Assembly: GCA_015063005.1 (NCBI GenBank)
Contig: SUTF01000009.1
Location: forward strand, 1-64,000
Reading direction: 5' to 3'
Length of the DNA: 64,000 nucleotides
Source: Methanobrevibacter millerae
GTDB taxonomy: Archaea > Methanobacteriota > Methanobacteria > Methanobacteriales > Methanobacteriaceae
Part shown: in pieces, positions 1 through 64,000 of the stretch
How the letters are laid out: the number at the start of each line of letters is the position of its first letter
Numbering within the stretch: the stretch's first letter is position 1
Notes under the pieces: generated by a model
The model's input: the letters and a program-made list of their open reading frames with translations, nothing else
What the model was told of the DNA's origin: nothing
Database searches by the model: none
Translations under genes and position numbers: made by a program

Positions 1-77
1 ACGAATTTTCATCGAAGTAAATTTTCAACTGTAAAAAATTTAAAATAAAATAAGCCTATAAAATTTTACAGACTCTT

Positions 78-1469
<1,392 letters not shown>

Positions 1470-1503
1470 TTATTTTGATATGACAATTAATTTTTTGTAC
1501 TTT

Positions 1504-1515
1504 CTTATATTTAAT
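1504..1515 (-). promoter_or_regulatory. candidate TATA box for gdhA
   Basis: Reading the minus strand, ATTAAATATAAG lies about 65 nt upstream of the TTG start, behind an A-rich stretch that could serve as BRE. This would put transcription start near 1480 with a leader of about 40 nt. The surroundings are very AT-rich, so the call is tentative. Confidence 0.4.
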
Positions 1516-1770
1516 AGTTTTCAATTTTTTTAAAAAAAATCGAATATAATTAACAATATCAATAAAAACATTAGACAAAATAATAAAAATAATAAAAAAA
1601 TATAGAAAATAATTTAGAAGTTTTATTATATTATTTTACAAAGTCCAATAAAAATTATGATTTTGTAGACAAAATTATAAAAAATCAAATAATTTTAAAA
1701 AATATATATAAAAATAATAAGAAAATATTAAATTGTTTAAAAAAATAGTATAAATTTAAACAAAAAAGGC

Positions 1771-1828
1771 TGGAAGTATATGTCCGACTAAAAAATAAAC
1801 AATAGATGGGTGGAAGTATATGTCCGAC
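1771..1828. repeat. pair of 18-bp direct repeats in the gdhA-prf1 gap
   Basis: TGGAAGTATATGTCCGAC occurs at 1771-1788 and again at 1811-1828 (40-bp period) in otherwise low-complexity AT sequence. The 465-bp gap 1440-1904 holds this pair, the gdhA promoter candidate and the prf1 terminator. I see no credible gene in it. The relatively GC-rich repeats stand out and could be a regulator site or a mobile-element scar. Confidence 0.7.
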
Positions 1829-1869
1829 CAAAAAATTATTAAAAAAATTACTCCAAAAAATCAGCAAAA

Positions 1870-1906
1870 AATAATAAAAAAAAGTAAAGGATTAATTAAA
1901 ATCCTT
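1870..1906 (-). terminator. stem-loop terminator straddling the prf1 stop
   Basis: AAGGATT (1887-1893) and AATCCTT (1900-1906) pair perfectly around a 6-nt loop. The stem overlaps the prf1 stop codon (1905-1907). On the minus strand a T-run follows (about 1870-1882). Confidence 0.6.
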
Positions 1907-3149
1907 AGTGTCCCACGTAATATCTCAATATTGCGCCGATACCACCGAATGCACGGAAAAGTTGCATACCCTCTTCAGTTTCAGTGGAGATAAACTCTAC
2001 AGCAGTATTCATTTCTTCTGCCATTTCAACAAAATCGTCAACTAAAAGTTCAGAAGAGTCTTCCTTAAGTACTTCATTACAGTTAGGACAACGTTTTTCA
2101 AGTGAATCCGCTTCAGATTGAGTTTTAACAGTAACTCCTTCTTCATGACCACAGCTTCCACACTTGAAAGTCTTACGCATGGATGTTAAATCTTCAGATA
2201 AAAGCAAAGTGTCAACCGCACCTATAATCAAATTATTCCTAACTTCATCCTCACCATAGGAGTACAATCCATCATCTTTTCTAAGCTCTCCCAAAAACCT
2301 TTGGATAACTTTCTTTTCATGCATTACATCCAGTTCATCCAAAAGATCAGTAGATTTATCAATTACTTCACGGATACCAAATTCACCAGTATATGAAGTA
2401 TCTACAGTTGCAATAATCTTATCCTTAATTTCATATTGAATGTAATCAGCGTCAACCAAATCATTTTTGGTAAAACCCGGTCCACCGATAACTACGGCTT
2501 TTAAATCATCCTTTAAAGGTAAGAACTCATCGTTGATATGCTGAGCGATACGTTTTAAGAACTCACGAGCAGCATCTTCAATTACACGGTCAAACCTTCT
2601 TTGTGATTGACCTCCAGCTTTATGCTTTCCTGGAACACCACTGGTTAAATGAGACAATATGGTAATTTTTTTACCTTTCAATGTAGCTATAGTAGCTTCT
2701 TTTCTGTCAACTACAGCGAAACCATAAGTATCCCTTTCCTCAATCATATATTCCAATGGTTCCAAGAAGAACTCATTATTACATTTATACCAGTAAGTAG
2801 TAACAGGTTCAGGTGGCTCTAAAATGTATTTTTCCATTTTTTCAGTACCTGGACCACCTTTAGGAATCATACCAACAAACAAAACAATCCCATTTTCCGG
2901 AGGCTGTTTATATAGACGTATGCTCTGTAAAATAACCTCAATAGCTGATTGAACATTCTTTTTAGTTTGTTTACTCTTGATGTTTGCACTTTGTCCAAGT
3001 TCATCCCTCATATGTTTACCGACATCACTGAGTTGCTTGTCAGGAGGAATGTAAACTGAAACAAGTTCTGTACCTCTACCTCTTTTTTGTGATAACTCTT
3101 TTAAAGTTTTTTTAAATTCATATAATTCTTTTGATGAGACTTCTGCCAT
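1905..3149 (-). CDS. prf1: peptide chain release factor aRF1
   Basis: Class-1 release factor that recognises all three stop codons and triggers peptidyl-tRNA hydrolysis. The NIKS codon-recognition motif is at residues 56-59 and the catalytic GGQ at 179-181. A Cys4 zinc-ribbon-like segment (CGSCG ... CPNC) lies in the C-terminal domain. The length, 414 residues, is normal for aRF1. GGGGAT precedes the ATG at good spacing. It is monocistronic, with a stem-loop terminator overlapping its stop codon. Confidence 0.97.
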
Positions 3150-3231
3150 GATATCCCCTATAATAAAATTAATATAATATATTAAATTATCTAATTACAA
3201 ATATAAATAATTAATGAAAAAATAGCCAAAT

Positions 3232-4197
3232 TTAGGATAATTTCAATTTTCCATAATATTTAAACAATTCAATTTCATCATCTGAAATCGTTTCCATTTC
3301 CAATAAATCCAAGTTAGTTAACTCCTTTATTTCACGGGCCAAACATAAATATGTATCAGGATATTCATTATGTCCAATGATAGTCCAAATAATCGAATTA
3401 TTGAAAACAAGCTCCAAATACCAATCATATCCATCCAATTCAGGAGAATCATAATTTAGGGATTTGTTTTGATACGATTCAAAAATCCATTCATAAACTC
3501 CATACTTTTCCAAAAGATCGAATAATATTGAAAAATCGGCATTTTCCTTTTCAAAATAACCTTCAATTGTATTGTTTTCAAAATCAATCATTACGCTTGG
3601 ATGTGGAGTGTCATAAGGAAAAACCTCATAATGACCGAATTCAAGACCAGTCAACTCCAATTTGTTATTCTGCTTATCGTATATTCCATCCTGTTTAATA
3701 TTAAAAAAAAGATTGGTTATGATATTTTCAAGATTGGAAATGTTTAAAACATCAAACTTAACCAATTTTATCAAAAGCTCATTAAACTTAAGCCAATCTT
3801 TTGGGAAATTATTCTTAATGGAATATTCCTGATAATCATTGGAATAATACAGGTTGATATTGCATGAGTAGATATTTTCCAATTTTTCAAAATAACTGAA
3901 ACCTTCTGATTTGAAACCATCAAAAAGATTTAATTTCTCAAATTCCTTCCCAAACAGCTCGCAGTCACTTTCATCGATGTCATAAATTTTACTAAGAACT
4001 CTTGATTTCAAATCACTTAAAATAGGATCGCATGGATTTTCCAATGAGTAATTGCCTTCATAGAATTGGTCAGGATAAATCATTTCATTAATGTTAAAAT
4101 AAGCTTTTTTAGAAAGCAAATCTATGATAAAACATTCATAATGCTTGTTTAATTTTTTAAAATTGAATCTTTGAGTAATCTCTATTTTTTCAAGCAT
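3232..4197 (-). CDS. hypothetical protein, 321 aa
   Basis: I do not recognise a family. The protein is acidic and rich in Asn, Phe, Tyr and Glu, with no signal peptide, membrane segment or Cys cluster. The C-terminal third (around GYDWYLELVF and WTIIGHNEYPDTY) looks like a compact alpha/beta domain with many aromatic residues. A GGTG motif sits upstream of the ATG. It is divergent from the zinc-ribbon gene at 4284. Base composition resembles the neighbours, so recent transfer is not evident. Confidence 0.75.
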   Translation of the reverse strand: MLEKIEITQRFNFKKLNKHYECFIIDLLSKKAYFNINEMIYPDQFYEGNYSLENPCDPILSDLKSRVLSKIYDIDESDCELFGKEFEKLNLFDGFKSEGFSYFEKLENIYSCNINLYYSNDYQEYSIKNNFPKDWLKFNELLIKLVKFDVLNISNLENIITNLFFNIKQDGIYDKQNNKLELTGLEFGHYEVFPYDTPHPSVMIDFENNTIEGYFEKENADFSILFDLLEKYGVYEWIFESYQNKSLNYDSPELDGYDWYLELVFNNSIIWTIIGHNEYPDTYLCLAREIKELTNLDLLEMETISDDEIELFKYYGKLKLS

Positions 4198-4283
4198 TAT
4201 CCATACACCTAAATTTATTCATATAATTATTTTATAATAACTTTTAAATAAATTGATTGACTAATTTAAATTAAAGTGATAAT

Positions 4284-4808
4284 ATGGTTATGAGAAGATG
4301 CCCACAATGCCACACAACAAGCGATGATCAATATGGATTTTGTATAAAATGCGGATATGAATTTCCTAAACTGGAAGATGTAGCGAATGTATGTCCATTA
4401 TGCAATTATCCGAATCCTGATGAGGCAGAATACTGTGTGAAATGTGGCAGTCCATTAATTTTTAAAAATCAGATGGAAAACGCTGAATCTTCATTGAACC
4501 CTATCGTTATTAAAAGAGAAATTTCTATGGATGCCGAAAGAATAAGAAACACACCACACACAAGCAGAATATTGATTGCTTTAGGTTATATCTTTTCAAT
4601 TTTAGGTGGGCTTTTAGGACTTATCATTGCAATTTACCTCATAACCCGAAAAGATCCAGTTGCAAAAAAGCATGGGCGTATCCAACTGGGAATTTTCATA
4701 TTCTACCTGGTCTTATTGTTGATTCTAATATTGACCGGAGCGATTACTTCAGAAACCCTAATTCAATATAGCCAAATGAATTTAACCAACATTACTAACC
4801 GGATTTGA
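4284..4808 (+). CDS. zinc-ribbon membrane protein
   Basis: Two zinc-ribbon units occur in the first 60 residues (CPQC...CIKCG and CPLC...CVKCG, each CxxC-x(n)-CxxC). Two hydrophobic segments follow at about residues 96-120 and 132-155 (ILIALGYIFSILGGLLGLI and LGIFIFYLVLLLILIL). The ribbon part probably faces the cytoplasm. Such proteins are common in methanogens and mostly uncharacterised, so no specific function is claimed. The start is the first ATG, with GTGAT just upstream; a second ATG two codons later is possible. The 3' end overlaps the convergent rimI gene by 14 nt. Confidence 0.8.
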   Translation: MVMRRCPQCHTTSDDQYGFCIKCGYEFPKLEDVANVCPLCNYPNPDEAEYCVKCGSPLIFKNQMENAESSLNPIVIKREISMDAERIRNTPHTSRILIALGYIFSILGGLLGLIIAIYLITRKDPVAKKHGRIQLGIFIFYLVLLLILILTGAITSETLIQYSQMNLTNITNRI

Positions 4809-5241
4809 TGATTGGCAGATACATTACAATAGCCCCATCACCGCTGTCATAATAATTTGGAACTATTCGGTCAACCCTAAAGTTGAATCCCTTATAAAAT
4901 TCATATGCCCCACAGTTGTTTTCATTGACTTCCAGATAGATATTGGCAATGTCAAACATCATTAGAATCTGAATGGCCTTTGACAACAATCGAGTTCCCG
5001 CCTTCAATCTCCGGTAATTTTTATCGACTGCAAGAGATATTATATGTCCCTGATTTTCATACTTTATCCAAAAAATAATATATCCTATAACATAGCCATC
5101 AAGTTCCGCCACCAAAAATCCAGTTCCCATATCGTATAAACTTTTAAACATGTTTATTCCATAGGACTGGTCAAATGACATATTTTCAATTTCAAAAACT
5201 CTCTTTAAATCGGCGGGAGTGAACTCTCGAATAATCATCAT
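4795..5241 (-). CDS. rimI: GNAT N-acetyltransferase, RimI-like
   Basis: A 148-residue GNAT-fold protein. The acetyl-CoA-binding motif A is visible (ISLAVDKNYRRLKAGTRLL, with R-x-x-x-G-T/x-R-L), followed by LEVNENNCGAYEFYKGFNF, the signature of RimI/Ard1-type protein N-terminal acetyltransferases. Archaeal homologues acetylate protein N termini. Two consecutive ATG codons make the exact start uncertain by one residue. Confidence 0.88.
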   Translation of the reverse strand: MMIIREFTPADLKRVFEIENMSFDQSYGINMFKSLYDMGTGFLVAELDGYVIGYIIFWIKYENQGHIISLAVDKNYRRLKAGTRLLSKAIQILMMFDIANIYLEVNENNCGAYEFYKGFNFRVDRIVPNYYDSGDGAIVMYLPIIKSG

Positions 5242-5320
5242 ATCAATAATATAACAAAAAAGTTATTTAAATATTTTTAAAATACATATTAATAGAACAA
5301 AAAGTAAGGGCTGATAAAAT

Positions 5321-5713
5321 ATGTGGCAGAATTTCGCCGAATACATTCATTTACAATGCGATAAAAATCCAACAAGAATATGTGAAATTGGAGTTGGAAA
5401 ATTTACACAGGTTTTTGACTACCTATCCAAACAGGACAATGTTGAGATATTTAAAACTGACATTTCACCAGCGGATTTAAGCGTCATTAAAGATGATGTC
5501 ACCAAACCTAATTTAGAATTATACAAAGATGTGGACATCATCTATTCAATAAGACCGCCTAGTGAACTTCAGCCATATATTATAGATTTGGCTTTAAAAG
5601 CAAAAACCAAACTAATTATCAAACCATTATTTAATGAAGATTTAAATAGTAAAAGAGTACAACTAAAACTAAAAAATTACAAAAAAGCAAGCTTCTACAT
5701 ATTAGGTGTATAA
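5321..5713 (+). CDS. UPF0146 family protein
   Basis: A 130-residue protein with a truncated Rossmann-like, SAM-methyltransferase-like core: CEIGVGKFTQVFDYL, then KTDISP and DIIYSIRPPSELQPYI. This pattern is that of the archaeal UPF0146 family, whose function is unknown. AGGGCTGAT precedes the ATG. Its TAA stop is directly followed by the ATG of the P-type ATPase gene, so the two are probably translationally coupled. Confidence 0.88.
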   Translation: MWQNFAEYIHLQCDKNPTRICEIGVGKFTQVFDYLSKQDNVEIFKTDISPADLSVIKDDVTKPNLELYKDVDIIYSIRPPSELQPYIIDLALKAKTKLIIKPLFNEDLNSKRVQLKLKNYKKASFYILGV

Positions 5714-8152
5714 ATGAAAGAAAGTATTTTATCCAAATATAAAACTTCCGCAAATGGTTTGGCTGATGAGGAAGTCACACAAAGACAACACAAATATGGA
5801 TTTAATGAAATTGAAGAAAAGAAACCTAAAAGTCCTTTTAAATTATTCATCGAACAGTTTATTGATATTTTAATTGGATTATTATTCATTGCAGCTGTTG
5901 CAGCATATTTTGTAGGCGACATAATAGACGCTTTCGTAATCATGATTGCAATCATTCTAAATGCAGTTATAGGATTCATTCAGGAATACCGTTCACAAAA
6001 AGCATCTGAAATGCTGAAAAGCCTTATAACAAAAGAGGCAGTGGTTAAAAGGAATTCGAAAGTTCAAAAAATAGAATCAAAAGAACTGACCGTTGGAGAC
6101 ATTGTGCTTTTAGAGGAAGGAGATAAGGTTCCTGCAGACATTATTCTAATAGAATCAAACAATTTGCATGTTGATGAATCATCTTTAACAGGTGAATCGG
6201 AAGCAATAGCAAAAGATGTGAATGATGAAGCATATATGGATTCAAATATTATTTCCGGGAATGCTGTGGGTATTGTGTCCAAAATTGGAATGAAAACCGA
6301 AATAGGCAAAATCGCAGAAATGGTTCAGGAAGATGACGGAGAAACTCCACTTCAGGTTAAAGTTTCAAAGCTTGGAAAAATCTTATCTGCAATAGCGATT
6401 GCAGTATGTGTTTTCGTTTTCATTTTGGAATTTACAAAAGGGATACCTCTTGTCGAAACATTCATGACAGCAGTTTCACTTGCTGTTGCGGCAATACCTG
6501 AAGGATTGCCTGCAGTATTAACATTGACATTGGCTTTGGGAATGCAGGAAATGGCAAAATCAAATGCTATTGTGAAAAGACTGCTTTCTGTTGAAACATT
6601 AGGGTCATGCGATATCATCTGCAGTGACAAAACAGGTACATTGACAGAAAACAAAATGGCCGTTAGGCAATCATTCTTTTACAATGAAAGTAGAACTGCC
6701 CAAATAGGAATGTTATGCAACAATGCAATAGAAAGTGATGGTGAAATTATAGGAGATCCTACAGATGAAGCCATTTTTAAATATTTCAATGAAAATTCAC
6801 AAGATTATAAGGGATTTGAAAGAGTTAATGAAATTCCACTTGACAGCAACCGTAAAATGATGAGCTGTGAATATAGCTTCGAAGGTGAAAATAATGCCAT
6901 ATTGTCAAAAGGTGCTCCAGAAATAATTATAAGCAAAAGCAAATATATAGATAATGATGGAAGTATTGAAATAATCACACCACAAATAAAGGAAACACTA
7001 TTGAAAAAAATTGATGAAATGGCGAGCGATGCCTTAAGAACAATAGGATTTGCATACAAAACAAAAGATGAAAATGATGATGAAAAAGACCTGATTTTCA
7101 CAGGGCTTGTAGGAATAATAGACCCTCCGAAAGAAAGTGCCAAAAAAGCTATTGAAGATTGTAAAAATGCTGGAATCAAAGTGATAATGATTACAGGCGA
7201 TCATGAAATTACAGCAAAGGCAATAGCTCGAGAATTAGATATATTGAATGATGGAAAAGTAATTACCGGTGCTGAATTGGAACAATTGAGTGATGATGAG
7301 TATTTAGATATTGTTGAGGATATCGAAGTTTATGCAAGGGTAAAACCTGCACAAAAGATGAGAATTGTTGAAACATTAAAAAGCAAAGGCCATACTGTTT
7401 CAATGACCGGTGATGGAGTGAATGATGCACCTGCACTTAAAAAGGCATCAATTGGAGTTGCAATGGGGAACGGAACCGAAGTTGCACGTGAAGCATCAGA
7501 CATGATTATACAGGACAATAACTTTGCAACAATTGTAAAGGCAATTGAAGAAGGAAGAAAAATCTACGATAACATCAAAAGATTCGTTAAGTTCCAGGTG
7601 TCAACCAATATCGGTGCCATAATTACAATAATAGGCACTAGTATTTTAAGCTTGCCCGTTCCATTTTCTCCAGTACAACTGTTATGGATTAACATAGTGA
7701 TGGACGGACCTCCGGCACAGACATTGGGAATGGAAGGTGCTGAAAAGGACATAATGGAAAGGAAACCTCAAACTGGAGATATATTAAATAGAAAAATACT
7801 CACCAAAATACTTATTTCAGGAATAGTGATGGCTATTGGAACAATATGCGTATTTGATTACCAGTTAAGCATTTCAACACAAACTAAAGCAATGACAGTC
7901 ACATTCACATTATTCGTACTTTACCAGCTATTCAATGCATATAACTGTAAAGCAAACTCCAACGCTTCAAGCAAATTCCTGTATATTGGAATAATAATCT
8001 CATTTATATTGCAGGTTCTAATCATATATGTTCCACAATTGCAAATAATCTTTAAAACGACAAGCATAGACATTATCGATTGGATTATGATTATAATCGT
8101 TGCATTTACCATAATAATAACAGAAAAAATAATGAACAAAGTGATAGAATGA
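5714..8152 (+). CDS. P-type cation-transporting ATPase (P2A, Ca2+-pump-like)
   Basis: An 812-residue membrane ion pump. Visible motifs: N-terminal cation-ATPase domain, LTGES in the actuator domain (about residue 160), AAIPEGLPAV in M4, the phosphorylation motif DKTGT with D305, and the hinge MTGDGVNDAPALKKA. The C-terminal part carries the last transmembrane helices. The PEGL motif and overall length place it with SERCA/PMCA-type calcium pumps rather than heavy-metal pumps. Exact ion specificity is inferred. The gene starts immediately after the UPF0146 stop and overlaps cbiJ by ATGA. Confidence 0.93.
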   Translation: MKESILSKYKTSANGLADEEVTQRQHKYGFNEIEEKKPKSPFKLFIEQFIDILIGLLFIAAVAAYFVGDIIDAFVIMIAIILNAVIGFIQEYRSQKASEMLKSLITKEAVVKRNSKVQKIESKELTVGDIVLLEEGDKVPADIILIESNNLHVDESSLTGESEAIAKDVNDEAYMDSNIISGNAVGIVSKIGMKTEIGKIAEMVQEDDGETPLQVKVSKLGKILSAIAIAVCVFVFILEFTKGIPLVETFMTAVSLAVAAIPEGLPAVLTLTLALGMQEMAKSNAIVKRLLSVETLGSCDIICSDKTGTLTENKMAVRQSFFYNESRTAQIGMLCNNAIESDGEIIGDPTDEAIFKYFNENSQDYKGFERVNEIPLDSNRKMMSCEYSFEGENNAILSKGAPEIIISKSKYIDNDGSIEIITPQIKETLLKKIDEMASDALRTIGFAYKTKDENDDEKDLIFTGLVGIIDPPKESAKKAIEDCKNAGIKVIMITGDHEITAKAIARELDILNDGKVITGAELEQLSDDEYLDIVEDIEVYARVKPAQKMRIVETLKSKGHTVSMTGDGVNDAPALKKASIGVAMGNGTEVAREASDMIIQDNNFATIVKAIEEGRKIYDNIKRFVKFQVSTNIGAIITIIGTSILSLPVPFSPVQLLWINIVMDGPPAQTLGMEGAEKDIMERKPQTGDILNRKILTKILISGIVMAIGTICVFDYQLSISTQTKAMTVTFTLFVLYQLFNAYNCKANSNASSKFLYIGIIISFILQVLIIYVPQLQIIFKTTSIDIIDWIMIIIVAFTIIITEKIMNKVIE

Positions 8153-8943
8153 AAAAAATGAATATTTTTCTTTTAGGTGGAACAAAGGACTCAACTGAAT
8201 TGATTAAACATTTAAAAAGCAGTTATGATGCCCATATTTTAACCACAACGACTACAGAATATGGATCCAAATTGGCTATCGAAGCAGGAAGCAACGACAC
8301 TATAGCAAGACCCCTCCTGAAAGATGAAATTATCGAAATCATTGATAATTCCGACTTTGATTTGTTGATTGATGCAACACACCCATTTGCCGAGCACATT
8401 ACCAAAACAAGTAAAAGCGTTTCAAAGATTTGCAACATCAAATATATTCGTTTTGAAAGGCCATCATTAAGCTTTGATGATATAGATGATTCACATATCG
8501 TTTATGCAAAGTCATTTGTAAATGCCGGCGAAATAATAGCTGAACAGTACCCTGAAGGAAACGTCTTGCATTTTGCAGGAGCCAATACCATGGAAGACGT
8601 TTTAAAAAATGTGGCGAGTGAACGATTCTATCCTCGCATTTTAAAGGTTCCGAAATCAATTGAGAAATGCGAAAAGCTAGGTATTGAAAATGACCATATC
8701 ATAGAGATGAAAGGTGCTGCCAGCTTAGAGGAAAACATAGATTTAATTGAAAAGTATAATGCAAGTGTCATGATAACAAAGGAAAGCGGTGAAATAGGCG
8801 GAGTAATTGAAAAGATTGAAGCTGCAAATCAGAAGGATATATCTTTACTCATGATAAAAAGGCCAGTTATAAAAGAACTGGAAAAAGAAGACATAGTTTC
8901 AACACTTGAAGAGTTTGATAAAAAAATAGAAAAACTGTTTTAA
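8149..8943 (+). CDS. cbiJ: precorrin-6A/cobalt-precorrin-6A reductase
   Basis: Reduces the corrin ring precursor (cobalt-)precorrin-6A with NAD(P)H in cobalamin biosynthesis. The sequence begins with a nucleotide-binding strand (MNIFLLGGTKDSTELIKHL) and has the family signature LIDATHPFAEHITKTS. An ATG at 8149 overlaps the ATPase stop (ATGA), which I prefer to the upstream ATG at 8080 inside the ATPase gene. It yields 264 residues, close to the usual length of about 250. Coupling to an ion pump rather than to other cob genes is an odd partnership. Confidence 0.9.
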   Translation: MKKMNIFLLGGTKDSTELIKHLKSSYDAHILTTTTTEYGSKLAIEAGSNDTIARPLLKDEIIEIIDNSDFDLLIDATHPFAEHITKTSKSVSKICNIKYIRFERPSLSFDDIDDSHIVYAKSFVNAGEIIAEQYPEGNVLHFAGANTMEDVLKNVASERFYPRILKVPKSIEKCEKLGIENDHIIEMKGAASLEENIDLIEKYNASVMITKESGEIGGVIEKIEAANQKDISLLMIKRPVIKELEKEDIVSTLEEFDKKIEKLF

Positions 8944-8954
8944 AAATAAATAAG

Positions 8955-9037
8955 CGCCGAGACTGAGATTTGAACTCAGGAGGAGAAACTCCACGGGATT
9001 TCAAGTCCCGCGCCTTACCAGACTAGACTACCTCGGC
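8955..9037 (-). tRNA. tRNA-Ser (UGA), copy 2 of a tandem pair
   Basis: The minus strand folds as a class II tRNA: acceptor GCCGAGG pairing with TCTCGGC (one G-T), discriminator G, and a long variable arm. The anticodon loop CTTGAAA gives anticodon TGA, reading UCA serine codons. No CCA is encoded. It lies 51 nt downstream of a nearly identical copy. Confidence 0.95.
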
Positions 9038-9088
9038 AAAACAAACATATGAAAAATACTTATTTTAAAAATCAAAAATTTTAGATAA

Positions 9089-9171
9089 CGCCGAGACTGG
9101 GATTTGAACCCAGGCGGAGAAACTCCACGGGATTTCAAGTCCCGCGCCTTACCAGGCTAGACTATCTCGGC
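9089..9171 (-). tRNA. tRNA-Ser (UGA), copy 1 of a tandem pair
   Basis: Class II fold with acceptor GCCGAGA/TCTCGGC (perfect), discriminator G, and the same anticodon loop CTTGAAA (TGA). It differs from the downstream copy at only a few paired positions in the acceptor, D and T regions, keeping pairing. It lies 42 nt after rps10 and may be co-transcribed with the str operon. Confidence 0.95.
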
Positions 9172-9189
9172 TTTATGAATATTACAAGG

Positions 9190-9215
9190 AAATATTTAGA
9201 GAAATCTAAATATTT
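9190..9215 (-). terminator. strong stem-loop straddling the rps10 stop
   Basis: AAATATTTAGA (9190-9200) and TCTAAATATTT (9205-9215) form a perfect 11-bp stem with a 4-nt loop, overlapping the rps10 stop codon (9214-9216). No long T-run follows before tRNA-Ser, so it may be a 3'-end or processing signal rather than a terminator. Confidence 0.5.
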
Positions 9216-9522
9216 ATCCTTTAAGTTCAATTTCAATACTTACATTGTCAGGAACATTAACTTTCATTACTTGTCTCATTGCACGTTCGTCAGCTCCAAT
9301 ACCGACCAAACGTTTGTGAATCCTAAGTTCCCATTTTTCCCAAGAAGCTTTACCTTCACCATCTGGTGATTTTCTTGTAGGTACTACTAATTTTTTAGTA
9401 GGTAATGGAATAGGACCAGATAAATCAACACCAGTTCTTTCAGCAATATTTTTGAGTTGATCACAGACATAAGCTAATTTTTCTGGGTCTGTTCCTGTAA
9501 GCTTAATTCTTGCTTGATTCAT
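9214..9522 (-). CDS. rps10: 30S ribosomal protein S10
   Basis: 102 residues, the normal size of archaeal S10/uS10. Family features include the N-terminal [13 protein letters not shown] and the central [37 protein letters not shown] loop (positions 35-70). GGAGG precedes the ATG. It is the last protein gene of the str operon, downstream of tuf. A stem-loop overlaps its stop codon and two tRNA-Ser genes follow. Confidence 0.98.
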
Positions 9523-9595
9523 TAATTATCCTCCAAAAAATACAAAAAAAGAAAAGAAAGTAAAAATTATTACTTCCTAATTATTTTTTACAAAC

Positions 9596-10837
9596 TTATT
9601 TTTTATCTGTAACTTTAAGACATAAACCTGCTGCTACAGTTTGACCCATATCCCTAATAGCGAATCTTCCCATAGGTGGGATGTTTTGAGCTTCTTCCAT
9701 AACCATTGGTTTAGTAGGTTTAATTTGGACGATAGCTGCATCACCAGTTTTAAGGAAGTCAGGAGTTCCTTCTTGAGGTTGACCAGTAGCAGGGTCGATT
9801 TTGGAAGTTAATTCTAAGAAAGTACATGCAGTTTGAGAAGTGTGACAGTGGAATACAGGAGTGTATCCAACGGTAATTACACCAGGGTGTTGTAATACAA
9901 CAACTTGTGCAGTAAATTCTTTTGCAACAGTAGGAGCGGAATCAGTGTGACCAGCTACATCTCCTCTTCTGATATCGTTTTTACCTACACCTCTTACGTT
10001 GAATCCGATGTTGTCACCAGGTTCAGCAACTTCAAATTGTTCGTGGTGCATTTCGATAGATTTAACTTCTCCAGAAGCTCCAGCTGGTTCAAATATAACG
10101 TTTTCACCTTTTTTCATGATACCAGTTTCTACTCTTCCTACAGGTACAGTTCCTACACCAGTAATGGAGTAAACGTCTTGAATAGGAATTCTTAAAGGTA
10201 AGTCAGTAGGTTTTTCAGGTGGAGTTAATTTGTCTAATTCATCAATAAGAACATCTCCTTTGTACCAGGACATGTTGTCACTTTTTTCTTTGATGTTGTC
10301 TCCTTCAAATGCGGAAAGAGGAATGAAAGGAATATCAGCAGGGTTTCTACCGATAGATTTGAGTACTACACTAACTTCTTCTTTAACTTCATTGAATTTG
10401 TCTTCGCTGTAATCAACAACATCCATTTTGTTAACAGCAATAATTAATTGTTTAATACCTAAAGTCATGGATAAGAACAAGTGTTCTTTAGTTTGTGGCA
10501 TAACACCGTCGTCTGCTGCAACAACTAATACAGCTGCGTCTGCTTGGGAAGCACCAGTGATCATGTTTTTAACGAAGTCTCTGTGTCCTGGGCAGTCTAC
10601 TACAGTGTAGTCGTATTTTTTGGTGGAGAATTTTTGGTGAGCTAAATCGATAGTTACTCCTCTTTCTCTTTCTTCTCCTAATTTGTCCATAACAAATCTG
10701 AATTTGTTTTCTCCGTCATCTAATTGTTGTTCAGCGATTGCACCAGCTTTTAATAATAAGTGTCCAACTAAAGTGGATTTTCCGTGGTCAACGTGTCCAA
10801 TAAATGCTAAGTTAAGATGTTCTTTTTCTTTTGCCAT
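9596..10837 (-). CDS. tuf: translation elongation factor EF-1 alpha
   Basis: GTPase that delivers aminoacyl-tRNA to the ribosome. P-loop GHVDHGKST lies at residues 14-22, the G3 motif is DCPGHRDF, and G4 is NKMD. 413 residues is typical for archaeal EF-1A. AGAGGT precedes the ATG. It is followed by rps10 after 73 bp and preceded by fusA after about 160 bp of very AT-rich DNA, which may contain its own promoter. Confidence 0.98.
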
Positions 10838-10996
10838 TATAATACCTCTTTAAATTATATATATTAACAAACATTAGTAAGCTTAAATGTTAGCTTAAAT
10901 TTAATTTATATTTTAACATATAAATAGATAATGTTTTTTTCATGAATTTTTAATAAAAATATAAAAAATAAAAAAATTAAATTTTAATTTTTAAAT

Positions 10997-13195
10997 TTAT
11001 ATGTCTCCTAAGTAGTGACTTGTAGGGAACGGTTCTGGAGATAAACCTTTTCTTTGTCTGATTTCTCTGACAATTTGGTTTTGCATCTCACGTGGAAGTG
11101 GTTCAAATCCTGCGATTTCAGTAGACCATAAACATCTACCTTCTGCAGCAGATCTGATGTCACCAGCGAAACCGAACATTTCAGCTACAGGAACTTTGGA
11201 TTCGATTCTTGCCATATCTCCTTCTTGACCCATGTCAACAATTTGACCTCTTCTGTTTTGGATTTCACGAGTACATGCACCCATGTAATCATTAGGAGTG
11301 TCAATAACTACTTTTTGCATAGGTTCGAGTAAAGCAGGTTCTGCAAGAGTCATAGCACCTAAAATTGCGTTTCTGATAGCTGGTAAAACTTGAGCAGGTC
11401 CTCTGTGAACTGCGTCTTCGTGAAGTTTTGCATCGTGGAGTTTGAATTTTAATCCCATGGAGATTTCTTCACCTAATGGTCCGCTTTCGAGAGTTGATTC
11501 GAAACCTTCGAGTAATAATTCTTTAACTTCATCCAAGTATTGAATACCACGAGTCATGTTAATGAACAAGCTTCTGTTGTGAACAGCCCATACTCTTCTA
11601 GCTTCTTCTTTTTCTAAACCATATTCCATGAAGTCGTTAGCAGCTTCTTTACCTTTAACTCTGCCTTCTTTGATTTTACCATCTTGGATAGCATCATAGA
11701 TGGATGGTTCTACAGGTTCAACAGTCAAGTAGAATCTGTTATGTTTGTTTGGAGATTTACCTTCAACTTGAGGAGATAATTGTCTTACAGTTTCTCTGTA
11801 TACAACAATAGGTTCGGAAGTTGTGATATCCACACCTTTTTCTCCAATTCTGTATCCGATAACTTCTAAGTGAAGTTCACCCATACCTGATACTAAGTGT
11901 TCACCGGTTTCTTCATTAATATCAATTTTTACAGTAGGGTCTTCTTTACCTACTTGTCTTAATACTTCGATGAGTTTTGGTAAATCTTTAGTATTTTTAG
12001 CTTCTACTGCTACGGTAACTACAGGTTCTGAAATGTGTTCTAAACCTTCGAACTCTTTGATTTTGTCTTCAGGTGAACAGAGAGTTTCCCCTGCGATAGC
12101 TCCTTTTGCACCAGCAACATATACAATGTTACCTGCAGGAACTCTATCAGTGTTAACTCTTTCAGGACCGAAGTATACACCTACTTGTTGTACTCTGGAT
12201 TTACCGTGAGAACCAACGAGATATACTTCTGTACCTTTTTCGATAGCTCCTCCATAAACCCTACCTGTTGCAATTTCACCAGCGTGTTTATCTACAGATA
12301 CGTTGGTGACCATTACTGCTAAAGGTCCGTCAGGAGAAGTTTCAATCATACCTTTACCTGCAGGAGATTCAATGTCTCCATCCCAGATGTTAGGTACTCT
12401 GTAAACTTGAGCTTCTTTAGGGGAAGGCAAGTGTTCTACTACCATACCTAATAATACATCGGATAAAGGTACTTTTTGAGCTAATTCTTTTTCGTTATCA
12501 GCATTACAGTATTCAATAATATCTTTGAAGTTAATTCCAGTTTCTTGCATGGTTGGAACGTTAATTGCCCAATTGTGGTATGCTGAACCGAATGCTACAC
12601 TACCATTAGTGAAATCTAATGACCATTCTTCTTTTTTGTCTTCAGGAGCCATGTTTTTGATTAATTTATTAGCTTCCATGAAGATTTTTAAGAATCTGTT
12701 TTGTAATTCTTCAGGTTCTAATTTTAACTCGTTGATTAATCTGTCAACTTTGTTAATGAATAAAACTGGTTTTACGTTTTCTTTTAATGCTTGTCTGAAT
12801 ACAGTTTCAGTTTGAGGCATGATACCTTCTACAGCACAAACAACAACTACTGCACCGTCTACAGCTCTCATTGCACGGGTTACGTCCCCACCAAAGTCAA
12901 CGTGACCAGGGGTATCGATTAAGTTGATTAAGTATTCATCATCTTTATAATCGTGCACCATAGATACGTTTGCCGCATCAATGGTAATACCACGTGCTTG
13001 TTCTTGTTCATCAAAATCCAAGAATCTTTGATCACCAGCCAATTCTTCAGAAATCATACCTGCACCTGCTAAGAGGTTGTCAGATAATGTGGTTTTACCG
13101 TGGTCAATGTGAGCACAGATACCAATGTTTCTGATAGCTTCTGGTTTAAACATCAATTCTTTAATTTTTGCAATCATTTTGTCTCGTCTACTCAA
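10997..13195 (-). CDS. fusA: translation elongation factor EF-2
   Basis: Ribosomal translocase GTPase. P-loop [10 protein letters not shown]3 DTPGHVDF and G4 NKVD are present. Near the C-terminus [12 protein letters not shown] contains the histidine that archaea and eukaryotes convert to diphthamide. I place the start at a TTG (13195): GGTGAT lies just upstream and the protein then begins [15 protein letters not shown] like other archaeal EF-2s, giving 732 residues. It lies 25 bp from rps7 in the str operon. Confidence 0.97.
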
Positions 13196-13220
13196 GAAAA
13201 TCACCTAAATATGAATATGA

Positions 13221-13781
13221 TTAGTGTGCTGCTTTAGCAACTCTTTCTTTCTCTTCAGCTTTTTGTAAAGCAAAGCTTCTTGAATCTTCTTCAGAAGCAA
13301 GGATTAATTCATCAGCTAAACATTCAGCAACAGATCTTTTGTTTTTGAATGATGATTGTAAAGTACCTCTAGTTAAAAATCCGAGAGATAAGTCCACTCT
13401 TCTTTGTGGAGAAATATCAACTGCTACTTGGTATCCAATACCACCATATTTGATACGGGTAGTTTCTTCACGAGGTGCAGTGTTTTCGACTGCAGTAACT
13501 AAAACTTGAACAGGGTTCTTTTTAGTTCTTTTGTTGATAATTTCTAATGCTTCTTTTACAATGTTATAAGCTTTATTTTTCTTACCTGAATTGAGGTGGG
13601 TTCTCATAACTTTGTTCATTAATCTTTCAACAATAGATACTTTTGATTTTGCAAATTGTCTTTTTACATGTCTACCTGAAGTATGAGGTACAAGAGTTTC
13701 ATCTAAACAAATGTATTTTACTAAACCTAAGTCCTCAACTTTTACTTCATCGAGATCCCATTTATCGAATAATTTACTCAT
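13221..13781 (-). CDS. rps7: 30S ribosomal protein S7
   Basis: 186 residues, typical for archaeal uS7. Visible family segments include RLMNKVMRTHLNSGKKNKAY and VENTAPREETTRI with the basic rRNA-binding patches. AAGGT precedes the ATG. It sits 14 bp downstream of rps12 in the str operon. Confidence 0.98.
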   Translation of the reverse strand: MSKLFDKWDLDEVKVEDLGLVKYICLDETLVPHTSGRHVKRQFAKSKVSIVERLMNKVMRTHLNSGKKNKAYNIVKEALEIINKRTKKNPVQVLVTAVENTAPREETTRIKYGGIGYQVAVDISPQRRVDLSLGFLTRGTLQSSFKNKRSVAECLADELILASEEDSRSFALQKAEEKERVAKAAH

Positions 13782-13795
13782 AAAAATTACCTTCC

Positions 13796-14221
13796 TTATC
13801 TTACAGGTTTTTCTATTTTTCCACTTACCATTTCAGATAAAGCTACATTGTTAACTTTGGACACTTTCCAACGAACTCCAGGGATATCACCCATGGATCT
13901 TCCGGAAGGTCCACCAATTCCTTCAATCATAACTTCATCGTGCTCATCGATAAAACCAATAGCTCCGTCACCTGGTGCGAAAGCGGTTAATTGTTTACCG
14001 TTTTTAATTAATTGAACACGTACACATTTACGAATAGCAGAGTTAGGTTGTTTTGCTTCTATCCCTACTTTTTCGATTACAATTCCTCTTGCTTGAGGAG
14101 CCCCTTCGAGAGGGTCAGCTTTAACGTCTAATCTTAAAGCTCTTCTTTTGTAATCTACATCTTTCCACTTAAAATTTTGTCTATTTTTTTTAAGTTTTTT
14201 TGCAGCAAAAAGTCCTGGCAT
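13796..14221 (-). CDS. rps12: 30S ribosomal protein S12
   Basis: Decoding-centre protein uS12, 141 residues from the start [12 protein letters not shown]. The ATG at 14221 is preferred over the upstream ATG because GAGG lies just upstream of it and the protein then begins like other archaeal S12s. The conserved loop [15 protein letters not shown] is present. First gene of the str operon. Confidence 0.97.
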
Positions 14222-14508
14222 ATTATTTTCCTCTAAACATTTTGTCAAAAAACATATCTAAGAATCCACCGCTGCGATTTATACTACACACTACTAGTAC
14301 AATCTAAATTCCAAGATATAATTAGTAATAATAATTAATTAGATAAAAATAACAAGTTTTATCTAAAAACAAAGATATCAAAATAAAAAACAATGACAAA
14401 AAGCACACATAGTCATGTTCGAATAAATATAGATATCTTACATTTAAATATCTTTTTTAACCTTTATAAAGGTATGGTTTTTTTAATGTAAAATAAAAAA
14501 AGTCAATG
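14222..14508 (-). promoter_or_regulatory. str-operon upstream region
   Basis: About 300 bp without a gene separates nusA from rps12. It is AT-rich with several TATA-like stretches on the minus strand (for example ATATTTAAATG near 14436-14452). It probably holds the str-operon promoter and a long leader. I cannot choose one TATA box with confidence and see no other gene. Confidence 0.35.
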
Positions 14509-14554
14509 AAAAAAAAATTAAATAAAAAAAATAAAATAGCTATAAAGCTATTTT
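14509..14554 (-). terminator. rpo-operon terminator straddling the nusA stop
   Basis: AAAATAGCT (14533-14541) and AGCTATTTT (14546-14554) form a perfect 9-bp stem with a 4-nt loop over the nusA stop codon. On the minus strand it is followed by a run of T residues (14509-14532). This likely ends the long rpo transcript before the str operon begins. Confidence 0.65.
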
Positions 14555-14979
14555 AAAATTATGTTATCAATATTATGTAACCTATTAGCTAATAATTTAG
14601 CTCTTTCAATGTTAATACCATTTTTACCAATAGCTATACGCTTATTGGTATTGTCTGTTGCAACAGTAGCTATTTTTTCTCCATTTTTCCTAGTTGAAAT
14701 TTTTACAGATTGTAATTCTGCAGGAGATAAAATATTTCTAATAAATTGAACAGGGTCCTCATTCAATTCAATGATTTCAACCCCACGATCTACTGCTTTT
14801 TGAACTTTTGATACGGTACTTCCACGTTTGCCGATAGCTAATCCCATATCTCCTTGTTTAACAACGAAAGTAACCTTATTGTTATCATCATCGATAATGC
14901 AATCCTTAACCATTGCTCCAGTCATATTTTCAAACAAAGCAATGAATCTTATTTCATTTGCACCGAATTTAATAGACAC
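14548..14979 (-). CDS. nusA: NusA-like transcription factor, archaeal (KH domains only)
   Basis: 143 residues containing two KH-type RNA-binding domains: GDMGLAIGKRGSTVSKVQ and NKRIAIGKNGINIERAK each carry the GxxG loop. Archaeal NusA lacks the polymerase-binding N-terminal and S1 domains of bacterial NusA and is encoded with the rpo genes, as here. The start codon is GTG. It lies 6 nt downstream of rpl30e, and AGGTAG at the end of that gene acts as RBS. Confidence 0.95.
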   Translation of the reverse strand: MSIKFGANEIRFIALFENMTGAMVKDCIIDDDNNKVTFVVKQGDMGLAIGKRGSTVSKVQKAVDRGVEIIELNEDPVQFIRNILSPAELQSVKISTRKNGEKIATVATDNTNKRIAIGKNGINIERAKLLANRLHNIDNIILK

Positions 14980-14985
14980 GTAAAT

Positions 14986-15285
14986 CTACCTCAAATCGTC
15001 TAATATAGTAGAATCTCCTGGATCGTTAACGATTAATGTAGCAACGGTAAAAGGTTTACCACAAACAGAACCTAAGTCGACACTTGTTCCATCATAAATG
15101 TGACAAGGGATTTCTGAGAGTTTTGCATAATATTCAACATCTTCAATAATATCTTTAGGAGCATTTTGAGCAACAACAACGAGTTGACCTTTTCCTAATT
15201 TTAAAGATTGAATTGATTTTTCAGAGCCTAAAGTCACATCACCAGTATCGACAGCGACCCTGATTCCTCTATCTACGTCCATCAT
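14986..15285 (-). CDS. rpl30e: 50S ribosomal protein L30e
   Basis: 99-residue L7Ae/L30e/S12e/Gadd45-family RNA-binding protein. The segments TGDVTLGSEKSIQSLKLGK and VVVAQNAPKDIIEDVEYYA identify L30e. The conserved archaeal order rpoA2-rpl30e-nusA supports this. GGAGG lies 4 nt before tandem ATG codons. Confidence 0.96.
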   Translation of the reverse strand: MMDVDRGIRVAVDTGDVTLGSEKSIQSLKLGKGQLVVVAQNAPKDIIEDVEYYAKLSEIPCHIYDGTSVDLGSVCGKPFTVATLIVNDPGDSTILDDLR

Positions 15286-15293
15286 CTAGCCTC

Positions 15294-16784
15294 CTATTCA
15301 TTTTTTGCCATTTTGACACCGATTGAACCGGTACCAAGAGGTATTGGTTGTCCAATAATAATATTTTCGATGATACCAGTTAAATCATCCACTTCACCGC
15401 GAATACTTGCGTTAAGTAAATGTTTACCAGTTTCTTCAAAAGCTGCACGTGCTAAAACACTTGATTTTTCACCACTAATACCATGTCTTCCGATTGATTT
15501 AACTTCTCCTTCAGAAGTCATGATATCTGCAACTAACATAATATGCCTTACATCAACAGTAAGACCTTGCTCTGAGAGAGTATTATTCGCTTCGTTAATG
15601 ATTGATTGACGAGCTGCCTCAATACCTAAAACATCTTCAATTTCACGAATACTGTTAGTGGTAGTTCTTTGTGAATCAATACCTTCAATAGCTAAAATCT
15701 CTTTAAGATTGGATCCTTCAGTGTGAATAACCCATTCATCATCCTTACGGATAATGACTTTACCTATCTTTTTAACACCACTAATCTGCAAATCACGTAC
15801 TTTATCCGCTAATAAACGGAGATTACGGATTCTGTGTTTTGCATCATTAGTTTCTTTAGGTTTGATTATAATCAAATTGCCGTCAATTTCAGGTTTATCC
15901 TTTTTGAAATCGGATTGGATTTTTTGAATAATATCCTCTTTGACAAGTCTTCTTTCATCAATTTTTTTATCTGATAAAGTAGCTTCAACTTGCATTTCAG
16001 CATAATTTAAATTAAAGTCTTCAAGAATATCATTGATAGTACTCTTACCAATTTTATTAGCTAAGACTTTAACAAACTCTTCATCATAACGTTTGTCTTC
16101 ATCAAAGTAAATATCCATTGTTGGTGTTGCAATATCTTTCCTTGCATCAACAATTTCAATAAGCCTTGGAAGACCCAATGTTACGTTTAACTCAGTAACC
16201 CCTGCATAGTGAAAAGTACGCATAGTCATCTGAGTACCTGGTTCACCAACAGATTGTGCAGCTACTGTTCCAACAGCCTCTCCAGCTTCTACATGAGCTC
16301 GGTCATAGGCAGTTTTTAACTTATCTACAAGTTTGTCTAATTCTTCATCAGTTAAATCACGACGAACATAAGCACTAGCCAAATCTTCAACATAACCTTT
16401 AGGGAACTCTATACCTTTATCGGTTAAAACATTTAAAACCTTATCAATGACACTTATATCATTGATAATTGATTCCATGTTTTCTTCAGATAATTCTGTA
16501 GTATTGAACTTATTAAATATGTTTTTAATAAAGTAATAGTCTAACAATTCAATATCATTTTCCTCTAAAGTCTGTGAAAATTCAACGAAGTTAACATTAT
16601 ATGAAATGAGTAAGTCATTGATCAATTGAATATTTTTAAATTTGGCGATGATATCCTCAAAGATATCATCAGTCATGTCAATTGAATCATAATCTACTAA
16701 AACATCTTTAATATCATAATCATCTGGAATGCAAATACTACGCATTTCCAAAGTATTTTGAACTTTTTCAATTAATTCTTCCAT
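15294..16784 (-). CDS. rpoA2: RNA polymerase subunit A'' with N-terminal extension
   Basis: C-terminal part of the largest RNA polymerase subunit. It forms the trigger loop/jaw region: [19 protein letters not shown] is the universal motif, followed by [12 protein letters not shown]. The protein has 496 residues; other methanogen A'' subunits have roughly 380-400 (from memory). The surplus is at the N-terminus: before the usual start (around [11 protein letters not shown]) there are about 110 extra, acidic, predicted-helical residues. These look like loosely repeated units (DDYDIKDVL..., [14 protein letters not shown]..., [11 protein letters not shown]). RBS GGGGTG is well placed, 11 nt after the rpoA1 stop. 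Confidence 0.96.
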
Positions 16785-16795
16785 ATTTACACCCC

Positions 16796-19700
16796 TTATT
16801 TACCTACCTGAGATACATCAGATTTTTCTTCTAATTTAATCTCTTCTATGAGTTTATCCAAGTTTGCTGCTATACCAAAGTCACTTTTAGCCGGGTCTAC
16901 ACCATCGTCACCAAAGATTCTTTGAACAACATTACTTTGATTGTCAGTGACAAGTCCTGATGGTTTAACTTGCAAGTCCTGAAGTGCGTTTACAAGTCTT
17001 CTTTGCATGTAACCAGATTGTGCTGTACGAATCGCAGTATCTACAAGACCTTCTCTTCCTCCCATAGCGTGGAAGAAGAATTCAATTGGATCTAATCCAG
17101 ATTTATAACTTGAATGTACAAATCCTTTTGCCTTTGCCCCTAACTCGTTTCTCTTGAAGTGAGGTAAAGTCCTTTCAATGTATCCCCTGTGAATACGTCC
17201 ACCCCTAACTGCCTGTTGACCTACACAGGAAGTAATCTGAGTCAAGTTCAGCATGGATGCCCTAGCACCAGTACGTGCCATTACAACAGAGTGGTTGTGT
17301 TCCATAGTCAAGTAATCTTCTGCAATTTCACCGGATTTATCCCTAGCTTCCCCTAAAACTTGCATGATTCTCATTTCCAAAGTCTCTTCCAAGCTTCTAC
17401 CAGGTAATGCATCAAGAATACCTTCGTTATAAGCATCAATCAATCTGTCTACTTTTTCTTCTGATTTTTGTAAATGCTCATTAATTCTTGCTTGAGCTTC
17501 TTCAGGGATTTCTTCGTCGTTTAAACTAGTTGTAATACCAGTTACCATAATTCCACAGATAGCTAAGTCAGTTGATCTGTCTAAGAATTCCTTAGCTCTT
17601 CCAGGACCGTATTCTTTAACGATTTTATCCAAAATTTGACCGGACATGGATCCGTATGCCTTTTCGTCGATTACTCCATGTTTCAATATTCCGTTTTCGA
17701 TTACTACATATGCATCGATTGGACATAAGTGTTCATAGTCAACAACGGATGGGTCTGGAGCTTCTCTTAAGATTCTGTCACATTGACCACATTTGGTACA
17801 AATTTCAGCTTTATAAGTTAAGTTCAAATCATTAGGTAAAAGTAATGAGAATAACTCTTTACCAGTCCATCTATCGCCTTCAAATTTCTCAATAATGGAC
17901 TCGTCAATACCATCATCACTATCAGTTGCATATTTAGCAGTGATTTCATCAGCAATACGTTTATGTGCAATTGATTTGATGATTTCTTTTTCCTCATCAT
18001 CCCATTTGTTTGCCTTAAGACGTTTAGCCTTTTCATCATCGGATAAATCTAAAGTATTGAGATAAGTTTCCTTATCTGCTTTAGTTCCACGAACATTTTT
18101 GGTCTTTTTAGCAATTTCCCTTTCGATTGCAATATCTTCATCAGATTCGGATTTTTTCAATAACCATTTTTCACCATCATATTCAGGAATTGGTAAATGG
18201 GATTTACGAACAATCTGAAGTGCTTGTTCTTCTGGGAATGTCATTGATTTTCTTGTTAACAGGTATGCTCCTGAAATGTGATCGTGAATTGCACCAATAA
18301 TAGGTCCACCGAACCTTGGAGATAAGATGTGTTCCTGTACACGCATCAATGATTTTGCTTCTGCACGGGATTCGTCAGTTTGGAAAACGTGCATGTTCAT
18401 TTCGTCCCCATCGAAATCCGCATTGTATGGAGGACATACACATAAGTTTAATCTGAAAGTCTTGTAAGGCAATACCCTTACTTCATGTGCCATCATACTC
18501 ATTCTGTGAAGTGAAGGTTGACGGTTGAATAAAACCATATCTCCATCTTTTAAGTGTCTTTCTACAATATCACCAGGTTTTAAGTTTTCAAGAATGAATT
18601 CCTTAGTATCTTCATTGATTTTTCTTCTGCTTCCAGATTCAGTAATCATGTAGTTTGCACCAGGGTGTACGTTTGGACCGTTTTCAACATAGGTTCTGAT
18701 TTCATCTATGTTCCAGTCATTGACATATGCAGGTACGGTAACTTCTTTTGCAATCATTTCAGGCACACCGACCTCATTGATACTGATGTTAGGGTCTGGT
18801 GAGATTACTGTACGTGCTGAGAAGTTTACACGTTTACCTGAAAGGTTGGATCTGAATCTTCCTTCTTTTCCTTTCAACCTTTGGGTTAAGGTTTTTAAAG
18901 GTCTTCCGGATCTGTGTTTGGATGGTGGAACACCACTGGCCTCATTATCAAAGTAAGTAGTAACGTGATACTGTAATAAATCCCATAAGTCTTCAACAAT
19001 CAATTGAGGAGCACCAGCTTCCATATTCTCAACCAATCTTTGATTGATACGTAAGATATCTACTAATTTGTGAGTTAAGTCGTCTTCTGAACGTTCACCA
19101 GTATCCAAAGTAATTGAAGGTCTTACTGTTACAGGTGGAACAGGTAAAACTGTTAAAACTAACCATTCTGGTCTAGCAACTTCAGGATTGATACCTAAAA
19201 TATAGATATCCTCATCAGTGATGTTTTCCAATCTTTCTCTGATTTCAGAAGCGGTTAACTTATAATCTCCTTGATGGATAGTAACCGGTTTATCCAAAAC
19301 GATAGCTTCCTGAATGTAAGCTTGAACATGAGATTCCTTAATGTAATCACGAATGCGTCTTTTGAACTCAGTATCGAATTTTCTTTCGGATTTGAGCTCT
19401 TGGTCTTCAACCAATTTTGCTCTTTCATCTTCTAACTTTTCAATAGCTTCAGTATCAACTTCTCCTTCAGCAGAGTTAAGCTCATCAATCTTTTTGTCGA
19501 TTTTTTCAATCTTTTTAGTGTAATCGCTTTCTATGTTTTCTCTGATGCTGTTTTCAATTTCATCGATTTCAGCATTATGTTTCATTTCAAGAGTTTCATA
19601 GCTAGCTTCGATATCTTCTAAAGACTGATTTTTTCTACAGTGAGGACAAAGCTGTTTAGGGTCAATATATTTGAATTGAGCTTTTTCTTCAGTTTCGTCT

Positions 19701-20281
19701 CTTTGCATATAAGCTTCTGCATAAAGCTGATTTAAGATATTTATGAGAATATCTCTTCTTTCGATATGGTCATAAGTATCATTTTCTTCAGGATAGATAT
19801 CATCCATGATTTTGTCGACAATATCATTTTGTTTAGATTCATTGATTTCAACTTTTTTAGCATCACTTTGAATCTTTTTCAAGATATCTTCAAGGTTATC
19901 CCTATGATCGATAGCATCAGCCAATTTTTCACGATAATCATCTAAAACATCTTCCGGCAAGAGAACACGACCACAGTCATTACAGGTTGAACGTAAAATC
20001 TTGTGAATAATATCTCCAAAACCAACATGAAGAACTGGTCTTGCAAGTTCAATACTACCAAAGTGTCCTTGACAATCTCCACCTCTGACACCACAGGTAT
20101 GACATCTGAGGGAAGGGTCTAAAACTCCTAAACGAGGATCCATCAAACCGTTTTCAATTGGATAACCATCAGAGTCATAGGTATCTGGAGTTTCAACACG
20201 AACAACAGACATTTTACGAATATCCTCTGGAGACATTAATCCAAAGTTAATCCTTTCAATTTTTTTGATAAATTCTTTCAA
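16796..20281 (-). CDS. rpoA1: RNA polymerase subunit A' with two large insertions
   Basis: Large catalytic subunit. The N-terminal zinc site (C60, C63, C70 and H73), clamp zinc ribbon (C100/C103 and C212/C215) and the Mg-binding [10 protein letters not shown] (621-630) are intact. The length is 1161 residues against roughly 870-890 in other methanogens (from memory). One surplus block enlarges the clamp between C103 and about L342, including a charged coiled coil at about 217-315. A second lies at about 705-803, between the PEYDG segment and WTGKELFS, and is highly charged. No intein splice motifs are seen in either. The start is TTG with GGAG upstream. Position in the operon is normal. Confidence 0.97.
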
Positions 20282-20300
20282 TGTATCGGCTCCTTCAATA

Positions 20301-22550
20301 TTATGCTTTGTCTCCTAAAACTAATTTAGGGAAGATACATAAACTTTTAAGTTCGTCTAATAACAATTTGAATGCATATGATATTTCGACTGGGTAAGTT
20401 TCTACATCTCCACAAATTGGACAATATTTTTTATTTCTATTTTTATCTTCAACAGCTAACATTCCACAATTTTCACAGACAATTGCTTCATATTTGTCAG
20501 ATTCATCTAAAAGTCTTTCTTTTAAGGTTAAAGCTGCACCGTGTGCAATAAGACAATCTCTTTCCATTTCTCCAAACCTTAAACCACCTTCACGTGCCCT
20601 ACCTTCTGTAGGTTGACGTGTAAGAACTTGTACAGGACCTCTAGAACGTGCATAAACTTTATCAGTAGTCATATGGTGTAATTTTTGGTAATAAGCTACT
20701 CCAACGAAAATTTCAGCTTCGATTCTTTCACCAGTAACACCATTGTATAATGATTCACAACCTGCAGATTCAAATCCGTGGTTTAAAAGATGTTGCTTGA
20801 TTGTTTTTTCAAGTTCCTTATTGAATGGAGTACCGTCAATACGTTCTCCTTCGAGACAACCTGCCTTACCAGCAACCATCTCAAGCACCTGACCTACAGA
20901 CATCCTTGAAGGAATAGCGTGTGGGTTAACAATTAAATCTGGAACAACACCAAATTCTGTGAAAGGAATATCTTCAGGGGACAATATTAAACCAATAACC
21001 CCTTTCTGACCGTGTCTTGATGCAAATTTATCACCAAATTCAGGTTGCCTGGTATCTCTTACTCTGATTTTAGCAAGTCTTGAACCTTCAATAGTTTCAG
21101 TTAATAATACTGCATCAACAATACCTTTTTCACCATGACGTACTGTAACAGAAGTTTCTCTTCTTTTTTCTGCAGCACTTGCCAATTCATCAAATTCTCC
21201 CAAGAATCTTGGAGGAGAAGTCTTACCAATTAAAACATCACCTGATTCAACATAGGATTCAGGATTTACAACACCAAACTCATCCAAGTGTCTGTATGCT
21301 TCTTCAGAACGGTATCCTTTAATGTTTTTATCAGGAACTTCGAAATTATCCTCTTGACCACCAGGATATCTTTTTTCAGAAGTATCATAAGATCTGAAGA
21401 ATGAAGATCTGCCTAATCCCCTTTCAAGAGAACCTTTGTTGATAACCATTGCATCTTCCATGTTATATCCTTCATAACTCATTAATGCAACAACAAAGTT
21501 TTGACCGGATGGTCTTAAGTCATAGTTAGTTGAGTCAATGATACGTGTTTTTACGATAGGAGTTTGAGGATGGTGTAACAGGTGAGCTCTGGTATCTGTA
21601 CGGAATGCGTAGTTGGATACATATAAACCTAAAGCCTGTTTTGTCATACCTGCTTCCATAGTGTTCCTTGGGGAGGAATTGTGATCTGAAAATGGAATAA
21701 TTCCTGCACAAATACCAAGCATGGTAGCAGGGTCAATTTCCAAATGAGTATGATCTGCATTCAAATCATTTAATCTCATTGCAATATATGAATTTTCTTC
21801 TTCTTCAGCATCCAAATATTCAATAACCCCTTTTTCAATTAAATCATCCCAAGTTAACTTGCCGTTGGCAACCTTATTGAGATGGTCATCAGTAAGAAGT
21901 GGCTGACCTTCTTTAACAATGATTAAAGGTCTTCTAGCCCTACCAGGGTCGTTGAAAATATAAATTTCATTGTTATCTTCATAATAAGTAATGTTCATTT
22001 CATGAGAAACAATTCCTTTTCTTCTTTTTTCCCTCATTTCTTCAGTGAATTCCTGAGGATTATCACATGTTCCGAAAAGTTCCCCATTAATATAAATTTT
22101 AGTCTTTAAACGATTGATAACAGGAGGTTCTACTTCCACATTGTCTTCGACAATTTCCTCAAATTCCTCTTTAATCTCTCCAATATCTTCTTTGATATCT
22201 TCGACTTTTTCTTCGATGACTTCTTTAGCCAAATCGATATCTTCAGAAATTTCAGGGGATTCTGCTATTGCTTTTTCTTTAGCCTCTTCAATATTTTCAA
22301 GGACTTCATGGAAATGTTTGCTTAACCGGGTATTTTTCCTTAATTTAGGATGAGCTTGGAAAAAACCTTTGATAACTTCTCTGTGATGATTGATTTCATC
22401 CATCTTTTCAGAATCTCCACCATTATCAGGATGATGAACTTCCGCTAATTCATCATAAGCATCTCTAACTTTTTTAGGAGTGACAATTTTGTCAAATCCA
22501 AAAAATTCATAAGCCTTCTTTACATCTTGATCATTATGATTAGTCAACAT
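20301..22550 (-). CDS. rpoB1: RNA polymerase subunit B' fused to an N-terminal J-domain
   Basis: C-terminal half of the split second-largest subunit. Its core starts near residue 143 ([16 protein letters not shown]) and keeps the catalytic [18 protein letters not shown] region, [14 protein letters not shown] and the terminal zinc site (CENCG...CPICG). In front sit 142 extra residues. Residues 9-64 read as a J-domain: helix [13 protein letters not shown], the loop motif H40-P41-D42 followed by [12 protein letters not shown], and helix III. A very acidic Glu/Lys-rich helical linker follows (about 76-140). The total is 749 residues; homologues have about 600 (from memory). GGGGTG lies just upstream of the ATG, 9 nt after the rpoB2 stop. 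No RBS and start for an unfused B' is visible near residue 143. Confidence 0.96.
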
Positions 22551-22559
22551 TACACCCCA

Positions 22560-24143
22560 TTAAATTAATTCAACATCCATTGTTTCAATTACATCTTTAA
22601 TTTCTTGCTCATCAGAACCTTCTGAAATATTACACATTAAAGCCAAGTTCTTTACCAAACCACAGTTAGGTCCCTCAGGAGTTTCGTTAGGACATATCTT
22701 ACCAAACTGAGTTGGGTGCAAATCTCTTGCTTCAAAGTGAGGTTGACTTCTAGTTAAAGGAGATACAACACGTCTTAAATGAGAAAGAGTACCCATGTAA
22801 CTAGTTCTATCTAAAAGCTGACTTACACCAGCTCTTCCACCAACCCAATTACCAGTAGCAATCGCGTGCTTAATGTTTTCAGTTAAAACATCACTACGAA
22901 CAGCCTGTTTGATGGAAAGTTCTTTACCTCTAGAAATACTTCTTTCAAGTTGATAACTCATATCTCTAGTTAAATTAGTGAAAGCAACTCTGAATAAATC
23001 TTCCATTAAATCTCCAGAAACCCTGAGTCTTTTATTAGTATAGTGGTCCTTATCGTGAGGTTCTCTTTGTTCGTGAATAACTTCAAGCAACATTTCAGTC
23101 ATTTCAGCTAAGTAAGTAGCTTTATCTGCACGTTTTTCTTTGCTATCACCTAAATGAGGCAATAAATAACGGTCAATTACTTCTTCAGCACGTTGGATAC
23201 GGTAATCTTCAGACATTTTAAAAGCAACACGATTTCCAATATATTTAATAGCTGCAGTGGTTAAATACTCATTTCTTTCTTCAGGAGTTAAATCTCTCAT
23301 TTCATTAGGATCAATTTTGAGAGCTTCTTCAGAAACTTGAATATCATCCGCAATAATCATTTGGAAATTGTTATTTGATTCTGAGATTTTAGTAATAATC
23401 TGTTCATCAGTGGATAAACCTAAAGCCCTTAATAAAATAACAAGTGGTATTTCACCAGGAACATATGGGAAAGATACTCTTAAAAATGCTTTATTTTTAC
23501 GTGGTTTTTTATACTCCAAAGTAATTCTAGCTCTAAAACCACTTCTAATTGAAGTTACGACCGCTTTAGCATGCCTGTCTTCAACTTCTTTGACACGTTC
23601 AAGAATAACCTTATTTGGTGCGATTTCTTCCATTGTAACAACAGCTCTTTCAGAACCATTTACAATAAAGTAACCACCCAAATCTTGAGGGTCTTCATTA
23701 TGTTCCAACAATTCTTCTGCGGAAAGACCATTGAGATAGCAGTAATCGGATTTTAACATTACAGGCAATTCACCAATATAAACCTCTTCTAAAGGATTTT
23801 CCTCATTATCCTTATTTAATGCCATATCAAGATACATATGTGCAGAATAATTTAAATTTCTAAGTCTTGCATCAGTAGGATAAATATCACTGTTTGAACC
23901 ATCTGCTTCACGAGTAAATGGTTTTTTGATTTTAACTTCACCAGTTTTAACTGTGTATTTAACCTTCTTTAGCTCACCAGTTTCTTCATCAGTTTCATCG
24001 TTCTCAATTACGATAGGTTCACTGATGTCAATAATTTTCTGAATTCTATTGTTCACAAAATCATTGTATGATTTAATATGGTGATCTACTAAATCATATT
24101 TATCAAAAAATGCATCAACTAACTTCCAGTTATTATCTGTCAT
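22560..24143 (-). CDS. rpoB2: RNA polymerase subunit B''
   Basis: N-terminal half of the second-largest subunit (protrusion, lobe and start of the fork). 527 residues. Signature segments are HIKSYNDFVNNRIQKII, GGYFIVNGSERAVVTMEEIAPN and VSPLTRSQPHFEARDLHPTQFG with ICPNETPEGPNCGLVKNLAL near the C-terminus. A strong GGAGG precedes the ATG. Splitting of RpoB into B'' and B' is a known feature of Methanobacteriales and related methanogens. Confidence 0.97.
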   Translation of the reverse strand: MTDNNWKLVDAFFDKYDLVDHHIKSYNDFVNNRIQKIIDISEPIVIENDETDEETGELKKVKYTVKTGEVKIKKPFTREADGSNSDIYPTDARLRNLNYSAHMYLDMALNKDNEENPLEEVYIGELPVMLKSDYCYLNGLSAEELLEHNEDPQDLGGYFIVNGSERAVVTMEEIAPNKVILERVKEVEDRHAKAVVTSIRSGFRARITLEYKKPRKNKAFLRVSFPYVPGEIPLVILLRALGLSTDEQIITKISESNNNFQMIIADDIQVSEEALKIDPNEMRDLTPEERNEYLTTAAIKYIGNRVAFKMSEDYRIQRAEEVIDRYLLPHLGDSKEKRADKATYLAEMTEMLLEVIHEQREPHDKDHYTNKRLRVSGDLMEDLFRVAFTNLTRDMSYQLERSISRGKELSIKQAVRSDVLTENIKHAIATGNWVGGRAGVSQLLDRTSYMGTLSHLRRVVSPLTRSQPHFEARDLHPTQFGKICPNETPEGPNCGLVKNLALMCNISEGSDEQEIKDVIETMDVELI

Positions 24144-24369
24144 TGACTTCCTCCAGCATTATGTAAACATAACATAAATAAATTAAACAATAAAAAAATA
24201 AACGTAAATAGATAATTTAACTTATCTATTATTTTCATCATTATTCTTAATTTACTCCCAACTATCTAATTATAAGATAATTCATCTCAAACTAATTTAT
24301 AATGAATTTCTAAAAAAATAAAATACGAAATTAAACAATATAAACTTACTCTAAAATTATATTAATTAT

Positions 24370-24618
24370 CTAACCTTCAATAACAATTCTGTAAGAAATA
24401 AATTCACCAGCAGTTTTACTATCACGAGTAATTTTCAAAACATCCCCTGCAGAAATTTCACTTGATTTAGCTAGCTCTTTTACTACAGGATCATCAATTT
24501 TAATTTTTGGAAGGTTATTAATATCAAAATCAGAATTCTGTTGCAACAATTCTTTTTCAGATTCTGAAATAACTTCATGCTTTGGTACTAAATTATGTTG
24601 TTGAATATCTATTTTCAA
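24370..24618 (-). CDS. rpoH: RNA polymerase subunit H (RPB5 homologue)
   Basis: 82 residues from a TTG start at 24618, preceded by GGAGG at 7-nt spacing. The longer ORF would run into tRNA-Lys and is rejected. The sequence has LVPKHEVIS near the N-terminus and LPKIKIDDPVVKELA and GDVLKITRDS in the core, all typical of archaeal RpoH. It heads the rpo operon and follows a tRNA cluster by about 40 nt. A 226-bp AT-rich gap before rpoB2 may contain a second promoter. Confidence 0.95.
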   Translation of the reverse strand: MKIDIQQHNLVPKHEVISESEKELLQQNSDFDINNLPKIKIDDPVVKELAKSSEISAGDVLKITRDSKTAGEFISYRIVIEG

Positions 24619-24649
24619 ATTTTTTCCTCCAGCTAGAAAAGTTAAATAT

Positions 24650-24734
<85 letters not shown>

Positions 24735-24754
24735 TGAAAACATATAAATTTAAG

Positions 24755-24826
<72 letters not shown>

Positions 24827-24884
24827 AAGACTTAAATCAGTGCATTAGTAATAATACACTATTAATTAGATATGATAGTCATCA

Positions 24885-24899
24885 TATATAAACATTTCG
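24885..24899 (-). promoter_or_regulatory. BRE/TATA box for tRNA-Asp, tRNA-Lys and rpoH
   Basis: Reading the minus strand, CGAAA (BRE-like) is followed by TGTTTATATA. This would set transcription start about 30 nt before tRNA-Asp. Similar CGAAA-plus-TATA arrangements precede tRNA-Thr. Confidence 0.6.
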
Positions 24900-24954
24900 A
24901 AAAATGTAGATTATTTTAAAGAATAACAGATGACTACAATAAAATAATGTGAAA

Positions 24955-25028
<74 letters not shown>

Positions 25029-25035
25029 ACACAAA

Positions 25036-25110
<75 letters not shown>

Positions 25111-25188
25111 ATCAACATACAACATCTAATAATTTATATTTCTTGATATATAAATGTATCTAAAAATTACATTATATAACATCAAAAA

Positions 25189-25265
<77 letters not shown>

Positions 25266-25305
25266 CTAATATTATTAATGTAACATTTTATTATTTATTA
25301 AATAT

Positions 25306-25322
25306 CATTTAAATACTTTTCG
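25306..25322 (-). promoter_or_regulatory. BRE/TATA box for tRNA-Thr
   Basis: On the minus strand CGAAAAG is followed by TATTTAAATG, about 45-60 nt upstream of the tRNA 5' end. This is an archaeal BRE/TATA pattern. Confidence 0.55.
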
Positions 25323-25379
25323 TAAAAAATGAAGATTGAACAAAATTATTAAATATGATACAATTTATAATTAATAATC

Positions 25380-26243
25380 ATGATAAATAAAAATGAAATC
25401 ATTGAAAAAATACCTGATACATTAAATAAATTAAAGGAAAAAACTCCATTAACACAATGCATTACAAACTTCGTTACAGTGAATGATTGTGCTAATGCAA
25501 TTTTAGCATTAGGCGGGTCTCCAATTATGGCTGATGACCCACAGGAAGTAGCAGAAATTGTAAATATTGCAGATGCATTAGTGATAAATATTGGAACTGT
25601 TAGAAGAGAACAAATTGATGCAATGGAAATAAGTTCTGCACAGGCAAATAAGACAAATACTCCAATCACCATAGATCCTGTTGGGGTTGGAATAAGTAAT
25701 GTGAGAAATGAAACTACTCTTAATTTAATTGAAAACTACGATATTGCTGCAATTCGTGGAAACATAACCGAAATAAAAACCATTTCAAAACTAATCAATG
25801 TAATCGATGATACAAACACCGCAAAAGGAGTGGACGTTTGCGATGATGACATCATAACTGAAGAAAACCTGAAAGCAAATGGAGATATCATTGCTAAGAC
25901 CGCTGAGAAATTAAATACAGTTATATTAGCTAGTGGGCCAATAGACATTTTAAGCGATGGAAAAACAACAATAGCCATCTATGGCGGAGATGAAATGATG
26001 CCATTGATTACCGGTAGCGGATGCATGTTATCATCCCTTGTTGGAAGTTGTGTTGGTGCTGTCGATGCATTTGATGGAACTTTGCTTGCTATTCTTGCAA
26101 TGAATAAAGCTGGAGAAAAAGCAAGAGCAAAAGTTGATGAAAACAATTTGGGAACCGGATCATTTAGAACATTCTTAATTGATGCTTTATACAATACTGA
26201 TGCAGAAGAACTGGTAAAAGAATCAAAAATTGAGATATTATGA
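25380..26243 (+). CDS. thiM: hydroxyethylthiazole kinase
   Basis: Phosphorylates 4-methyl-5-(2-hydroxyethyl)thiazole for thiamine salvage. The family signature is clear: TPLTQCITNFVTVNDCANAILALGGSPIMA at about residues 22-51, and the phosphate-binding/catalytic segment ITGSGCMLSS near residue 210. 287 residues, slightly longer than the roughly 265-270 typical. There is no obvious RBS, so the transcript may be nearly leaderless. The stop overlaps thiE by ATGA. Confidence 0.95.
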   Translation: MINKNEIIEKIPDTLNKLKEKTPLTQCITNFVTVNDCANAILALGGSPIMADDPQEVAEIVNIADALVINIGTVRREQIDAMEISSAQANKTNTPITIDPVGVGISNVRNETTLNLIENYDIAAIRGNITEIKTISKLINVIDDTNTAKGVDVCDDDIITEENLKANGDIIAKTAEKLNTVILASGPIDILSDGKTTIAIYGGDEMMPLITGSGCMLSSLVGSCVGAVDAFDGTLLAILAMNKAGEKARAKVDENNLGTGSFRTFLIDALYNTDAEELVKESKIEIL

Positions 26244-26860
26244 ATAATGTAGACTTATCTCTTTATCTTGTAACAGACAACAGCGATGATGAAGAGAAAT
26301 TTTTAAAAACTATCGAAGAAGCAATTTTAGGTGGTGTTACTGTAGTTCAGATAAGGGAAAAAACTGCAGACACCCTCGACTTCTATAATTTAGCAGTTAA
26401 AGTTAAGGAAATTACAACAAAATATGATGTTGACTTGATAATTAACGATAGAGTTGATGTTGCATTGGCGATTGATGCTGACGGTGTGCATGTTGGACAA
26501 AGCGACATGCCATGTGACATTACACGCAAGTTAATTGGTGAAGATAAAATACTCGGTGTTTCAGCGGCAACCATTGAAGAAGCCAAAAAAGCTGAAAATG
26601 ATGGTGCCGATTATATTGGTACAGGAGCAGTATTTCCAACATCCACAAAAGATGATGCTCCAAGCATTACAAAACAAGACTTGATTGATATCGTTAAATC
26701 AATAAATATTCCAGTAGTAGCAATTGGAGGAATAACATTAGAAAATGCCTCCGAACTTAAAGATACTGGAATAGCAGGATTATCTGTAGTTAGTGCAATA
26801 ATGGGTGCAGACAATCCTAAAAAAGCATCTGAAAAGCTATTAAATATTTTTAATAGCTAA
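26240..26860 (+). CDS. thiE: thiamine-phosphate synthase
   Basis: Joins the pyrimidine and thiazole phosphates into thiamine monophosphate. A TIM-barrel protein of 206 residues with VVQIREK (diphosphate binding), INDRVDVALAIDADGVHVGQSDMP, GTGAVFPTSTK and AIGGITLENA. It overlaps thiM by four bases, so the pair forms a thiazole-salvage operon. The 3' end overlaps convergent pgk by 4 nt within a shared stem-loop. Confidence 0.96.
   Translation: MNNVDLSLYLVTDNSDDEEKFLKTIEEAILGGVTVVQIREKTADTLDFYNLAVKVKEITTKYDVDLIINDRVDVALAIDADGVHVGQSDMPCDITRKLIGEDKILGVSAATIEEAKKAENDGADYIGTGAVFPTSTKDDAPSITKQDLIDIVKSINIPVVAIGGITLENASELKDTGIAGLSVVSAIMGADNPKKASEKLLNIFNS
26835..26858. terminator. bidirectional stem-loop between thiE and pgk
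   Basis: AGCTATTAAA (26835-26844) and TTTAATAGCT (26849-26858) form a perfect 10-bp stem with a 4-nt loop. It covers part of the stop codons of both convergent genes, so it could act for both strands. Confidence 0.6.
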
Positions 26861-28086
26861 TCTTTACTTTTTTTCAAAGCTTCAACAGCAGCTAACTCCT
26901 TACCTGCCAACATGCTGATACAAGCTCCACCACCACTACTTATATGACTCATCTGGTCTTCACAACCGAGTCCTGCAGTAGCAGCTGCAATATGACCTCC
27001 ACCAATTAATGAAAAGCCTTCTGACCTTGCAATAGCATTGATTAGATCTTCCGTACCCATTGCAAAGTTAGGATCTTCAAATACTCCGGCAGGTCCATTT
27101 GCAAATATTGTTTTTGCATTTCTTATTTCGCTAGCATAATAATTGATTGTTTTTACACCAATATCGAAAATTGATTCATTAGGAATTTCCTCAAAGTCAA
27201 TATCCACCCTTTCGCCATCCCTATCTACAGCTATATCAATAGGATATTTAACCTTATCTCCGAACCTTTCAATTAACTCTTTGGATTTGACAACCATATC
27301 TTCATATCCCCGGCTTGCAATGAAATCCCTGTTGACTTGTCCAATATCAACACCAGCAGCCCACAATACAATGTTTGCTACAATTCCCGTAGTCAATATT
27401 GAATCTGCAGTTCCATTACTCAATACATGCTCCATAACGTCAATAGAATCATCAGGTTTCATTCCACCAAGCAAAAAGACACATGGATGTTGAACATTGT
27501 CTAAAGCATCCTGAATAACTGTCAATTCTTTTTCCATTACACGTCCTGCAGCTGAAGGAGTGTTGACAGTGAAACCAACCAGTGATGCTTGTGAACGGTG
27601 AGCAGCTGCAAATGCATCATTTACAAAGTAATCAATTAATGGAGAAAGTTCCCTTACCAAAATAGTTTTGGACTGTTCCAATGGAGTTCTTGAAAGGGAC
27701 TCTTCAGAAAAGAACCTTACATTTTCAAGCAAAAGAATTTCATGAGATTTTAAATTGCGAATAGCTTCTTTTGCAGATTCAGAAAAAATGGAATCAACAT
27801 ATTTGACTCTTAAATTCAAAATATCTGATAATGCTTCGGCATGTTGGGATAAAGTAGTGAAATCCTTTTTACCCGGACGGCTTTGGTGTGCAAGAATAAC
27901 AACACGAGCTCCCTTTTTGGATAATTCTTTTATTGTATGTGCATGTAACTTCAATCTTGTATCATCCAAAATAAGTCCTGAACTCGGATCTACAGGAGAA
28001 TTTACATCAATACGCACAAGTACAGTTTTATCTTCTATATCGAAATCATCAATAGTATTAAAATTAACAGACATACTCCCACTCAT
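26857..28086 (-). CDS. pgk: phosphoglycerate kinase
   Basis: Glycolytic/gluconeogenic enzyme interconverting 1,3-bisphosphoglycerate and 3-phosphoglycerate. Substrate-binding VLVRIDVNSPVD, LAHQSRPG and ENVRFFSEE are in the N-domain. The glycine-rich GGGHIAAATAGLG near the C-terminus is the nucleotide site. 409 residues. The ATG directly abuts the tpiA stop, so the two are coupled. An ATG four codons in, close behind GGGAG, is an alternative start. Confidence 0.97.
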   Translation of the reverse strand: MSGSMSVNFNTIDDFDIEDKTVLVRIDVNSPVDPSSGLILDDTRLKLHAHTIKELSKKGARVVILAHQSRPGKKDFTTLSQHAEALSDILNLRVKYVDSIFSESAKEAIRNLKSHEILLLENVRFFSEESLSRTPLEQSKTILVRELSPLIDYFVNDAFAAAHRSQASLVGFTVNTPSAAGRVMEKELTVIQDALDNVQHPCVFLLGGMKPDDSIDVMEHVLSNGTADSILTTGIVANIVLWAAGVDIGQVNRDFIASRGYEDMVVKSKELIERFGDKVKYPIDIAVDRDGERVDIDFEEIPNESIFDIGVKTINYYASEIRNAKTIFANGPAGVFEDPNFAMGTEDLINAIARSEGFSLIGGGHIAAATAGLGCEDQMSHISSGGGACISMLAGKELAAVEALKKSKD

Positions 28087-28755
28087 TTATAATTTACTTA
28101 CAAGGTCAAGTAATGCATCTTTTGGACTTTCAGCTTTAATAATTCCAGAAGCAAGCAATACACCATCAGCGCCTAAATCCATAGCTGCTTTCATATCATC
28201 ACCATTAGTGATTCCAGCACCACATAAAACTTTTACATCCTTATTGATAGCCTTAACACCTTTTACACTATCTTCCACAACTTCCGGTTGTGCTTGGGAT
28301 ACAGGTATGCCAGTTCCTATAAGTTCCGGTGGCTCTACAGCAACTGCATCAGGATTTAAACTAGCTACAGCTTTACTGGTAGCAATATTATTAGTACAAA
28401 CACAAGATTCAATATTATTTTGCTTGCATAACTGAATAACCTCATCAATATCTGCAAGCTGCATTCTTTTTTCGGAATGGTTGATTAAAGAACCAGAGAT
28501 TCCTGCTTCAACTAATGTTTCAATTAAATTTCCACCAGTGTGTCCTCCTGGAGAAATTGGGTCAATATGTTGAGCAAAGATAGGAAGGGATGTTTCATCA
28601 CTAATCCTATAAATATCTGCAGCCTGAGGAGCAGCAACCATTGTAATACCAGACTCCGCAGCAGCACTCTCCAAATCCTTTGCAAGATTCAAAGCATTTA
28701 AACCACTAGATTCCAAATAAGTTTTATAATTTAATATCACTATTGGCGTATTCAT
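28087..28755 (-). CDS. tpiA: triosephosphate isomerase
   Basis: Interconverts dihydroxyacetone phosphate and glyceraldehyde 3-phosphate. 222 residues, the short archaeal form. N-terminal VILNYKTYLES with the catalytic lysine, INHSEKRM with the catalytic histidine, and AVEPPELIGTGIPVSQA with the catalytic glutamate. GGGGAT precedes the ATG. tpiA-pgk form an operon. Confidence 0.97.
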   Translation of the reverse strand: MNTPIVILNYKTYLESSGLNALNLAKDLESAAAESGITMVAAPQAADIYRISDETSLPIFAQHIDPISPGGHTGGNLIETLVEAGISGSLINHSEKRMQLADIDEVIQLCKQNNIESCVCTNNIATSKAVASLNPDAVAVEPPELIGTGIPVSQAQPEVVEDSVKGVKAINKDVKVLCGAGITNGDDMKAAMDLGADGVLLASGIIKAESPKDALLDLVSKL

Positions 28756-28805
28756 ATCATATCCCCATTATTGACTTATTATATTATAATATTTAGAAAA
28801 CATTA

Positions 28806-29681
28806 TTAAAAAGACTTATGATTAGAAATTCTTTTTTTAGATAAGGCAATATACTCTTTATTTATATCATAGCCAATGTAATTACGATTATTTTGAATAG
28901 CTGCAATACATGTGGTTCCGCTACCGCAAAATGGGTCTAAAATCACATCATCCTCATAACTGTATAAATTAATTAATCTATGTGGCAGTTCAATGGGAAA
29001 TGGAGCAGGATGACCAATTCTTTTAGCATTGACTGCAGGAAAAGTCCATATGCTTTTTGTCCATTGGATGAAATCTTCCTTTAGAATCGTGTCCTTTTTG
29101 ACCTGTGCCTTGTTTTTGGAATAGGATTCCTTTGAAAATACCAGAATATATTCATGATAATCTCTCAGGACAGGATTTGAAGCAGACATCCAACTTCCCC
29201 ATGCGCAGGATCCTCCGCCACTGGCGGACTTGTCCCAAATTATTTCACCCCTCATTAAAAATCCCAATTTAAGCATGATGTTAATCACAAGCATATGCAG
29301 GGGAATATATGGCTTTCTTCCAATATTTGCGATATTAATGCAAGCTCTACCACCAGTTACCAGTTTTTTATAGGTTTCGCTGAAAACATTCGTCAGAAGG
29401 TCTTCGTATTCTGCCAATGTCAAATCGCTGTCATATTCCTTTCCCACATTATATGGGGGAGATGTAATCATCAGATGGACTGAATTGTCAGGAATCTCAT
29501 CCATTGATTCACTCGATTTTGCATATAATTTATTTAAATCTTTTTTAGGAATTTTTACCTCATTATATTCCAATTTTTTAGGAATTTCAAAGTCTTCAAA
29601 TAGTTTTGATGAATAGAATTCTCTTGAATCATGGCTTTCCCTTAAGACTGAACCGAAAGATGACGTTTTTGTTTTTCTCAT
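28806..29681 (-). CDS. type II DNA methyltransferase (probably N4-cytosine, beta class)
   Basis: The catalytic motif TSPPYNVG (residues 73-80) comes before the SAM-binding motif DPFCGSGTT (near residue 249), the beta-class order. SPPY is typical of N4-cytosine enzymes. The middle part is a probable target-recognition domain. It starts one base after the stop of the upstream nuclease gene, forming a compact restriction-modification operon in which it protects host DNA. The recognition sequence cannot be read from the sequence. Confidence 0.92.
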   Translation of the reverse strand: MRKTKTSSFGSVLRESHDSREFYSSKLFEDFEIPKKLEYNEVKIPKKDLNKLYAKSSESMDEIPDNSVHLMITSPPYNVGKEYDSDLTLAEYEDLLTNVFSETYKKLVTGGRACINIANIGRKPYIPLHMLVINIMLKLGFLMRGEIIWDKSASGGGSCAWGSWMSASNPVLRDYHEYILVFSKESYSKNKAQVKKDTILKEDFIQWTKSIWTFPAVNAKRIGHPAPFPIELPHRLINLYSYEDDVILDPFCGSGTTCIAAIQNNRNYIGYDINKEYIALSKKRISNHKSF

Positions 29682-29682
29682 A

Positions 29683-30558
29683 TTAAGACCCGTTAATTAG
29701 TTTTATAAACTTCATGCCCTTTTCTTGATATGTCAGTTCATTATCAGCTATTTCAATTATCTTTCCCAATTGTTCAGGACTTTTCATACCCGAAAAAAAG
29801 TTGAGGTCATTGACAAATAGCTCTTCAACACTATCCTTTAATTCGGAAATATCGTCGAATCTCATATATCCTCCATCATGGGAACTCTTTCGAGTATTAC
29901 CATGATTTAACGGATATGGATTTAATGACCAGAACCCCTGAATAATTCCCGCATTTTTCAGATAATCCGCCTTCTTGCAAAACCCGTTTGACAGAGGAGC
30001 ATTGCCAATGACCACCAACGGAATTTTGGAGGCATCGATGCTGGAAACACGAATATCAATACATTTGCCTATTGCTTTTAGAATTGAATCGGAGCGCGTG
30101 AAACTCGGTTTTCCCTTATGAGTCCTATAATCACCAATTTCAGTTAAAGAATCTGAATCTATATCATATATCCAATTCCAAACAATAGACATTTTCACCT
30201 CAAATATTATTTTTACATCATCAGCCCTTAATACTTTTTTGTTCCTTGTTGCAATAACCACATCAGCCGGAGAATTATATCCTATGCCTATTGAGGGAAT
30301 TTGCGCCTGCTGTACAACAAAAAGATTTTTATCCTGCGTAATGTGGCGAAATAAGTCGGCAACCCATTTTTCACTGAATTTTCCAATCAGGGAATTTCTG
30401 GACTGCAGAGTAGTCTTTCTTCCTCTATAACTTTTCGGCCAATATGCAAGAAATCTGCCATCCTCTGTCTGGTTGAACAGCTGTTCGGGTGAGGCGAAAT
30501 TTCGGCACCTATTAAAAAATAATCTTTCATGATTTTTGTTCCATAATTTCATAAACAT
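29683..30558 (-). CDS. type II restriction endonuclease, PD-(D/E)XK type
   Basis: 291 residues. A plausible nuclease core is PAD (residues 97-99, with D99), about 20 residues, then E120-V-K122 at the end of a hydrophobic strand (VKIIFEVKMS). That matches the PD-(D/E)XK fold. The direct coupling to a methyltransferase gene one base downstream is the main support for function. I do not recognise the specific restriction family. No clear RBS precedes the ATG; a second ATG two codons in is possible. Confidence 0.82.
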   Translation of the reverse strand: MFMKLWNKNHERLFFNRCRNFASPEQLFNQTEDGRFLAYWPKSYRGRKTTLQSRNSLIGKFSEKWVADLFRHITQDKNLFVVQQAQIPSIGIGYNSPADVVIATRNKKVLRADDVKIIFEVKMSIVWNWIYDIDSDSLTEIGDYRTHKGKPSFTRSDSILKAIGKCIDIRVSSIDASKIPLVVIGNAPLSNGFCKKADYLKNAGIIQGFWSLNPYPLNHGNTRKSSHDGGYMRFDDISELKDSVEELFVNDLNFFSGMKSPEQLGKIIEIADNELTYQEKGMKFIKLINGS

Positions 30559-30702
30559 TACATAAATTATTAAACATTAATATAATTAACTTATAAATTA
30601 TTAAAAAATATTCAATCAAAAGCAATATTGATATCAGCATGTAAAATCCATTTGAGTTCACAAAATACTAATACTAACAAAACTAAAAATAAGTGTGATT
30701 TT

Positions 30703-31620
30703 ATGTCATTCAATAAAAGTCAACAAGAAAAATTGGAAAAAAGTGGATACAGATTCGTAGGAAGCCATGGACATGCTGCAGTTAAGACATGCCATTGGAC
30801 TCGCCAAAGCATTGTAGACAAAGGAGTTTGCTATAAGGAAAAGTTCTACGGCATTGAGTCCCACAGATGTCTGCAGATGTCTCCTGCAGTTCCAAACTGC
30901 CAGCAGGAATGTGAATTTTGCTGGAGGGATTTAACATACACCCAAACGGAATGGGAAGATGACGAATATGACGATCCAAAAACAATAGTTGACGGAGCGA
31001 TTGAAGCACAAAACAATTTATTGTGTGGATATTACGGGAATGACAAGGCAAACCCTAAAAAACTTGAAGAAATAAAAAAACCAACCAATGCAGCAATTTC
31101 ATTGGCCGGAGAGCCTACACTTTATCCAAAAATCGATGAACTGATTGGAGAATTCAACAGAAGAGATTTTACCACTTTTGTAGTCAGCAATGGACAGTGC
31201 GTTGACAGGCTAAGAAATCTTGAAAACGATCCTTATCAATTATACCTTTCCTTGGATGCACCTACAAGCAAAATATATGATGATGTGTGCAGGCCCAGAA
31301 TAAGTGATGCATGGGACAATCTAAATGAATCCCTTGAAACGCTTTCCAGTTTCAACTCACGCACATGCATAAGAAACACCTGCGTTAAGGGAAGAAATAT
31401 GGTCAATCCAGAAAAGTATGCTGAACTAATCGATAAGGCAAATCCTGATTTCGTTGAAGTTAAAGCATACATGTGCGTCGGATCATCCCGTGAAAGATTG
31501 ACTCTGGACAATATGCCAACATTCGATGAAGTGAAGGACTTCGCCCAAAAAATCGGTGATGAATGCGGTAGAGAAATTACTGACAAAGCGGAAATAAGCC
31601 GCGTAGTTCTTTTAAAATAA
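30703..31620 (+). CDS. taw1: tRNA 4-demethylwyosine synthase (Taw1/TYW1)
   Basis: Radical-SAM enzyme that builds the tricyclic wyosine base from N1-methylguanosine 37 in tRNA-Phe. The radical-SAM cluster is C66-x3-C70-x2-C73. C30, C43 and C56 match the second iron-sulfur cluster of the archaeal enzyme. Length is 305 residues from the ATG at 30703, which has GTGAT just upstream. The longer ORF start is rejected because the extra 25 residues are low complexity. Confidence 0.95.
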   Translation: MSFNKSQQEKLEKSGYRFVGSHGHAAVKTCHWTRQSIVDKGVCYKEKFYGIESHRCLQMSPAVPNCQQECEFCWRDLTYTQTEWEDDEYDDPKTIVDGAIEAQNNLLCGYYGNDKANPKKLEEIKKPTNAAISLAGEPTLYPKIDELIGEFNRRDFTTFVVSNGQCVDRLRNLENDPYQLYLSLDAPTSKIYDDVCRPRISDAWDNLNESLETLSSFNSRTCIRNTCVKGRNMVNPEKYAELIDKANPDFVEVKAYMCVGSSRERLTLDNMPTFDEVKDFAQKIGDECGREITDKAEISRVVLLK

Positions 31621-31632
31621 AAAATTAGTTAA

Positions 31633-31899
31633 TTAAGGGTTGACTGCCTCATCAGCCGCACCCATAGTAACCTTAATGCTGTCTGAAAAATTAATTTCTG
31701 AAATCTTTTTTGAAGATTCGGATTTGGCTATATAATATGCCTGAGCAAAATTCATTGTAACAAATATTACGTCTTTAAAATCCAAAATGTAATTGTCTTC
31801 AGGTATCTTATTTAAAATATCAACCAATTCCTTTGCAATATCATTTGATTCTAGATGTGTGCCAAATTCAGCACCTACATTAATAAGCATAACTTTCAC
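31633..31899 (-). CDS. small STAS-like (DUF4325-like) protein
   Basis: 88 residues. The pattern ILDFKDVIFVTMNFAQAYYI followed by a short alpha/beta segment resembles STAS-like DUF4325 proteins, seen elsewhere as regulatory partners. The assignment rests on this pattern only. It is convergent with taw1 and divergent from nfeD. Confidence 0.6.
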   Translation of the reverse strand: MKVMLINVGAEFGTHLESNDIAKELVDILNKIPEDNYILDFKDVIFVTMNFAQAYYIAKSESSKKISEINFSDSIKVTMGAADEAVNP

Positions 31900-31986
31900 C
31901 TATAGAAATATTTAACGTTCATCATTAATTAAGATATAATAAAAATATTTATTTACTAATAGTACAAATAGTAAAGCGTGATTGAA

Positions 31987-32403
31987 ATGGATATTCTTAT
32001 TTGGGTGTTTATCGCAATATTATTCATAATTTTTGAATTAACAACAAATACTTTTGTGTTATTGTGGTTTGGTATAAGTGCACTTGTATCAGCAGCATTA
32101 AACTATTTGGGCTTTGACATTTACATTCAATTTGCAGTATTTATTATTTTATCATTAGTATTAATATTTCTTACAAGAAAATTTGCAATAAAAGTAACTG
32201 AAGAGCCGACTAAAAAAGCCACATCCGAAAGATTGATAGGAATGAAAGCTACTGTCATTAAAAAATTAAGTGCCAATGAAGCCATAGTTGAAGTGCGAGG
32301 TGAAAAGTGGAGTGCAATCATTCCAGAGGATGCTAATGTAGATGATGTTGTTAAAATAACCTCAATAGACAGTATAAAATTAGTAACCGAAAAAATCGAT
32401 TAA
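31987..32403 (+). CDS. nfeD: NfeD-like membrane protein
   Basis: 138 residues. Hydrophobic segments at the N-terminus (WVFIAILFIIFELTT, then two more up to about residue 60) are followed by an OB-fold-like domain (RLIGMKATVIKKLSANEAIVEVRGEKWSAI). This is the short NfeD type. It is 12 bp upstream of a slipin gene, the classic NfeD-stomatin pairing. The ATG at 31987 follows GTGAT; the GTG at 31978 is part of that RBS. Confidence 0.9.
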   Translation: MDILIWVFIAILFIIFELTTNTFVLLWFGISALVSAALNYLGFDIYIQFAVFIILSLVLIFLTRKFAIKVTEEPTKKATSERLIGMKATVIKKLSANEAIVEVRGEKWSAIIPEDANVDDVVKITSIDSIKLVTEKID

Positions 32404-32415
32404 GGAAATGATATT

Positions 32416-33324
32416 ATGATATTCGAAATAGTAATTTTAATAATTATTATATTAATTATTATAGGATTGAAATCCGTTAAAATTTTAAGGCCTTATGAAA
32501 AGGGAGTAATCGAAAGATTGGGAAAATACAGCAGAACTGCGGATAGCGGTGTTGTGCTTTTAATCCCATTCATTGAAACAATTCAAAAAGTTGACTTGAG
32601 AGAACAAGTAGTGGACGTTCCTCCACAAGAAGTGATTACAAAAGACAACACTGTAGTTGTGGTTGACTGTGTAATCTTTTATGAAGTTGTTGATGCATTC
32701 AATGCGGTTTACAACGTAGTCAATTTTTATCATGCAATAACAAAACTTGCCCAAACAAATTTAAGAAACATAATTGGTGACTTGGAACTTGATGAAACCT
32801 TAACATCACGTGAAATGATTAATGCAGAATTGCGTGAAGTGTTGGATGTCGCCACGGACAAATGGGGAAGTAAGGTAGTTCGTGTTGAAATCCAAAAAAT
32901 CGAGCCTCCGCAAGATATTGTTGAAGCAATGAGTAAACAGATGAAAGCGGAAAGAATGAAACGTGCATCAATTCTTGAAGCTGAAGGATACAAACAATCT
33001 GAAATTACACGTTCAGAAGGAGATAAGCAGGCAGCAATTTTAGAGGCAGAAGGTAAAGCAGAATCCATTAAAAAAATGGCTGAAGCAGACAAACAAGCAG
33101 AAATACTTAAGGCAGAAGGTGAAGCCATAGCCATAGAAAAAGTATATAGTGCAATCCATGATGGAAATCCTGATGACGGACTAATAGCCATCAAATATTT
33201 GGAATCCCTTGAAAAAATTGCTGATGGAAAATCAAATAAAGTATTTTTACCATTGGAATCAAGTGGTGTTCTTGGATCTGTTGCAGGAATAGCAGAATTA
33301 TTTAAACAGGATAAAAAAGAATAA
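32416..33324 (+). CDS. slipin/stomatin-like SPFH (band 7) protein
   Basis: 302 residues. One N-terminal membrane segment (about 3-20) is followed by an SPFH domain (LRPYEKGVIERLGKYSRT, VDLREQVVDVPPQEVITKDN) and a long Ala/Glu/Lys-rich coiled coil (about 180-250). Such proteins form oligomeric membrane microdomain scaffolds. Partner NfeD is directly upstream. Confidence 0.93.
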   Translation: MIFEIVILIIIILIIIGLKSVKILRPYEKGVIERLGKYSRTADSGVVLLIPFIETIQKVDLREQVVDVPPQEVITKDNTVVVVDCVIFYEVVDAFNAVYNVVNFYHAITKLAQTNLRNIIGDLELDETLTSREMINAELREVLDVATDKWGSKVVRVEIQKIEPPQDIVEAMSKQMKAERMKRASILEAEGYKQSEITRSEGDKQAAILEAEGKAESIKKMAEADKQAEILKAEGEAIAIEKVYSAIHDGNPDDGLIAIKYLESLEKIADGKSNKVFLPLESSGVLGSVAGIAELFKQDKKE

Positions 33325-33531
33325 TTTTCTTTTTTATTTAATTTTTTTGAAATCATAATATGCGAATTTACAAAAACAACCATCCTAATTTTTTCAAAAA
33401 CTAAACAAAAATACCTATTTAAGCATTTTAAAAAATATTTATATAATTTAAATTATATATTATATAATAATATAAAATCTATTTTTATATATTAATCAAT
33501 TCTTTAATAAAGTAAGGAATGGTACGAGAAA

Positions 33532-34248
33532 ATGAGAAGAAGAAAAAAGCTGATTATTGCCATACTTTTAGTTATTCTTATAGGTTTATTAACCATTATA
33601 GCTGGAGCACTCATAGGAGGTCCTGATTTAAATAATGAAAGTAAAAACATATTGGTTTTAGCTTCTGATAAAGGAGAACAGCCTAACGGTGCTGTAGATA
33701 TGGCATTTATGGTTCATTTAGAAAATGGATCAATATCAAATTATACGCCAATATATCCTGGAGGAAAAGCACACCCTACACAACCGGCTCCCGGCGGACT
33801 CAGCGGTAAAATGCTGATGCACGACTGTCTATGGAATGGTGCAAGACAGGGTATGGAATATGCAAAGGAAATTGTAGAGTCCACTACAGGGATGAAATCC
33901 GATGCAGTAGTTATTGTTTATACTGATGGTATTGATGCAGTTATTAATTCCGTAGCTCCTCTTGAAGTCGATGGTCAGCCGACAAACCTGAGTGCAGAAG
34001 ATATTATTCGAGAAAACGATGCATATAATGGATATTCAGGAAATGGCAATGTTCAAGGAAACATGTCCAGAGGAGATGCAGTAATGGTATTAGTTAAAGC
34101 ATTAGCGCAAGCTGCACAAGATCCAACTAAAAAGAACACTATGATACAGACTGCATTAGATCAATACTCAAAAGGAAATATCCTTATGACACCAGAAGGT
34201 TCATTTACTAGATTATTGGCTACAAAAGGATTTGAAAGTTTACTATAA
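33532..34248 (+). CDS. membrane-anchored protein, LCP/DUF4012-like
   Basis: 238 residues with a basic N-terminus and one membrane segment (LIIAILLVILIGLLTIIAGAL), then an extracellular domain. NILVLASDKGEQPNGAVDMAFMVHL resembles the start of LytR-CpsA-Psr/DUF4012 domains, known for cell-wall glycopolymer transfer in bacteria. Most of the expected catalytic Arg/Asp residues are not obvious to me, so function stays open. A stem-loop and T-run follow. Confidence 0.7.
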   Translation: MRRRKKLIIAILLVILIGLLTIIAGALIGGPDLNNESKNILVLASDKGEQPNGAVDMAFMVHLENGSISNYTPIYPGGKAHPTQPAPGGLSGKMLMHDCLWNGARQGMEYAKEIVESTTGMKSDAVVIVYTDGIDAVINSVAPLEVDGQPTNLSAEDIIRENDAYNGYSGNGNVQGNMSRGDAVMVLVKALAQAAQDPTKKNTMIQTALDQYSKGNILMTPEGSFTRLLATKGFESLL

Positions 34249-34283
34249 CTCTTTAAAGATTAATTTCTTTAAAGAACTTTTTT
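34247..34283 (+). terminator. stem-loop and T-run after 34248
   Basis: AACTCTTTAAAG and CTTTAAAGAACTT pair imperfectly and are followed by a run of seven T residues. Confidence 0.55.
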
Positions 34284-34387
34284 TATTTATTAATCATTAA
34301 TCAAAAAAGAAAATTAATCATATAACCTAACCATATTTAACCAATTTAAAAAAAATAGATTGTACATCTTTAGAAAATATGTTTATT

Positions 34388-34446
34388 GATAGATAATCTA
34401 TCCAATATAGTTTGAATCATCATTATAGGATACAATATCCATAATG
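34388..34446. repeat. two palindromic hairpins next to the three-way element
   Basis: GATAGAT-A-ATCTATC (34388-34402) is a perfect palindrome. CATTATAGGATA (34421-34432) pairs with TATCCATAATG (34436-34446) with one bulge and a CAA loop. Both lie in the 353-bp gap between convergent genes (34249-34601), which holds no credible ORF. Confidence 0.7.
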
Positions 34447-34460
34447 ACGACATTTTTAAA

Positions 34461-34559
34461 ATAGCTTTTATAAATTGAAAGAATATAAAACAAAATTATT
34501 CTTTCAACATCAACTTGATGAATATAACATATTCATTCAAGGAACCATCTAAAAGCTAT
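34461..34559. ncRNA. candidate structured RNA or DNA element with three-way junction
   Basis: Three nested stems fit a three-way junction. P1 is ATAGCTTTTA (34461-34470) with TAAAAGCTAT (34550-34559), 10 perfect pairs. P2 is TTGAAAGAATA (34475-34485) with TATTCTTTCAA (34497-34507), 11 perfect pairs. P3 is CTTGATGAATAT (34514-34525) with ATATTCATTCAAG (34529-34541), 12 pairs and one bulge. Junction strands are TAAA, CATCAA and GAACCATC. The orientation is undetermined because stems read the same on both strands. I recognise no known RNA family; it could also be a small non-autonomous mobile element. Confidence 0.5.
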
Positions 34560-34601
34560 GCCTTACTGAAGTTTTTCTTGGTGTACATTAGATAGCAAAA
34601 G

Positions 34602-35717
34602 TTATTCTTCAGCCTTAAGTTCATTACACAAATCAACTGCTTTTTTAGCTGCTTTTTCCATGGAAATTTCATATGGAATTCCAGCTTCTTCGAGAAGTCT
34701 TTGACCTTCTTTCTCATTAGTTCCAGTTAATCTGATTACAATGTGAACTTCCCTATCGGCTTGTTCTAAAGCCTTGATGACACCATGAGCCACATCATCC
34801 GCTTTAGTGATACCACCCAATACATTTAGGAATACGACTTTAACGGGATCATAATTTAAAACAATGTTTAAAGCCTGATTAATGATTTGCTCTGAAGCTC
34901 CACCACCGATATCCAAGAATGTTGCCGGTTCTCCACCATTAAGCTTAATCATATCCATTGCAGTTAAGGTTAAACCTGCACCATTACCTATTACGGCAAT
35001 GTCACCATCCAATTTAACAAAATCAACGGCTTTCTTCTTATAATGCAACATGCTGACCAAGTCCTCATGTCTGTATAATGCATCGTTTTCAACTTCCATC
35101 TTAGCATCTGCAGCTATTAATCCGTCAGGAGTTAATACCAATGGATTGATTTCTGCAACTTCACAGTCATATTTTTCAAAGACTTGATACAATTTCCAAA
35201 TTACATCACCCATTTGGGAAATTAATTCAGACGGAACATCCATTTTACGAGCAATTTCACGAGCTTCATATGGTAAAAATTCAATTAAAGGTTGTGGGTA
35301 ATATTTAATGATTTTTTCAGGATTTGTTTTAGCGAGATTTTCAATTTCAACCCCACCTTCTTTACTTACCATAATAAGTGGTCTTTTTTCTGCTCTGTCT
35401 ATGGAAATACTTAAGAAATATTCATTTAGAATATCTGCTTTTTCTTCAATTAAAAGATGTCTTACCTTTTCACCTTTAATTTCCATACCTAAAATTTCAT
35501 CAGCAACTTTTAAAGCTTCACCAGGGTTATCAGCAAATTTTACACCACCTGCTTTTCCTCTGCCCCCTGTTAAAACCTGTGCCTTGACTACAACAGGCAC
35601 ACCCATTTCAGAACAGACCGCTACTGCTTCTTCAGGAGAATAAGCGACATGTCCTTCAAGGATAGTAATACCTTCTTTATTAAAAACTTTTTTTGCTACG
35701 TTTTCGAAAAACCTCAT
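34602..35717 (-). CDS. sucC: succinyl-CoA synthetase (ADP-forming) beta subunit
   Basis: ATP-grasp subunit of succinate-CoA ligase, 371 residues. VVVKAQVLTGGRGKAGGVKFA and VAEINPLVLTPDGLIAADAKMEVENDA are conserved ATP-grasp segments; FLDIGGGAS and FLNVLGGITK belong to the ligase-CoA domain. The ATG at 35717 (MRFFENVAKK) follows GGTG and is preferred to the ATG three codons upstream. It is the last gene of korDABC-sucC, which links succinyl-CoA to 2-oxoglutarate. No sucD is in the window. Confidence 0.95.
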   Translation of the reverse strand: MRFFENVAKKVFNKEGITILEGHVAYSPEEAVAVCSEMGVPVVVKAQVLTGGRGKAGGVKFADNPGEALKVADEILGMEIKGEKVRHLLIEEKADILNEYFLSISIDRAEKRPLIMVSKEGGVEIENLAKTNPEKIIKYYPQPLIEFLPYEAREIARKMDVPSELISQMGDVIWKLYQVFEKYDCEVAEINPLVLTPDGLIAADAKMEVENDALYRHEDLVSMLHYKKKAVDFVKLDGDIAVIGNGAGLTLTAMDMIKLNGGEPATFLDIGGGASEQIINQALNIVLNYDPVKVVFLNVLGGITKADDVAHGVIKALEQADREVHIVIRLTGTNEKEGQRLLEEAGIPYEISMEKAAKKAVDLCNELKAEE

Positions 35718-35730
35718 AATATACACCTAT

Positions 35731-36276
35731 CTAAACTAAATTATATCCTGCTTCAAATGCTTTAATGTTTTTGTCTTCAGTTCCCGCAGGAACGCTATCC
35801 TTAATAGCTTCAATTGCAGCATTCTGGGATATGACTTCAGTAATTTTTGTAATTGCTCCAACCATAACAATATTAGCTACGATTTTAAGACCTATTTCAT
35901 CGTTTGCTGTCTGTGTAGCAGGAGCTTCATAAACTTTAATGTTGTGTTGGTCGATGAATTCACGTACATCTTCAACATCAGTAGTTCCCGGATCAACGAT
36001 TAAAGTACCTTCATCTTTTAAATCAACAATATACTTGATTAAAGCTTCATTAGACATAGCTACCAAAATATCCGGACTTTGTACTTTAGGATAATCTATT
36101 TCGCTGTCGCTAATGACCACTTCACATTTTGAAGCTCCTCCACGAGCTTCAGGACCATAAGATTGAGTTTGAACAGCTTCATTTTTATCAAAAATACTTG
36201 CAGCCTTACCTAAGATAATACCTGCAAGAATTACTCCCTGACCTCCAAATCCACCAATTCTTATTTCAGTTCTCAT
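35731..36276 (-). CDS. korC: 2-oxoglutarate:ferredoxin oxidoreductase subunit gamma
   Basis: 181 residues with the family opening EIRIGGFGGQGVILAG and QSYGPEARGGASKCEV. It contributes to CoA-dependent, ferredoxin-linked reductive carboxylation of succinyl-CoA to 2-oxoglutarate, an anabolic step in methanogens. Its ATG shares one base with the korB stop (TAATG), and GAGGAG lies upstream. Confidence 0.95.
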   Translation of the reverse strand: MRTEIRIGGFGGQGVILAGIILGKAASIFDKNEAVQTQSYGPEARGGASKCEVVISDSEIDYPKVQSPDILVAMSNEALIKYIVDLKDEGTLIVDPGTTDVEDVREFIDQHNIKVYEAPATQTANDEIGLKIVANIVMVGAITKITEVISQNAAIEAIKDSVPAGTEDKNIKAFEAGYNLV

Positions 36277-37133
36277 TATAACTCCTCTTTATAAGCTGAA
36301 TTGATTAAAGTTTTTTTACCAAATTTCTCTTCACTGATTCTTTCAATATTGTCTGTAAATTCAGGTCTTTGAGTATTGGCAAATTCTCCAACAACAATTT
36401 TTCCTTCCAAGTCTTTTTTCCTCATTCTATCAGCAGCTGATTTGAATACAGTATTCATTTTTAAGGTAACAGCCATGGCTGTTGGAGTTCTGAGTTTATT
36501 TTTACGGCCATAATATGTTGGACATTGAGTTACAACTTCAATGAATGAAAAACCAGGGTTTTTAAGACCATCCTTAATGGCTGTAACTAAACTTTCAATT
36601 TGTATTGTAGTCCATCTAGCAGAGTATGTTGCACCTGCAGCCGCTACAAGTTCAGCCAAATTGAATGGAGTATCCATATTTCCATATGGTGCAGTAGTTC
36701 CAAAACTGCCTTTTGGAGAAGTAGGACTGATTTGACCACCAGTCATACCATAAATATTATTGTTAATACAAATAACCGTTAAATTAATGTTTCTTCTTGC
36801 AGCATGGATTAAATGATTACCCCCAATGGATGCACAATCACCATCACCTGTGAATACTACAACATCCAAATCTTTGTTGGCAGTTTTCAAACCTGTTGCA
36901 AAGCTTAAAGCTCTTCCATGAGTTGTATGTAAGGAATCGCAATTCATATAACCGGGAATTCTTGATGAACATCCGATACCGGAAACCATTGCAATGTTAT
37001 CAAAGTCCATTTCTGCTTTTTCCATACCCTGCAAGAAAGCATTCATGATAGTCCCATTTCCACAACCAGGACAGAAAATGTGAGGAAGTCTATCTTCTCT
37101 CATATATGGAGTGAATTTATTTTCTTCAGACAT
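36276..37133 (-). CDS. korB: 2-oxoglutarate:ferredoxin oxidoreductase subunit beta
   Basis: 285 residues. It binds thiamine diphosphate through FTGDGDCASIGGNHLIHAAR...INNNIYGMTGGQ. An N-terminal CPGCGNG and further cysteines may bind an iron-sulfur cluster. GGAGG precedes the ATG, which abuts the korA stop. Confidence 0.96.
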   Translation of the reverse strand: MSEENKFTPYMREDRLPHIFCPGCGNGTIMNAFLQGMEKAEMDFDNIAMVSGIGCSSRIPGYMNCDSLHTTHGRALSFATGLKTANKDLDVVVFTGDGDCASIGGNHLIHAARRNINLTVICINNNIYGMTGGQISPTSPKGSFGTTAPYGNMDTPFNLAELVAAAGATYSARWTTIQIESLVTAIKDGLKNPGFSFIEVVTQCPTYYGRKNKLRTPTAMAVTLKMNTVFKSAADRMRKKDLEGKIVVGEFANTQRPEFTDNIERISEEKFGKKTLINSAYKEEL

Positions 37134-38264
37134 TTAATTTCCTCCTATTTCATTTATTTTAGATAATATTTCATCAGGAGTAGGCATTAATCCACCAATT
37201 TGCCCCATAAGATAAACGTCAGCATCTCTTCTCAATACACGGTCGACCTCATAAAACATTTGGCCTAAGTTCAATTCAACAACCATGACTTTAGACGCAT
37301 TTTTAGTTAACTCTTTAACTTGCTCTTCTGGGAAAGGCCATGGAGTGTCCAATTTGATATAACCTACTTTTTTGCCTTCTGCTCTTGCTTTTTCAACAGC
37401 TTCTGAAGCTGACCTTACTGGAGCACCATAAGATACAATAACAAAGTCTGCATCTTCACAGTATTTTGACTGTACGGAACATATTTTGTCCCTATTATTT
37501 AATACCTTATCACATAGTCTTTGAACTAATGCATCATGAGTTTCAGGGTCATTGGTATCAGGATAACCCCTTTCATCGTGAGTTAAACCTGTTACGTGTA
37601 TGTTAAAACCTTCACCGAATGCAGGCATTGGATTGGTTCCATTTTCAACATTCTTGAATGGTAAAAAGTTATCCTTGTCTTCAGGCATTTTTCTTGCAAC
37701 GATTTCAATGTCATCATCGACAGTGATTTTTTCCCTCATGTGTCCTATGATTTCATCAGCCATTACAAATACAGGAGTTCTGTATTGTTCAGCTAAGTTA
37801 AATGCTTTAATAGTAAAATCAAAGAATTCTTGAACGCTTGAAGGTGATAATGCTATTGGTTCATAGTCCCCATGAGAACCCCAGCGAGCCTGCATCATAT
37901 CACCTTGAGCAGCCATTGTCGGTTGACCTGTTGAAGGTGAACCCCTTTGAACATCAACAATTACGATTGGAGTTTCTGAAATGAATGCATAACCTATATT
38001 TTCCTGCATTAAAGACAAACCCGGTCCGGATGTTGCAGTCATTGACTTAGCTCCTCCCCAGGAACCTCCGATGATAGCACCTGCAGATGCAATTTCATCT
38101 TCCATTTGAACAAAAGATCCTCCTACTTTTGGAAGTTCACGAGATAATGTTTCGGCAACTTCAGTGGATGGAGTAATAGGATAACCGGCAAAAAATCTGC
38201 AACCAGCTCTTAGTGCTCCTTTAGCACAAGCTTCATTTCCTTGAATAAAAAATTCTTCTGACAT
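37134..38264 (-). CDS. korA: 2-oxoglutarate:ferredoxin oxidoreductase subunit alpha
   Basis: 376 residues. FIQGNEACAKGALRAGCRFFAGYPITPSTE is the conserved opening at about residues 6-34, followed by MEDEIASAGAIIGGSWGGAKSMTATSGPGLSLM. The subunit choice 2-oxoglutarate rather than another 2-oxoacid is inferred from the KorDABC arrangement and the attached sucC. Confidence 0.95.
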   Translation of the reverse strand: MSEEFFIQGNEACAKGALRAGCRFFAGYPITPSTEVAETLSRELPKVGGSFVQMEDEIASAGAIIGGSWGGAKSMTATSGPGLSLMQENIGYAFISETPIVIVDVQRGSPSTGQPTMAAQGDMMQARWGSHGDYEPIALSPSSVQEFFDFTIKAFNLAEQYRTPVFVMADEIIGHMREKITVDDDIEIVARKMPEDKDNFLPFKNVENGTNPMPAFGEGFNIHVTGLTHDERGYPDTNDPETHDALVQRLCDKVLNNRDKICSVQSKYCEDADFVIVSYGAPVRSASEAVEKARAEGKKVGYIKLDTPWPFPEEQVKELTKNASKVMVVELNLGQMFYEVDRVLRRDADVYLMGQIGGLMPTPDEILSKINEIGGN

Positions 38265-38272
38265 CTTAACAC

Positions 38273-38536
38273 CTATTTTCTCCCATTTGAAAATTTGGGA
38301 TTGAAAGAATTATCTTCTTTGCCAACCCACCAATTTTTATTAATATCTACTGTAATAGCTTGATCAGGACAGATTACCTCACAAACTCCACAGCTAGTGC
38401 ACCTATCTTCAAAATTAACATAAGGAAGCAATACTCCTTTCTTGTTAGCTTCAGAAGATATAGCATAAACGTTTTTATAACACATAAATAAGCAAAGATG
38501 ACATCCTTTGCATAAATCTTCATTTATTATAATCAA
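38273..38536 (-). CDS. korD: 2-oxoglutarate:ferredoxin oxidoreductase delta subunit (2[4Fe-4S] ferredoxin)
   Basis: 87 residues with two cluster motifs, CKGCHLCLFMC and CTSCGVCEVICP, each C-x2-C-x2-C-x3-C. It carries electrons between external ferredoxin and the KorAB core. The start is TTG with AGGAG upstream. First gene of the kor operon, divergent from the fumarase gene. Confidence 0.95.
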   Translation of the reverse strand: MIIINEDLCKGCHLCLFMCYKNVYAISSEANKKGVLLPYVNFEDRCTSCGVCEVICPDQAITVDINKNWWVGKEDNSFNPKFSNGRK

Positions 38537-38676
38537 ATTTACAATCTCCTAAACAAATCATTAAATTATAATGTATAATATATTTGTTTTCAAACCTTTA
38601 AATAACTTATTGAAATTTTAATATTTTTAAACAAAATAAGAAATTTTAAAATAAATTAAAAACCATAAAAGAAATT

Positions 38677-39168
38677 ATGAAAAAAATTACTACACCTGTC
38701 AGTGAAGAGGAAATACTTTCTCTTGATGTTGGAGACCAGATTTCCATTTCAGGAATTATCTACACTGGCCGTGACGCCGCACTGCCTCAACTTGTTGAAT
38801 TAATCAGAAAAGACAAACTAAATTTTAATATAGGTGGGTCAGCCATAATGCATACTGCAGTCAGCAATGCAGGAATAGCTCCGACAACAAGCAATAAAGA
38901 GGAAATCGAATCAACAATTCCATTTTTAAGCGAAAATGGAGTGAAAATACATATTGGAAAGGGAATGCTCCACGAAGAAACAATCAAATCATTAAAGGAA
39001 AATAATTCCATTTTTGTTATAACCCCACCAGTAGCCGCATTATTGACTAGCAAAGTTATAGAAAAAAAATGTGTATTATTTGAAAATGAAGGTATTGAGG
39101 CATTTTATAGGTTAAAAGTGGAAAATATCCCAGGTATTGTTGCTGTTAGCAATGGCAAAAGTATTTAA
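38677..39168 (+). CDS. fumB: fumarate hydratase class I, beta subunit
   Basis: 163 residues matching the C-terminal half of class I fumarases: LDVGDQISISGIIYTGRDAALPQL, NIGGSAIMHTAVSN, IGKGMLHEETI, and a final CVLFENEGIEAFYRLKVENIP. The [4Fe-4S]-bearing alpha subunit is not in the window. It is divergent from korDABC-sucC, so three steps of the partial reductive TCA route are clustered here. The spelling of the gene symbol varies between annotations. Confidence 0.93.
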   Translation: MKKITTPVSEEEILSLDVGDQISISGIIYTGRDAALPQLVELIRKDKLNFNIGGSAIMHTAVSNAGIAPTTSNKEEIESTIPFLSENGVKIHIGKGMLHEETIKSLKENNSIFVITPPVAALLTSKVIEKKCVLFENEGIEAFYRLKVENIPGIVAVSNGKSI

Positions 39169-39691
39169 AAAAAGTGAAAAATTAAGAAGAAAGATTATAG
39201 TTAATCAACAATTAATTTATCAATTGATATCTACTTGCGGAGGTATGGATATATATTAGTGAAATTAGTAAAATCATTATTTTTACATTATTTCATTTAA
39301 TTTTCCCAAGATAATGGTCATGTTAAAAGGTAGTATTGTATCGTTGAATATTCTTGCTAAATTTTGATTTTTTTTATTAAATTGCTTTAAATCGGCATAT
39401 ATATATTTATCTTTTAATAAATTTTTTATTGTCTTTTTGTGTTTTTTTCATTTAACATATAAAAAGGATAATTTATTGATGTTGGGAGTTTATTATTATG
39501 GATTTGCGGTTAAATTTTCTTTTGTGCTATTCATTGGAGAACTTGTTCAAAACTTTACAGGTTCTTTTGCCTAAAATGAAAAGAAAATTATGCTCTATTT
39601 ATTTTGATAAAACCTTGATATTTACACCGGAAATAACTGTCACGCTTTTTAATTTAAACTATTTTTTTAAAATCAATCAAATGGTGGGATT
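39169..39691 (+). promoter_or_regulatory. 522-bp leader/promoter region of ALP1
   Basis: No convincing gene. A TATA-like ACATATAAAAAG at about 39456-39467 would start transcription near 39490 and leave a leader of about 200 nt before ALP1. A 12-bp palindrome TATCAATTGATA lies at 39218-39229. A 65-codon ORF (39498-39695) with GGGAG upstream ends in ATGA overlapping the ALP1 start. Its sequence looks random, so it is at most a leader ORF. Confidence 0.35.
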
Positions 39692-42376
39692 ATGAATAAG
39701 AAAATTTTATTTTTGCTCTGTTTGATTTTTTTCATCATATCAGTTGGCGCAGTTTCTGCGGAAGATGATTTAAATCAAACAGTGGGTGATGATACATTAG
39801 CCATATCACCGGAAAGTGAATTAAATGCTGATGCAGGAACATTTTCTGCTCTTCAAAATAAAATCAATAATGCTCCTGCAGGATCAACTATAAGTCTTGA
39901 AAATGATTATACTTACAATTCAGGATTTTCAACAGATGGAATAAATATTGATAAGGATATTACAATTAATGGTAACGGACATTATATTAATGGATTAGGT
40001 AAATCAGCTATATTTTCCATGCGTGATGTTAGTGTAACATTGAATAATATTAATTTCATTAATGGTTATGCCGAAGGTGAAGCTGCTCCAATTTTCTGTG
40101 GGGGATATTTGAATGTCAACAATTGTAATTTCAACAATAACAAAGGAGAATTATATGGTGCACTATTAGCAACTCATGCAGATATTATTAATTGTAATTT
40201 TAATAACAATCTTGGTGATGGGGCCATATCATTCGCAGGAAGTGTGTATGAGGATTCATATACTTCAACAGTAAGTGGATGCAGTTTTAATAATAATGAA
40301 GGGTTGCAGGGTGGAGCCTTAAATTTATTTAATTATGAGAAAATTAGTTACAAAATAACTAACTGTAAATTTAAAAGTAATTCCGCATATATGGGTGGTG
40401 CAATATATGATGGAGGAAATTGTGAAATAAGGGATTGTGAATTTACAGACAATAAAGCTGACATTGGTGGTGCAATATTTTGTAATGAATATGATAATTT
40501 TAATGTATATGGGTCTAAATTTATTAATAATTATGCGAAAGAATCTGGTGGTGCAGTTAATACTGTAAAACTTATATCAAATTGTTATTTTGAAAATAAT
40601 GAGGCTAATTATGATGAAGATACTGGCGGAGAAGGTGGTGCAGTTTTAGCAGCAGATAAAGTTATCAATTCCAAATTCATTAAAAATCGGGCAAGTAACG
40701 GTGGTGCTATTAGAAATGTGAATGAAATTGCAAACTGTGAATTTACAGAAAATGAAGCTTACTGCGGTGGTGCAATTGATTCATCCAAAAAAGTAACAAA
40801 CTCCATTTTCACAAACAATATTGGAAAAGAAGGCGGATCTATTTATTATTATTTATTTGGTGATGAAGAATGCACGGTTACTATCACGGATAATGAGTTT
40901 AAAAGTAATGGAAATTATGATTTTATTTATTTGGGCAGTGGTTCATTTGGTGATTCAAATGTGATAAATTTGAATAATAATAAAATGACTGCAAATAATA
41001 ACTATGATATCTATCTTGATGGTTGCGGAAAAATTAATTTTGATGTAAACTTAGTATTTTTAAACACAACTGCAGCACCTGAATCAAATATTATTTTATG
41101 CGAACTTCAGGATACTTTAGGAAATACTATTGTAACGCCAGGTTCCGTTAATGCTAAATTAACAAATAATGACGATAAATCAGTGAAAAATATCTTAGTA
41201 GAATCTGATGATGAAGTTTATACCTTTAAATATGATTGTACTTATGAAGACGAACCTCTTCCCGAAGGAGTATATGCTCTTACCGGCAGCCTTAATTCTG
41301 ATTTGATTAAGAATTACAAAACTAAAAATGGTGTTTTAATAATAGATGGAGATACCAATTATACTTTGGCTGTTCAGAATTTGACTAAGTATTATGGTGG
41401 GCCTGAAAGGTTAACTGCAACTGTTGTCAATGGTAAAGGTAGGTTTATTCCTGGATTAACGGTTGATTTTAATATTAATGGCCAAACGTATTCCAGAGTT
41501 ACTAATTCCAATGGTCAGGCTTCTATTGGTATTAATTTAAATAGCGGAAAATATGATGCAACTGTGGAATTTAATGGAATAAAAGCTTATTCTACTGTCA
41601 CAATCAAACCAACAATTGTTTCAAATGATTTCACCAAGATATTCAGAAATGATACACAATACTATGGCAAATTCCTGGATTCACAGGGTAATCTATTAAA
41701 AAATACCCAAGTTCGTTTTAACATAAATGGTGTGTTTTATGATAGAACTACTAATAATCAAGGTATTGCACGTTTGAATATCAACTTAAATCCTGGAACT
41801 TATGTTTTAACTGCAACAAATCCTACAAATGGTGAGATGCAATCCATAACAATAACTGTTTTATCTTCTATTGTTGAAAATTATGATTTAACCAAGTACT
41901 ATAAGAATAATTCTCAATATAGAATTAGGCTCTTGGATGCACAGGGCAATCCTGTAGGTGCGGGCGTATCTGTTCAATTCAATATTAATGGTGTATTTTA
42001 TACCAGAACATCCGATGCAAATGGTTATGTTAAAATGAACATCAACTTGAATCCTGGAACTTATGTTATCACAGCTAATTATAATGGCTTGATGGCATCA
42101 AATACAATTAAAGTACTTCCAATACTTAAAGCTAATGATTTAAACATGTCTTACAGAGATGGATCTAAATTTGAAGCGACTTTGCTTGACGGTCAAGGAA
42201 AAGCATATGCAAATCAAAATATTACATTCAACATCAATGGTGTATTTTATACCCGTACAACAGATGCAAACGGCATTGCTCGTTTAAACATTAACTTAAT
42301 GGCTGGCAAGTACATCATCACATCAATGTATGAAAACGGTGCTGCAATATCAAATAAAGTAACAATTAGAAGTTGA
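39692..42376 (+). CDS. adhesin-like protein ALP1 (beta-helix plus Ig-like repeats)
   Basis: 894-residue secreted surface protein. Signal peptide NKKILFLLCLIFFIISVGAVSA. Residues about 55-470 are a parallel beta-helix (polymorphic-membrane/pectate-lyase type) with repeated GGA-I/V, NNC-F and F-x-N-N turns. From about 560 on there are four Ig-like repeats, each ending in the pattern FNINGVFYTRTTDANGIARL followed by N-I-N-L. No LPXTG, C-terminal membrane helix or pseudomurein-binding repeat is seen, so retention at the wall is unexplained. GGTGGG precedes the ATG. The ligand is unknown. Confidence 0.9.
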   Translation: MNKKILFLLCLIFFIISVGAVSAEDDLNQTVGDDTLAISPESELNADAGTFSALQNKINNAPAGSTISLENDYTYNSGFSTDGINIDKDITINGNGHYINGLGKSAIFSMRDVSVTLNNINFINGYAEGEAAPIFCGGYLNVNNCNFNNNKGELYGALLATHADIINCNFNNNLGDGAISFAGSVYEDSYTSTVSGCSFNNNEGLQGGALNLFNYEKISYKITNCKFKSNSAYMGGAIYDGGNCEIRDCEFTDNKADIGGAIFCNEYDNFNVYGSKFINNYAKESGGAVNTVKLISNCYFENNEANYDEDTGGEGGAVLAADKVINSKFIKNRASNGGAIRNVNEIANCEFTENEAYCGGAIDSSKKVTNSIFTNNIGKEGGSIYYYLFGDEECTVTITDNEFKSNGNYDFIYLGSGSFGDSNVINLNNNKMTANNNYDIYLDGCGKINFDVNLVFLNTTAAPESNIILCELQDTLGNTIVTPGSVNAKLTNNDDKSVKNILVESDDEVYTFKYDCTYEDEPLPEGVYALTGSLNSDLIKNYKTKNGVLIIDGDTNYTLAVQNLTKYYGGPERLTATVVNGKGRFIPGLTVDFNINGQTYSRVTNSNGQASIGINLNSGKYDATVEFNGIKAYSTVTIKPTIVSNDFTKIFRNDTQYYGKFLDSQGNLLKNTQVRFNINGVFYDRTTNNQGIARLNINLNPGTYVLTATNPTNGEMQSITITVLSSIVENYDLTKYYKNNSQYRIRLLDAQGNPVGAGVSVQFNINGVFYTRTSDANGYVKMNINLNPGTYVITANYNGLMASNTIKVLPILKANDLNMSYRDGSKFEATLLDGQGKAYANQNITFNINGVFYTRTTDANGIARLNINLMAGKYIITSMYENGAAISNKVTIRS

Positions 42377-42401
42377 GATAATTCTCAACTCTTTTTCTTT
42401 T
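42371..42401 (+). terminator. ALP1 terminator, target of the group II intron
   Basis: AGTTGAGA (42371-42378) and TCTCAACT (42383-42390) pair perfectly with a TAAT loop and overlap the ALP1 stop codon. A T-rich tract follows to 42401. The group II intron begins at 42402, exactly after the tract. Confidence 0.75.
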
Positions 42402-43045
42402 GTGCGACGGGAAATTGGCTTTTAAATTTTGTTATAGAAACTTTTTTAGGTTTTTATGTCAGTACAACTATTAGTATGTTGTTAACCTTGTTATGCGGGT
42501 TATTCTCAATTGAAACTGCGTCACTGGTAACGGTGGGGTGGGTTGCATGATATTTAAAGCCCAACCTAGTCATTTCATCCGCATTAAACTACTAGGTTTA
42601 ATGTTTGACGGGGGCGAGAGAAAGGCAGGCATGGCTAATGATAAATGAACTTCTATAAGCATCGTGAAAAGTGGCAGTGAAATAAGGATGATGAAAAACC
42701 ATTGTTATGAACATAGGTCATACAGATTGAAAGAGCATGTATATAGGTCATAACCCATAGATGTGCCGGTGTAATGGGAGAGCCTAAACCTTGAGCCGTA
42801 TCTGACAGAAGCTAAACCCAGTAAACCCAGAATTGTCCATAGAACTTCTATGGTAGGATAACTGTGAGGAAATCTGAATTCACTTCTGGGCAGAGGATTC
42901 TGAAAAAGCAAATGCCACTGGGTCGAAAGACAATAGGAAAATGACAAATAATAACTATGGTGGATATGCAGACTTCAGAAGGTGTATAACACGATTATAT
43001 AAAACGGAAAGTATCTTTTAATGTGAATGAAGGAGATTTTGAGTA

Positions 43046-44577
43046 ATGAAAACTGAAAAACGAGATAATATTGTGGTTCAGTCTGCCGAATCATCTGAAC
43101 TCGAAAAAGAATGGCTTAATATTAACTAGTATAAGGTCAAACGAGGCATATTAAAGATACAACAACGGATATATCGTGCTGTGGCAGAAGGGAATACTAG
43201 AAAATCCAAAAGGCTTGTCAGACTCCTAATAAATGATAAAAGAGTCTTGTTATATAGTATTCGTGTTGTAACTCAGAAAAATGGTGGTAAATCTACACCG
43301 GGTCTCGATGATAAAGTCTATTTGACCCATAAGAGTAGGATGCAACTATTTTATGAGATGTGTGAATATAATATTAAATTACATAAGGTTAAACCAGTTC
43401 GTAGGGTTTATATTCCTAAAAAGAATAATAAATTACGTCCTTTGGGTATTCCAACTATAAAAGATAGAATTTATCAAAACATTTGCAAAATGGCATTGGA
43501 GCCTATTTTTGAATCAAAATTTGAATCCACTAGTTATGGTTTTCGGCCGATTAGAGGTACACAAGATGCTATAACTAAAATATATGACCATATTCGCTAT
43601 TACAATAGGCCATATATTTTTGAAGGTGATTTTGAGGCTTGTTTTGATAATCTCAATCATGAGTTCATCATAAATGAGCTTGGAGATTTCCCATTGGTGG
43701 ATTTGATTAAAAACTGGCTCGAAGCGGATTATTTACATAATGATAAGTTTTATGTTACGGAATCTGGAACTCCACAAGGAGGTATTATCTCTCCATTACT
43801 TGCAAACATTGCTCTGCATGGAATGGAAAATGCCTTAAATATTAAATATAAAAGATACAAGAGGCCTAATGGAACCTATACTTACAAGAATGTTTCTAAG
43901 TATGTTGTTGTGCGCTATGCCGATGATTTTGTCGTCCTTTGTAAAACGAAAGAAGATGCTGAGAATGTGGTCAAACTCTTAGAAAATTATCTCAATGACC
44001 GTGGATTAACTTTATCTCCCGAAAAAACTCTTATAACTCATTTAAAGAGGGGGTTGACTTTTTGGGAATAAATTTCAGAAATTATAAAACAAGAAATGGT
44101 AATAAAGTACTTATTAAACCATCAAAAAACAGTATCCAATCGTTTAAAGATAAAGTTAGGGCTTTATATCGTAGAGTTATGTATGACAGAGATTTTGAAT
44201 CTTTTATTATTGCATTAAATAATCTTATTCGTGGTACTGCATTATATTGGAGAATGACTTCTGCAAAGAAAATATTTAGTAAAATGGATTATTTTATTAT
44301 TAATAAAAATCGAAAGTTACTCCATAGATCATATTCTAAGAAATCTCACAAATGGATTAAAGGTAAACATTATAAACCTAGTTCTAATGAGGAATTTAAG
44401 GATAAATATTTACTTACAGACCCTGAAACTGGCAGACAGTTAATTAGGATGAACTGGTTTAGAGTGAAATACAATAACTATCCATTAAGATATGGTGTTT
44501 CTCCATATAATTGTGATGACTGGGATTATATTGAGAAAATTAAATTTAAACCCATAATAAACTGTTTATATGTATGA
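43046..44577 (+). pseudogene. ltrA-like: group II intron reverse transcriptase/maturase, two lesions
   Basis: Starting at ATG 43046 (AGGAG 10 nt upstream) the frame reads MKTEKRDNIV...EWLNIN and meets TAG at 43127-43129, where related proteins have Trp (INW). It continues as YKVKRGILKIQQRIYRA into the RT domain with GTPQGGIISPLLANIAL and the catalytic YADD. At 44050-44056 a run of five T residues shifts the frame (GLTFWE-stop). Adding one T restores LTFLGINFRNY and the maturase domain X (LIRGTALYWRMTSAKKIF). No HNH endonuclease domain follows. Either the protein is dead, or it needs readthrough and frameshifting. Confidence 0.85.
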
Positions 44578-44617
44578 TACTAATATTATAAAACTGTTAC
44601 AGATAAAGAATATGCTT

Positions 44618-44691
44618 GAGCCCATTGTATTGAAAGATACACGATGGGTTCTGAGGAGGGAGGAGTGAGCAATCACTCCGACTTATCCGAC
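44618..44691 (+). ncRNA. group II intron domains V and VI
   Basis: Domain V is 34 nt: GAGCCCATTGTATT, GAAA loop, then GATACACGATGGGTTC, with the catalytic AGC-type base and ACG bulge region. Domain VI has a GGAGTGA-GCAA-TCACTCC hairpin (44662-44679), and A44685 is a plausible branch point, 6 nt from the 3' end. The ribozyme core looks intact even though the maturase frame is broken. Confidence 0.88.
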
Positions 44692-44903
44692 TTTTATAAG
44701 AATTCATACATGAATACATGCTTTTTCTCATAATCTCTTAAATGTCCTGCGGGATAATATATTTTTTTTATTTTGGTGATTGTAGCAGTTTTTTATAAAA
44801 TTTTACGGGTGTTTTATAAAAATAAAAAAAAATCATGAAATATTTTATAAAGTATATTTTACATATCTCTTCATGTAAAAAGATTGGGGGAAAATTTTTT
44901 TTT
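44692..44903 (+). promoter_or_regulatory. ALP2 upstream region
   Basis: About 210 bp of AT-rich DNA between the intron 3' end and ALP2, with several TATA-like stretches (for example TTTTATAAAG near 44843-44852). No gene seen. GGGGG at 44886-44890 is the likely ALP2 RBS, although spacing to the ATG is long (13 nt). Confidence 0.3.
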
Positions 44904-47900
44904 ATGAAAATTAGATATTTAATAAGCATTTGCTTAATAATGGTTTTTTTAATGTCAATGGCTGGTGTATCAGCTGCTGAAGATGTGAATAAAACAGATG
45001 ATTTGGGATTATCTCTAGACAGTAATTTGGATGATAGTCCTGAAATTTTTAATGCAATTGATAATGGGATGAACTTAAAAGAAAATAGTAATTCAAATGA
45101 AAACTTGAAATCTGATTCTAATATTTTATCAGTGTCTAATGATGATGTACTGGCTGGAAATAATATTACTCCTGCTGATTTTACCTTTGCTTCTATTCAA
45201 ACTGCAGTTGAAAGTGCAAGTGATGGAGACACTATTATTCTTAAAGCAGGCACCTACTTGAATAATGGAAGCGGTGAAATCACTATTAATAAGAAAATTT
45301 CTATTGTTGGTGTAAAAGATTCAACCATTTTGGATGCTCAAAAAAAATCAGGAATATTTAATATTGCAAAAAATGTTAATATAACCGGTATTGTTTTTAT
45401 GAATGGTAGTGGTGAAAATGGTGCAATTTCCTTTGAAGGTAATGGTAATGTGATTAGTTGTACTTTCAAAGACAACTTTGGAAGTTCTAGAGGTGGTGCA
45501 ATTTACTTTAAGGGTGGTGGTGAGAATAGTGTAATTAATTGTGCTTTTACAAACAATAATGGAGATATGGGCGGTGCAATTTATTTTCTTGGGATTAGAG
45601 GTGATGTGATAAATTGTACTTTCAAAGACAACTCTGCAAGATATGAGGGTGGTGCTGTTCATTGGCGTGATGGTTATTGTAATATGATGATTAATTGTAC
45701 TTTCATCAACAACACTGTAAGAGAGGAAGATGGTGGCGGTGCAGTTTACTTTGAGTATATTGATGATGATGCTAATGTGATTAATTGTACTTTTATTAAC
45801 AACACTGTAAAACAGGAAGGTGGTGGCGGTGCAATCTACTTAATTTATGGTAGTGTTACTGTGAATAATTGTGCTTTAGTTAATAATACTGCTCCTGGCA
45901 ACTCTGAAATTTACATCGAAGATGGTGGCTTTGATTTAAATAATAATTGGTGGGGTTCAAACAATCCTGATTGGAATAAATTAATTGGAGGATATGTTCC
46001 AGAAGTTTATGCTGTTTTAAATTTAACTGCTAATCCTTGCGAAATTTCTTATGATGAAATGTCCAATATTACTACTAAATTTGTTTGGAATGGTACAAAT
46101 ACTGATGCAACAAAATTATTGCCTAAAAGAAATGTTAAATTATCAAGTAACGGTAATTTAACAAAAACTGAAGTGGATGTTGGATTAACTTCAGAATTTT
46201 CTGCTTTTACTAAAGATATTTATTATGTAAATGCTACAGCAGATAATGAAATGCTTGAAGTTAATGTGAAAGTAAATAGCACCAAACCTATTACCACCAA
46301 CATAACTGTTAAGCATACTTCTTTAGATTTAACTGTTGGCGAAACCGGTTTTATTATTGCCGAATTAAATCCGCCGGAAGCAGGAAGTCTTAAATGCGAT
46401 TATGATGATAAAATAATTGATATTAAAACGAATCCTGATGGAAGTTTGACTGTTACTGCTTTGGCTGAAGGAAATGCTAACATAACTTTTTCATTTCCGG
46501 GTAATAAGCATTACGCTCCTGCCGAAAATAAAACTGTTACTGTTACTGTTAGTTTAAATGATGCTAGTGTTAGTGGTGAGGATATGGCTTTGAATGTTGG
46601 TGAAACTGGTGCTATTAAGTATACTACTGATCCTGAAGCTTTGAAGGTTTTATTTACAGAGGATAATTCTGGTATTGTATCCGTTGATGAACAAGGTATT
46701 GTCACTGCTTTAAAACAAGGAAAAGCTAATATTACGATTACTGTTGGTGATAATAAGAAATATGCTTTAAATTCAACTACTATTACTGTTAGTGTCAGTT
46801 TAAATGATGCTAGTGTTAATGGTAAGGATATGGCTTTGAATGTTGGCGAAACAGGTGCTATTAAATATTCCACTAATCCTAAAGGATTGAATGTTTCATT
46901 TGCAGAGGATAATTCCGGTATTGTATCCGTTGATGAACAAGGTATTGTCACTGCTTTAAAACAAGGTACTGCCAATATTACAATTACTGTTGGTGATAAT
47001 AAGAAATATGCTTTAAATTCAACTACTATTACTGTTAGTGTCAGTTTAAATGATGCTAGTGTTAATGGTAAGGATATGGCTTTGAATGTTGGCGAAACAG
47101 GTGCTATTAAATATTCCACTAATCCTAAAGGATTGAATGTTTCATTTGCAGAGGATAATTCCGGTATTGTATCCGTTGATGAACAAGGTATTGTCACTGC
47201 TTTAAAACAAGGTACTGCCAATATTACAATTACTGTTGGTGATAATAAGAAATATGCTTTAAATTCAACTACTATTACTGTTAGTGTCAGTTTAAATGAT
47301 GCTAGTGTTAATGGTAAGGATATGGCTTTGAATGTTGGCGAAACAGGTGCTATTAAATATTCCACTAATCCTAAAGGATTGAATGTTTCATTTGCAGAGG
47401 ATAATTCCGGTATTGTATCCGTTGATGAACAAGGTATTGTCACTGCTTTAAAACAAGGTACTGCCAATATTACAATTACTGTTGGTGATAATAAGAAATA
47501 TGCTTTAAATTCAACTACTATTACTGTTAGTGTCAGTTTAAATGATGCTAGTGTTAATGGTAAGGATATGGCTTTGAATGTTGGCGAAACAGGTGCTATT
47601 AAATATTCCACTAATCCTAAAGGATTGAATGTTTCATTTGCAGAGGATAATTCTGGTGTTGTCTCTGTTGACGAGCATGGTATTGTCACTGCTTTAAAAC
47701 AGGGCAAAGCTAATATTACAATTACTGTTGGTGACAATAAGAAATATGCTTTAAATTCAACTACTATTACTGTTAGTGTCAGTTTAAATGATGCTAGTGT
47801 TAATGGTAAGGATATGGCTTTGAATGTTGGCGAAACAGGTGCTATTAAATATTCCACTAATCCTAAAGGATTGAATGTTTCATTTGCAGAGGATAATTCT

Positions 47901-49802
47901 GGTGTTGTCTCTGTTGACGAGCATGGTATTGTCACTGCTTTAAAACAGGGCAAAGCTAATATTACAATTACTGTTGGTGACAATAAGAAATATGCTTTAA
48001 ATTCAACTACTATTACTGTTAGTGTCAGTTTAAATGATGCTAGTGTTAATGGTAAGGATATGGCTTTGAATGTTGGCGAAACAGGTGCTATTAAATATTC
48101 CACTAATCCTAAAGGATTGAATGTTTCATTTGCAGAGGATAATTCTGGTGTTGTCTCTGTTGACGAGCATGGTATTGTCACTGCTTTAAAACAGGGCAAA
48201 GCTAATATTACAATTACTGTTGGTGACAATAAGAAATATGCTTTAAATTCAACTACTATTACTGTTAGTGTCAGTTTAAATGATGCTAGTGTTAATGGTA
48301 AGGATATGGCTTTGAATGTTGGCGAAACAGGTGCTATTAAATATTCCACTAATCCTAAAGGATTGAATGTTTCATTTGCAGAGGATAATTCTGGTGTTGT
48401 CTCTGTTGACGAGCATGGTATTGTCACTGCTTTAAAACAGGGCAAAGCTAATATTACAATTACTGTTGGTGACAATAAGAAATATGCTTTAAATTCAACC
48501 ATTATTTGTGTTAATGTGCACGGACTTCCTAGTAAAATTATTATTGAAAATGATACTTTGGATATGATAATTGGTGATGTAGTTGATCCGGGTGTCACTT
48601 TAATGCCTTCCGATGCAGGTAATTTGTCTTTCACTGTTAGTGATGAGAATATTGTTCTTGTAAATGGTTATGGTGTTGTTACTGCTGTTGGTGTAGGTAA
48701 TGCCACTATTTTTGTCAGATTCGATGGTAATGACAAATACCTGCCATCCAATGCCACTATTACTGTAAGTGTAAAAAATGCATTAATTATTAAGGCTCCT
48801 GATGTGGTCAAATATTATGGTGGTCCTGAAAGATTTGTTGTTAACGTAACTGATAGTAAAGGCACTCCATTGTCAAATAAATCCGTTACTATTGTCATTA
48901 ATAAAGTTACATACAATAGAACTACTGATGAAAATGGTATTGCAAGTATGGCAATAGTATTGCCGAGTGGAACATTTAATGCAACAGTAACTGTTGATAA
49001 TAATACTGTTAACTCTGTTGTAAATGTTTTAACTACTGTTAACGGTACTGATGTTGTTAAAGTCTTTAGAAACGCAACTCAATACTATGCAACTTTCCGT
49101 GACAGTGAAGGTAATTACCTTAAGGATGGTACTGTTGTTAAATTTAATATCAATGGTGTGATGTATGAGCGTAAAATTTCTGGTAATGAAGGTTTGGCTA
49201 GATTGAACCTTAATTTGGAGCAAGGTCGTTATGTAATTACTGCAATGAATCCTGAAACGGGTGAAAATGCAGCAAATAATATTACTATTATATCTAGACT
49301 TATTGAAAATAGAGATATTACTAAATATTACAGAAATGAAACTCAATACACTGTTAAAATCATTGGTGATGAGGGTAATCCTGTTGGTGCTGGTGAGAGT
49401 GTGACATTTAACATCAATGGAGTATTCTACACTCGTCAAACCAACGAATCAGGTATTGCAAAACTCAACTTGAACTTGCAGCCTGGAGACTACATCATCA
49501 CTGGAGAATACAAAAACTGTAAAGTTTCAAACAACATAAAAATCTTGCCAGTTCTTTTCGCTGAAGACATTACAATGAAATACCGTGACGGAACAAAATT
49601 CGTTGCAAAACTCGTTGACGGTCAAGGAAATCCATTAGCTGGTGAAACTATTCAGTTTAACATCAATGGTGTTTTCTACAATAGAGTAACTGATTCTTCA
49701 GGTCAGGCAAAACTAAACATCAACTTAATGGCCGGAGAATATATAATAACATCATCTTATAATGGTGCAAACATTGCAAACACTGTAACAATATCTGCCT
49801 AA
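44904..49802 (+). CDS. giant adhesin-like protein ALP2 with eight Big_2-like repeats
   Basis: 1632 residues from the ATG at 44904; the upstream in-frame ATG at 44835 would spoil the signal peptide MKIRYLISICLIMVFLMSMA. Residues about 90-350 form a beta-helix (GGAIYF, NCTF and FINNT repeats). Next come eight tandem 82-residue Ig-like units (about 46566-48510 in DNA), each with VGETGAIKY and GIVTALKQG, which resemble bacterial Big_2 domains. Then come a diverged unit and about four C-terminal FNINGVFY-type repeats shared with ALP1 and ALP3. Many N-x-S/T sequons suggest N-glycosylation. No wall anchor is recognised. Confidence 0.9.
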   Translation: MKIRYLISICLIMVFLMSMAGVSAAEDVNKTDDLGLSLDSNLDDSPEIFNAIDNGMNLKENSNSNENLKSDSNILSVSNDDVLAGNNITPADFTFASIQTAVESASDGDTIILKAGTYLNNGSGEITINKKISIVGVKDSTILDAQKKSGIFNIAKNVNITGIVFMNGSGENGAISFEGNGNVISCTFKDNFGSSRGGAIYFKGGGENSVINCAFTNNNGDMGGAIYFLGIRGDVINCTFKDNSARYEGGAVHWRDGYCNMMINCTFINNTVREEDGGGAVYFEYIDDDANVINCTFINNTVKQEGGGGAIYLIYGSVTVNNCALVNNTAPGNSEIYIEDGGFDLNNNWWGSNNPDWNKLIGGYVPEVYAVLNLTANPCEISYDEMSNITTKFVWNGTNTDATKLLPKRNVKLSSNGNLTKTEVDVGLTSEFSAFTKDIYYVNATADNEMLEVNVKVNSTKPITTNITVKHTSLDLTVGETGFIIAELNPPEAGSLKCDYDDKIIDIKTNPDGSLTVTALAEGNANITFSFPGNKHYAPAENKTVTVTVSLNDASVSGEDMALNVGETGAIKYTTDPEALKVLFTEDNSGIVSVDEQGIVTALKQGKANITITVGDNKKYALNSTTITVSVSLNDASVNGKDMALNVGETGAIKYSTNPKGLNVSFAEDNSGIVSVDEQGIVTALKQGTANITITVGDNKKYALNSTTITVSVSLNDASVNGKDMALNVGETGAIKYSTNPKGLNVSFAEDNSGIVSVDEQGIVTALKQGTANITITVGDNKKYALNSTTITVSVSLNDASVNGKDMALNVGETGAIKYSTNPKGLNVSFAEDNSGIVSVDEQGIVTALKQGTANITITVGDNKKYALNSTTITVSVSLNDASVNGKDMALNVGETGAIKYSTNPKGLNVSFAEDNSGVVSVDEHGIVTALKQGKANITITVGDNKKYALNSTTITVSVSLNDASVNGKDMALNVGETGAIKYSTNPKGLNVSFAEDNSGVVSVDEHGIVTALKQGKANITITVGDNKKYALNSTTITVSVSLNDASVNGKDMALNVGETGAIKYSTNPKGLNVSFAEDNSGVVSVDEHGIVTALKQGKANITITVGDNKKYALNSTTITVSVSLNDASVNGKDMALNVGETGAIKYSTNPKGLNVSFAEDNSGVVSVDEHGIVTALKQGKANITITVGDNKKYALNSTIICVNVHGLPSKIIIENDTLDMIIGDVVDPGVTLMPSDAGNLSFTVSDENIVLVNGYGVVTAVGVGNATIFVRFDGNDKYLPSNATITVSVKNALIIKAPDVVKYYGGPERFVVNVTDSKGTPLSNKSVTIVINKVTYNRTTDENGIASMAIVLPSGTFNATVTVDNNTVNSVVNVLTTVNGTDVVKVFRNATQYYATFRDSEGNYLKDGTVVKFNINGVMYERKISGNEGLARLNLNLEQGRYVITAMNPETGENAANNITIISRLIENRDITKYYRNETQYTVKIIGDEGNPVGAGESVTFNINGVFYTRQTNESGIAKLNLNLQPGDYIITGEYKNCKVSNNIKILPVLFAEDITMKYRDGTKFVAKLVDGQGNPLAGETIQFNINGVFYNRVTDSSGQAKLNINLMAGEYIITSSYNGANIANTVTISA
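46566..48510 (+). repeat. eight 246-bp tandem repeats inside ALP2
   Basis: The period is exactly 246 bp (82 codons), with unit starts near 46566, 46812, 47058, 47304, 47550, 47796, 48042 and 48288. Unit 1 is diverged. Units 2-4 are almost identical at DNA level (ending GIVSVDEQG and KQGTAN). Units 5-8 form a second near-identical block (GVVSVDEHG and KQGKAN). This implies recent block-wise expansion. Confidence 0.95.
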
Positions 49803-49803
49803 T

Positions 49804-49840
49804 GTGGATGATTAACTTCATTCACTTTCTATTTTTTTAA
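49804..49840 (+). terminator. ALP2 terminator
   Basis: GTGGATGA and TTCATTCAC pair (one G-T) directly after the stop codon, followed by a run of T residues. The GGATGA/TCATCC style recurs after the other ALP genes. Confidence 0.55.
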
Positions 49841-49923
49841 TTGCAATAATACATAAATAAATCAATACTTAATTTGTTAAATGCATATTTTATTAGTCTG
49901 ATTTTTAAATATATCCTACTTCA

Positions 49924-50576
49924 TTATTCATTAAAACAAAAAGTTATCTTGGATCTATCTACAAATATTGATTTTTCTGTCATTAGTTTCACTACATCTC
50001 TTGGTGTGAAGTGCTCTCCTGCTTCTTCGTTTGATGTTTCGGAGAATTTTCTAATTAATTCTTCAAATATTGTTCCCATATCATGATTGGATATGTTTTT
50101 AGGTGATAAATCAATGCTTGTTTCATTGAATTTTTTTATTAGTAAATATAATAGGTTGGCTTTGGATAATTTGACTATTTGTTTTTCTATATCAAAGTTT
50201 TCAAGGATATCTTTTACATTGTCGCTGAAACTGTTGATGTAGTATTTGATATTTTCTTCTATGTTGTCTGGGTCTTTTAGTAGTGTTTGGAAGTCGAATT
50301 TTGAGTAATTGTAGAATCCGAGTTCTCTTCCATCTTCATCTACTGCTTGTGCATTTAGTATGGGTGTATGTATTCAATTTTATTTTTATTGTTTTCAAAT
50401 GTGTCTACTACATTTTGTTTAGAGTATTCTAAAACACTGTCAAATCTTTTAAGTACTGTGAATGGTAGGATTACTTTTTGGTATTCGTTTCTTTTGTATG
50501 CTCCTCTTAGTACAGAGTCTGCTATTCCCCATATAAAGCCAGATATTTCACTAATATTTGTCATGTTTTTCATCAC
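49924..50576 (-). pseudogene. hsdM: hsdM remnant (type I restriction methyltransferase N-terminus)
   Basis: From ATG 50576 the frame reads ISGFIWGIADSVLRGAYKRN and VILPFTVLKRFDSVLEYSK, the start of HsdM_N. After about 73 residues it stops (IEYIHPY). In a shifted frame the family continues: LNAQAVDEDGRELGFYNYSK, then LKDPDNIEENIKYYI, SNHDMGTIFEELIRKF and EAGEHFTPRDVVKLM. After that homology ends at an unrelated tail. The catalytic NPPF motif is absent, as is a stretch between the two parts. Clear decay product; no hsdS or hsdR nearby. Confidence 0.85.
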
Positions 50577-50716
50577 CTATATTATTGTATATTATTTATT
50601 TTTGTGTTCAACTGGTTATAATTTTTATTATGTAATTTTTACCTCTGCAAATAAATATTGTTCTCAGAAGGTTATTTTTAAAAACTCGGTTATATTGTAG
50701 CAATTTATAAATAAAA

Positions 50717-50725
50717 ACTTATATA
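50717..50725 (+). promoter_or_regulatory. TATA box for the 50759 gene pair
   Basis: CTTATATAC lies about 35 nt before the ATG, with an A-rich BRE-like stretch upstream and GGTGAT as RBS between them. A compact, convincing archaeal promoter-RBS layout. Confidence 0.6.
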
Positions 50726-50758
50726 CTTGCTTAATTAAATAATTAAGTAGGTGATTAT

Positions 50759-51004
50759 ATGAATAATGATGAAATTAAAAGATATGATGAGCTTAATGTT
50801 GATGAAAAAGATGTGATTGATTGTTTCCGCCAAATGAAATTATTAAGCGATCAGGCACGCTTTGAACTATTCAGCTACAAACTAACAGACCTACTGAATA
50901 AATATGAAGACCTACTTGAATTACGTAAGGAAACACAGGCTTTACTATTAGATGTCCTTGAAGAGATTGATAAAAATGAATTATCCAGTACATATAGATT
51001 ATGA
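50759..51004 (+). CDS. small helical hypothetical protein, 81 aa
   Basis: Acidic, predicted almost entirely alpha-helical (LLSDQARFELFSYKLTDLLNKYEDLLELRKE, a likely coiled coil at residues 28-60). No family recognised. RBS GGTGAT is 5 nt from the ATG and a TATA box is upstream, so it is very probably expressed. The last 29 bases overlap the next gene, a toxin-antitoxin-like layout. That is only a suggestion. Confidence 0.7.
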   Translation: MNNDEIKRYDELNVDEKDVIDCFRQMKLLSDQARFELFSYKLTDLLNKYEDLLELRKETQALLLDVLEEIDKNELSSTYRL

Positions 51005-51155
51005 AAAATTAGGTATGAATAGGCAAGTGGAATTAAATAACATATCTGAGGAAGTAAATATAGTGCAAGAATATAAAGTTGGATTTGATGAGGCCTTGCA
51101 ACTAATATGTGATGGTACAGCAGAAAGATTATTGGTTGATGAAGAAAATTGGTAA
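50976..51155 (+). CDS. small hypothetical protein, 59 aa
   Basis: Starts at ATG 50976 inside the preceding gene in another frame (MNYPVHIDYEKLGMNRQ) and ends with LICDGTAERLLVDEENW. An upstream ATG at 50952 in the same frame is possible. No family recognised. The overlap with the 81-residue gene suggests translational coupling of a two-gene unit. Confidence 0.6.
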   Translation: MNYPVHIDYEKLGMNRQVELNNISEEVNIVQEYKVGFDEALQLICDGTAERLLVDEENW

Positions 51156-51319
51156 TATATTAAAAACTAAAAAAATAATGCCATATGAGTTATTTATAAG
51201 AATAAACTCATATTTCATAATTATTATAACAACAACTTAATATAATTATTATGTTGCTATTAACATCAATTTAGAGAAAATATTAAAATTTTAGATACTT
51301 CCTATTAGGCAAGTAAAAT

Positions 51320-52054
51320 TTATTCTTCATCTTCTTCATCATCAGATTCTTCTCTTTTTTCGAAAGCATCTACGAAGTTGACTTTTGTAACTTCATCAAT
51401 ATTTTCCCAGATGTCTTTAGCTATTCTGAATCTTGCAAAGGTAATGTCCATGTATGATTGTTGATCGAATTTAGCCATTTCATCTAATTGGATACTTACA
51501 ACACCATCTTCAATGGAGATTTCAGTTTTATCTAAATCCACATTAGGATTGGAGTAATGTAACTCAATCATACTTTTGATTTTTTCTTCGTTGTCTTCGA
51601 TGATTTCAGTTACTTCAACATCATAGATTAAGTCTTTTCCTGCTAATGGATGGTTAAAATCTACTTTTACTCTTCCACCGTTAACGGTTAAGATTCTACC
51701 TTCTCCACCTTCAGCTTGAATTCTCATACCAGGATATGGAGTCATACCTTGTTTTTTGAATTCTTTCATAGGAATTAATTGTATTGCTTTAGGGTCACGT
51801 GGACCGAATCCATTGTCACTGTCTACTTCAACAGTTTTGCGATCCCCTGCTTCAAGACCAACAATTTCTTCTTCAATAGCAGGCAATAAGTGATTTCCTC
51901 CAACTACGATTGGAATTGGTTTGTAAGTTTTGTTTTCATCAAAAATTTCAGCTTCTTGAGCTATTTCATCATAAGTAGTATCAAATACTTCATCATTTTC
52001 TTTTATTTTACCAGTAAAATTTACACGAACAAAGTCGCCATCTTTAATTGCCAT
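51320..52054 (-). CDS. FKBP-type peptidyl-prolyl isomerase (SlyD-like, long archaeal form)
   Basis: 244 residues. N-terminal FKBP domain with an insert-in-flap (IF) domain: [48 protein letters not shown], then [22 protein letters not shown] further C-terminal domain (about 155-235) and an acidic tail follow, as in long archaeal FKBPs. It combines proline isomerisation with chaperone activity. The ATG at 52054 has AGGAG upstream; the GTG four codons earlier is rejected. Confidence 0.93.
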
Positions 52055-52197
52055 AAATAATAACACTCCTATAAATAATTAATAAACATTATAACATTAA
52101 TAACTATATATTATACTACTTATTAAAGTTTTGTTTTGTAATACTTTTCAAATGCTCTCACCTAAATTTTTTAAATAACGAAAAATAAAATATTATC

Positions 52198-53292
52198 ATG
52201 CAAAGACGAGGAGCAGTCAATTTACCCTTGCATGGAGGGCACCCGCCAAGATGGTTATTTACAAGAATGGTTGAGCTATCAGGAGCATTGACTTCAGTCA
52301 TAATTGAAGAGTATAGCTTAAACGAATTCATCAGAAGAATATCAAATCCATATTGGTTTCAGGCATTTTCCTGCGTTTTAGGTTTTGACTGGCATTCCTC
52401 AGGAACAACAACCACCACCATGGGAGCCCTAAAGGAATCATTATCCCCCGAAGAGCATGGAATATATCTTAGTGGAGGAAAAGGTGCGAAATCTAGAAAA
52501 ACCCCTGATGGAATTGCACATGCGGGAGAAATATTCAACTTGAAAACAAAAACAACTGAAAAGTTAATTGAAACAAGCAAATTATCAGCGAAAATAGATA
52601 ATTCATGCATTCAGGACGGATATACATTATACCAACATAACTTTTTTATCACAGAAAAAGGGGATTGGGCAGTAATACAGCAAGGAATGAATACTGACAA
52701 TAAATACGCTCGCAGATATCATTGGATGGGTGAAGAGGTTGATGATTTGCTTTTAGACCCACACAGCGGAATATCCTGCGATATGAAAACTCCAGAAACA
52801 CTTAACATGACTGACAAGCAAAGCAAATCTGCCCAAAAAATCAGCGTTGATTTGATAAATGACAATCCTGACCATTTGAGAAGATACTTTAAAAGAAAAG
52901 ACAATCAAATGCTTTTGGAAGATTTTACAATGCCTGCACACCACCCGGTTCTTGACATGGACATATCCGATAAGGAATTTGAAGTTTTAAAGAATGCTTG
53001 GGAAATACAACCTGAAAATTATGAAGAATTAATTTTACTTCGAGGAATTGGTCCTAAAAAGATAAGGGCTCTTGCATTAATATCTGATTTGGTTTATGGT
53101 GAGCCTGCAAGCTGGAAAGATCCTGTAAAATATAGCTTTACACACGGAGGAAAAGACGGTTTTCCTTATCCGGTAGACAAGGAAGTTTACGATAATTCAA
53201 TTCAAACAATAAAAGATGCTCTTGACCAAGCAAGAATAAAAAAAGATGAAAAATTGAAAGCCATTAAAAGATTGGATGATTTTATCTCCTAA
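52198..53292 (+). CDS. DUF763 family protein
   Basis: 364 residues. The opening RRGAVNLPLHGGHPPRWLF and GFDWHSSGTTTTTMGALKESL identify DUF763, a widespread archaeal/bacterial family of unknown function with nuclease-like suggestions in the literature. A helix-hairpin-helix-like LLRGIGPKKIRALALISDL near residue 278 hints at DNA binding. TTTAAATA lies about 28 nt before the ATG and there is no RBS, so the transcript is probably leaderless. The 3' end overlaps trm56 by 4 nt. Confidence 0.88.
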   Translation: MQRRGAVNLPLHGGHPPRWLFTRMVELSGALTSVIIEEYSLNEFIRRISNPYWFQAFSCVLGFDWHSSGTTTTTMGALKESLSPEEHGIYLSGGKGAKSRKTPDGIAHAGEIFNLKTKTTEKLIETSKLSAKIDNSCIQDGYTLYQHNFFITEKGDWAVIQQGMNTDNKYARRYHWMGEEVDDLLLDPHSGISCDMKTPETLNMTDKQSKSAQKISVDLINDNPDHLRRYFKRKDNQMLLEDFTMPAHHPVLDMDISDKEFEVLKNAWEIQPENYEELILLRGIGPKKIRALALISDLVYGEPASWKDPVKYSFTHGGKDGFPYPVDKEVYDNSIQTIKDALDQARIKKDEKLKAIKRLDDFIS

Positions 53293-53828
53293 CGGTTTTC
53301 ATCATGTATGTTTACATTTTTACCGTGAGCCGTTGGAATTACTTCCAATACTGGATTTTCAAATTCCAAATCAAACTCCTTACCATCCATTAATAGATGT
53401 TGAAAAACGGCTAATGAAGAGACTTCAGAATGAGGCTGTGTTGTAACAGATACATTCCAGTCTGCAGCCTTATAAACTTTTCCTGGAACCTTAGAACCGC
53501 CAACAATAATTAAGATATCACTGCCATCTTCCCTGATTTCAGGTGCCACTTCATGAGCCTGTGAACCATACATTGTCAGATGAACCACTTTTCCACCTTC
53601 CTTTTTCCAGTTGTTGATTACACCCATATAAGAATCAGTGTGCTCAATTTCAAAGCTGCCTCCAAATCTTTTGGCAGTATCCCTTACATTATCCATTAAT
53701 CTGTTGTCCTCCTCCCCAGCAAGATAGACTTTGCTTGCACCAAATGCACGGGCAGTCAGACAGACATGAGTTGTAATACGAGTATCCCTTTTTAACCTAT
53801 GATCCAATCTTAAAACATTAACATTCAT
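53289..53828 (-). CDS. trm56: tRNA (cytidine-56-2'-O)-methyltransferase
   Basis: 179 residues of the archaeal aTrm56 family, a SPOUT (knotted) 2'-O-methyltransferase acting on C56 in the T-loop. NVLRLDHRLKRDTRITTHVCLTARAFGA and LTMYGSQAHEV are family segments; ILIIVGGSKVPGKVY and WNVSVTTQPHSEVSSLAVF form the SAM-binding knot. GGTGAT precedes the ATG. It lies 12 nt downstream of cobS. Confidence 0.94.
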   Translation of the reverse strand: MNVNVLRLDHRLKRDTRITTHVCLTARAFGASKVYLAGEEDNRLMDNVRDTAKRFGGSFEIEHTDSYMGVINNWKKEGGKVVHLTMYGSQAHEVAPEIREDGSDILIIVGGSKVPGKVYKAADWNVSVTTQPHSEVSSLAVFQHLLMDGKEFDLEFENPVLEVIPTAHGKNVNIHDENR

Positions 53829-53840
53829 TCTATCACCAAA

Positions 53841-54623
53841 TTATAAAAAATACAAAGCTATTGACATGAAAATTAAAGCCATTAATCTTCCAACTTCATT
53901 GCTCATGCCCAATACATCACCATTTGCTACACCAAAGTTTCTTTTTGCAATGATGGATATTAAAAAGCCGGCGACGATAGCTCCCAAAAGTCCAATTAAA
54001 CCAACAATTCCACCGAGCAAGAATGCAATAACAGCAACAACGACTGTTGACAATGCATAATTAAGAGAATTTGTTGAAAATATGAAATAACTCCCAATTC
54101 CTGGAGTTAAAGGTTTTGACATTAATGCAGTTGTTAAAAGAGAGCTTTTAGCCACCATTTCACAAATGACAATACCCATCAAGAAATTATAATCTAAAAC
54201 ATTATGGATTCCGGCAATTGTGAGTGAAGCAACCAGAAACAAAGTCGCTATTCCCCCAGCACCAACAGATGAGTCCTTAACAACGCTTATTTTCTTTTCA
54301 GGAGTTCCGTGAACCATGACCCCATCAGCCATGTCCATTACCCCATCAAGATGGTTATAGCCAGTTATCAACATTAGAAATGCATAGATTAATGCAGAGG
54401 TCAAAAATGTATTTAAATGCAGAAATCCACCACAAATCAACCCACAAACAGCTGCCAAAACACCAATAATTAAATGTAAGAATGGCCAGCACCAAGTCAA
54501 GCGTGTCATGTATTCAATTGATGTAAATACATTAATTGGAAGTATTGTTGAAAAGGTCAATAACCCCAAAAGGGATTTAATTGGCGAAAATCCTTCTTCT
54601 GCAAAATAATCATCATTTTCCAT
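53841..54623 (-). CDS. cobS: adenosylcobinamide-GDP ribazoletransferase
   Basis: 260-residue integral membrane enzyme joining AdoCbi-GDP and alpha-ribazole (phosphate) to form cobalamin. Several hydrophobic helices, with the conserved metal/substrate motif GYNHLDGVMDMADGVMVHG and GAGGIATLF. GGGGA precedes the ATG. Its upstream neighbour on the same strand, beyond the ALP3 region, is a CobZ-like gene of the same late cobalamin step. Confidence 0.94.
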   Translation of the reverse strand: MENDDYFAEEGFSPIKSLLGLLTFSTILPINVFTSIEYMTRLTWCWPFLHLIIGVLAAVCGLICGGFLHLNTFLTSALIYAFLMLITGYNHLDGVMDMADGVMVHGTPEKKISVVKDSSVGAGGIATLFLVASLTIAGIHNVLDYNFLMGIVICEMVAKSSLLTTALMSKPLTPGIGSYFIFSTNSLNYALSTVVVAVIAFLLGGIVGLIGLLGAIVAGFLISIIAKRNFGVANGDVLGMSNEVGRLMALIFMSIALYFL

Positions 54624-54839
54624 TGTTATTCCCCTAGCTAATTTAGCAAATTTATATGATTTAATTTAATTAAAAAATAATCTTTTAACTATATTATATC
54701 CAACTTAATATATTATACTTATTATGGCCATGGATAAAAAATATTTAAAAATTCATATAAAATATTATTCCATTTAATCATTGGCTAATTTTTAATTATA
54801 ATTTAATTCCCATTTATAATTGAATTTAACATGTTAATC

Positions 54840-55377
54840 TGGCGAAATGCGTTCAAACACCAGTACCATATTGGCTACTATCCAATCTAGGGATTTAGTA
54901 AAATACTACAAAAATGATTCACAATACATAGTTACACTCTTAGGCAAAGACGGTAAAGCTGTTGGCGCAGGTGAAACTGTAAAATTCAACATAAACGGAG
55001 TATTCTACGAACGTCAAACTAATGCATCAGGTCAAGCAAAATTATCCATTAATTTATTACCTGGTAACTACATAATTACTGCAGAATATAATGATTGTGC
55101 AGTTTCCAACAATTGAAGTAAAATCTGTTTTAGCTGCAACCGATTTAACAAAATCAGTTAGTGAATCAAAAGCATTTGGAGCTACATTAGTTGACGGACA
55201 AGGCAAACTATTAGCAAATGAAACTGTAACATTCAATATTAATGGAATGATATATGATAGAACTACTGACAGTGAAGGTGTTGCAAGGTTAAACATTAAC
55301 TGCAAAAAGGAGAATACATTATAACTTCAAGTTATAACGGACAAAGTATTGCTAATACCATTACAGTTACAGACTAG
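54840..55377 (+). pseudogene. ALP 3'-end remnant with two frameshifts
   Basis: Homologous to the last about 180 codons of ALP3 (SRDLVKYYKNDSQYIVTLLG, FNINGVFYERQTNASGQAKL). It has no N-terminus or signal peptide. A 2-nt deletion near 55111 (SNN then TGA, expected SNNIEVK) and a 1-nt deletion near 55301 (NINCKKENT, expected NINLQKGEY) break the frame. After the second shift it reads ITSSYNGQSIANTITVTD to a TAG. It keeps the ALP-type terminator downstream. Confidence 0.9.
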
Positions 55378-55394
55378 AATAAAAATTTTAATCA

Positions 55395-55434
55395 GGATGA
55401 TTATTCATCCCACCATTATTTTTTAAAAAAAAAT
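55395..55434 (+). terminator. ALP-type terminator after the remnant
   Basis: GGATGA (55395-55400), TTAT loop, TCATCC (55405-55410), then a T-rich stretch. Same design as the ALP3 terminator, consistent with duplication of the whole 3' end. Confidence 0.65.
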
Positions 55435-55631
55435 TTAAGTTTAAAAATTACTGTTTTTTCAATATTAATTCAGTTTTTCTTTTTTTTACTAATTTAAAAG
55501 ATATTGCACAAAATGAATAAAAAATAATAAAAGATATAATTCAGTTTATACATATATATTATTTGTATATAATAAAATTTATATGTTCATATATTAACTT
55601 TTATATAATATTATAAAATGGGGGAATTATA

Positions 55632-58616
55632 CTGAATAAAAAAAGTTTATTAATTGCATTAATGCTTTTAGTTTCATGTCTTGCAATCAGTACAGTAAGT
55701 GCTGCAGACATTGATGCTAATGATACAATTGGATCCGATGTATCAAACATTGAATTAGAAAGCGTTAATGATGCAGATTTATTATCTAATAATATAAATC
55801 AAAATGAATTAAGTACAATTACAAATAGTACTATTGAAGAAAATCTGGCGAAAAATGATGCTGCCAGTAATGAAGAAATTTATACATCTAATGAAAACAC
55901 TGTTTCAAATAATGGAAAAGTTACTCCAATAGTTAGTGTTGAAAATGTCACCATTAATCCTGGAGAATCTATTATTATCCCATTTAATGTGACTGACAAT
56001 GAAGGAAAACTCATTTCAGGAGGAGCTATTGTAACTATAGCCTTTAATAATTTCACTGTAATCAAATATGTTGACGTTGAGAATGGTAAAGGCACTGCGA
56101 ATTTAACCGATGGAAAATATTTTGGAATACTCGGTGACAAGTACCTTCTTGACATATCTCCAATAATTAATAAAACATATTCTTTATTTGAAGACTTCCT
56201 TAAAAATAATAGTGCTCCTAGTTCCGAGATACCAACTGATAGTGAAAACCCGATTATTGATATTCCAGGATGGTTTAACATAACTATACCTGACTTTTCA
56301 GGACTATTCAACATAACCACACCAGACATTTCAAAACTAAACATAACCATACCAGAAATAACAATACCAAACATTACAGAAATGTTTAACATAACCATAC
56401 CAGACATTTCAAAACTAAACATAACCATACCTGAAATAACAATACAGGACATTTCAAAATTACTCAACATAACAATACCAGAAATAACAATACCAAACAT
56501 TACAGAAATATTTAACATAACAATACCAGACATTTCAAAACTAAACATAACCATACCTGAAATAACAATACAGGACATTTCAAAATTACTCAACATAACA
56601 ATACCAGAAATAACAATACCAAACATTACAGAAATATTTAACATAACAATACCAAACTTCTCAGAACTATTCAACATAACAATACCAGAAATTACAATAG
56701 CAGACATTGCAAAACTAATCAACATAACAATGCCTGACTTCACAAAACTAATCAACATAACAATGCCTGACTTCACAAAACTACTCAATACAACACTACC
56801 AGAAATAACACTACCCAACATTACAGATTTACTCAACATAACACTACCGGACTTCAAAAAAATACCGGAACTTTCAGATTTACTCAACATAACCTTACCT
56901 GAGCTATCCGTGTCAGATCTTTCAAAAATACTCAATGTTACAGTGCCAAAAATAACGGTATCCACTCTTTCAAAACTAATAAAAATTATGATACCTCAAC
57001 TGGGACTATCCAACATTACAGATTTAGTCAACATATCAATGCCTGACTTCACAAAACTACTCAATACAACACTACCAGAAATAACACTATCCAACATTAC
57101 AGATTTAGTCAACATAACACTACCAGAAATAACACTATCAGAAATGATTGATAAAATACCAGAATTATCAATATCAGATATTTCAAAATTGTTAAATATG
57201 ACAATACCTGAAATAACTGTATCTGATCTTTCAAATCTTATTAATTTGCCAATAGAAAGTATTTTAAAAATAGCAAATCTAATAATACCAGAAATAACAA
57301 TACCAAACATTACAGAAATGTTTAACATAACAATACCTGAAATAATACTACCTGACTTCTCAAATGTATTAAATAACACAATTGCATACATAACAAACAT
57401 TACAAATGGAATTAAAGAATATTTATCAAATATCAATCTAACAGAAATAAATAATATTATTGCTAATAAAAGCATTCCAATTGGCACTATTGCTCCGGGA
57501 ATTTACAATATAACAATCCTATATCTTTGTAATGAAAACTATACTCCTGCGATTAACGATACATCCAACCTTATTATAGGTTCTAAAATTATTATTGAAG
57601 CAGATGATCTTGTAATGTATTATAAAAACGGTTCTAGATATGTTGTTAAATTAAATGATTCTGAAGGCAATCCATTAACTAACAAAACCATAAACATAAC
57701 ACTCAACGGTCAAAAATATGAAAGAATCACCGACAGTGATGGTTTAGCTTCTATAGCAATCAATTTAAATGCTGGAAACTACACCGCTTCTGCATCATAT
57801 ACTGACGAGGATCAAAGCATTTACACTGTAGAAAACAACATTAATGTTTTATCAACAATTAATGGCGACAATTTAGTTAAAGTATTTAGAAATGAAAGCC
57901 AATACTATGCTACTTTCTTAGACAATCAAGGAAAAGGATTAGCTAATGGTACAACAGTTACTTTCAACATCAACGGTGTAATGTACGAAAGAAAAACTAA
58001 TGAAAAAGGTGTTGCTAGATTAAACATCAACTTAAACCCAGGCGAATACATCCTTACTGCAATCCATCCAGATAATGGTGAAATGAGTTCAAACAACATT
58101 ACTGTAATACCAAATATCATATCAAGCGATTTAGTAAAATACTACAAAAATGATTCACAATACATAGTTACACTCATAGGTAACGATGGAAAAGTTGTTG
58201 GTGCAGGTGAAACTGTAAAATTCAACATAAACGGAGTATTCTATGAACGCCAAACCAACGCATCAGGCCAAGCTAAGTTAAACATTAACTTAAACCCTGG
58301 AAAATACATCATTACTGGAGAATATAATGGATGCCAAGTTTCCAATAATATCGAAGTTAAAACCATCTTAACAGCAGATGATCTTACAAAAACAACTAGT
58401 GAATCAAAAGCGTTTGAAACAAAATTAGTTGACGGACAAGGAAACCCATTATCAAATGAAACCATATCATTTAATATTAATGGAGTATTCTATAATAGGG
58501 TAACTGACAGCAATGGTATTGCAAAGTTAAACATTAACTTACAAAAAGGAGAATACATTATAACTTCTACTTATAATGGATTGAATATCGCAAATACTGT
58601 TACTGTTACAGACTAG
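55632..58616 (+). CDS. adhesin-like protein ALP3 with NIT/IP-rich repeat domain, probable CTG start
   Basis: 994 residues if translation starts at CTG 55632. GGGGG lies 7 nt upstream, and only that start gives a full signal peptide (NKKSLLIALMLLVSCLAISTVSA, like ALP1's NKK start). The first ATG (55662) lacks the basic n-region. Residues about 210-585 are degenerate 10-16-residue repeats such as KLINITMPDFT and LNITIPEITIPNIT, saturated with N-x-T/S sequons. The rest is four C-terminal FNINGVFY-type Ig-like repeats ending VTVTD. Secreted, ligand unknown, no anchor recognised. Confidence 0.87.
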   Translation: MNKKSLLIALMLLVSCLAISTVSAADIDANDTIGSDVSNIELESVNDADLLSNNINQNELSTITNSTIEENLAKNDAASNEEIYTSNENTVSNNGKVTPIVSVENVTINPGESIIIPFNVTDNEGKLISGGAIVTIAFNNFTVIKYVDVENGKGTANLTDGKYFGILGDKYLLDISPIINKTYSLFEDFLKNNSAPSSEIPTDSENPIIDIPGWFNITIPDFSGLFNITTPDISKLNITIPEITIPNITEMFNITIPDISKLNITIPEITIQDISKLLNITIPEITIPNITEIFNITIPDISKLNITIPEITIQDISKLLNITIPEITIPNITEIFNITIPNFSELFNITIPEITIADIAKLINITMPDFTKLINITMPDFTKLLNTTLPEITLPNITDLLNITLPDFKKIPELSDLLNITLPELSVSDLSKILNVTVPKITVSTLSKLIKIMIPQLGLSNITDLVNISMPDFTKLLNTTLPEITLSNITDLVNITLPEITLSEMIDKIPELSISDISKLLNMTIPEITVSDLSNLINLPIESILKIANLIIPEITIPNITEMFNITIPEIILPDFSNVLNNTIAYITNITNGIKEYLSNINLTEINNIIANKSIPIGTIAPGIYNITILYLCNENYTPAINDTSNLIIGSKIIIEADDLVMYYKNGSRYVVKLNDSEGNPLTNKTINITLNGQKYERITDSDGLASIAINLNAGNYTASASYTDEDQSIYTVENNINVLSTINGDNLVKVFRNESQYYATFLDNQGKGLANGTTVTFNINGVMYERKTNEKGVARLNINLNPGEYILTAIHPDNGEMSSNNITVIPNIISSDLVKYYKNDSQYIVTLIGNDGKVVGAGETVKFNINGVFYERQTNASGQAKLNINLNPGKYIITGEYNGCQVSNNIEVKTILTADDLTKTTSESKAFETKLVDGQGNPLSNETISFNINGVFYNRVTDSNGIAKLNINLQKGEYIITSTYNGLNIANTVTVTD
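56265..57400 (+). repeat. NIT/IP-rich degenerate repeats in ALP3
   Basis: Coding repeats of the form N-I-T-I-P-(D/E)-(I/F)-(S/T)-K-L-(L), about 10-16 residues each, some units identical at DNA level (for example around 56440-56520 and 56560-56640). Hydrophobic Ile/Leu alternate with Asn, Thr and Pro. Confidence 0.85.
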
Positions 58617-58631
58617 AGAAAAAATTTAAAT

Positions 58632-58672
58632 GGGATGATTTTTCATCCCCAAATTACTTTTTTTAAAAAAAA
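58632..58672 (+). terminator. ALP3 terminator
   Basis: GGGATGA (58632-58638), TTTT loop, TCATCCC (58643-58649), followed by a T-run. It lies 15 nt after the stop. On the opposite strand a T-run directly after the 58680 gene may serve that gene. Confidence 0.7.
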
Positions 58673-58679
58673 ACACCAT

Positions 58680-59726
58680 TTATTCATCAATTGCTTTTGT
58701 CACACAGCCAGCAATCAATCCTGCAAAAATATCTTCCAATAGTGGAGGCAAATACGCTAATATTCCTGGTTTGGCATCATTATAACGTTTGAAATTAAAT
58801 ATTGCATTTGTACCTGCAATCTGATTTGCAATAGCCAATCCAAGTACTTCATCGGAATGAAGATATTTCAAGTTCTCATTTATATCTATCTCGCGAATTC
58901 TATTGCCTTCAAAATCCTGTTCTGTCCTGATTGCGGCCATCAATAAAGTAATTACATTAATGTCTGCAAATGCATTCAATAGCTGATTTTCCATTTTTTG
59001 TCTTAACTCATCAGTTACATCAGCATCATCAATCAATTCCATTGCAGTATCGATTAAATCACCAATCAATATTCCTTCAGAAACAAGATAATCCAGAATT
59101 CCAAATGTTAAATTCATCCTTTCCAAACATTTGTCAATGGCAGTTTCGATTGCATCACCAATATTCAAGTCATATACATCCACTTCATCGAATTCATAGC
59201 CCTTGCTTTGTGGAACATCACATAAAACCGCTAAGAAGTCATTAGTGTTTAAAATATTGTTTATATGAGTAGGCAAATTCATGCTGGCTAAATATTTTGC
59301 TTTAACTCTTGCAATTTTTTTATAGATTTTAAGCAAATCCTTTTTAGATAACACTTTATTGATATATAGAACATGACTAATGTCAATTTTTGCATCTATA
59401 AATCCTTTTGGTGAGTTTGCAACTTTCAGTTTATCTGTAAACTCTCCAATGACTATATCATTTGTTATGAATGTATATAATGTTATGTCACCAAATTTAT
59501 CCTTATAAAAGCTTATGGAATCCACATCTTGAGCAATATACAATCTTTCATCCTGATTATCGGATTCCTTATCTAAATTTTCAAAATCATCTTTAGCTAT
59601 GATAATATTAACATTATTAACAATGTCTACCCCATGACTTACCGTAAAGTCACTGAGGGCTAAAAAACCATTTGGATTATTAATAAATACCCCATAATCT
59701 TTTTCAATAACATTAACTCCGAACAT
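58680..59726 (-). CDS. cobZ: CobZ/PgpA-like alpha-ribazole phosphatase domain protein
   Basis: 348 residues. The C-terminal half (about 205-348) matches the CobZ/PgpA-type phosphatase family: ILDYLVSEGILIGDLIDTAMEL, LHSDEVLGLAIANQIAGTNAIF, then KPGILAYLPPLLEDIFAGLIAG. Archaeal CobZ removes phosphate from alpha-ribazole phosphate for cobalamin. The N-terminal 200 residues form a separate domain I do not recognise; in some methanogens (CbiS) this position holds a corrinoid amidohydrolase, but its motifs are not evident here. AAGGTGA serves as RBS, 4 nt after the preceding stop. Confidence 0.65.
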   Translation of the reverse strand: MFGVNVIEKDYGVFINNPNGFLALSDFTVSHGVDIVNNVNIIIAKDDFENLDKESDNQDERLYIAQDVDSISFYKDKFGDITLYTFITNDIVIGEFTDKLKVANSPKGFIDAKIDISHVLYINKVLSKKDLLKIYKKIARVKAKYLASMNLPTHINNILNTNDFLAVLCDVPQSKGYEFDEVDVYDLNIGDAIETAIDKCLERMNLTFGILDYLVSEGILIGDLIDTAMELIDDADVTDELRQKMENQLLNAFADINVITLLMAAIRTEQDFEGNRIREIDINENLKYLHSDEVLGLAIANQIAGTNAIFNFKRYNDAKPGILAYLPPLLEDIFAGLIAGCVTKAIDE

Positions 59727-59730
59727 ATAT

Positions 59731-60417
59731 TCACCTTAACTCCGCAATACAAGATATTTCGCCTAAATCATCCTCATAAACGACGATCTTCACCATATCT
59801 CCAGCATTGATTCCAAAATCCTGACTTGGCTGATTAAGCAATTCTGCCAGAATATGGTCTTTTTTAAGCTCTTTACCTCTAACCCACATTCCTTCAGGAT
59901 TCAATCCTTCCTTGAAGAAAAATGCTAAAAAATCATCAGGAAAATCTTCATTTCTACATGAATCTATTTCTGAAAATGCCCTGAGCATTTCCACTTCAGC
60001 ATCATTCCTATAATTTTCAGTTTGATTGATTGCGTACTTTGCATAAAATTCTAAATCAAAATCATTATTGATTAGTAACTCATTTAAATAAAATACTTCT
60101 TTATCATTTAAATTATCTTTTTTCAGTATTTGAAATGTATCGAAATTCGGACGTTCATAGAATGTAATTGTGTTATCTTCAATCAGTCCGTTGGCAACCA
60201 ATAGAAATGAAAGGCCCTGAGTATAATCAAGATATGGGAAAAGTAACATAGCATTTACTTCATTTTCAATTGTAATACTATCAAATTCCTCTTCAAAATT
60301 ATTTATATCGATAGAATCAATGTTAAACAATTTTTCCTGATATTCAGCATCCTTTTTTGATTTGACAATAATCAAAGTATATAACAGATTTCTAAAAGTC
60401 ACGTCTTTCAACAACAT
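59731..60417 (-). CDS. hypothetical protein, 228 aa
   Basis: I do not recognise a family. Acidic, no membrane segment. The N-terminal half is alpha/beta; the last 50 residues (GINAGDMVKIVVYEDDLGEISCIAEL) look like a small beta-barrel. It is the first gene of an operon with the CobZ-like gene and divergent from larC by 62 bp. No RBS is visible, suggesting a leaderless transcript. Confidence 0.7.
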   Translation of the reverse strand: MLLKDVTFRNLLYTLIIVKSKKDAEYQEKLFNIDSIDINNFEEEFDSITIENEVNAMLLFPYLDYTQGLSFLLVANGLIEDNTITFYERPNFDTFQILKKDNLNDKEVFYLNELLINNDFDLEFYAKYAINQTENYRNDAEVEMLRAFSEIDSCRNEDFPDDFLAFFFKEGLNPEGMWVRGKELKKDHILAELLNQPSQDFGINAGDMVKIVVYEDDLGEISCIAELR

Positions 60418-60479
60418 TATAATACTATTTAAACTAAATAATTATTAAATGTTAAGAAAATTTTTAAGGAGTATTTAAT

Positions 60480-61649
60480 ATGACAATTATTATAGACCCT
60501 CAAGGAAGTGGAATATCTGGAAACATGATTATTGGTGCACTTGTCGATTTGGGTGCAGATACAAGCAAATTAAAAGAAGTGATGGAAACCTCAGCAGGCA
60601 TCGTTGGAGATGTTGATGTGACTTTTGAAAAGATTAACAAAAAAGGAATTGATTCCATACATTGTCATGTTGAAATTCTTGATAAAAAAGACCATGTTCA
60701 TTATACTGAATTGGTTGATAAAATAAATGCACTAGATTTGGATGAAGATGTTAAAATAACATCACTAAATATATTTAAAAGAATAGCTATTGCCGAGTCA
60801 AAAGTTCATGGAAAATCCTTGGAGGAAATACACTTTCATGAAGTCGGTGCAAGCGATGCAGTAGCTGATGTTATCGGATCTGTCTGGGCATATTACTCCT
60901 TAAATTTAAATGAAGAAAAAATCATAGGGCTTCCAATAGCTGTTGGAGGTGGCCAAGTCAAAACAGCCCATGGAATCCTTCCTGTACCTGTACCTGCAGT
61001 TGTCGAAATTCTCAAAGGACTGAATTTTGTCGGCGGACCTGTGGCGAGCGAACTTGCAACACCAACAGGATGTGCAATATATGCAGAGCTTTGTGATGAA
61101 ATCAGAGAATTCATACCACAGACAAAAATGGACAAGGTTGGTTATGGTGCCGGACGCAAAGACTTCGACCATCCTAACGTCCTGCGAATCATCCAGTCAA
61201 AAGACATTAATGAAAGCGACAGAATTGATGTAATAGAAACAAATATCGACCATTTAACCGGAGAGGAAATAGGGTATTTATTTGATATACTGCTTGATGC
61301 GGGAGCATCTGATGTGTCAATAACCCCAATAATAATGAAAAAGAATCGGCAGGGAAGTCTTTTAAAAGTCATTTCAAAGAAAAGCAAACGTGATGAATTA
61401 GTAGACCTTATCTTCAAGCATACCGGTAGTTTGGGCATTAGAATTGCACCGAATCTGCACAGAGGACTTGCCAAAAGGGAGTTTGTCAAAAAGACCTATG
61501 AAATTGAAGGTGACGAATATGAAGTTACATACAAAATAGGTTATGTGAACGGAGAAATTATTTCCGAAAGGCCGGAATATGAAGACCTGAAAAAGATTGC
61601 CAATGAAAAAGGCATGAGTTTAAGGCAAGTCAAAGAGTTGATAAAATGA
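60480..61649 (+). CDS. larC: nickel-pincer cofactor biosynthesis protein LarC (DUF111)
   Basis: 389 residues. LarC inserts nickel into the pyridinium dithiocarboxylate precursor of the nickel-pincer nucleotide. Signature regions are DPQGSGISGNMIIGALVDLG, SKVHGKSLEEIHFHEVGASDAVADVIG and THGILPVP-like AHGILPVPVPAVVEIL, with LATPTGCAIYAEL. The His-rich HFHEV and the HVHY segment fit metal binding. The first Asp-containing motif reads DPQGSGISG, whereas many homologues have DxxxGxSG. AAGGAG precedes the ATG. It overlaps queC by ATGA. larB and larE are not in the window. Confidence 0.92.
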   Translation: MTIIIDPQGSGISGNMIIGALVDLGADTSKLKEVMETSAGIVGDVDVTFEKINKKGIDSIHCHVEILDKKDHVHYTELVDKINALDLDEDVKITSLNIFKRIAIAESKVHGKSLEEIHFHEVGASDAVADVIGSVWAYYSLNLNEEKIIGLPIAVGGGQVKTAHGILPVPVPAVVEILKGLNFVGGPVASELATPTGCAIYAELCDEIREFIPQTKMDKVGYGAGRKDFDHPNVLRIIQSKDINESDRIDVIETNIDHLTGEEIGYLFDILLDAGASDVSITPIIMKKNRQGSLLKVISKKSKRDELVDLIFKHTGSLGIRIAPNLHRGLAKREFVKKTYEIEGDEYEVTYKIGYVNGEIISERPEYEDLKKIANEKGMSLRQVKELIK

Positions 61650-62323
61650 AAAAAGCAATAGCTGTTTTTTCCGGTGGTCTTGACTGTACTGTAGCGATAA
61701 GCGTTTATGCAAAGGATTATGAAATTCATGCAATAACATTTAATTACGGTCAAAAGGCATTTGAACATGAATTAAAAGCATCCAAAACAATCTGTGAAAA
61801 AATGGGATTTACACATCATGTAATAAATCTTGATTGGTTATCAGAGATTAGTACTTCCAGTTTAAACACCACTGAAGAAATTCCTGATGTTGAATTTGAG
61901 GATTTGGATGATGAGAAAAAGTCATCCGAAAGTGCAAGCAGCGTTTGGGTTCCTGCAAGAAACACTGTCTTTACATCAATAGCCGCATCATATGCAGAAA
62001 GCATCGGAGCTGAGATAATAATTGTCGGATGGGATAAAGAAGAGGCAAACACATTTCCAGACAATTCAAAGAAATATATGGAAAAATTCAATGAATTGTT
62101 TGAAGTAGGCTCTCCAATAGACATTGAAATTAAAGCACCGGCCATTGACTTGGATAAAGATGAAATTGTTAAGTTAGGTTCTGAGGTTAATGCTCCAATG
62201 GAATTGAGTTATTCCTGTTATAAAGGAACAGATACACATTGTGGTGTATGTGAAAGCTGCATGAGAAGAAAAAGAGGATTTGAAAAAGCTGGAATTGAAG
62301 ATTTGACAATATACGAAAAATAA
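61646..62323 (+). CDS. queC: 7-cyano-7-deazaguanine (preQ0) synthase
   Basis: 225 residues. It converts 7-carboxy-7-deazaguanine to preQ0, which archaea use for archaeosine in tRNA. The PP-loop reads FSGGLDCT; the usual serine after Asp is Cys here. VPARNTVFTSIAASYAESIGA and NTFPDNS are family segments, and the C-terminal zinc site is C-x7-C-x2-C-x2-C (CYKGTDTHCGVCESC). It is translationally coupled to larC. Confidence 0.94.
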   Translation: MKKAIAVFSGGLDCTVAISVYAKDYEIHAITFNYGQKAFEHELKASKTICEKMGFTHHVINLDWLSEISTSSLNTTEEIPDVEFEDLDDEKKSSESASSVWVPARNTVFTSIAASYAESIGAEIIIVGWDKEEANTFPDNSKKYMEKFNELFEVGSPIDIEIKAPAIDLDKDEIVKLGSEVNAPMELSYSCYKGTDTHCGVCESCMRRKRGFEKAGIEDLTIYEK

Positions 62324-62327
62324 TTTT

Positions 62328-62347
62328 TTACTAGAAAATTCTAGTAA
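62328..62347 (+). terminator. stem-loop after queC
   Basis: TTACTAGAA and TTCTAGTAA form a perfect 9-bp stem with a 2-base centre, starting 5 nt after the queC stop. An AT-rich but not pure T tract follows. Confidence 0.5.
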
Positions 62348-62372
62348 TTAATTTATATTACTTATTTTAAAC

Positions 62373-62408
62373 AAAAATAAAAAAAGAAGTGTAATTGAAA
62401 TTACACTT
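62373..62408 (-). terminator. stem-loop terminator straddling the SDR stop
   Basis: AAGTGTAATT (62387-62396) and AATTACACTT (62399-62408) form a perfect 10-bp stem overlapping the stop codon. On the minus strand it is followed by a T-run. Confidence 0.65.
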
Positions 62409-63177
62409 AAATAGCTGTCCAACCACCGTCAACACAGATTAATTGTCCAGTACAGAAACTTGAAGCATCAGATGCAAGATAAATTGCAAGTCCATCTAAC
62501 TCTCCAGGCTCACCTAATCTGCCCATTGGACAGTAAGCTGCAATTAAGTCCATAAATCCTTCCATTTCAATACTTTCGGTAGTTAATTCAGTTGCAAATA
62601 CTGCTGGACCAATAGCATTAACAGTAATATTGTATTTAGCCCATTCTACAGCAAGGTTCTTGGTTAAGTTCATTACTCCACCCTTAGCTGATGAATATGC
62701 GGAAATTCCTCCACCAGGGAAGATTACACGAGAGTGGATTGAACCAATGTTAATGATTTTACCATAGTTTTGTTCAATCATCACTTTTCCAACTTCAGCA
62801 CAGGTGTAGTAAACACCACTTAAATCAATTTTGATGTGTCTGTCCCATTCTTCGTTACTTTGTTCGGTTACAGGTTTATTGTTACCCATACCAGCAGCAG
62901 TTACTAGGATATCGATTCTTCCAAAATGATCCACTACTTTTTTAACAGATTCTGCGATATTTTCAGGGTCTCCGACATCTGTTACAGCATATATTACATC
63001 TACTCCATATTCGTCTTCCAATTCTTTTTTGTTCTCAATGAGCCTTTCTTCTCTTCTAGCGAATAATGCTAATTTTGCTCCTTGACTAGCATATGCTTGT
63101 GCAATTTGCCAACCAAGACCAGAAGATGCTCCAGTGACAACAGCGACTTTATCTTTTATGTCAAAGTAGTTTTTCAT
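62407..63177 (-). CDS. short-chain dehydrogenase/reductase
   Basis: 256-residue classical SDR. Cofactor motif TGASSGLGWQIA (T-G-x3-G-x-G); the Arg pair in FARREER after the second strand favours NADP(H). NAG-equivalent ILVTAAGMGN, catalytic Ser in IGSIHSR, and YSSAK (Y-x3-K). It resembles FabG and gluconate-5-dehydrogenase types, but the substrate cannot be told. GGAG precedes the ATG. Monocistronic, with a terminator on its stop codon. Confidence 0.9.
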   Translation of the reverse strand: MKNYFDIKDKVAVVTGASSGLGWQIAQAYASQGAKLALFARREERLIENKKELEDEYGVDVIYAVTDVGDPENIAESVKKVVDHFGRIDILVTAAGMGNNKPVTEQSNEEWDRHIKIDLSGVYYTCAEVGKVMIEQNYGKIINIGSIHSRVIFPGGGISAYSSAKGGVMNLTKNLAVEWAKYNITVNAIGPAVFATELTTESIEMEGFMDLIAAYCPMGRLGEPGELDGLAIYLASDASSFCTGQLICVDGGWTAI

Positions 63178-63303
63178 CTTTTTGTCTCCTATATAATATT
63201 CAAAGTTTTAAACAAAACTTCGATATTAAATATTATGAAGAATGAAATATTTAAATATGTCTAAATTATATGAAAAAAAGTGGAAAAATATTCAAAAATA
63301 ATT

Positions 63304-63345
63304 AAATAAAAAAAAGTAAAATCAGGTTATCATTATTCGATAACC
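63304..63345 (-). terminator. stem-loop terminator straddling the pycB stop
   Basis: GGTTATC (63325-63331) and GATAACC (63339-63345) pair perfectly around the stop codon, with a T-run following on the minus strand (63304-63319). Confidence 0.6.
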
Positions 63346-64000
63346 ATCAAAATATCGCCAGCGCTGACTGCATCACCAGGTTCTACGAAGATTTCTTTTA
63401 CAACACCTTCAACTTCTGACTGAATGTCGTTTTCCATCTTCATAGCTTCGATTACTGCAATTGTAGAGCCGACAGATACTTTATCTCCAACATTTACATT
63501 AAGTTTGATTACCATACCTTGCATTGTTGACAATACTCCACCTTCAACAGGAGTGAATGGTCCTTTTTCAGTTTCTTCAACTTCCATGAATCCTGTAGGC
63601 ATGATTTTAACTTCAAATATGTCACCGTCAACTTCAACATTATATTGGGTCGGAATTCCAATTTCATTATCGTCTGCAATGGATGGTGCTTTGAGTTCCT
63701 CTTCAACAGCTTCCCCTTTTAGGAATTTAGGAGCTATTGGTGGGTATAATGCATATGTTAAAGCATCTTCATCAGATTTTACAAATCCTTTTTCCATACC
63801 TTCAGATTTAAATTTTTCAAATTCAGGTTCTAATAAATCAGCAGGCCTGCAAGTAATAACTTCCTCATCACCAATGATTCTTTTAGAAATTTCCTCATCA
63901 ACAGGTGCTGGAGGTTTACCGTAATTACCTTTCATGTATTCTTTAACTTCATTGGACACAGTTTTATATCTTTCCCCACCTAAAACATTCATTACAGCCT
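63333..64000 (-). CDS. pycB: pyruvate carboxylase subunit B, C-terminal part (cut by window edge)
   Basis: Only the last about 222 codons are present; the frame is open to the window end (AVMNVLGGERYKTVSNEVKEYM). The C-terminal biotinyl domain has EAMKMEN with the biotinylated lysine and the preceding Pro/Ala/acidic linker. The upstream part matches the carboxyltransferase tail of methanogen PycB/OadA. Pyruvate carboxylase supplies oxaloacetate to the same partial reductive TCA route as fumB, sucC and kor. Confidence 0.93.
   Translation of the reverse strand, partial: AVMNVLGGERYKTVSNEVKEYMKGNYGKPPAPVDEEISKRIIGDEEVITCRPADLLEPEFEKFKSEGMEKGFVKSDEDALTYALYPPIAPKFLKGEAVEEELKAPSIADDNEIGIPTQYNVEVDGDIFEVKIMPTGFMEVEETEKGPFTPVEGGVLSTMQGMVIKLNVNVGDKVSVGSTIAVIEAMKMENDIQSEVEGVVKEIFVEPGDAVSAGDILMVIE

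Follow-up and report, generated by a model that had tools for sequence, protein, structure and literature searches.

A J-domain with an HPD tripeptide at the N-terminus of RNA polymerase subunit B' in one clade of Methanobrevibacter

RNA polymerase subunit B' (RpoB') of Methanobrevibacter millerae begins with what sequence profiles identify as a J-domain carrying the HPD tripeptide. In the window (the whole stretch of DNA analyzed, 64,000 nucleotides), the minus-strand ORF 20301-22550 encodes a 749-aa RpoB' in which the J-domain, an acidic linker and the full archaeal core follow one another in one frame. At the profile level this N-terminus is homologous to J-domains beyond the HPD motif, and the HPD-form domain is under purifying selection. 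RNA polymerase core subunits rank among the most conserved proteins, and the chaperoning of their assembly normally acts in trans. If the reading proposed below is true, a J-domain inside RpoB' would genetically hard-wire Hsp70 to transcription, in a rumen methanogen whose genome is complete. The gene order is rpoB''-rpoB'-rpoA', with the following features.

22560..24143, minus strand: rpoB'', upstream half of the split B subunit
22545..22558, minus strand: start region (SD-like GGGGTG 22553-22558, ATG 22548-22550, TTG 22545-22547)
20301..22550, minus strand: rpoB', RNA polymerase subunit B', 749 aa (J-domain, linker and core)
22353..22532, minus strand: predicted J-domain fold, residues 7-66, with helices I 7-16, II 25-39 and III 47-66 (AlphaFold2; fold also from Pfam and hhalign against DnaJ)
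22425..22433, minus strand: HPD tripeptide, residues 40-42 (sequence; invariant in 8/8 orthologues, codon changes synonymous)
22293..22352, minus strand: conserved segment after the J-fold, residues 67-86, NTRL...F (conservation; predicted secondary structure)
22107..22292, minus strand: acidic linker, residues 87-148, variable in length and sequence (linker dN/dS 0.68)
20304..22106, minus strand: RpoB' core, residues 149-749, Rpb2 domains 4-7 (Pfam, NCBIfam)
16796..20281, minus strand: rpoA', downstream, 1161 aa, with lineage-specific insertions

The first-pass annotation had claimed an in-frame fusion with HPD at residues 40-42. The ORF, its frame and the position of the tripeptide were all confirmed, and the J codons are under purifying selection. 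The core scored 1003.9 bits against TIGR03670 (rpoB_arch; cut-off 811), with profile positions 1-598 of 599 covered, and it aligns with the B chains of solved archaeal RNA polymerases from about residue 518 of those chains, which are unsplit and 1117-1131 residues long. The core is complete both in the archaeal split RpoB' described by TIGR03670 and here, whereas the window adds an N-terminal extension of about 148 residues with the J-domain. Residues 1-148 are missing in many relatives, whose RpoB' frames start at most about 20 residues from the core.

Against the Pfam DnaJ family (PF00226), residues 1-89 of the window's RpoB' gave E 3.8e-6 and 27.3 bits, the gathering score being 27.8. This match covers residues 13-59 and is the top row below the Pfam cut-offs, above which RpoB' shows Rpb2 domains only. 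All eight HPD orthologues match the family (best E 7.9e-7), with scores lying above the gathering score (G065, 29.3 bits) or below it (G034, 24.8 bits). Two database fragments carry a precomputed PF00226.37 assignment, and one of them (84 aa) is 99% identical to the window. A profile of the eight HPD orthologues finds E. coli DnaJ among PDB sequences (E 1.5e-5) and also matches DnaJ-sized ORFs of about 380 aa in Methanobacteriales genomes (E about 1e-6 to 1e-3). When this eight-row profile was compared by hhalign with a profile built on the J-domains of 17 related archaeal loci, the score was 61.5; masking HPD lowered it to 44.2, and masking eight loop residues to 40.1. All 200 column shuffles stayed below these three scores (shuffle maxima 22.0-23.2, and 23.0 for the HPD-masked comparison). 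In a decoy test against the DnaJ profile the window's single sequence scored 48.7, and the highest score among 521 decoys, 62-aa pieces cut from ORFs of the window itself, was 24.0. Single HPD-masked sequences were weak in Pfam: the window gave E 0.12, and the other two of the three returned no DnaJ row. The earlier claim that RpoB' starts with a J-domain is upheld by the HPD-masked profile, which stands above all shuffles; the HMM match, obtained in all eight HPD orthologues, falls slightly short of the gathering score in the window.

AlphaFold2 returned the helix layout of a J-domain (pLDDT 80.8). In this model helices II and III are antiparallel and accompanied by helix I, HPD lies in the loop that joins helix 25-39 to helix 47-66, and a short strand at 77-79 is predicted to pair with residues 21-23. 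The extent first given, about the first 64 residues, needed adjustment, with the J-fold placed at residues 7-66. The best VIA fold match of the window's own domain is Pam16.

Selection on the region was estimated from 28 pairs of HPD orthologues. The J region had a dN/dS (ratio of means, saturated dS omitted) of 0.18, the linker, measured on residues 87-146, one of 0.68, and the core one of 0.026. A second calculation, on the 21 of 28 pairs with core dS below 1, gave 0.25, 0.53 and 0.04, respectively. Each of the three HPD codons has undergone silent changes, and none an amino-acid change. In four non-HPD subclades the domain dN/dS was 0.33, 0.51, 0.40 and 0.63; the HPD form is the most constrained, by a modest margin over these four.

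The distribution of the domain was surveyed in 67 genomes of the genus, 61 with an RpoB' match and 60 with a readable RpoB' N-terminus. Among the 60, the J-domain with HPD occurs in 8 and a homologous J-like domain lacking HPD in 35, and 17 have no such domain at all. Sequences were assigned to the J-like class by visual inspection and by an F-[GD]-[FCYI] motif within their first 60 residues. The alignment of RpoB' across the genus, suggested at first pass as a check, recovered the same HPD architecture in eight species-level genomes. HPD is invariant in these eight, as are R22 and the NGGD that comes directly after HPD, and the domain is 56-76% identical to that of the window. Because HPD is gone in 35 of the 43 domain carriers, the Hsp70-fit J-domain is a trait of one clade and not of Methanobrevibacter RpoB' generally. 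Named records with HPD include goat and water-buffalo reticulum samples (L034, L036). One HPD genome (G034) is a single contig, a complete chromosome of 2,543,538 bp, which agrees in size with the isolate M. millerae SM9 (PMC4987999, in the sections available).

In some relatives the RpoB' core is separated from the J-like domain by one or two additional domains (L136 in G140 and L141 in G116; by eye also L137, L148 and L150). In G140 and G116 these domains hit CarboxypepD_reg beta-sandwich families, an unusual find in a polymerase subunit.

A candidate partner for the domain is at hand. Full-length DnaK is encoded in 8/8 HPD genomes (in the window's genome at G000:C5:88598-90334), and an HSP70-family match above the cut-off was found in 67/67 genomes. 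In G105, G106 and G134 the best HSP70 match is ATPase-domain only, inside a longer ORF; since grpE of G106 sits at a contig end, its dnaK may be missing from the assembly rather than from the genome. All 20 DnaK sequences examined retain an arginine that we take to be E. coli R167. In the available part of PMC8215388, this arginine contacts the aspartate of HPD. On the J-domain side, the basic DnaK-docking residues of E. coli DnaJ, as given in the source excerpts used (R22, K26, R27, K48 and K51), were compared. Their equivalents in the HPD orthologues are basic in 8/8 for R22, 3/8 for R27 and 0/8 for K26, K48 and K51, while DnaJ itself, in this genus, has basic residues at positions 22, 26, 27 and 48. 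Because these residues are mostly not kept, R22 alone being basic throughout, the RpoB' domain was not filed as a typical DnaK-type J-domain. Recognition residues differ among J-proteins, HPD doing the mechanical step (PMC7289447, partial text). For the HPD-form domain, the function predicted as most likely is to recruit and stimulate DnaK. The first-pass interpretation, an in-frame J-domain fusion that could bring Hsp70 to RNA polymerase, is supported in part: the fusion is upheld, its Hsp70-recruiting role being a prediction. As HPD and R22 are kept and the other docking basics are not, this likely stimulation may be weaker or more specific than that by DnaJ, with the tether possibly compensating.

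We propose, with a confidence that stands about midway, that the first 66 or so residues of RpoB' serve as an integral co-chaperone, one that would draw DnaK (Hsp70) to RpoB' and stimulate its ATPase at that site. The N-terminal domain would leave the ribosome first, and it would hang on a variable, probably flexible acidic tether at the B''/B' chain break, which falls at position 518 or so of unsplit archaeal B chains. Because the domain is N-terminal, emerges first and hangs on this tether, DnaK could be loaded in cis on segments of RpoB' or its neighbors that are nascent or exposed, in polymerase assembly or repair. Alternatively, DnaK might be loaded later, onto damaged polymerase; assembly is preferred over rescue here by our own choice. 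Somewhat more tentatively, the proposal may be widened to a cellular RNA polymerase with its own Hsp70 co-chaperone in cis, DnaK being an ATP-driven accessory factor of assembly or rescue, in a genus that keeps a series of no domain, active J, pseudo-J and re-elaborated extension. Related polymerases with HPD, with a J-like domain without HPD or with no domain would make a natural experiment within the genus.

It is possible, if doubtful, that the domain is instead a J-derived protein-binding module, no longer Hsp70-active, which would tether a transcription factor, another J-domain protein or a polymerase subunit, HPD being a leftover or serving that contact. Such a module would fit the retention of the domain without HPD in 35/43 genomes and the four of five docking residues not conserved as basic. 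The fold match to Pam16, a pseudo-J domain pairing with Pam18 (pseudo-JDP status from the part of PMC13254874 available), points the same way. However, HPD, NGGD and R22 stay invariant in 8/8 orthologues while the rest of the domain drifts to 56-76% identity, and the HPD form is more tightly constrained than the four non-HPD subclades; both argue against a module indifferent to Hsp70.

Close parallels exist among known J-domain proteins (JDPs). Class C (type III) JDPs, such as Pam18/Tim14, polyomavirus T antigens and phage RB43 Rki, likewise carry an HPD J-domain on an unrelated protein, and RpoB' belongs with them, its J-domain being attached to another protein without the G/F and zinc-finger modules of DnaJ. 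In such JDPs it is the attached protein that decides the site of Hsp70 action (for Rki, PMC3486835, as excerpted). An HPDxGG loop is common to the RpoB' domain, the aligned T antigen and the viral-contig J-domains mentioned below. In contrast to other class C JDPs, the J-domain here is joined to a subunit of the RNA polymerase catalytic core, its helix II is less basic, and strand pairing is predicted after helix III. Pam16 and other pseudo-JDPs have a J-fold with replaced HPD (PMC13254874, same portion), as do the 35 RpoB' relatives, whereas the window's domain retains HPD. The window's genome also encodes a separate DnaJ of about 380 aa, which the profile of the eight HPD orthologues matches at positions 10-62 (E 3.4e-6); its helix II reads EKEIKKAYRKLAMKYHPD and is basic at 22, 26 and 27.

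In a tree of 67 cores, the HPD rows form one side of a branch (support 96/72, 94% of bootstrap trees). They are nested in an 11-row clade (100/100) together with G108 and G106, which have the domain without HPD (PPE stands in its place in G106), and G069, in which the domain was lost. The sister clade has 38 rows, 31 with a J-like domain without HPD and 7 without the domain. A profile of 14 of the 35 non-HPD members matches the HPD profile with E 4e-13 over 69 columns. Against DnaJ, the non-HPD sequences G108 and G106 of the 11-row clade and G084 of the sister clade scored 31.0, 29.4 and 30.4 over at least 50 columns, the decoy maximum being 24.0. The A3 and clade III non-HPD profiles reached only the shuffle level against DnaJ, and four of seven single non-HPD sequences (G140, G145, G005, G085) only the decoy level. 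Because G108, G106 and G084 match DnaJ without HPD, capture of a true J-domain followed by repeated HPD loss is the simplest account. Most likely, on these profiles and the tree, one capture took place at the base of the 49-tree-row clade, and most branches then lost either HPD, leaving pseudo-J domains like that of Pam16, or the whole domain. Late gain of HPD appears disfavored, and it keeps some room because the main non-HPD profiles and four of the seven single sequences have no direct DnaJ match.

The same data make it improbable that the domain is a helical hairpin of other origin with HPD acquired by chance and a superficial J-likeness. HPD is confined to one clade, for which parsimony alone permits a single gain, and most non-HPD members lack a direct DnaJ match. 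Nevertheless, the match to DnaJ exceeds all 200 shuffles with HPD masked, G108, G106 and G084 from both sister clades beat all 521 decoys without HPD, and the non-HPD and HPD groups match each other over 69 columns.

The first start codons of RpoB' are ATG at 22550 and, as the next codon, TTG at 22547. The claim that the gene has its own RBS right after rpoB2 agrees with the SD-like GGGGTG, rpoB'' ending at 22560. In the eight HPD genomes the SD-like sequence nearly abuts the ATG position (GGAGGTGA in five of them), and ATG is absent and TTG retained in G044, G106 and G069. Because G044 keeps TTG without ATG and the SD-like sequence nearly touches ATG, TTG 22547 rather than ATG 22550 may be the true start, a difference of one residue. 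That the extension is absent from the mature polymerase, through an internal start or a clipped N-terminus, is very unlikely. The first-pass statement that no alternative start for an unfused B' is apparent fails to the letter, as there is an in-frame GTG at residue 138, but it stands in substance: this GTG is not conserved, and in three of the eight HPD orthologues the 45 codons preceding the core contain no ATG, GTG or TTG in frame. Purifying selection on the J codons and an upstream start with an SD-like sequence in 8/8 orthologues also speak against an internal start.

Assembly artefact or contamination, conceivable for a draft genome such as the window's (20 contigs, completeness 89.5%), is refuted by the same fusion in eight genomes, one of them the complete chromosome.

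No description of a J-domain in an archaeal RNA polymerase was found among the open-licence PubMed Central papers listed (for one search, 8 of 32; subscription papers lie outside this set), in keeping with the earlier remark that none was known. A term search of the available text of the M. millerae SM9 paper returned no mention of RNA polymerase (PMC4987999).

Other J-domains were noticed along the way. In the window's genome, L002 1156-1914 (G000:C10) encodes a 252-aa protein with a partial, sub-cut-off DnaJ match (positions 11-51, HPDLNPN). L187 (G085:C59), which may lie on a mobile element, encodes a J-domain protein of 177 aa with HPDCGG near a P-loop ORF that, from its motif, is presumably zeta-toxin-like. 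A scan targeted at the HPDNGG/HPDKGG loop itself found J-domains with one or the other loop in 21 viral contigs (L212-L232); in several, the J-domain is C-terminal in a protein with an FTALPAP-like motif.

The polymerase subunits vary in other respects. RpoB is unsplit in L167 (G126), L172 (G145), L069, L078, L080, L084, L092, L093 and L103, and has the usual split into B'' and B' in others; G145 carries both forms, possibly through contamination. RpoA' has a lineage-specific insertion in its clamp region, the spacing from C-x-G-H to VRPS being 301-387 residues against 145-177 in most relatives and an intermediate 248-251 in L050 and L130. The insertion is patchy, with carriers in the window (16796-20281), L034-L037, L045, L053, L056, L059, L060, L062, L098 and L100, and in the window's RpoA' Rpb1 domain 3 is stretched too.
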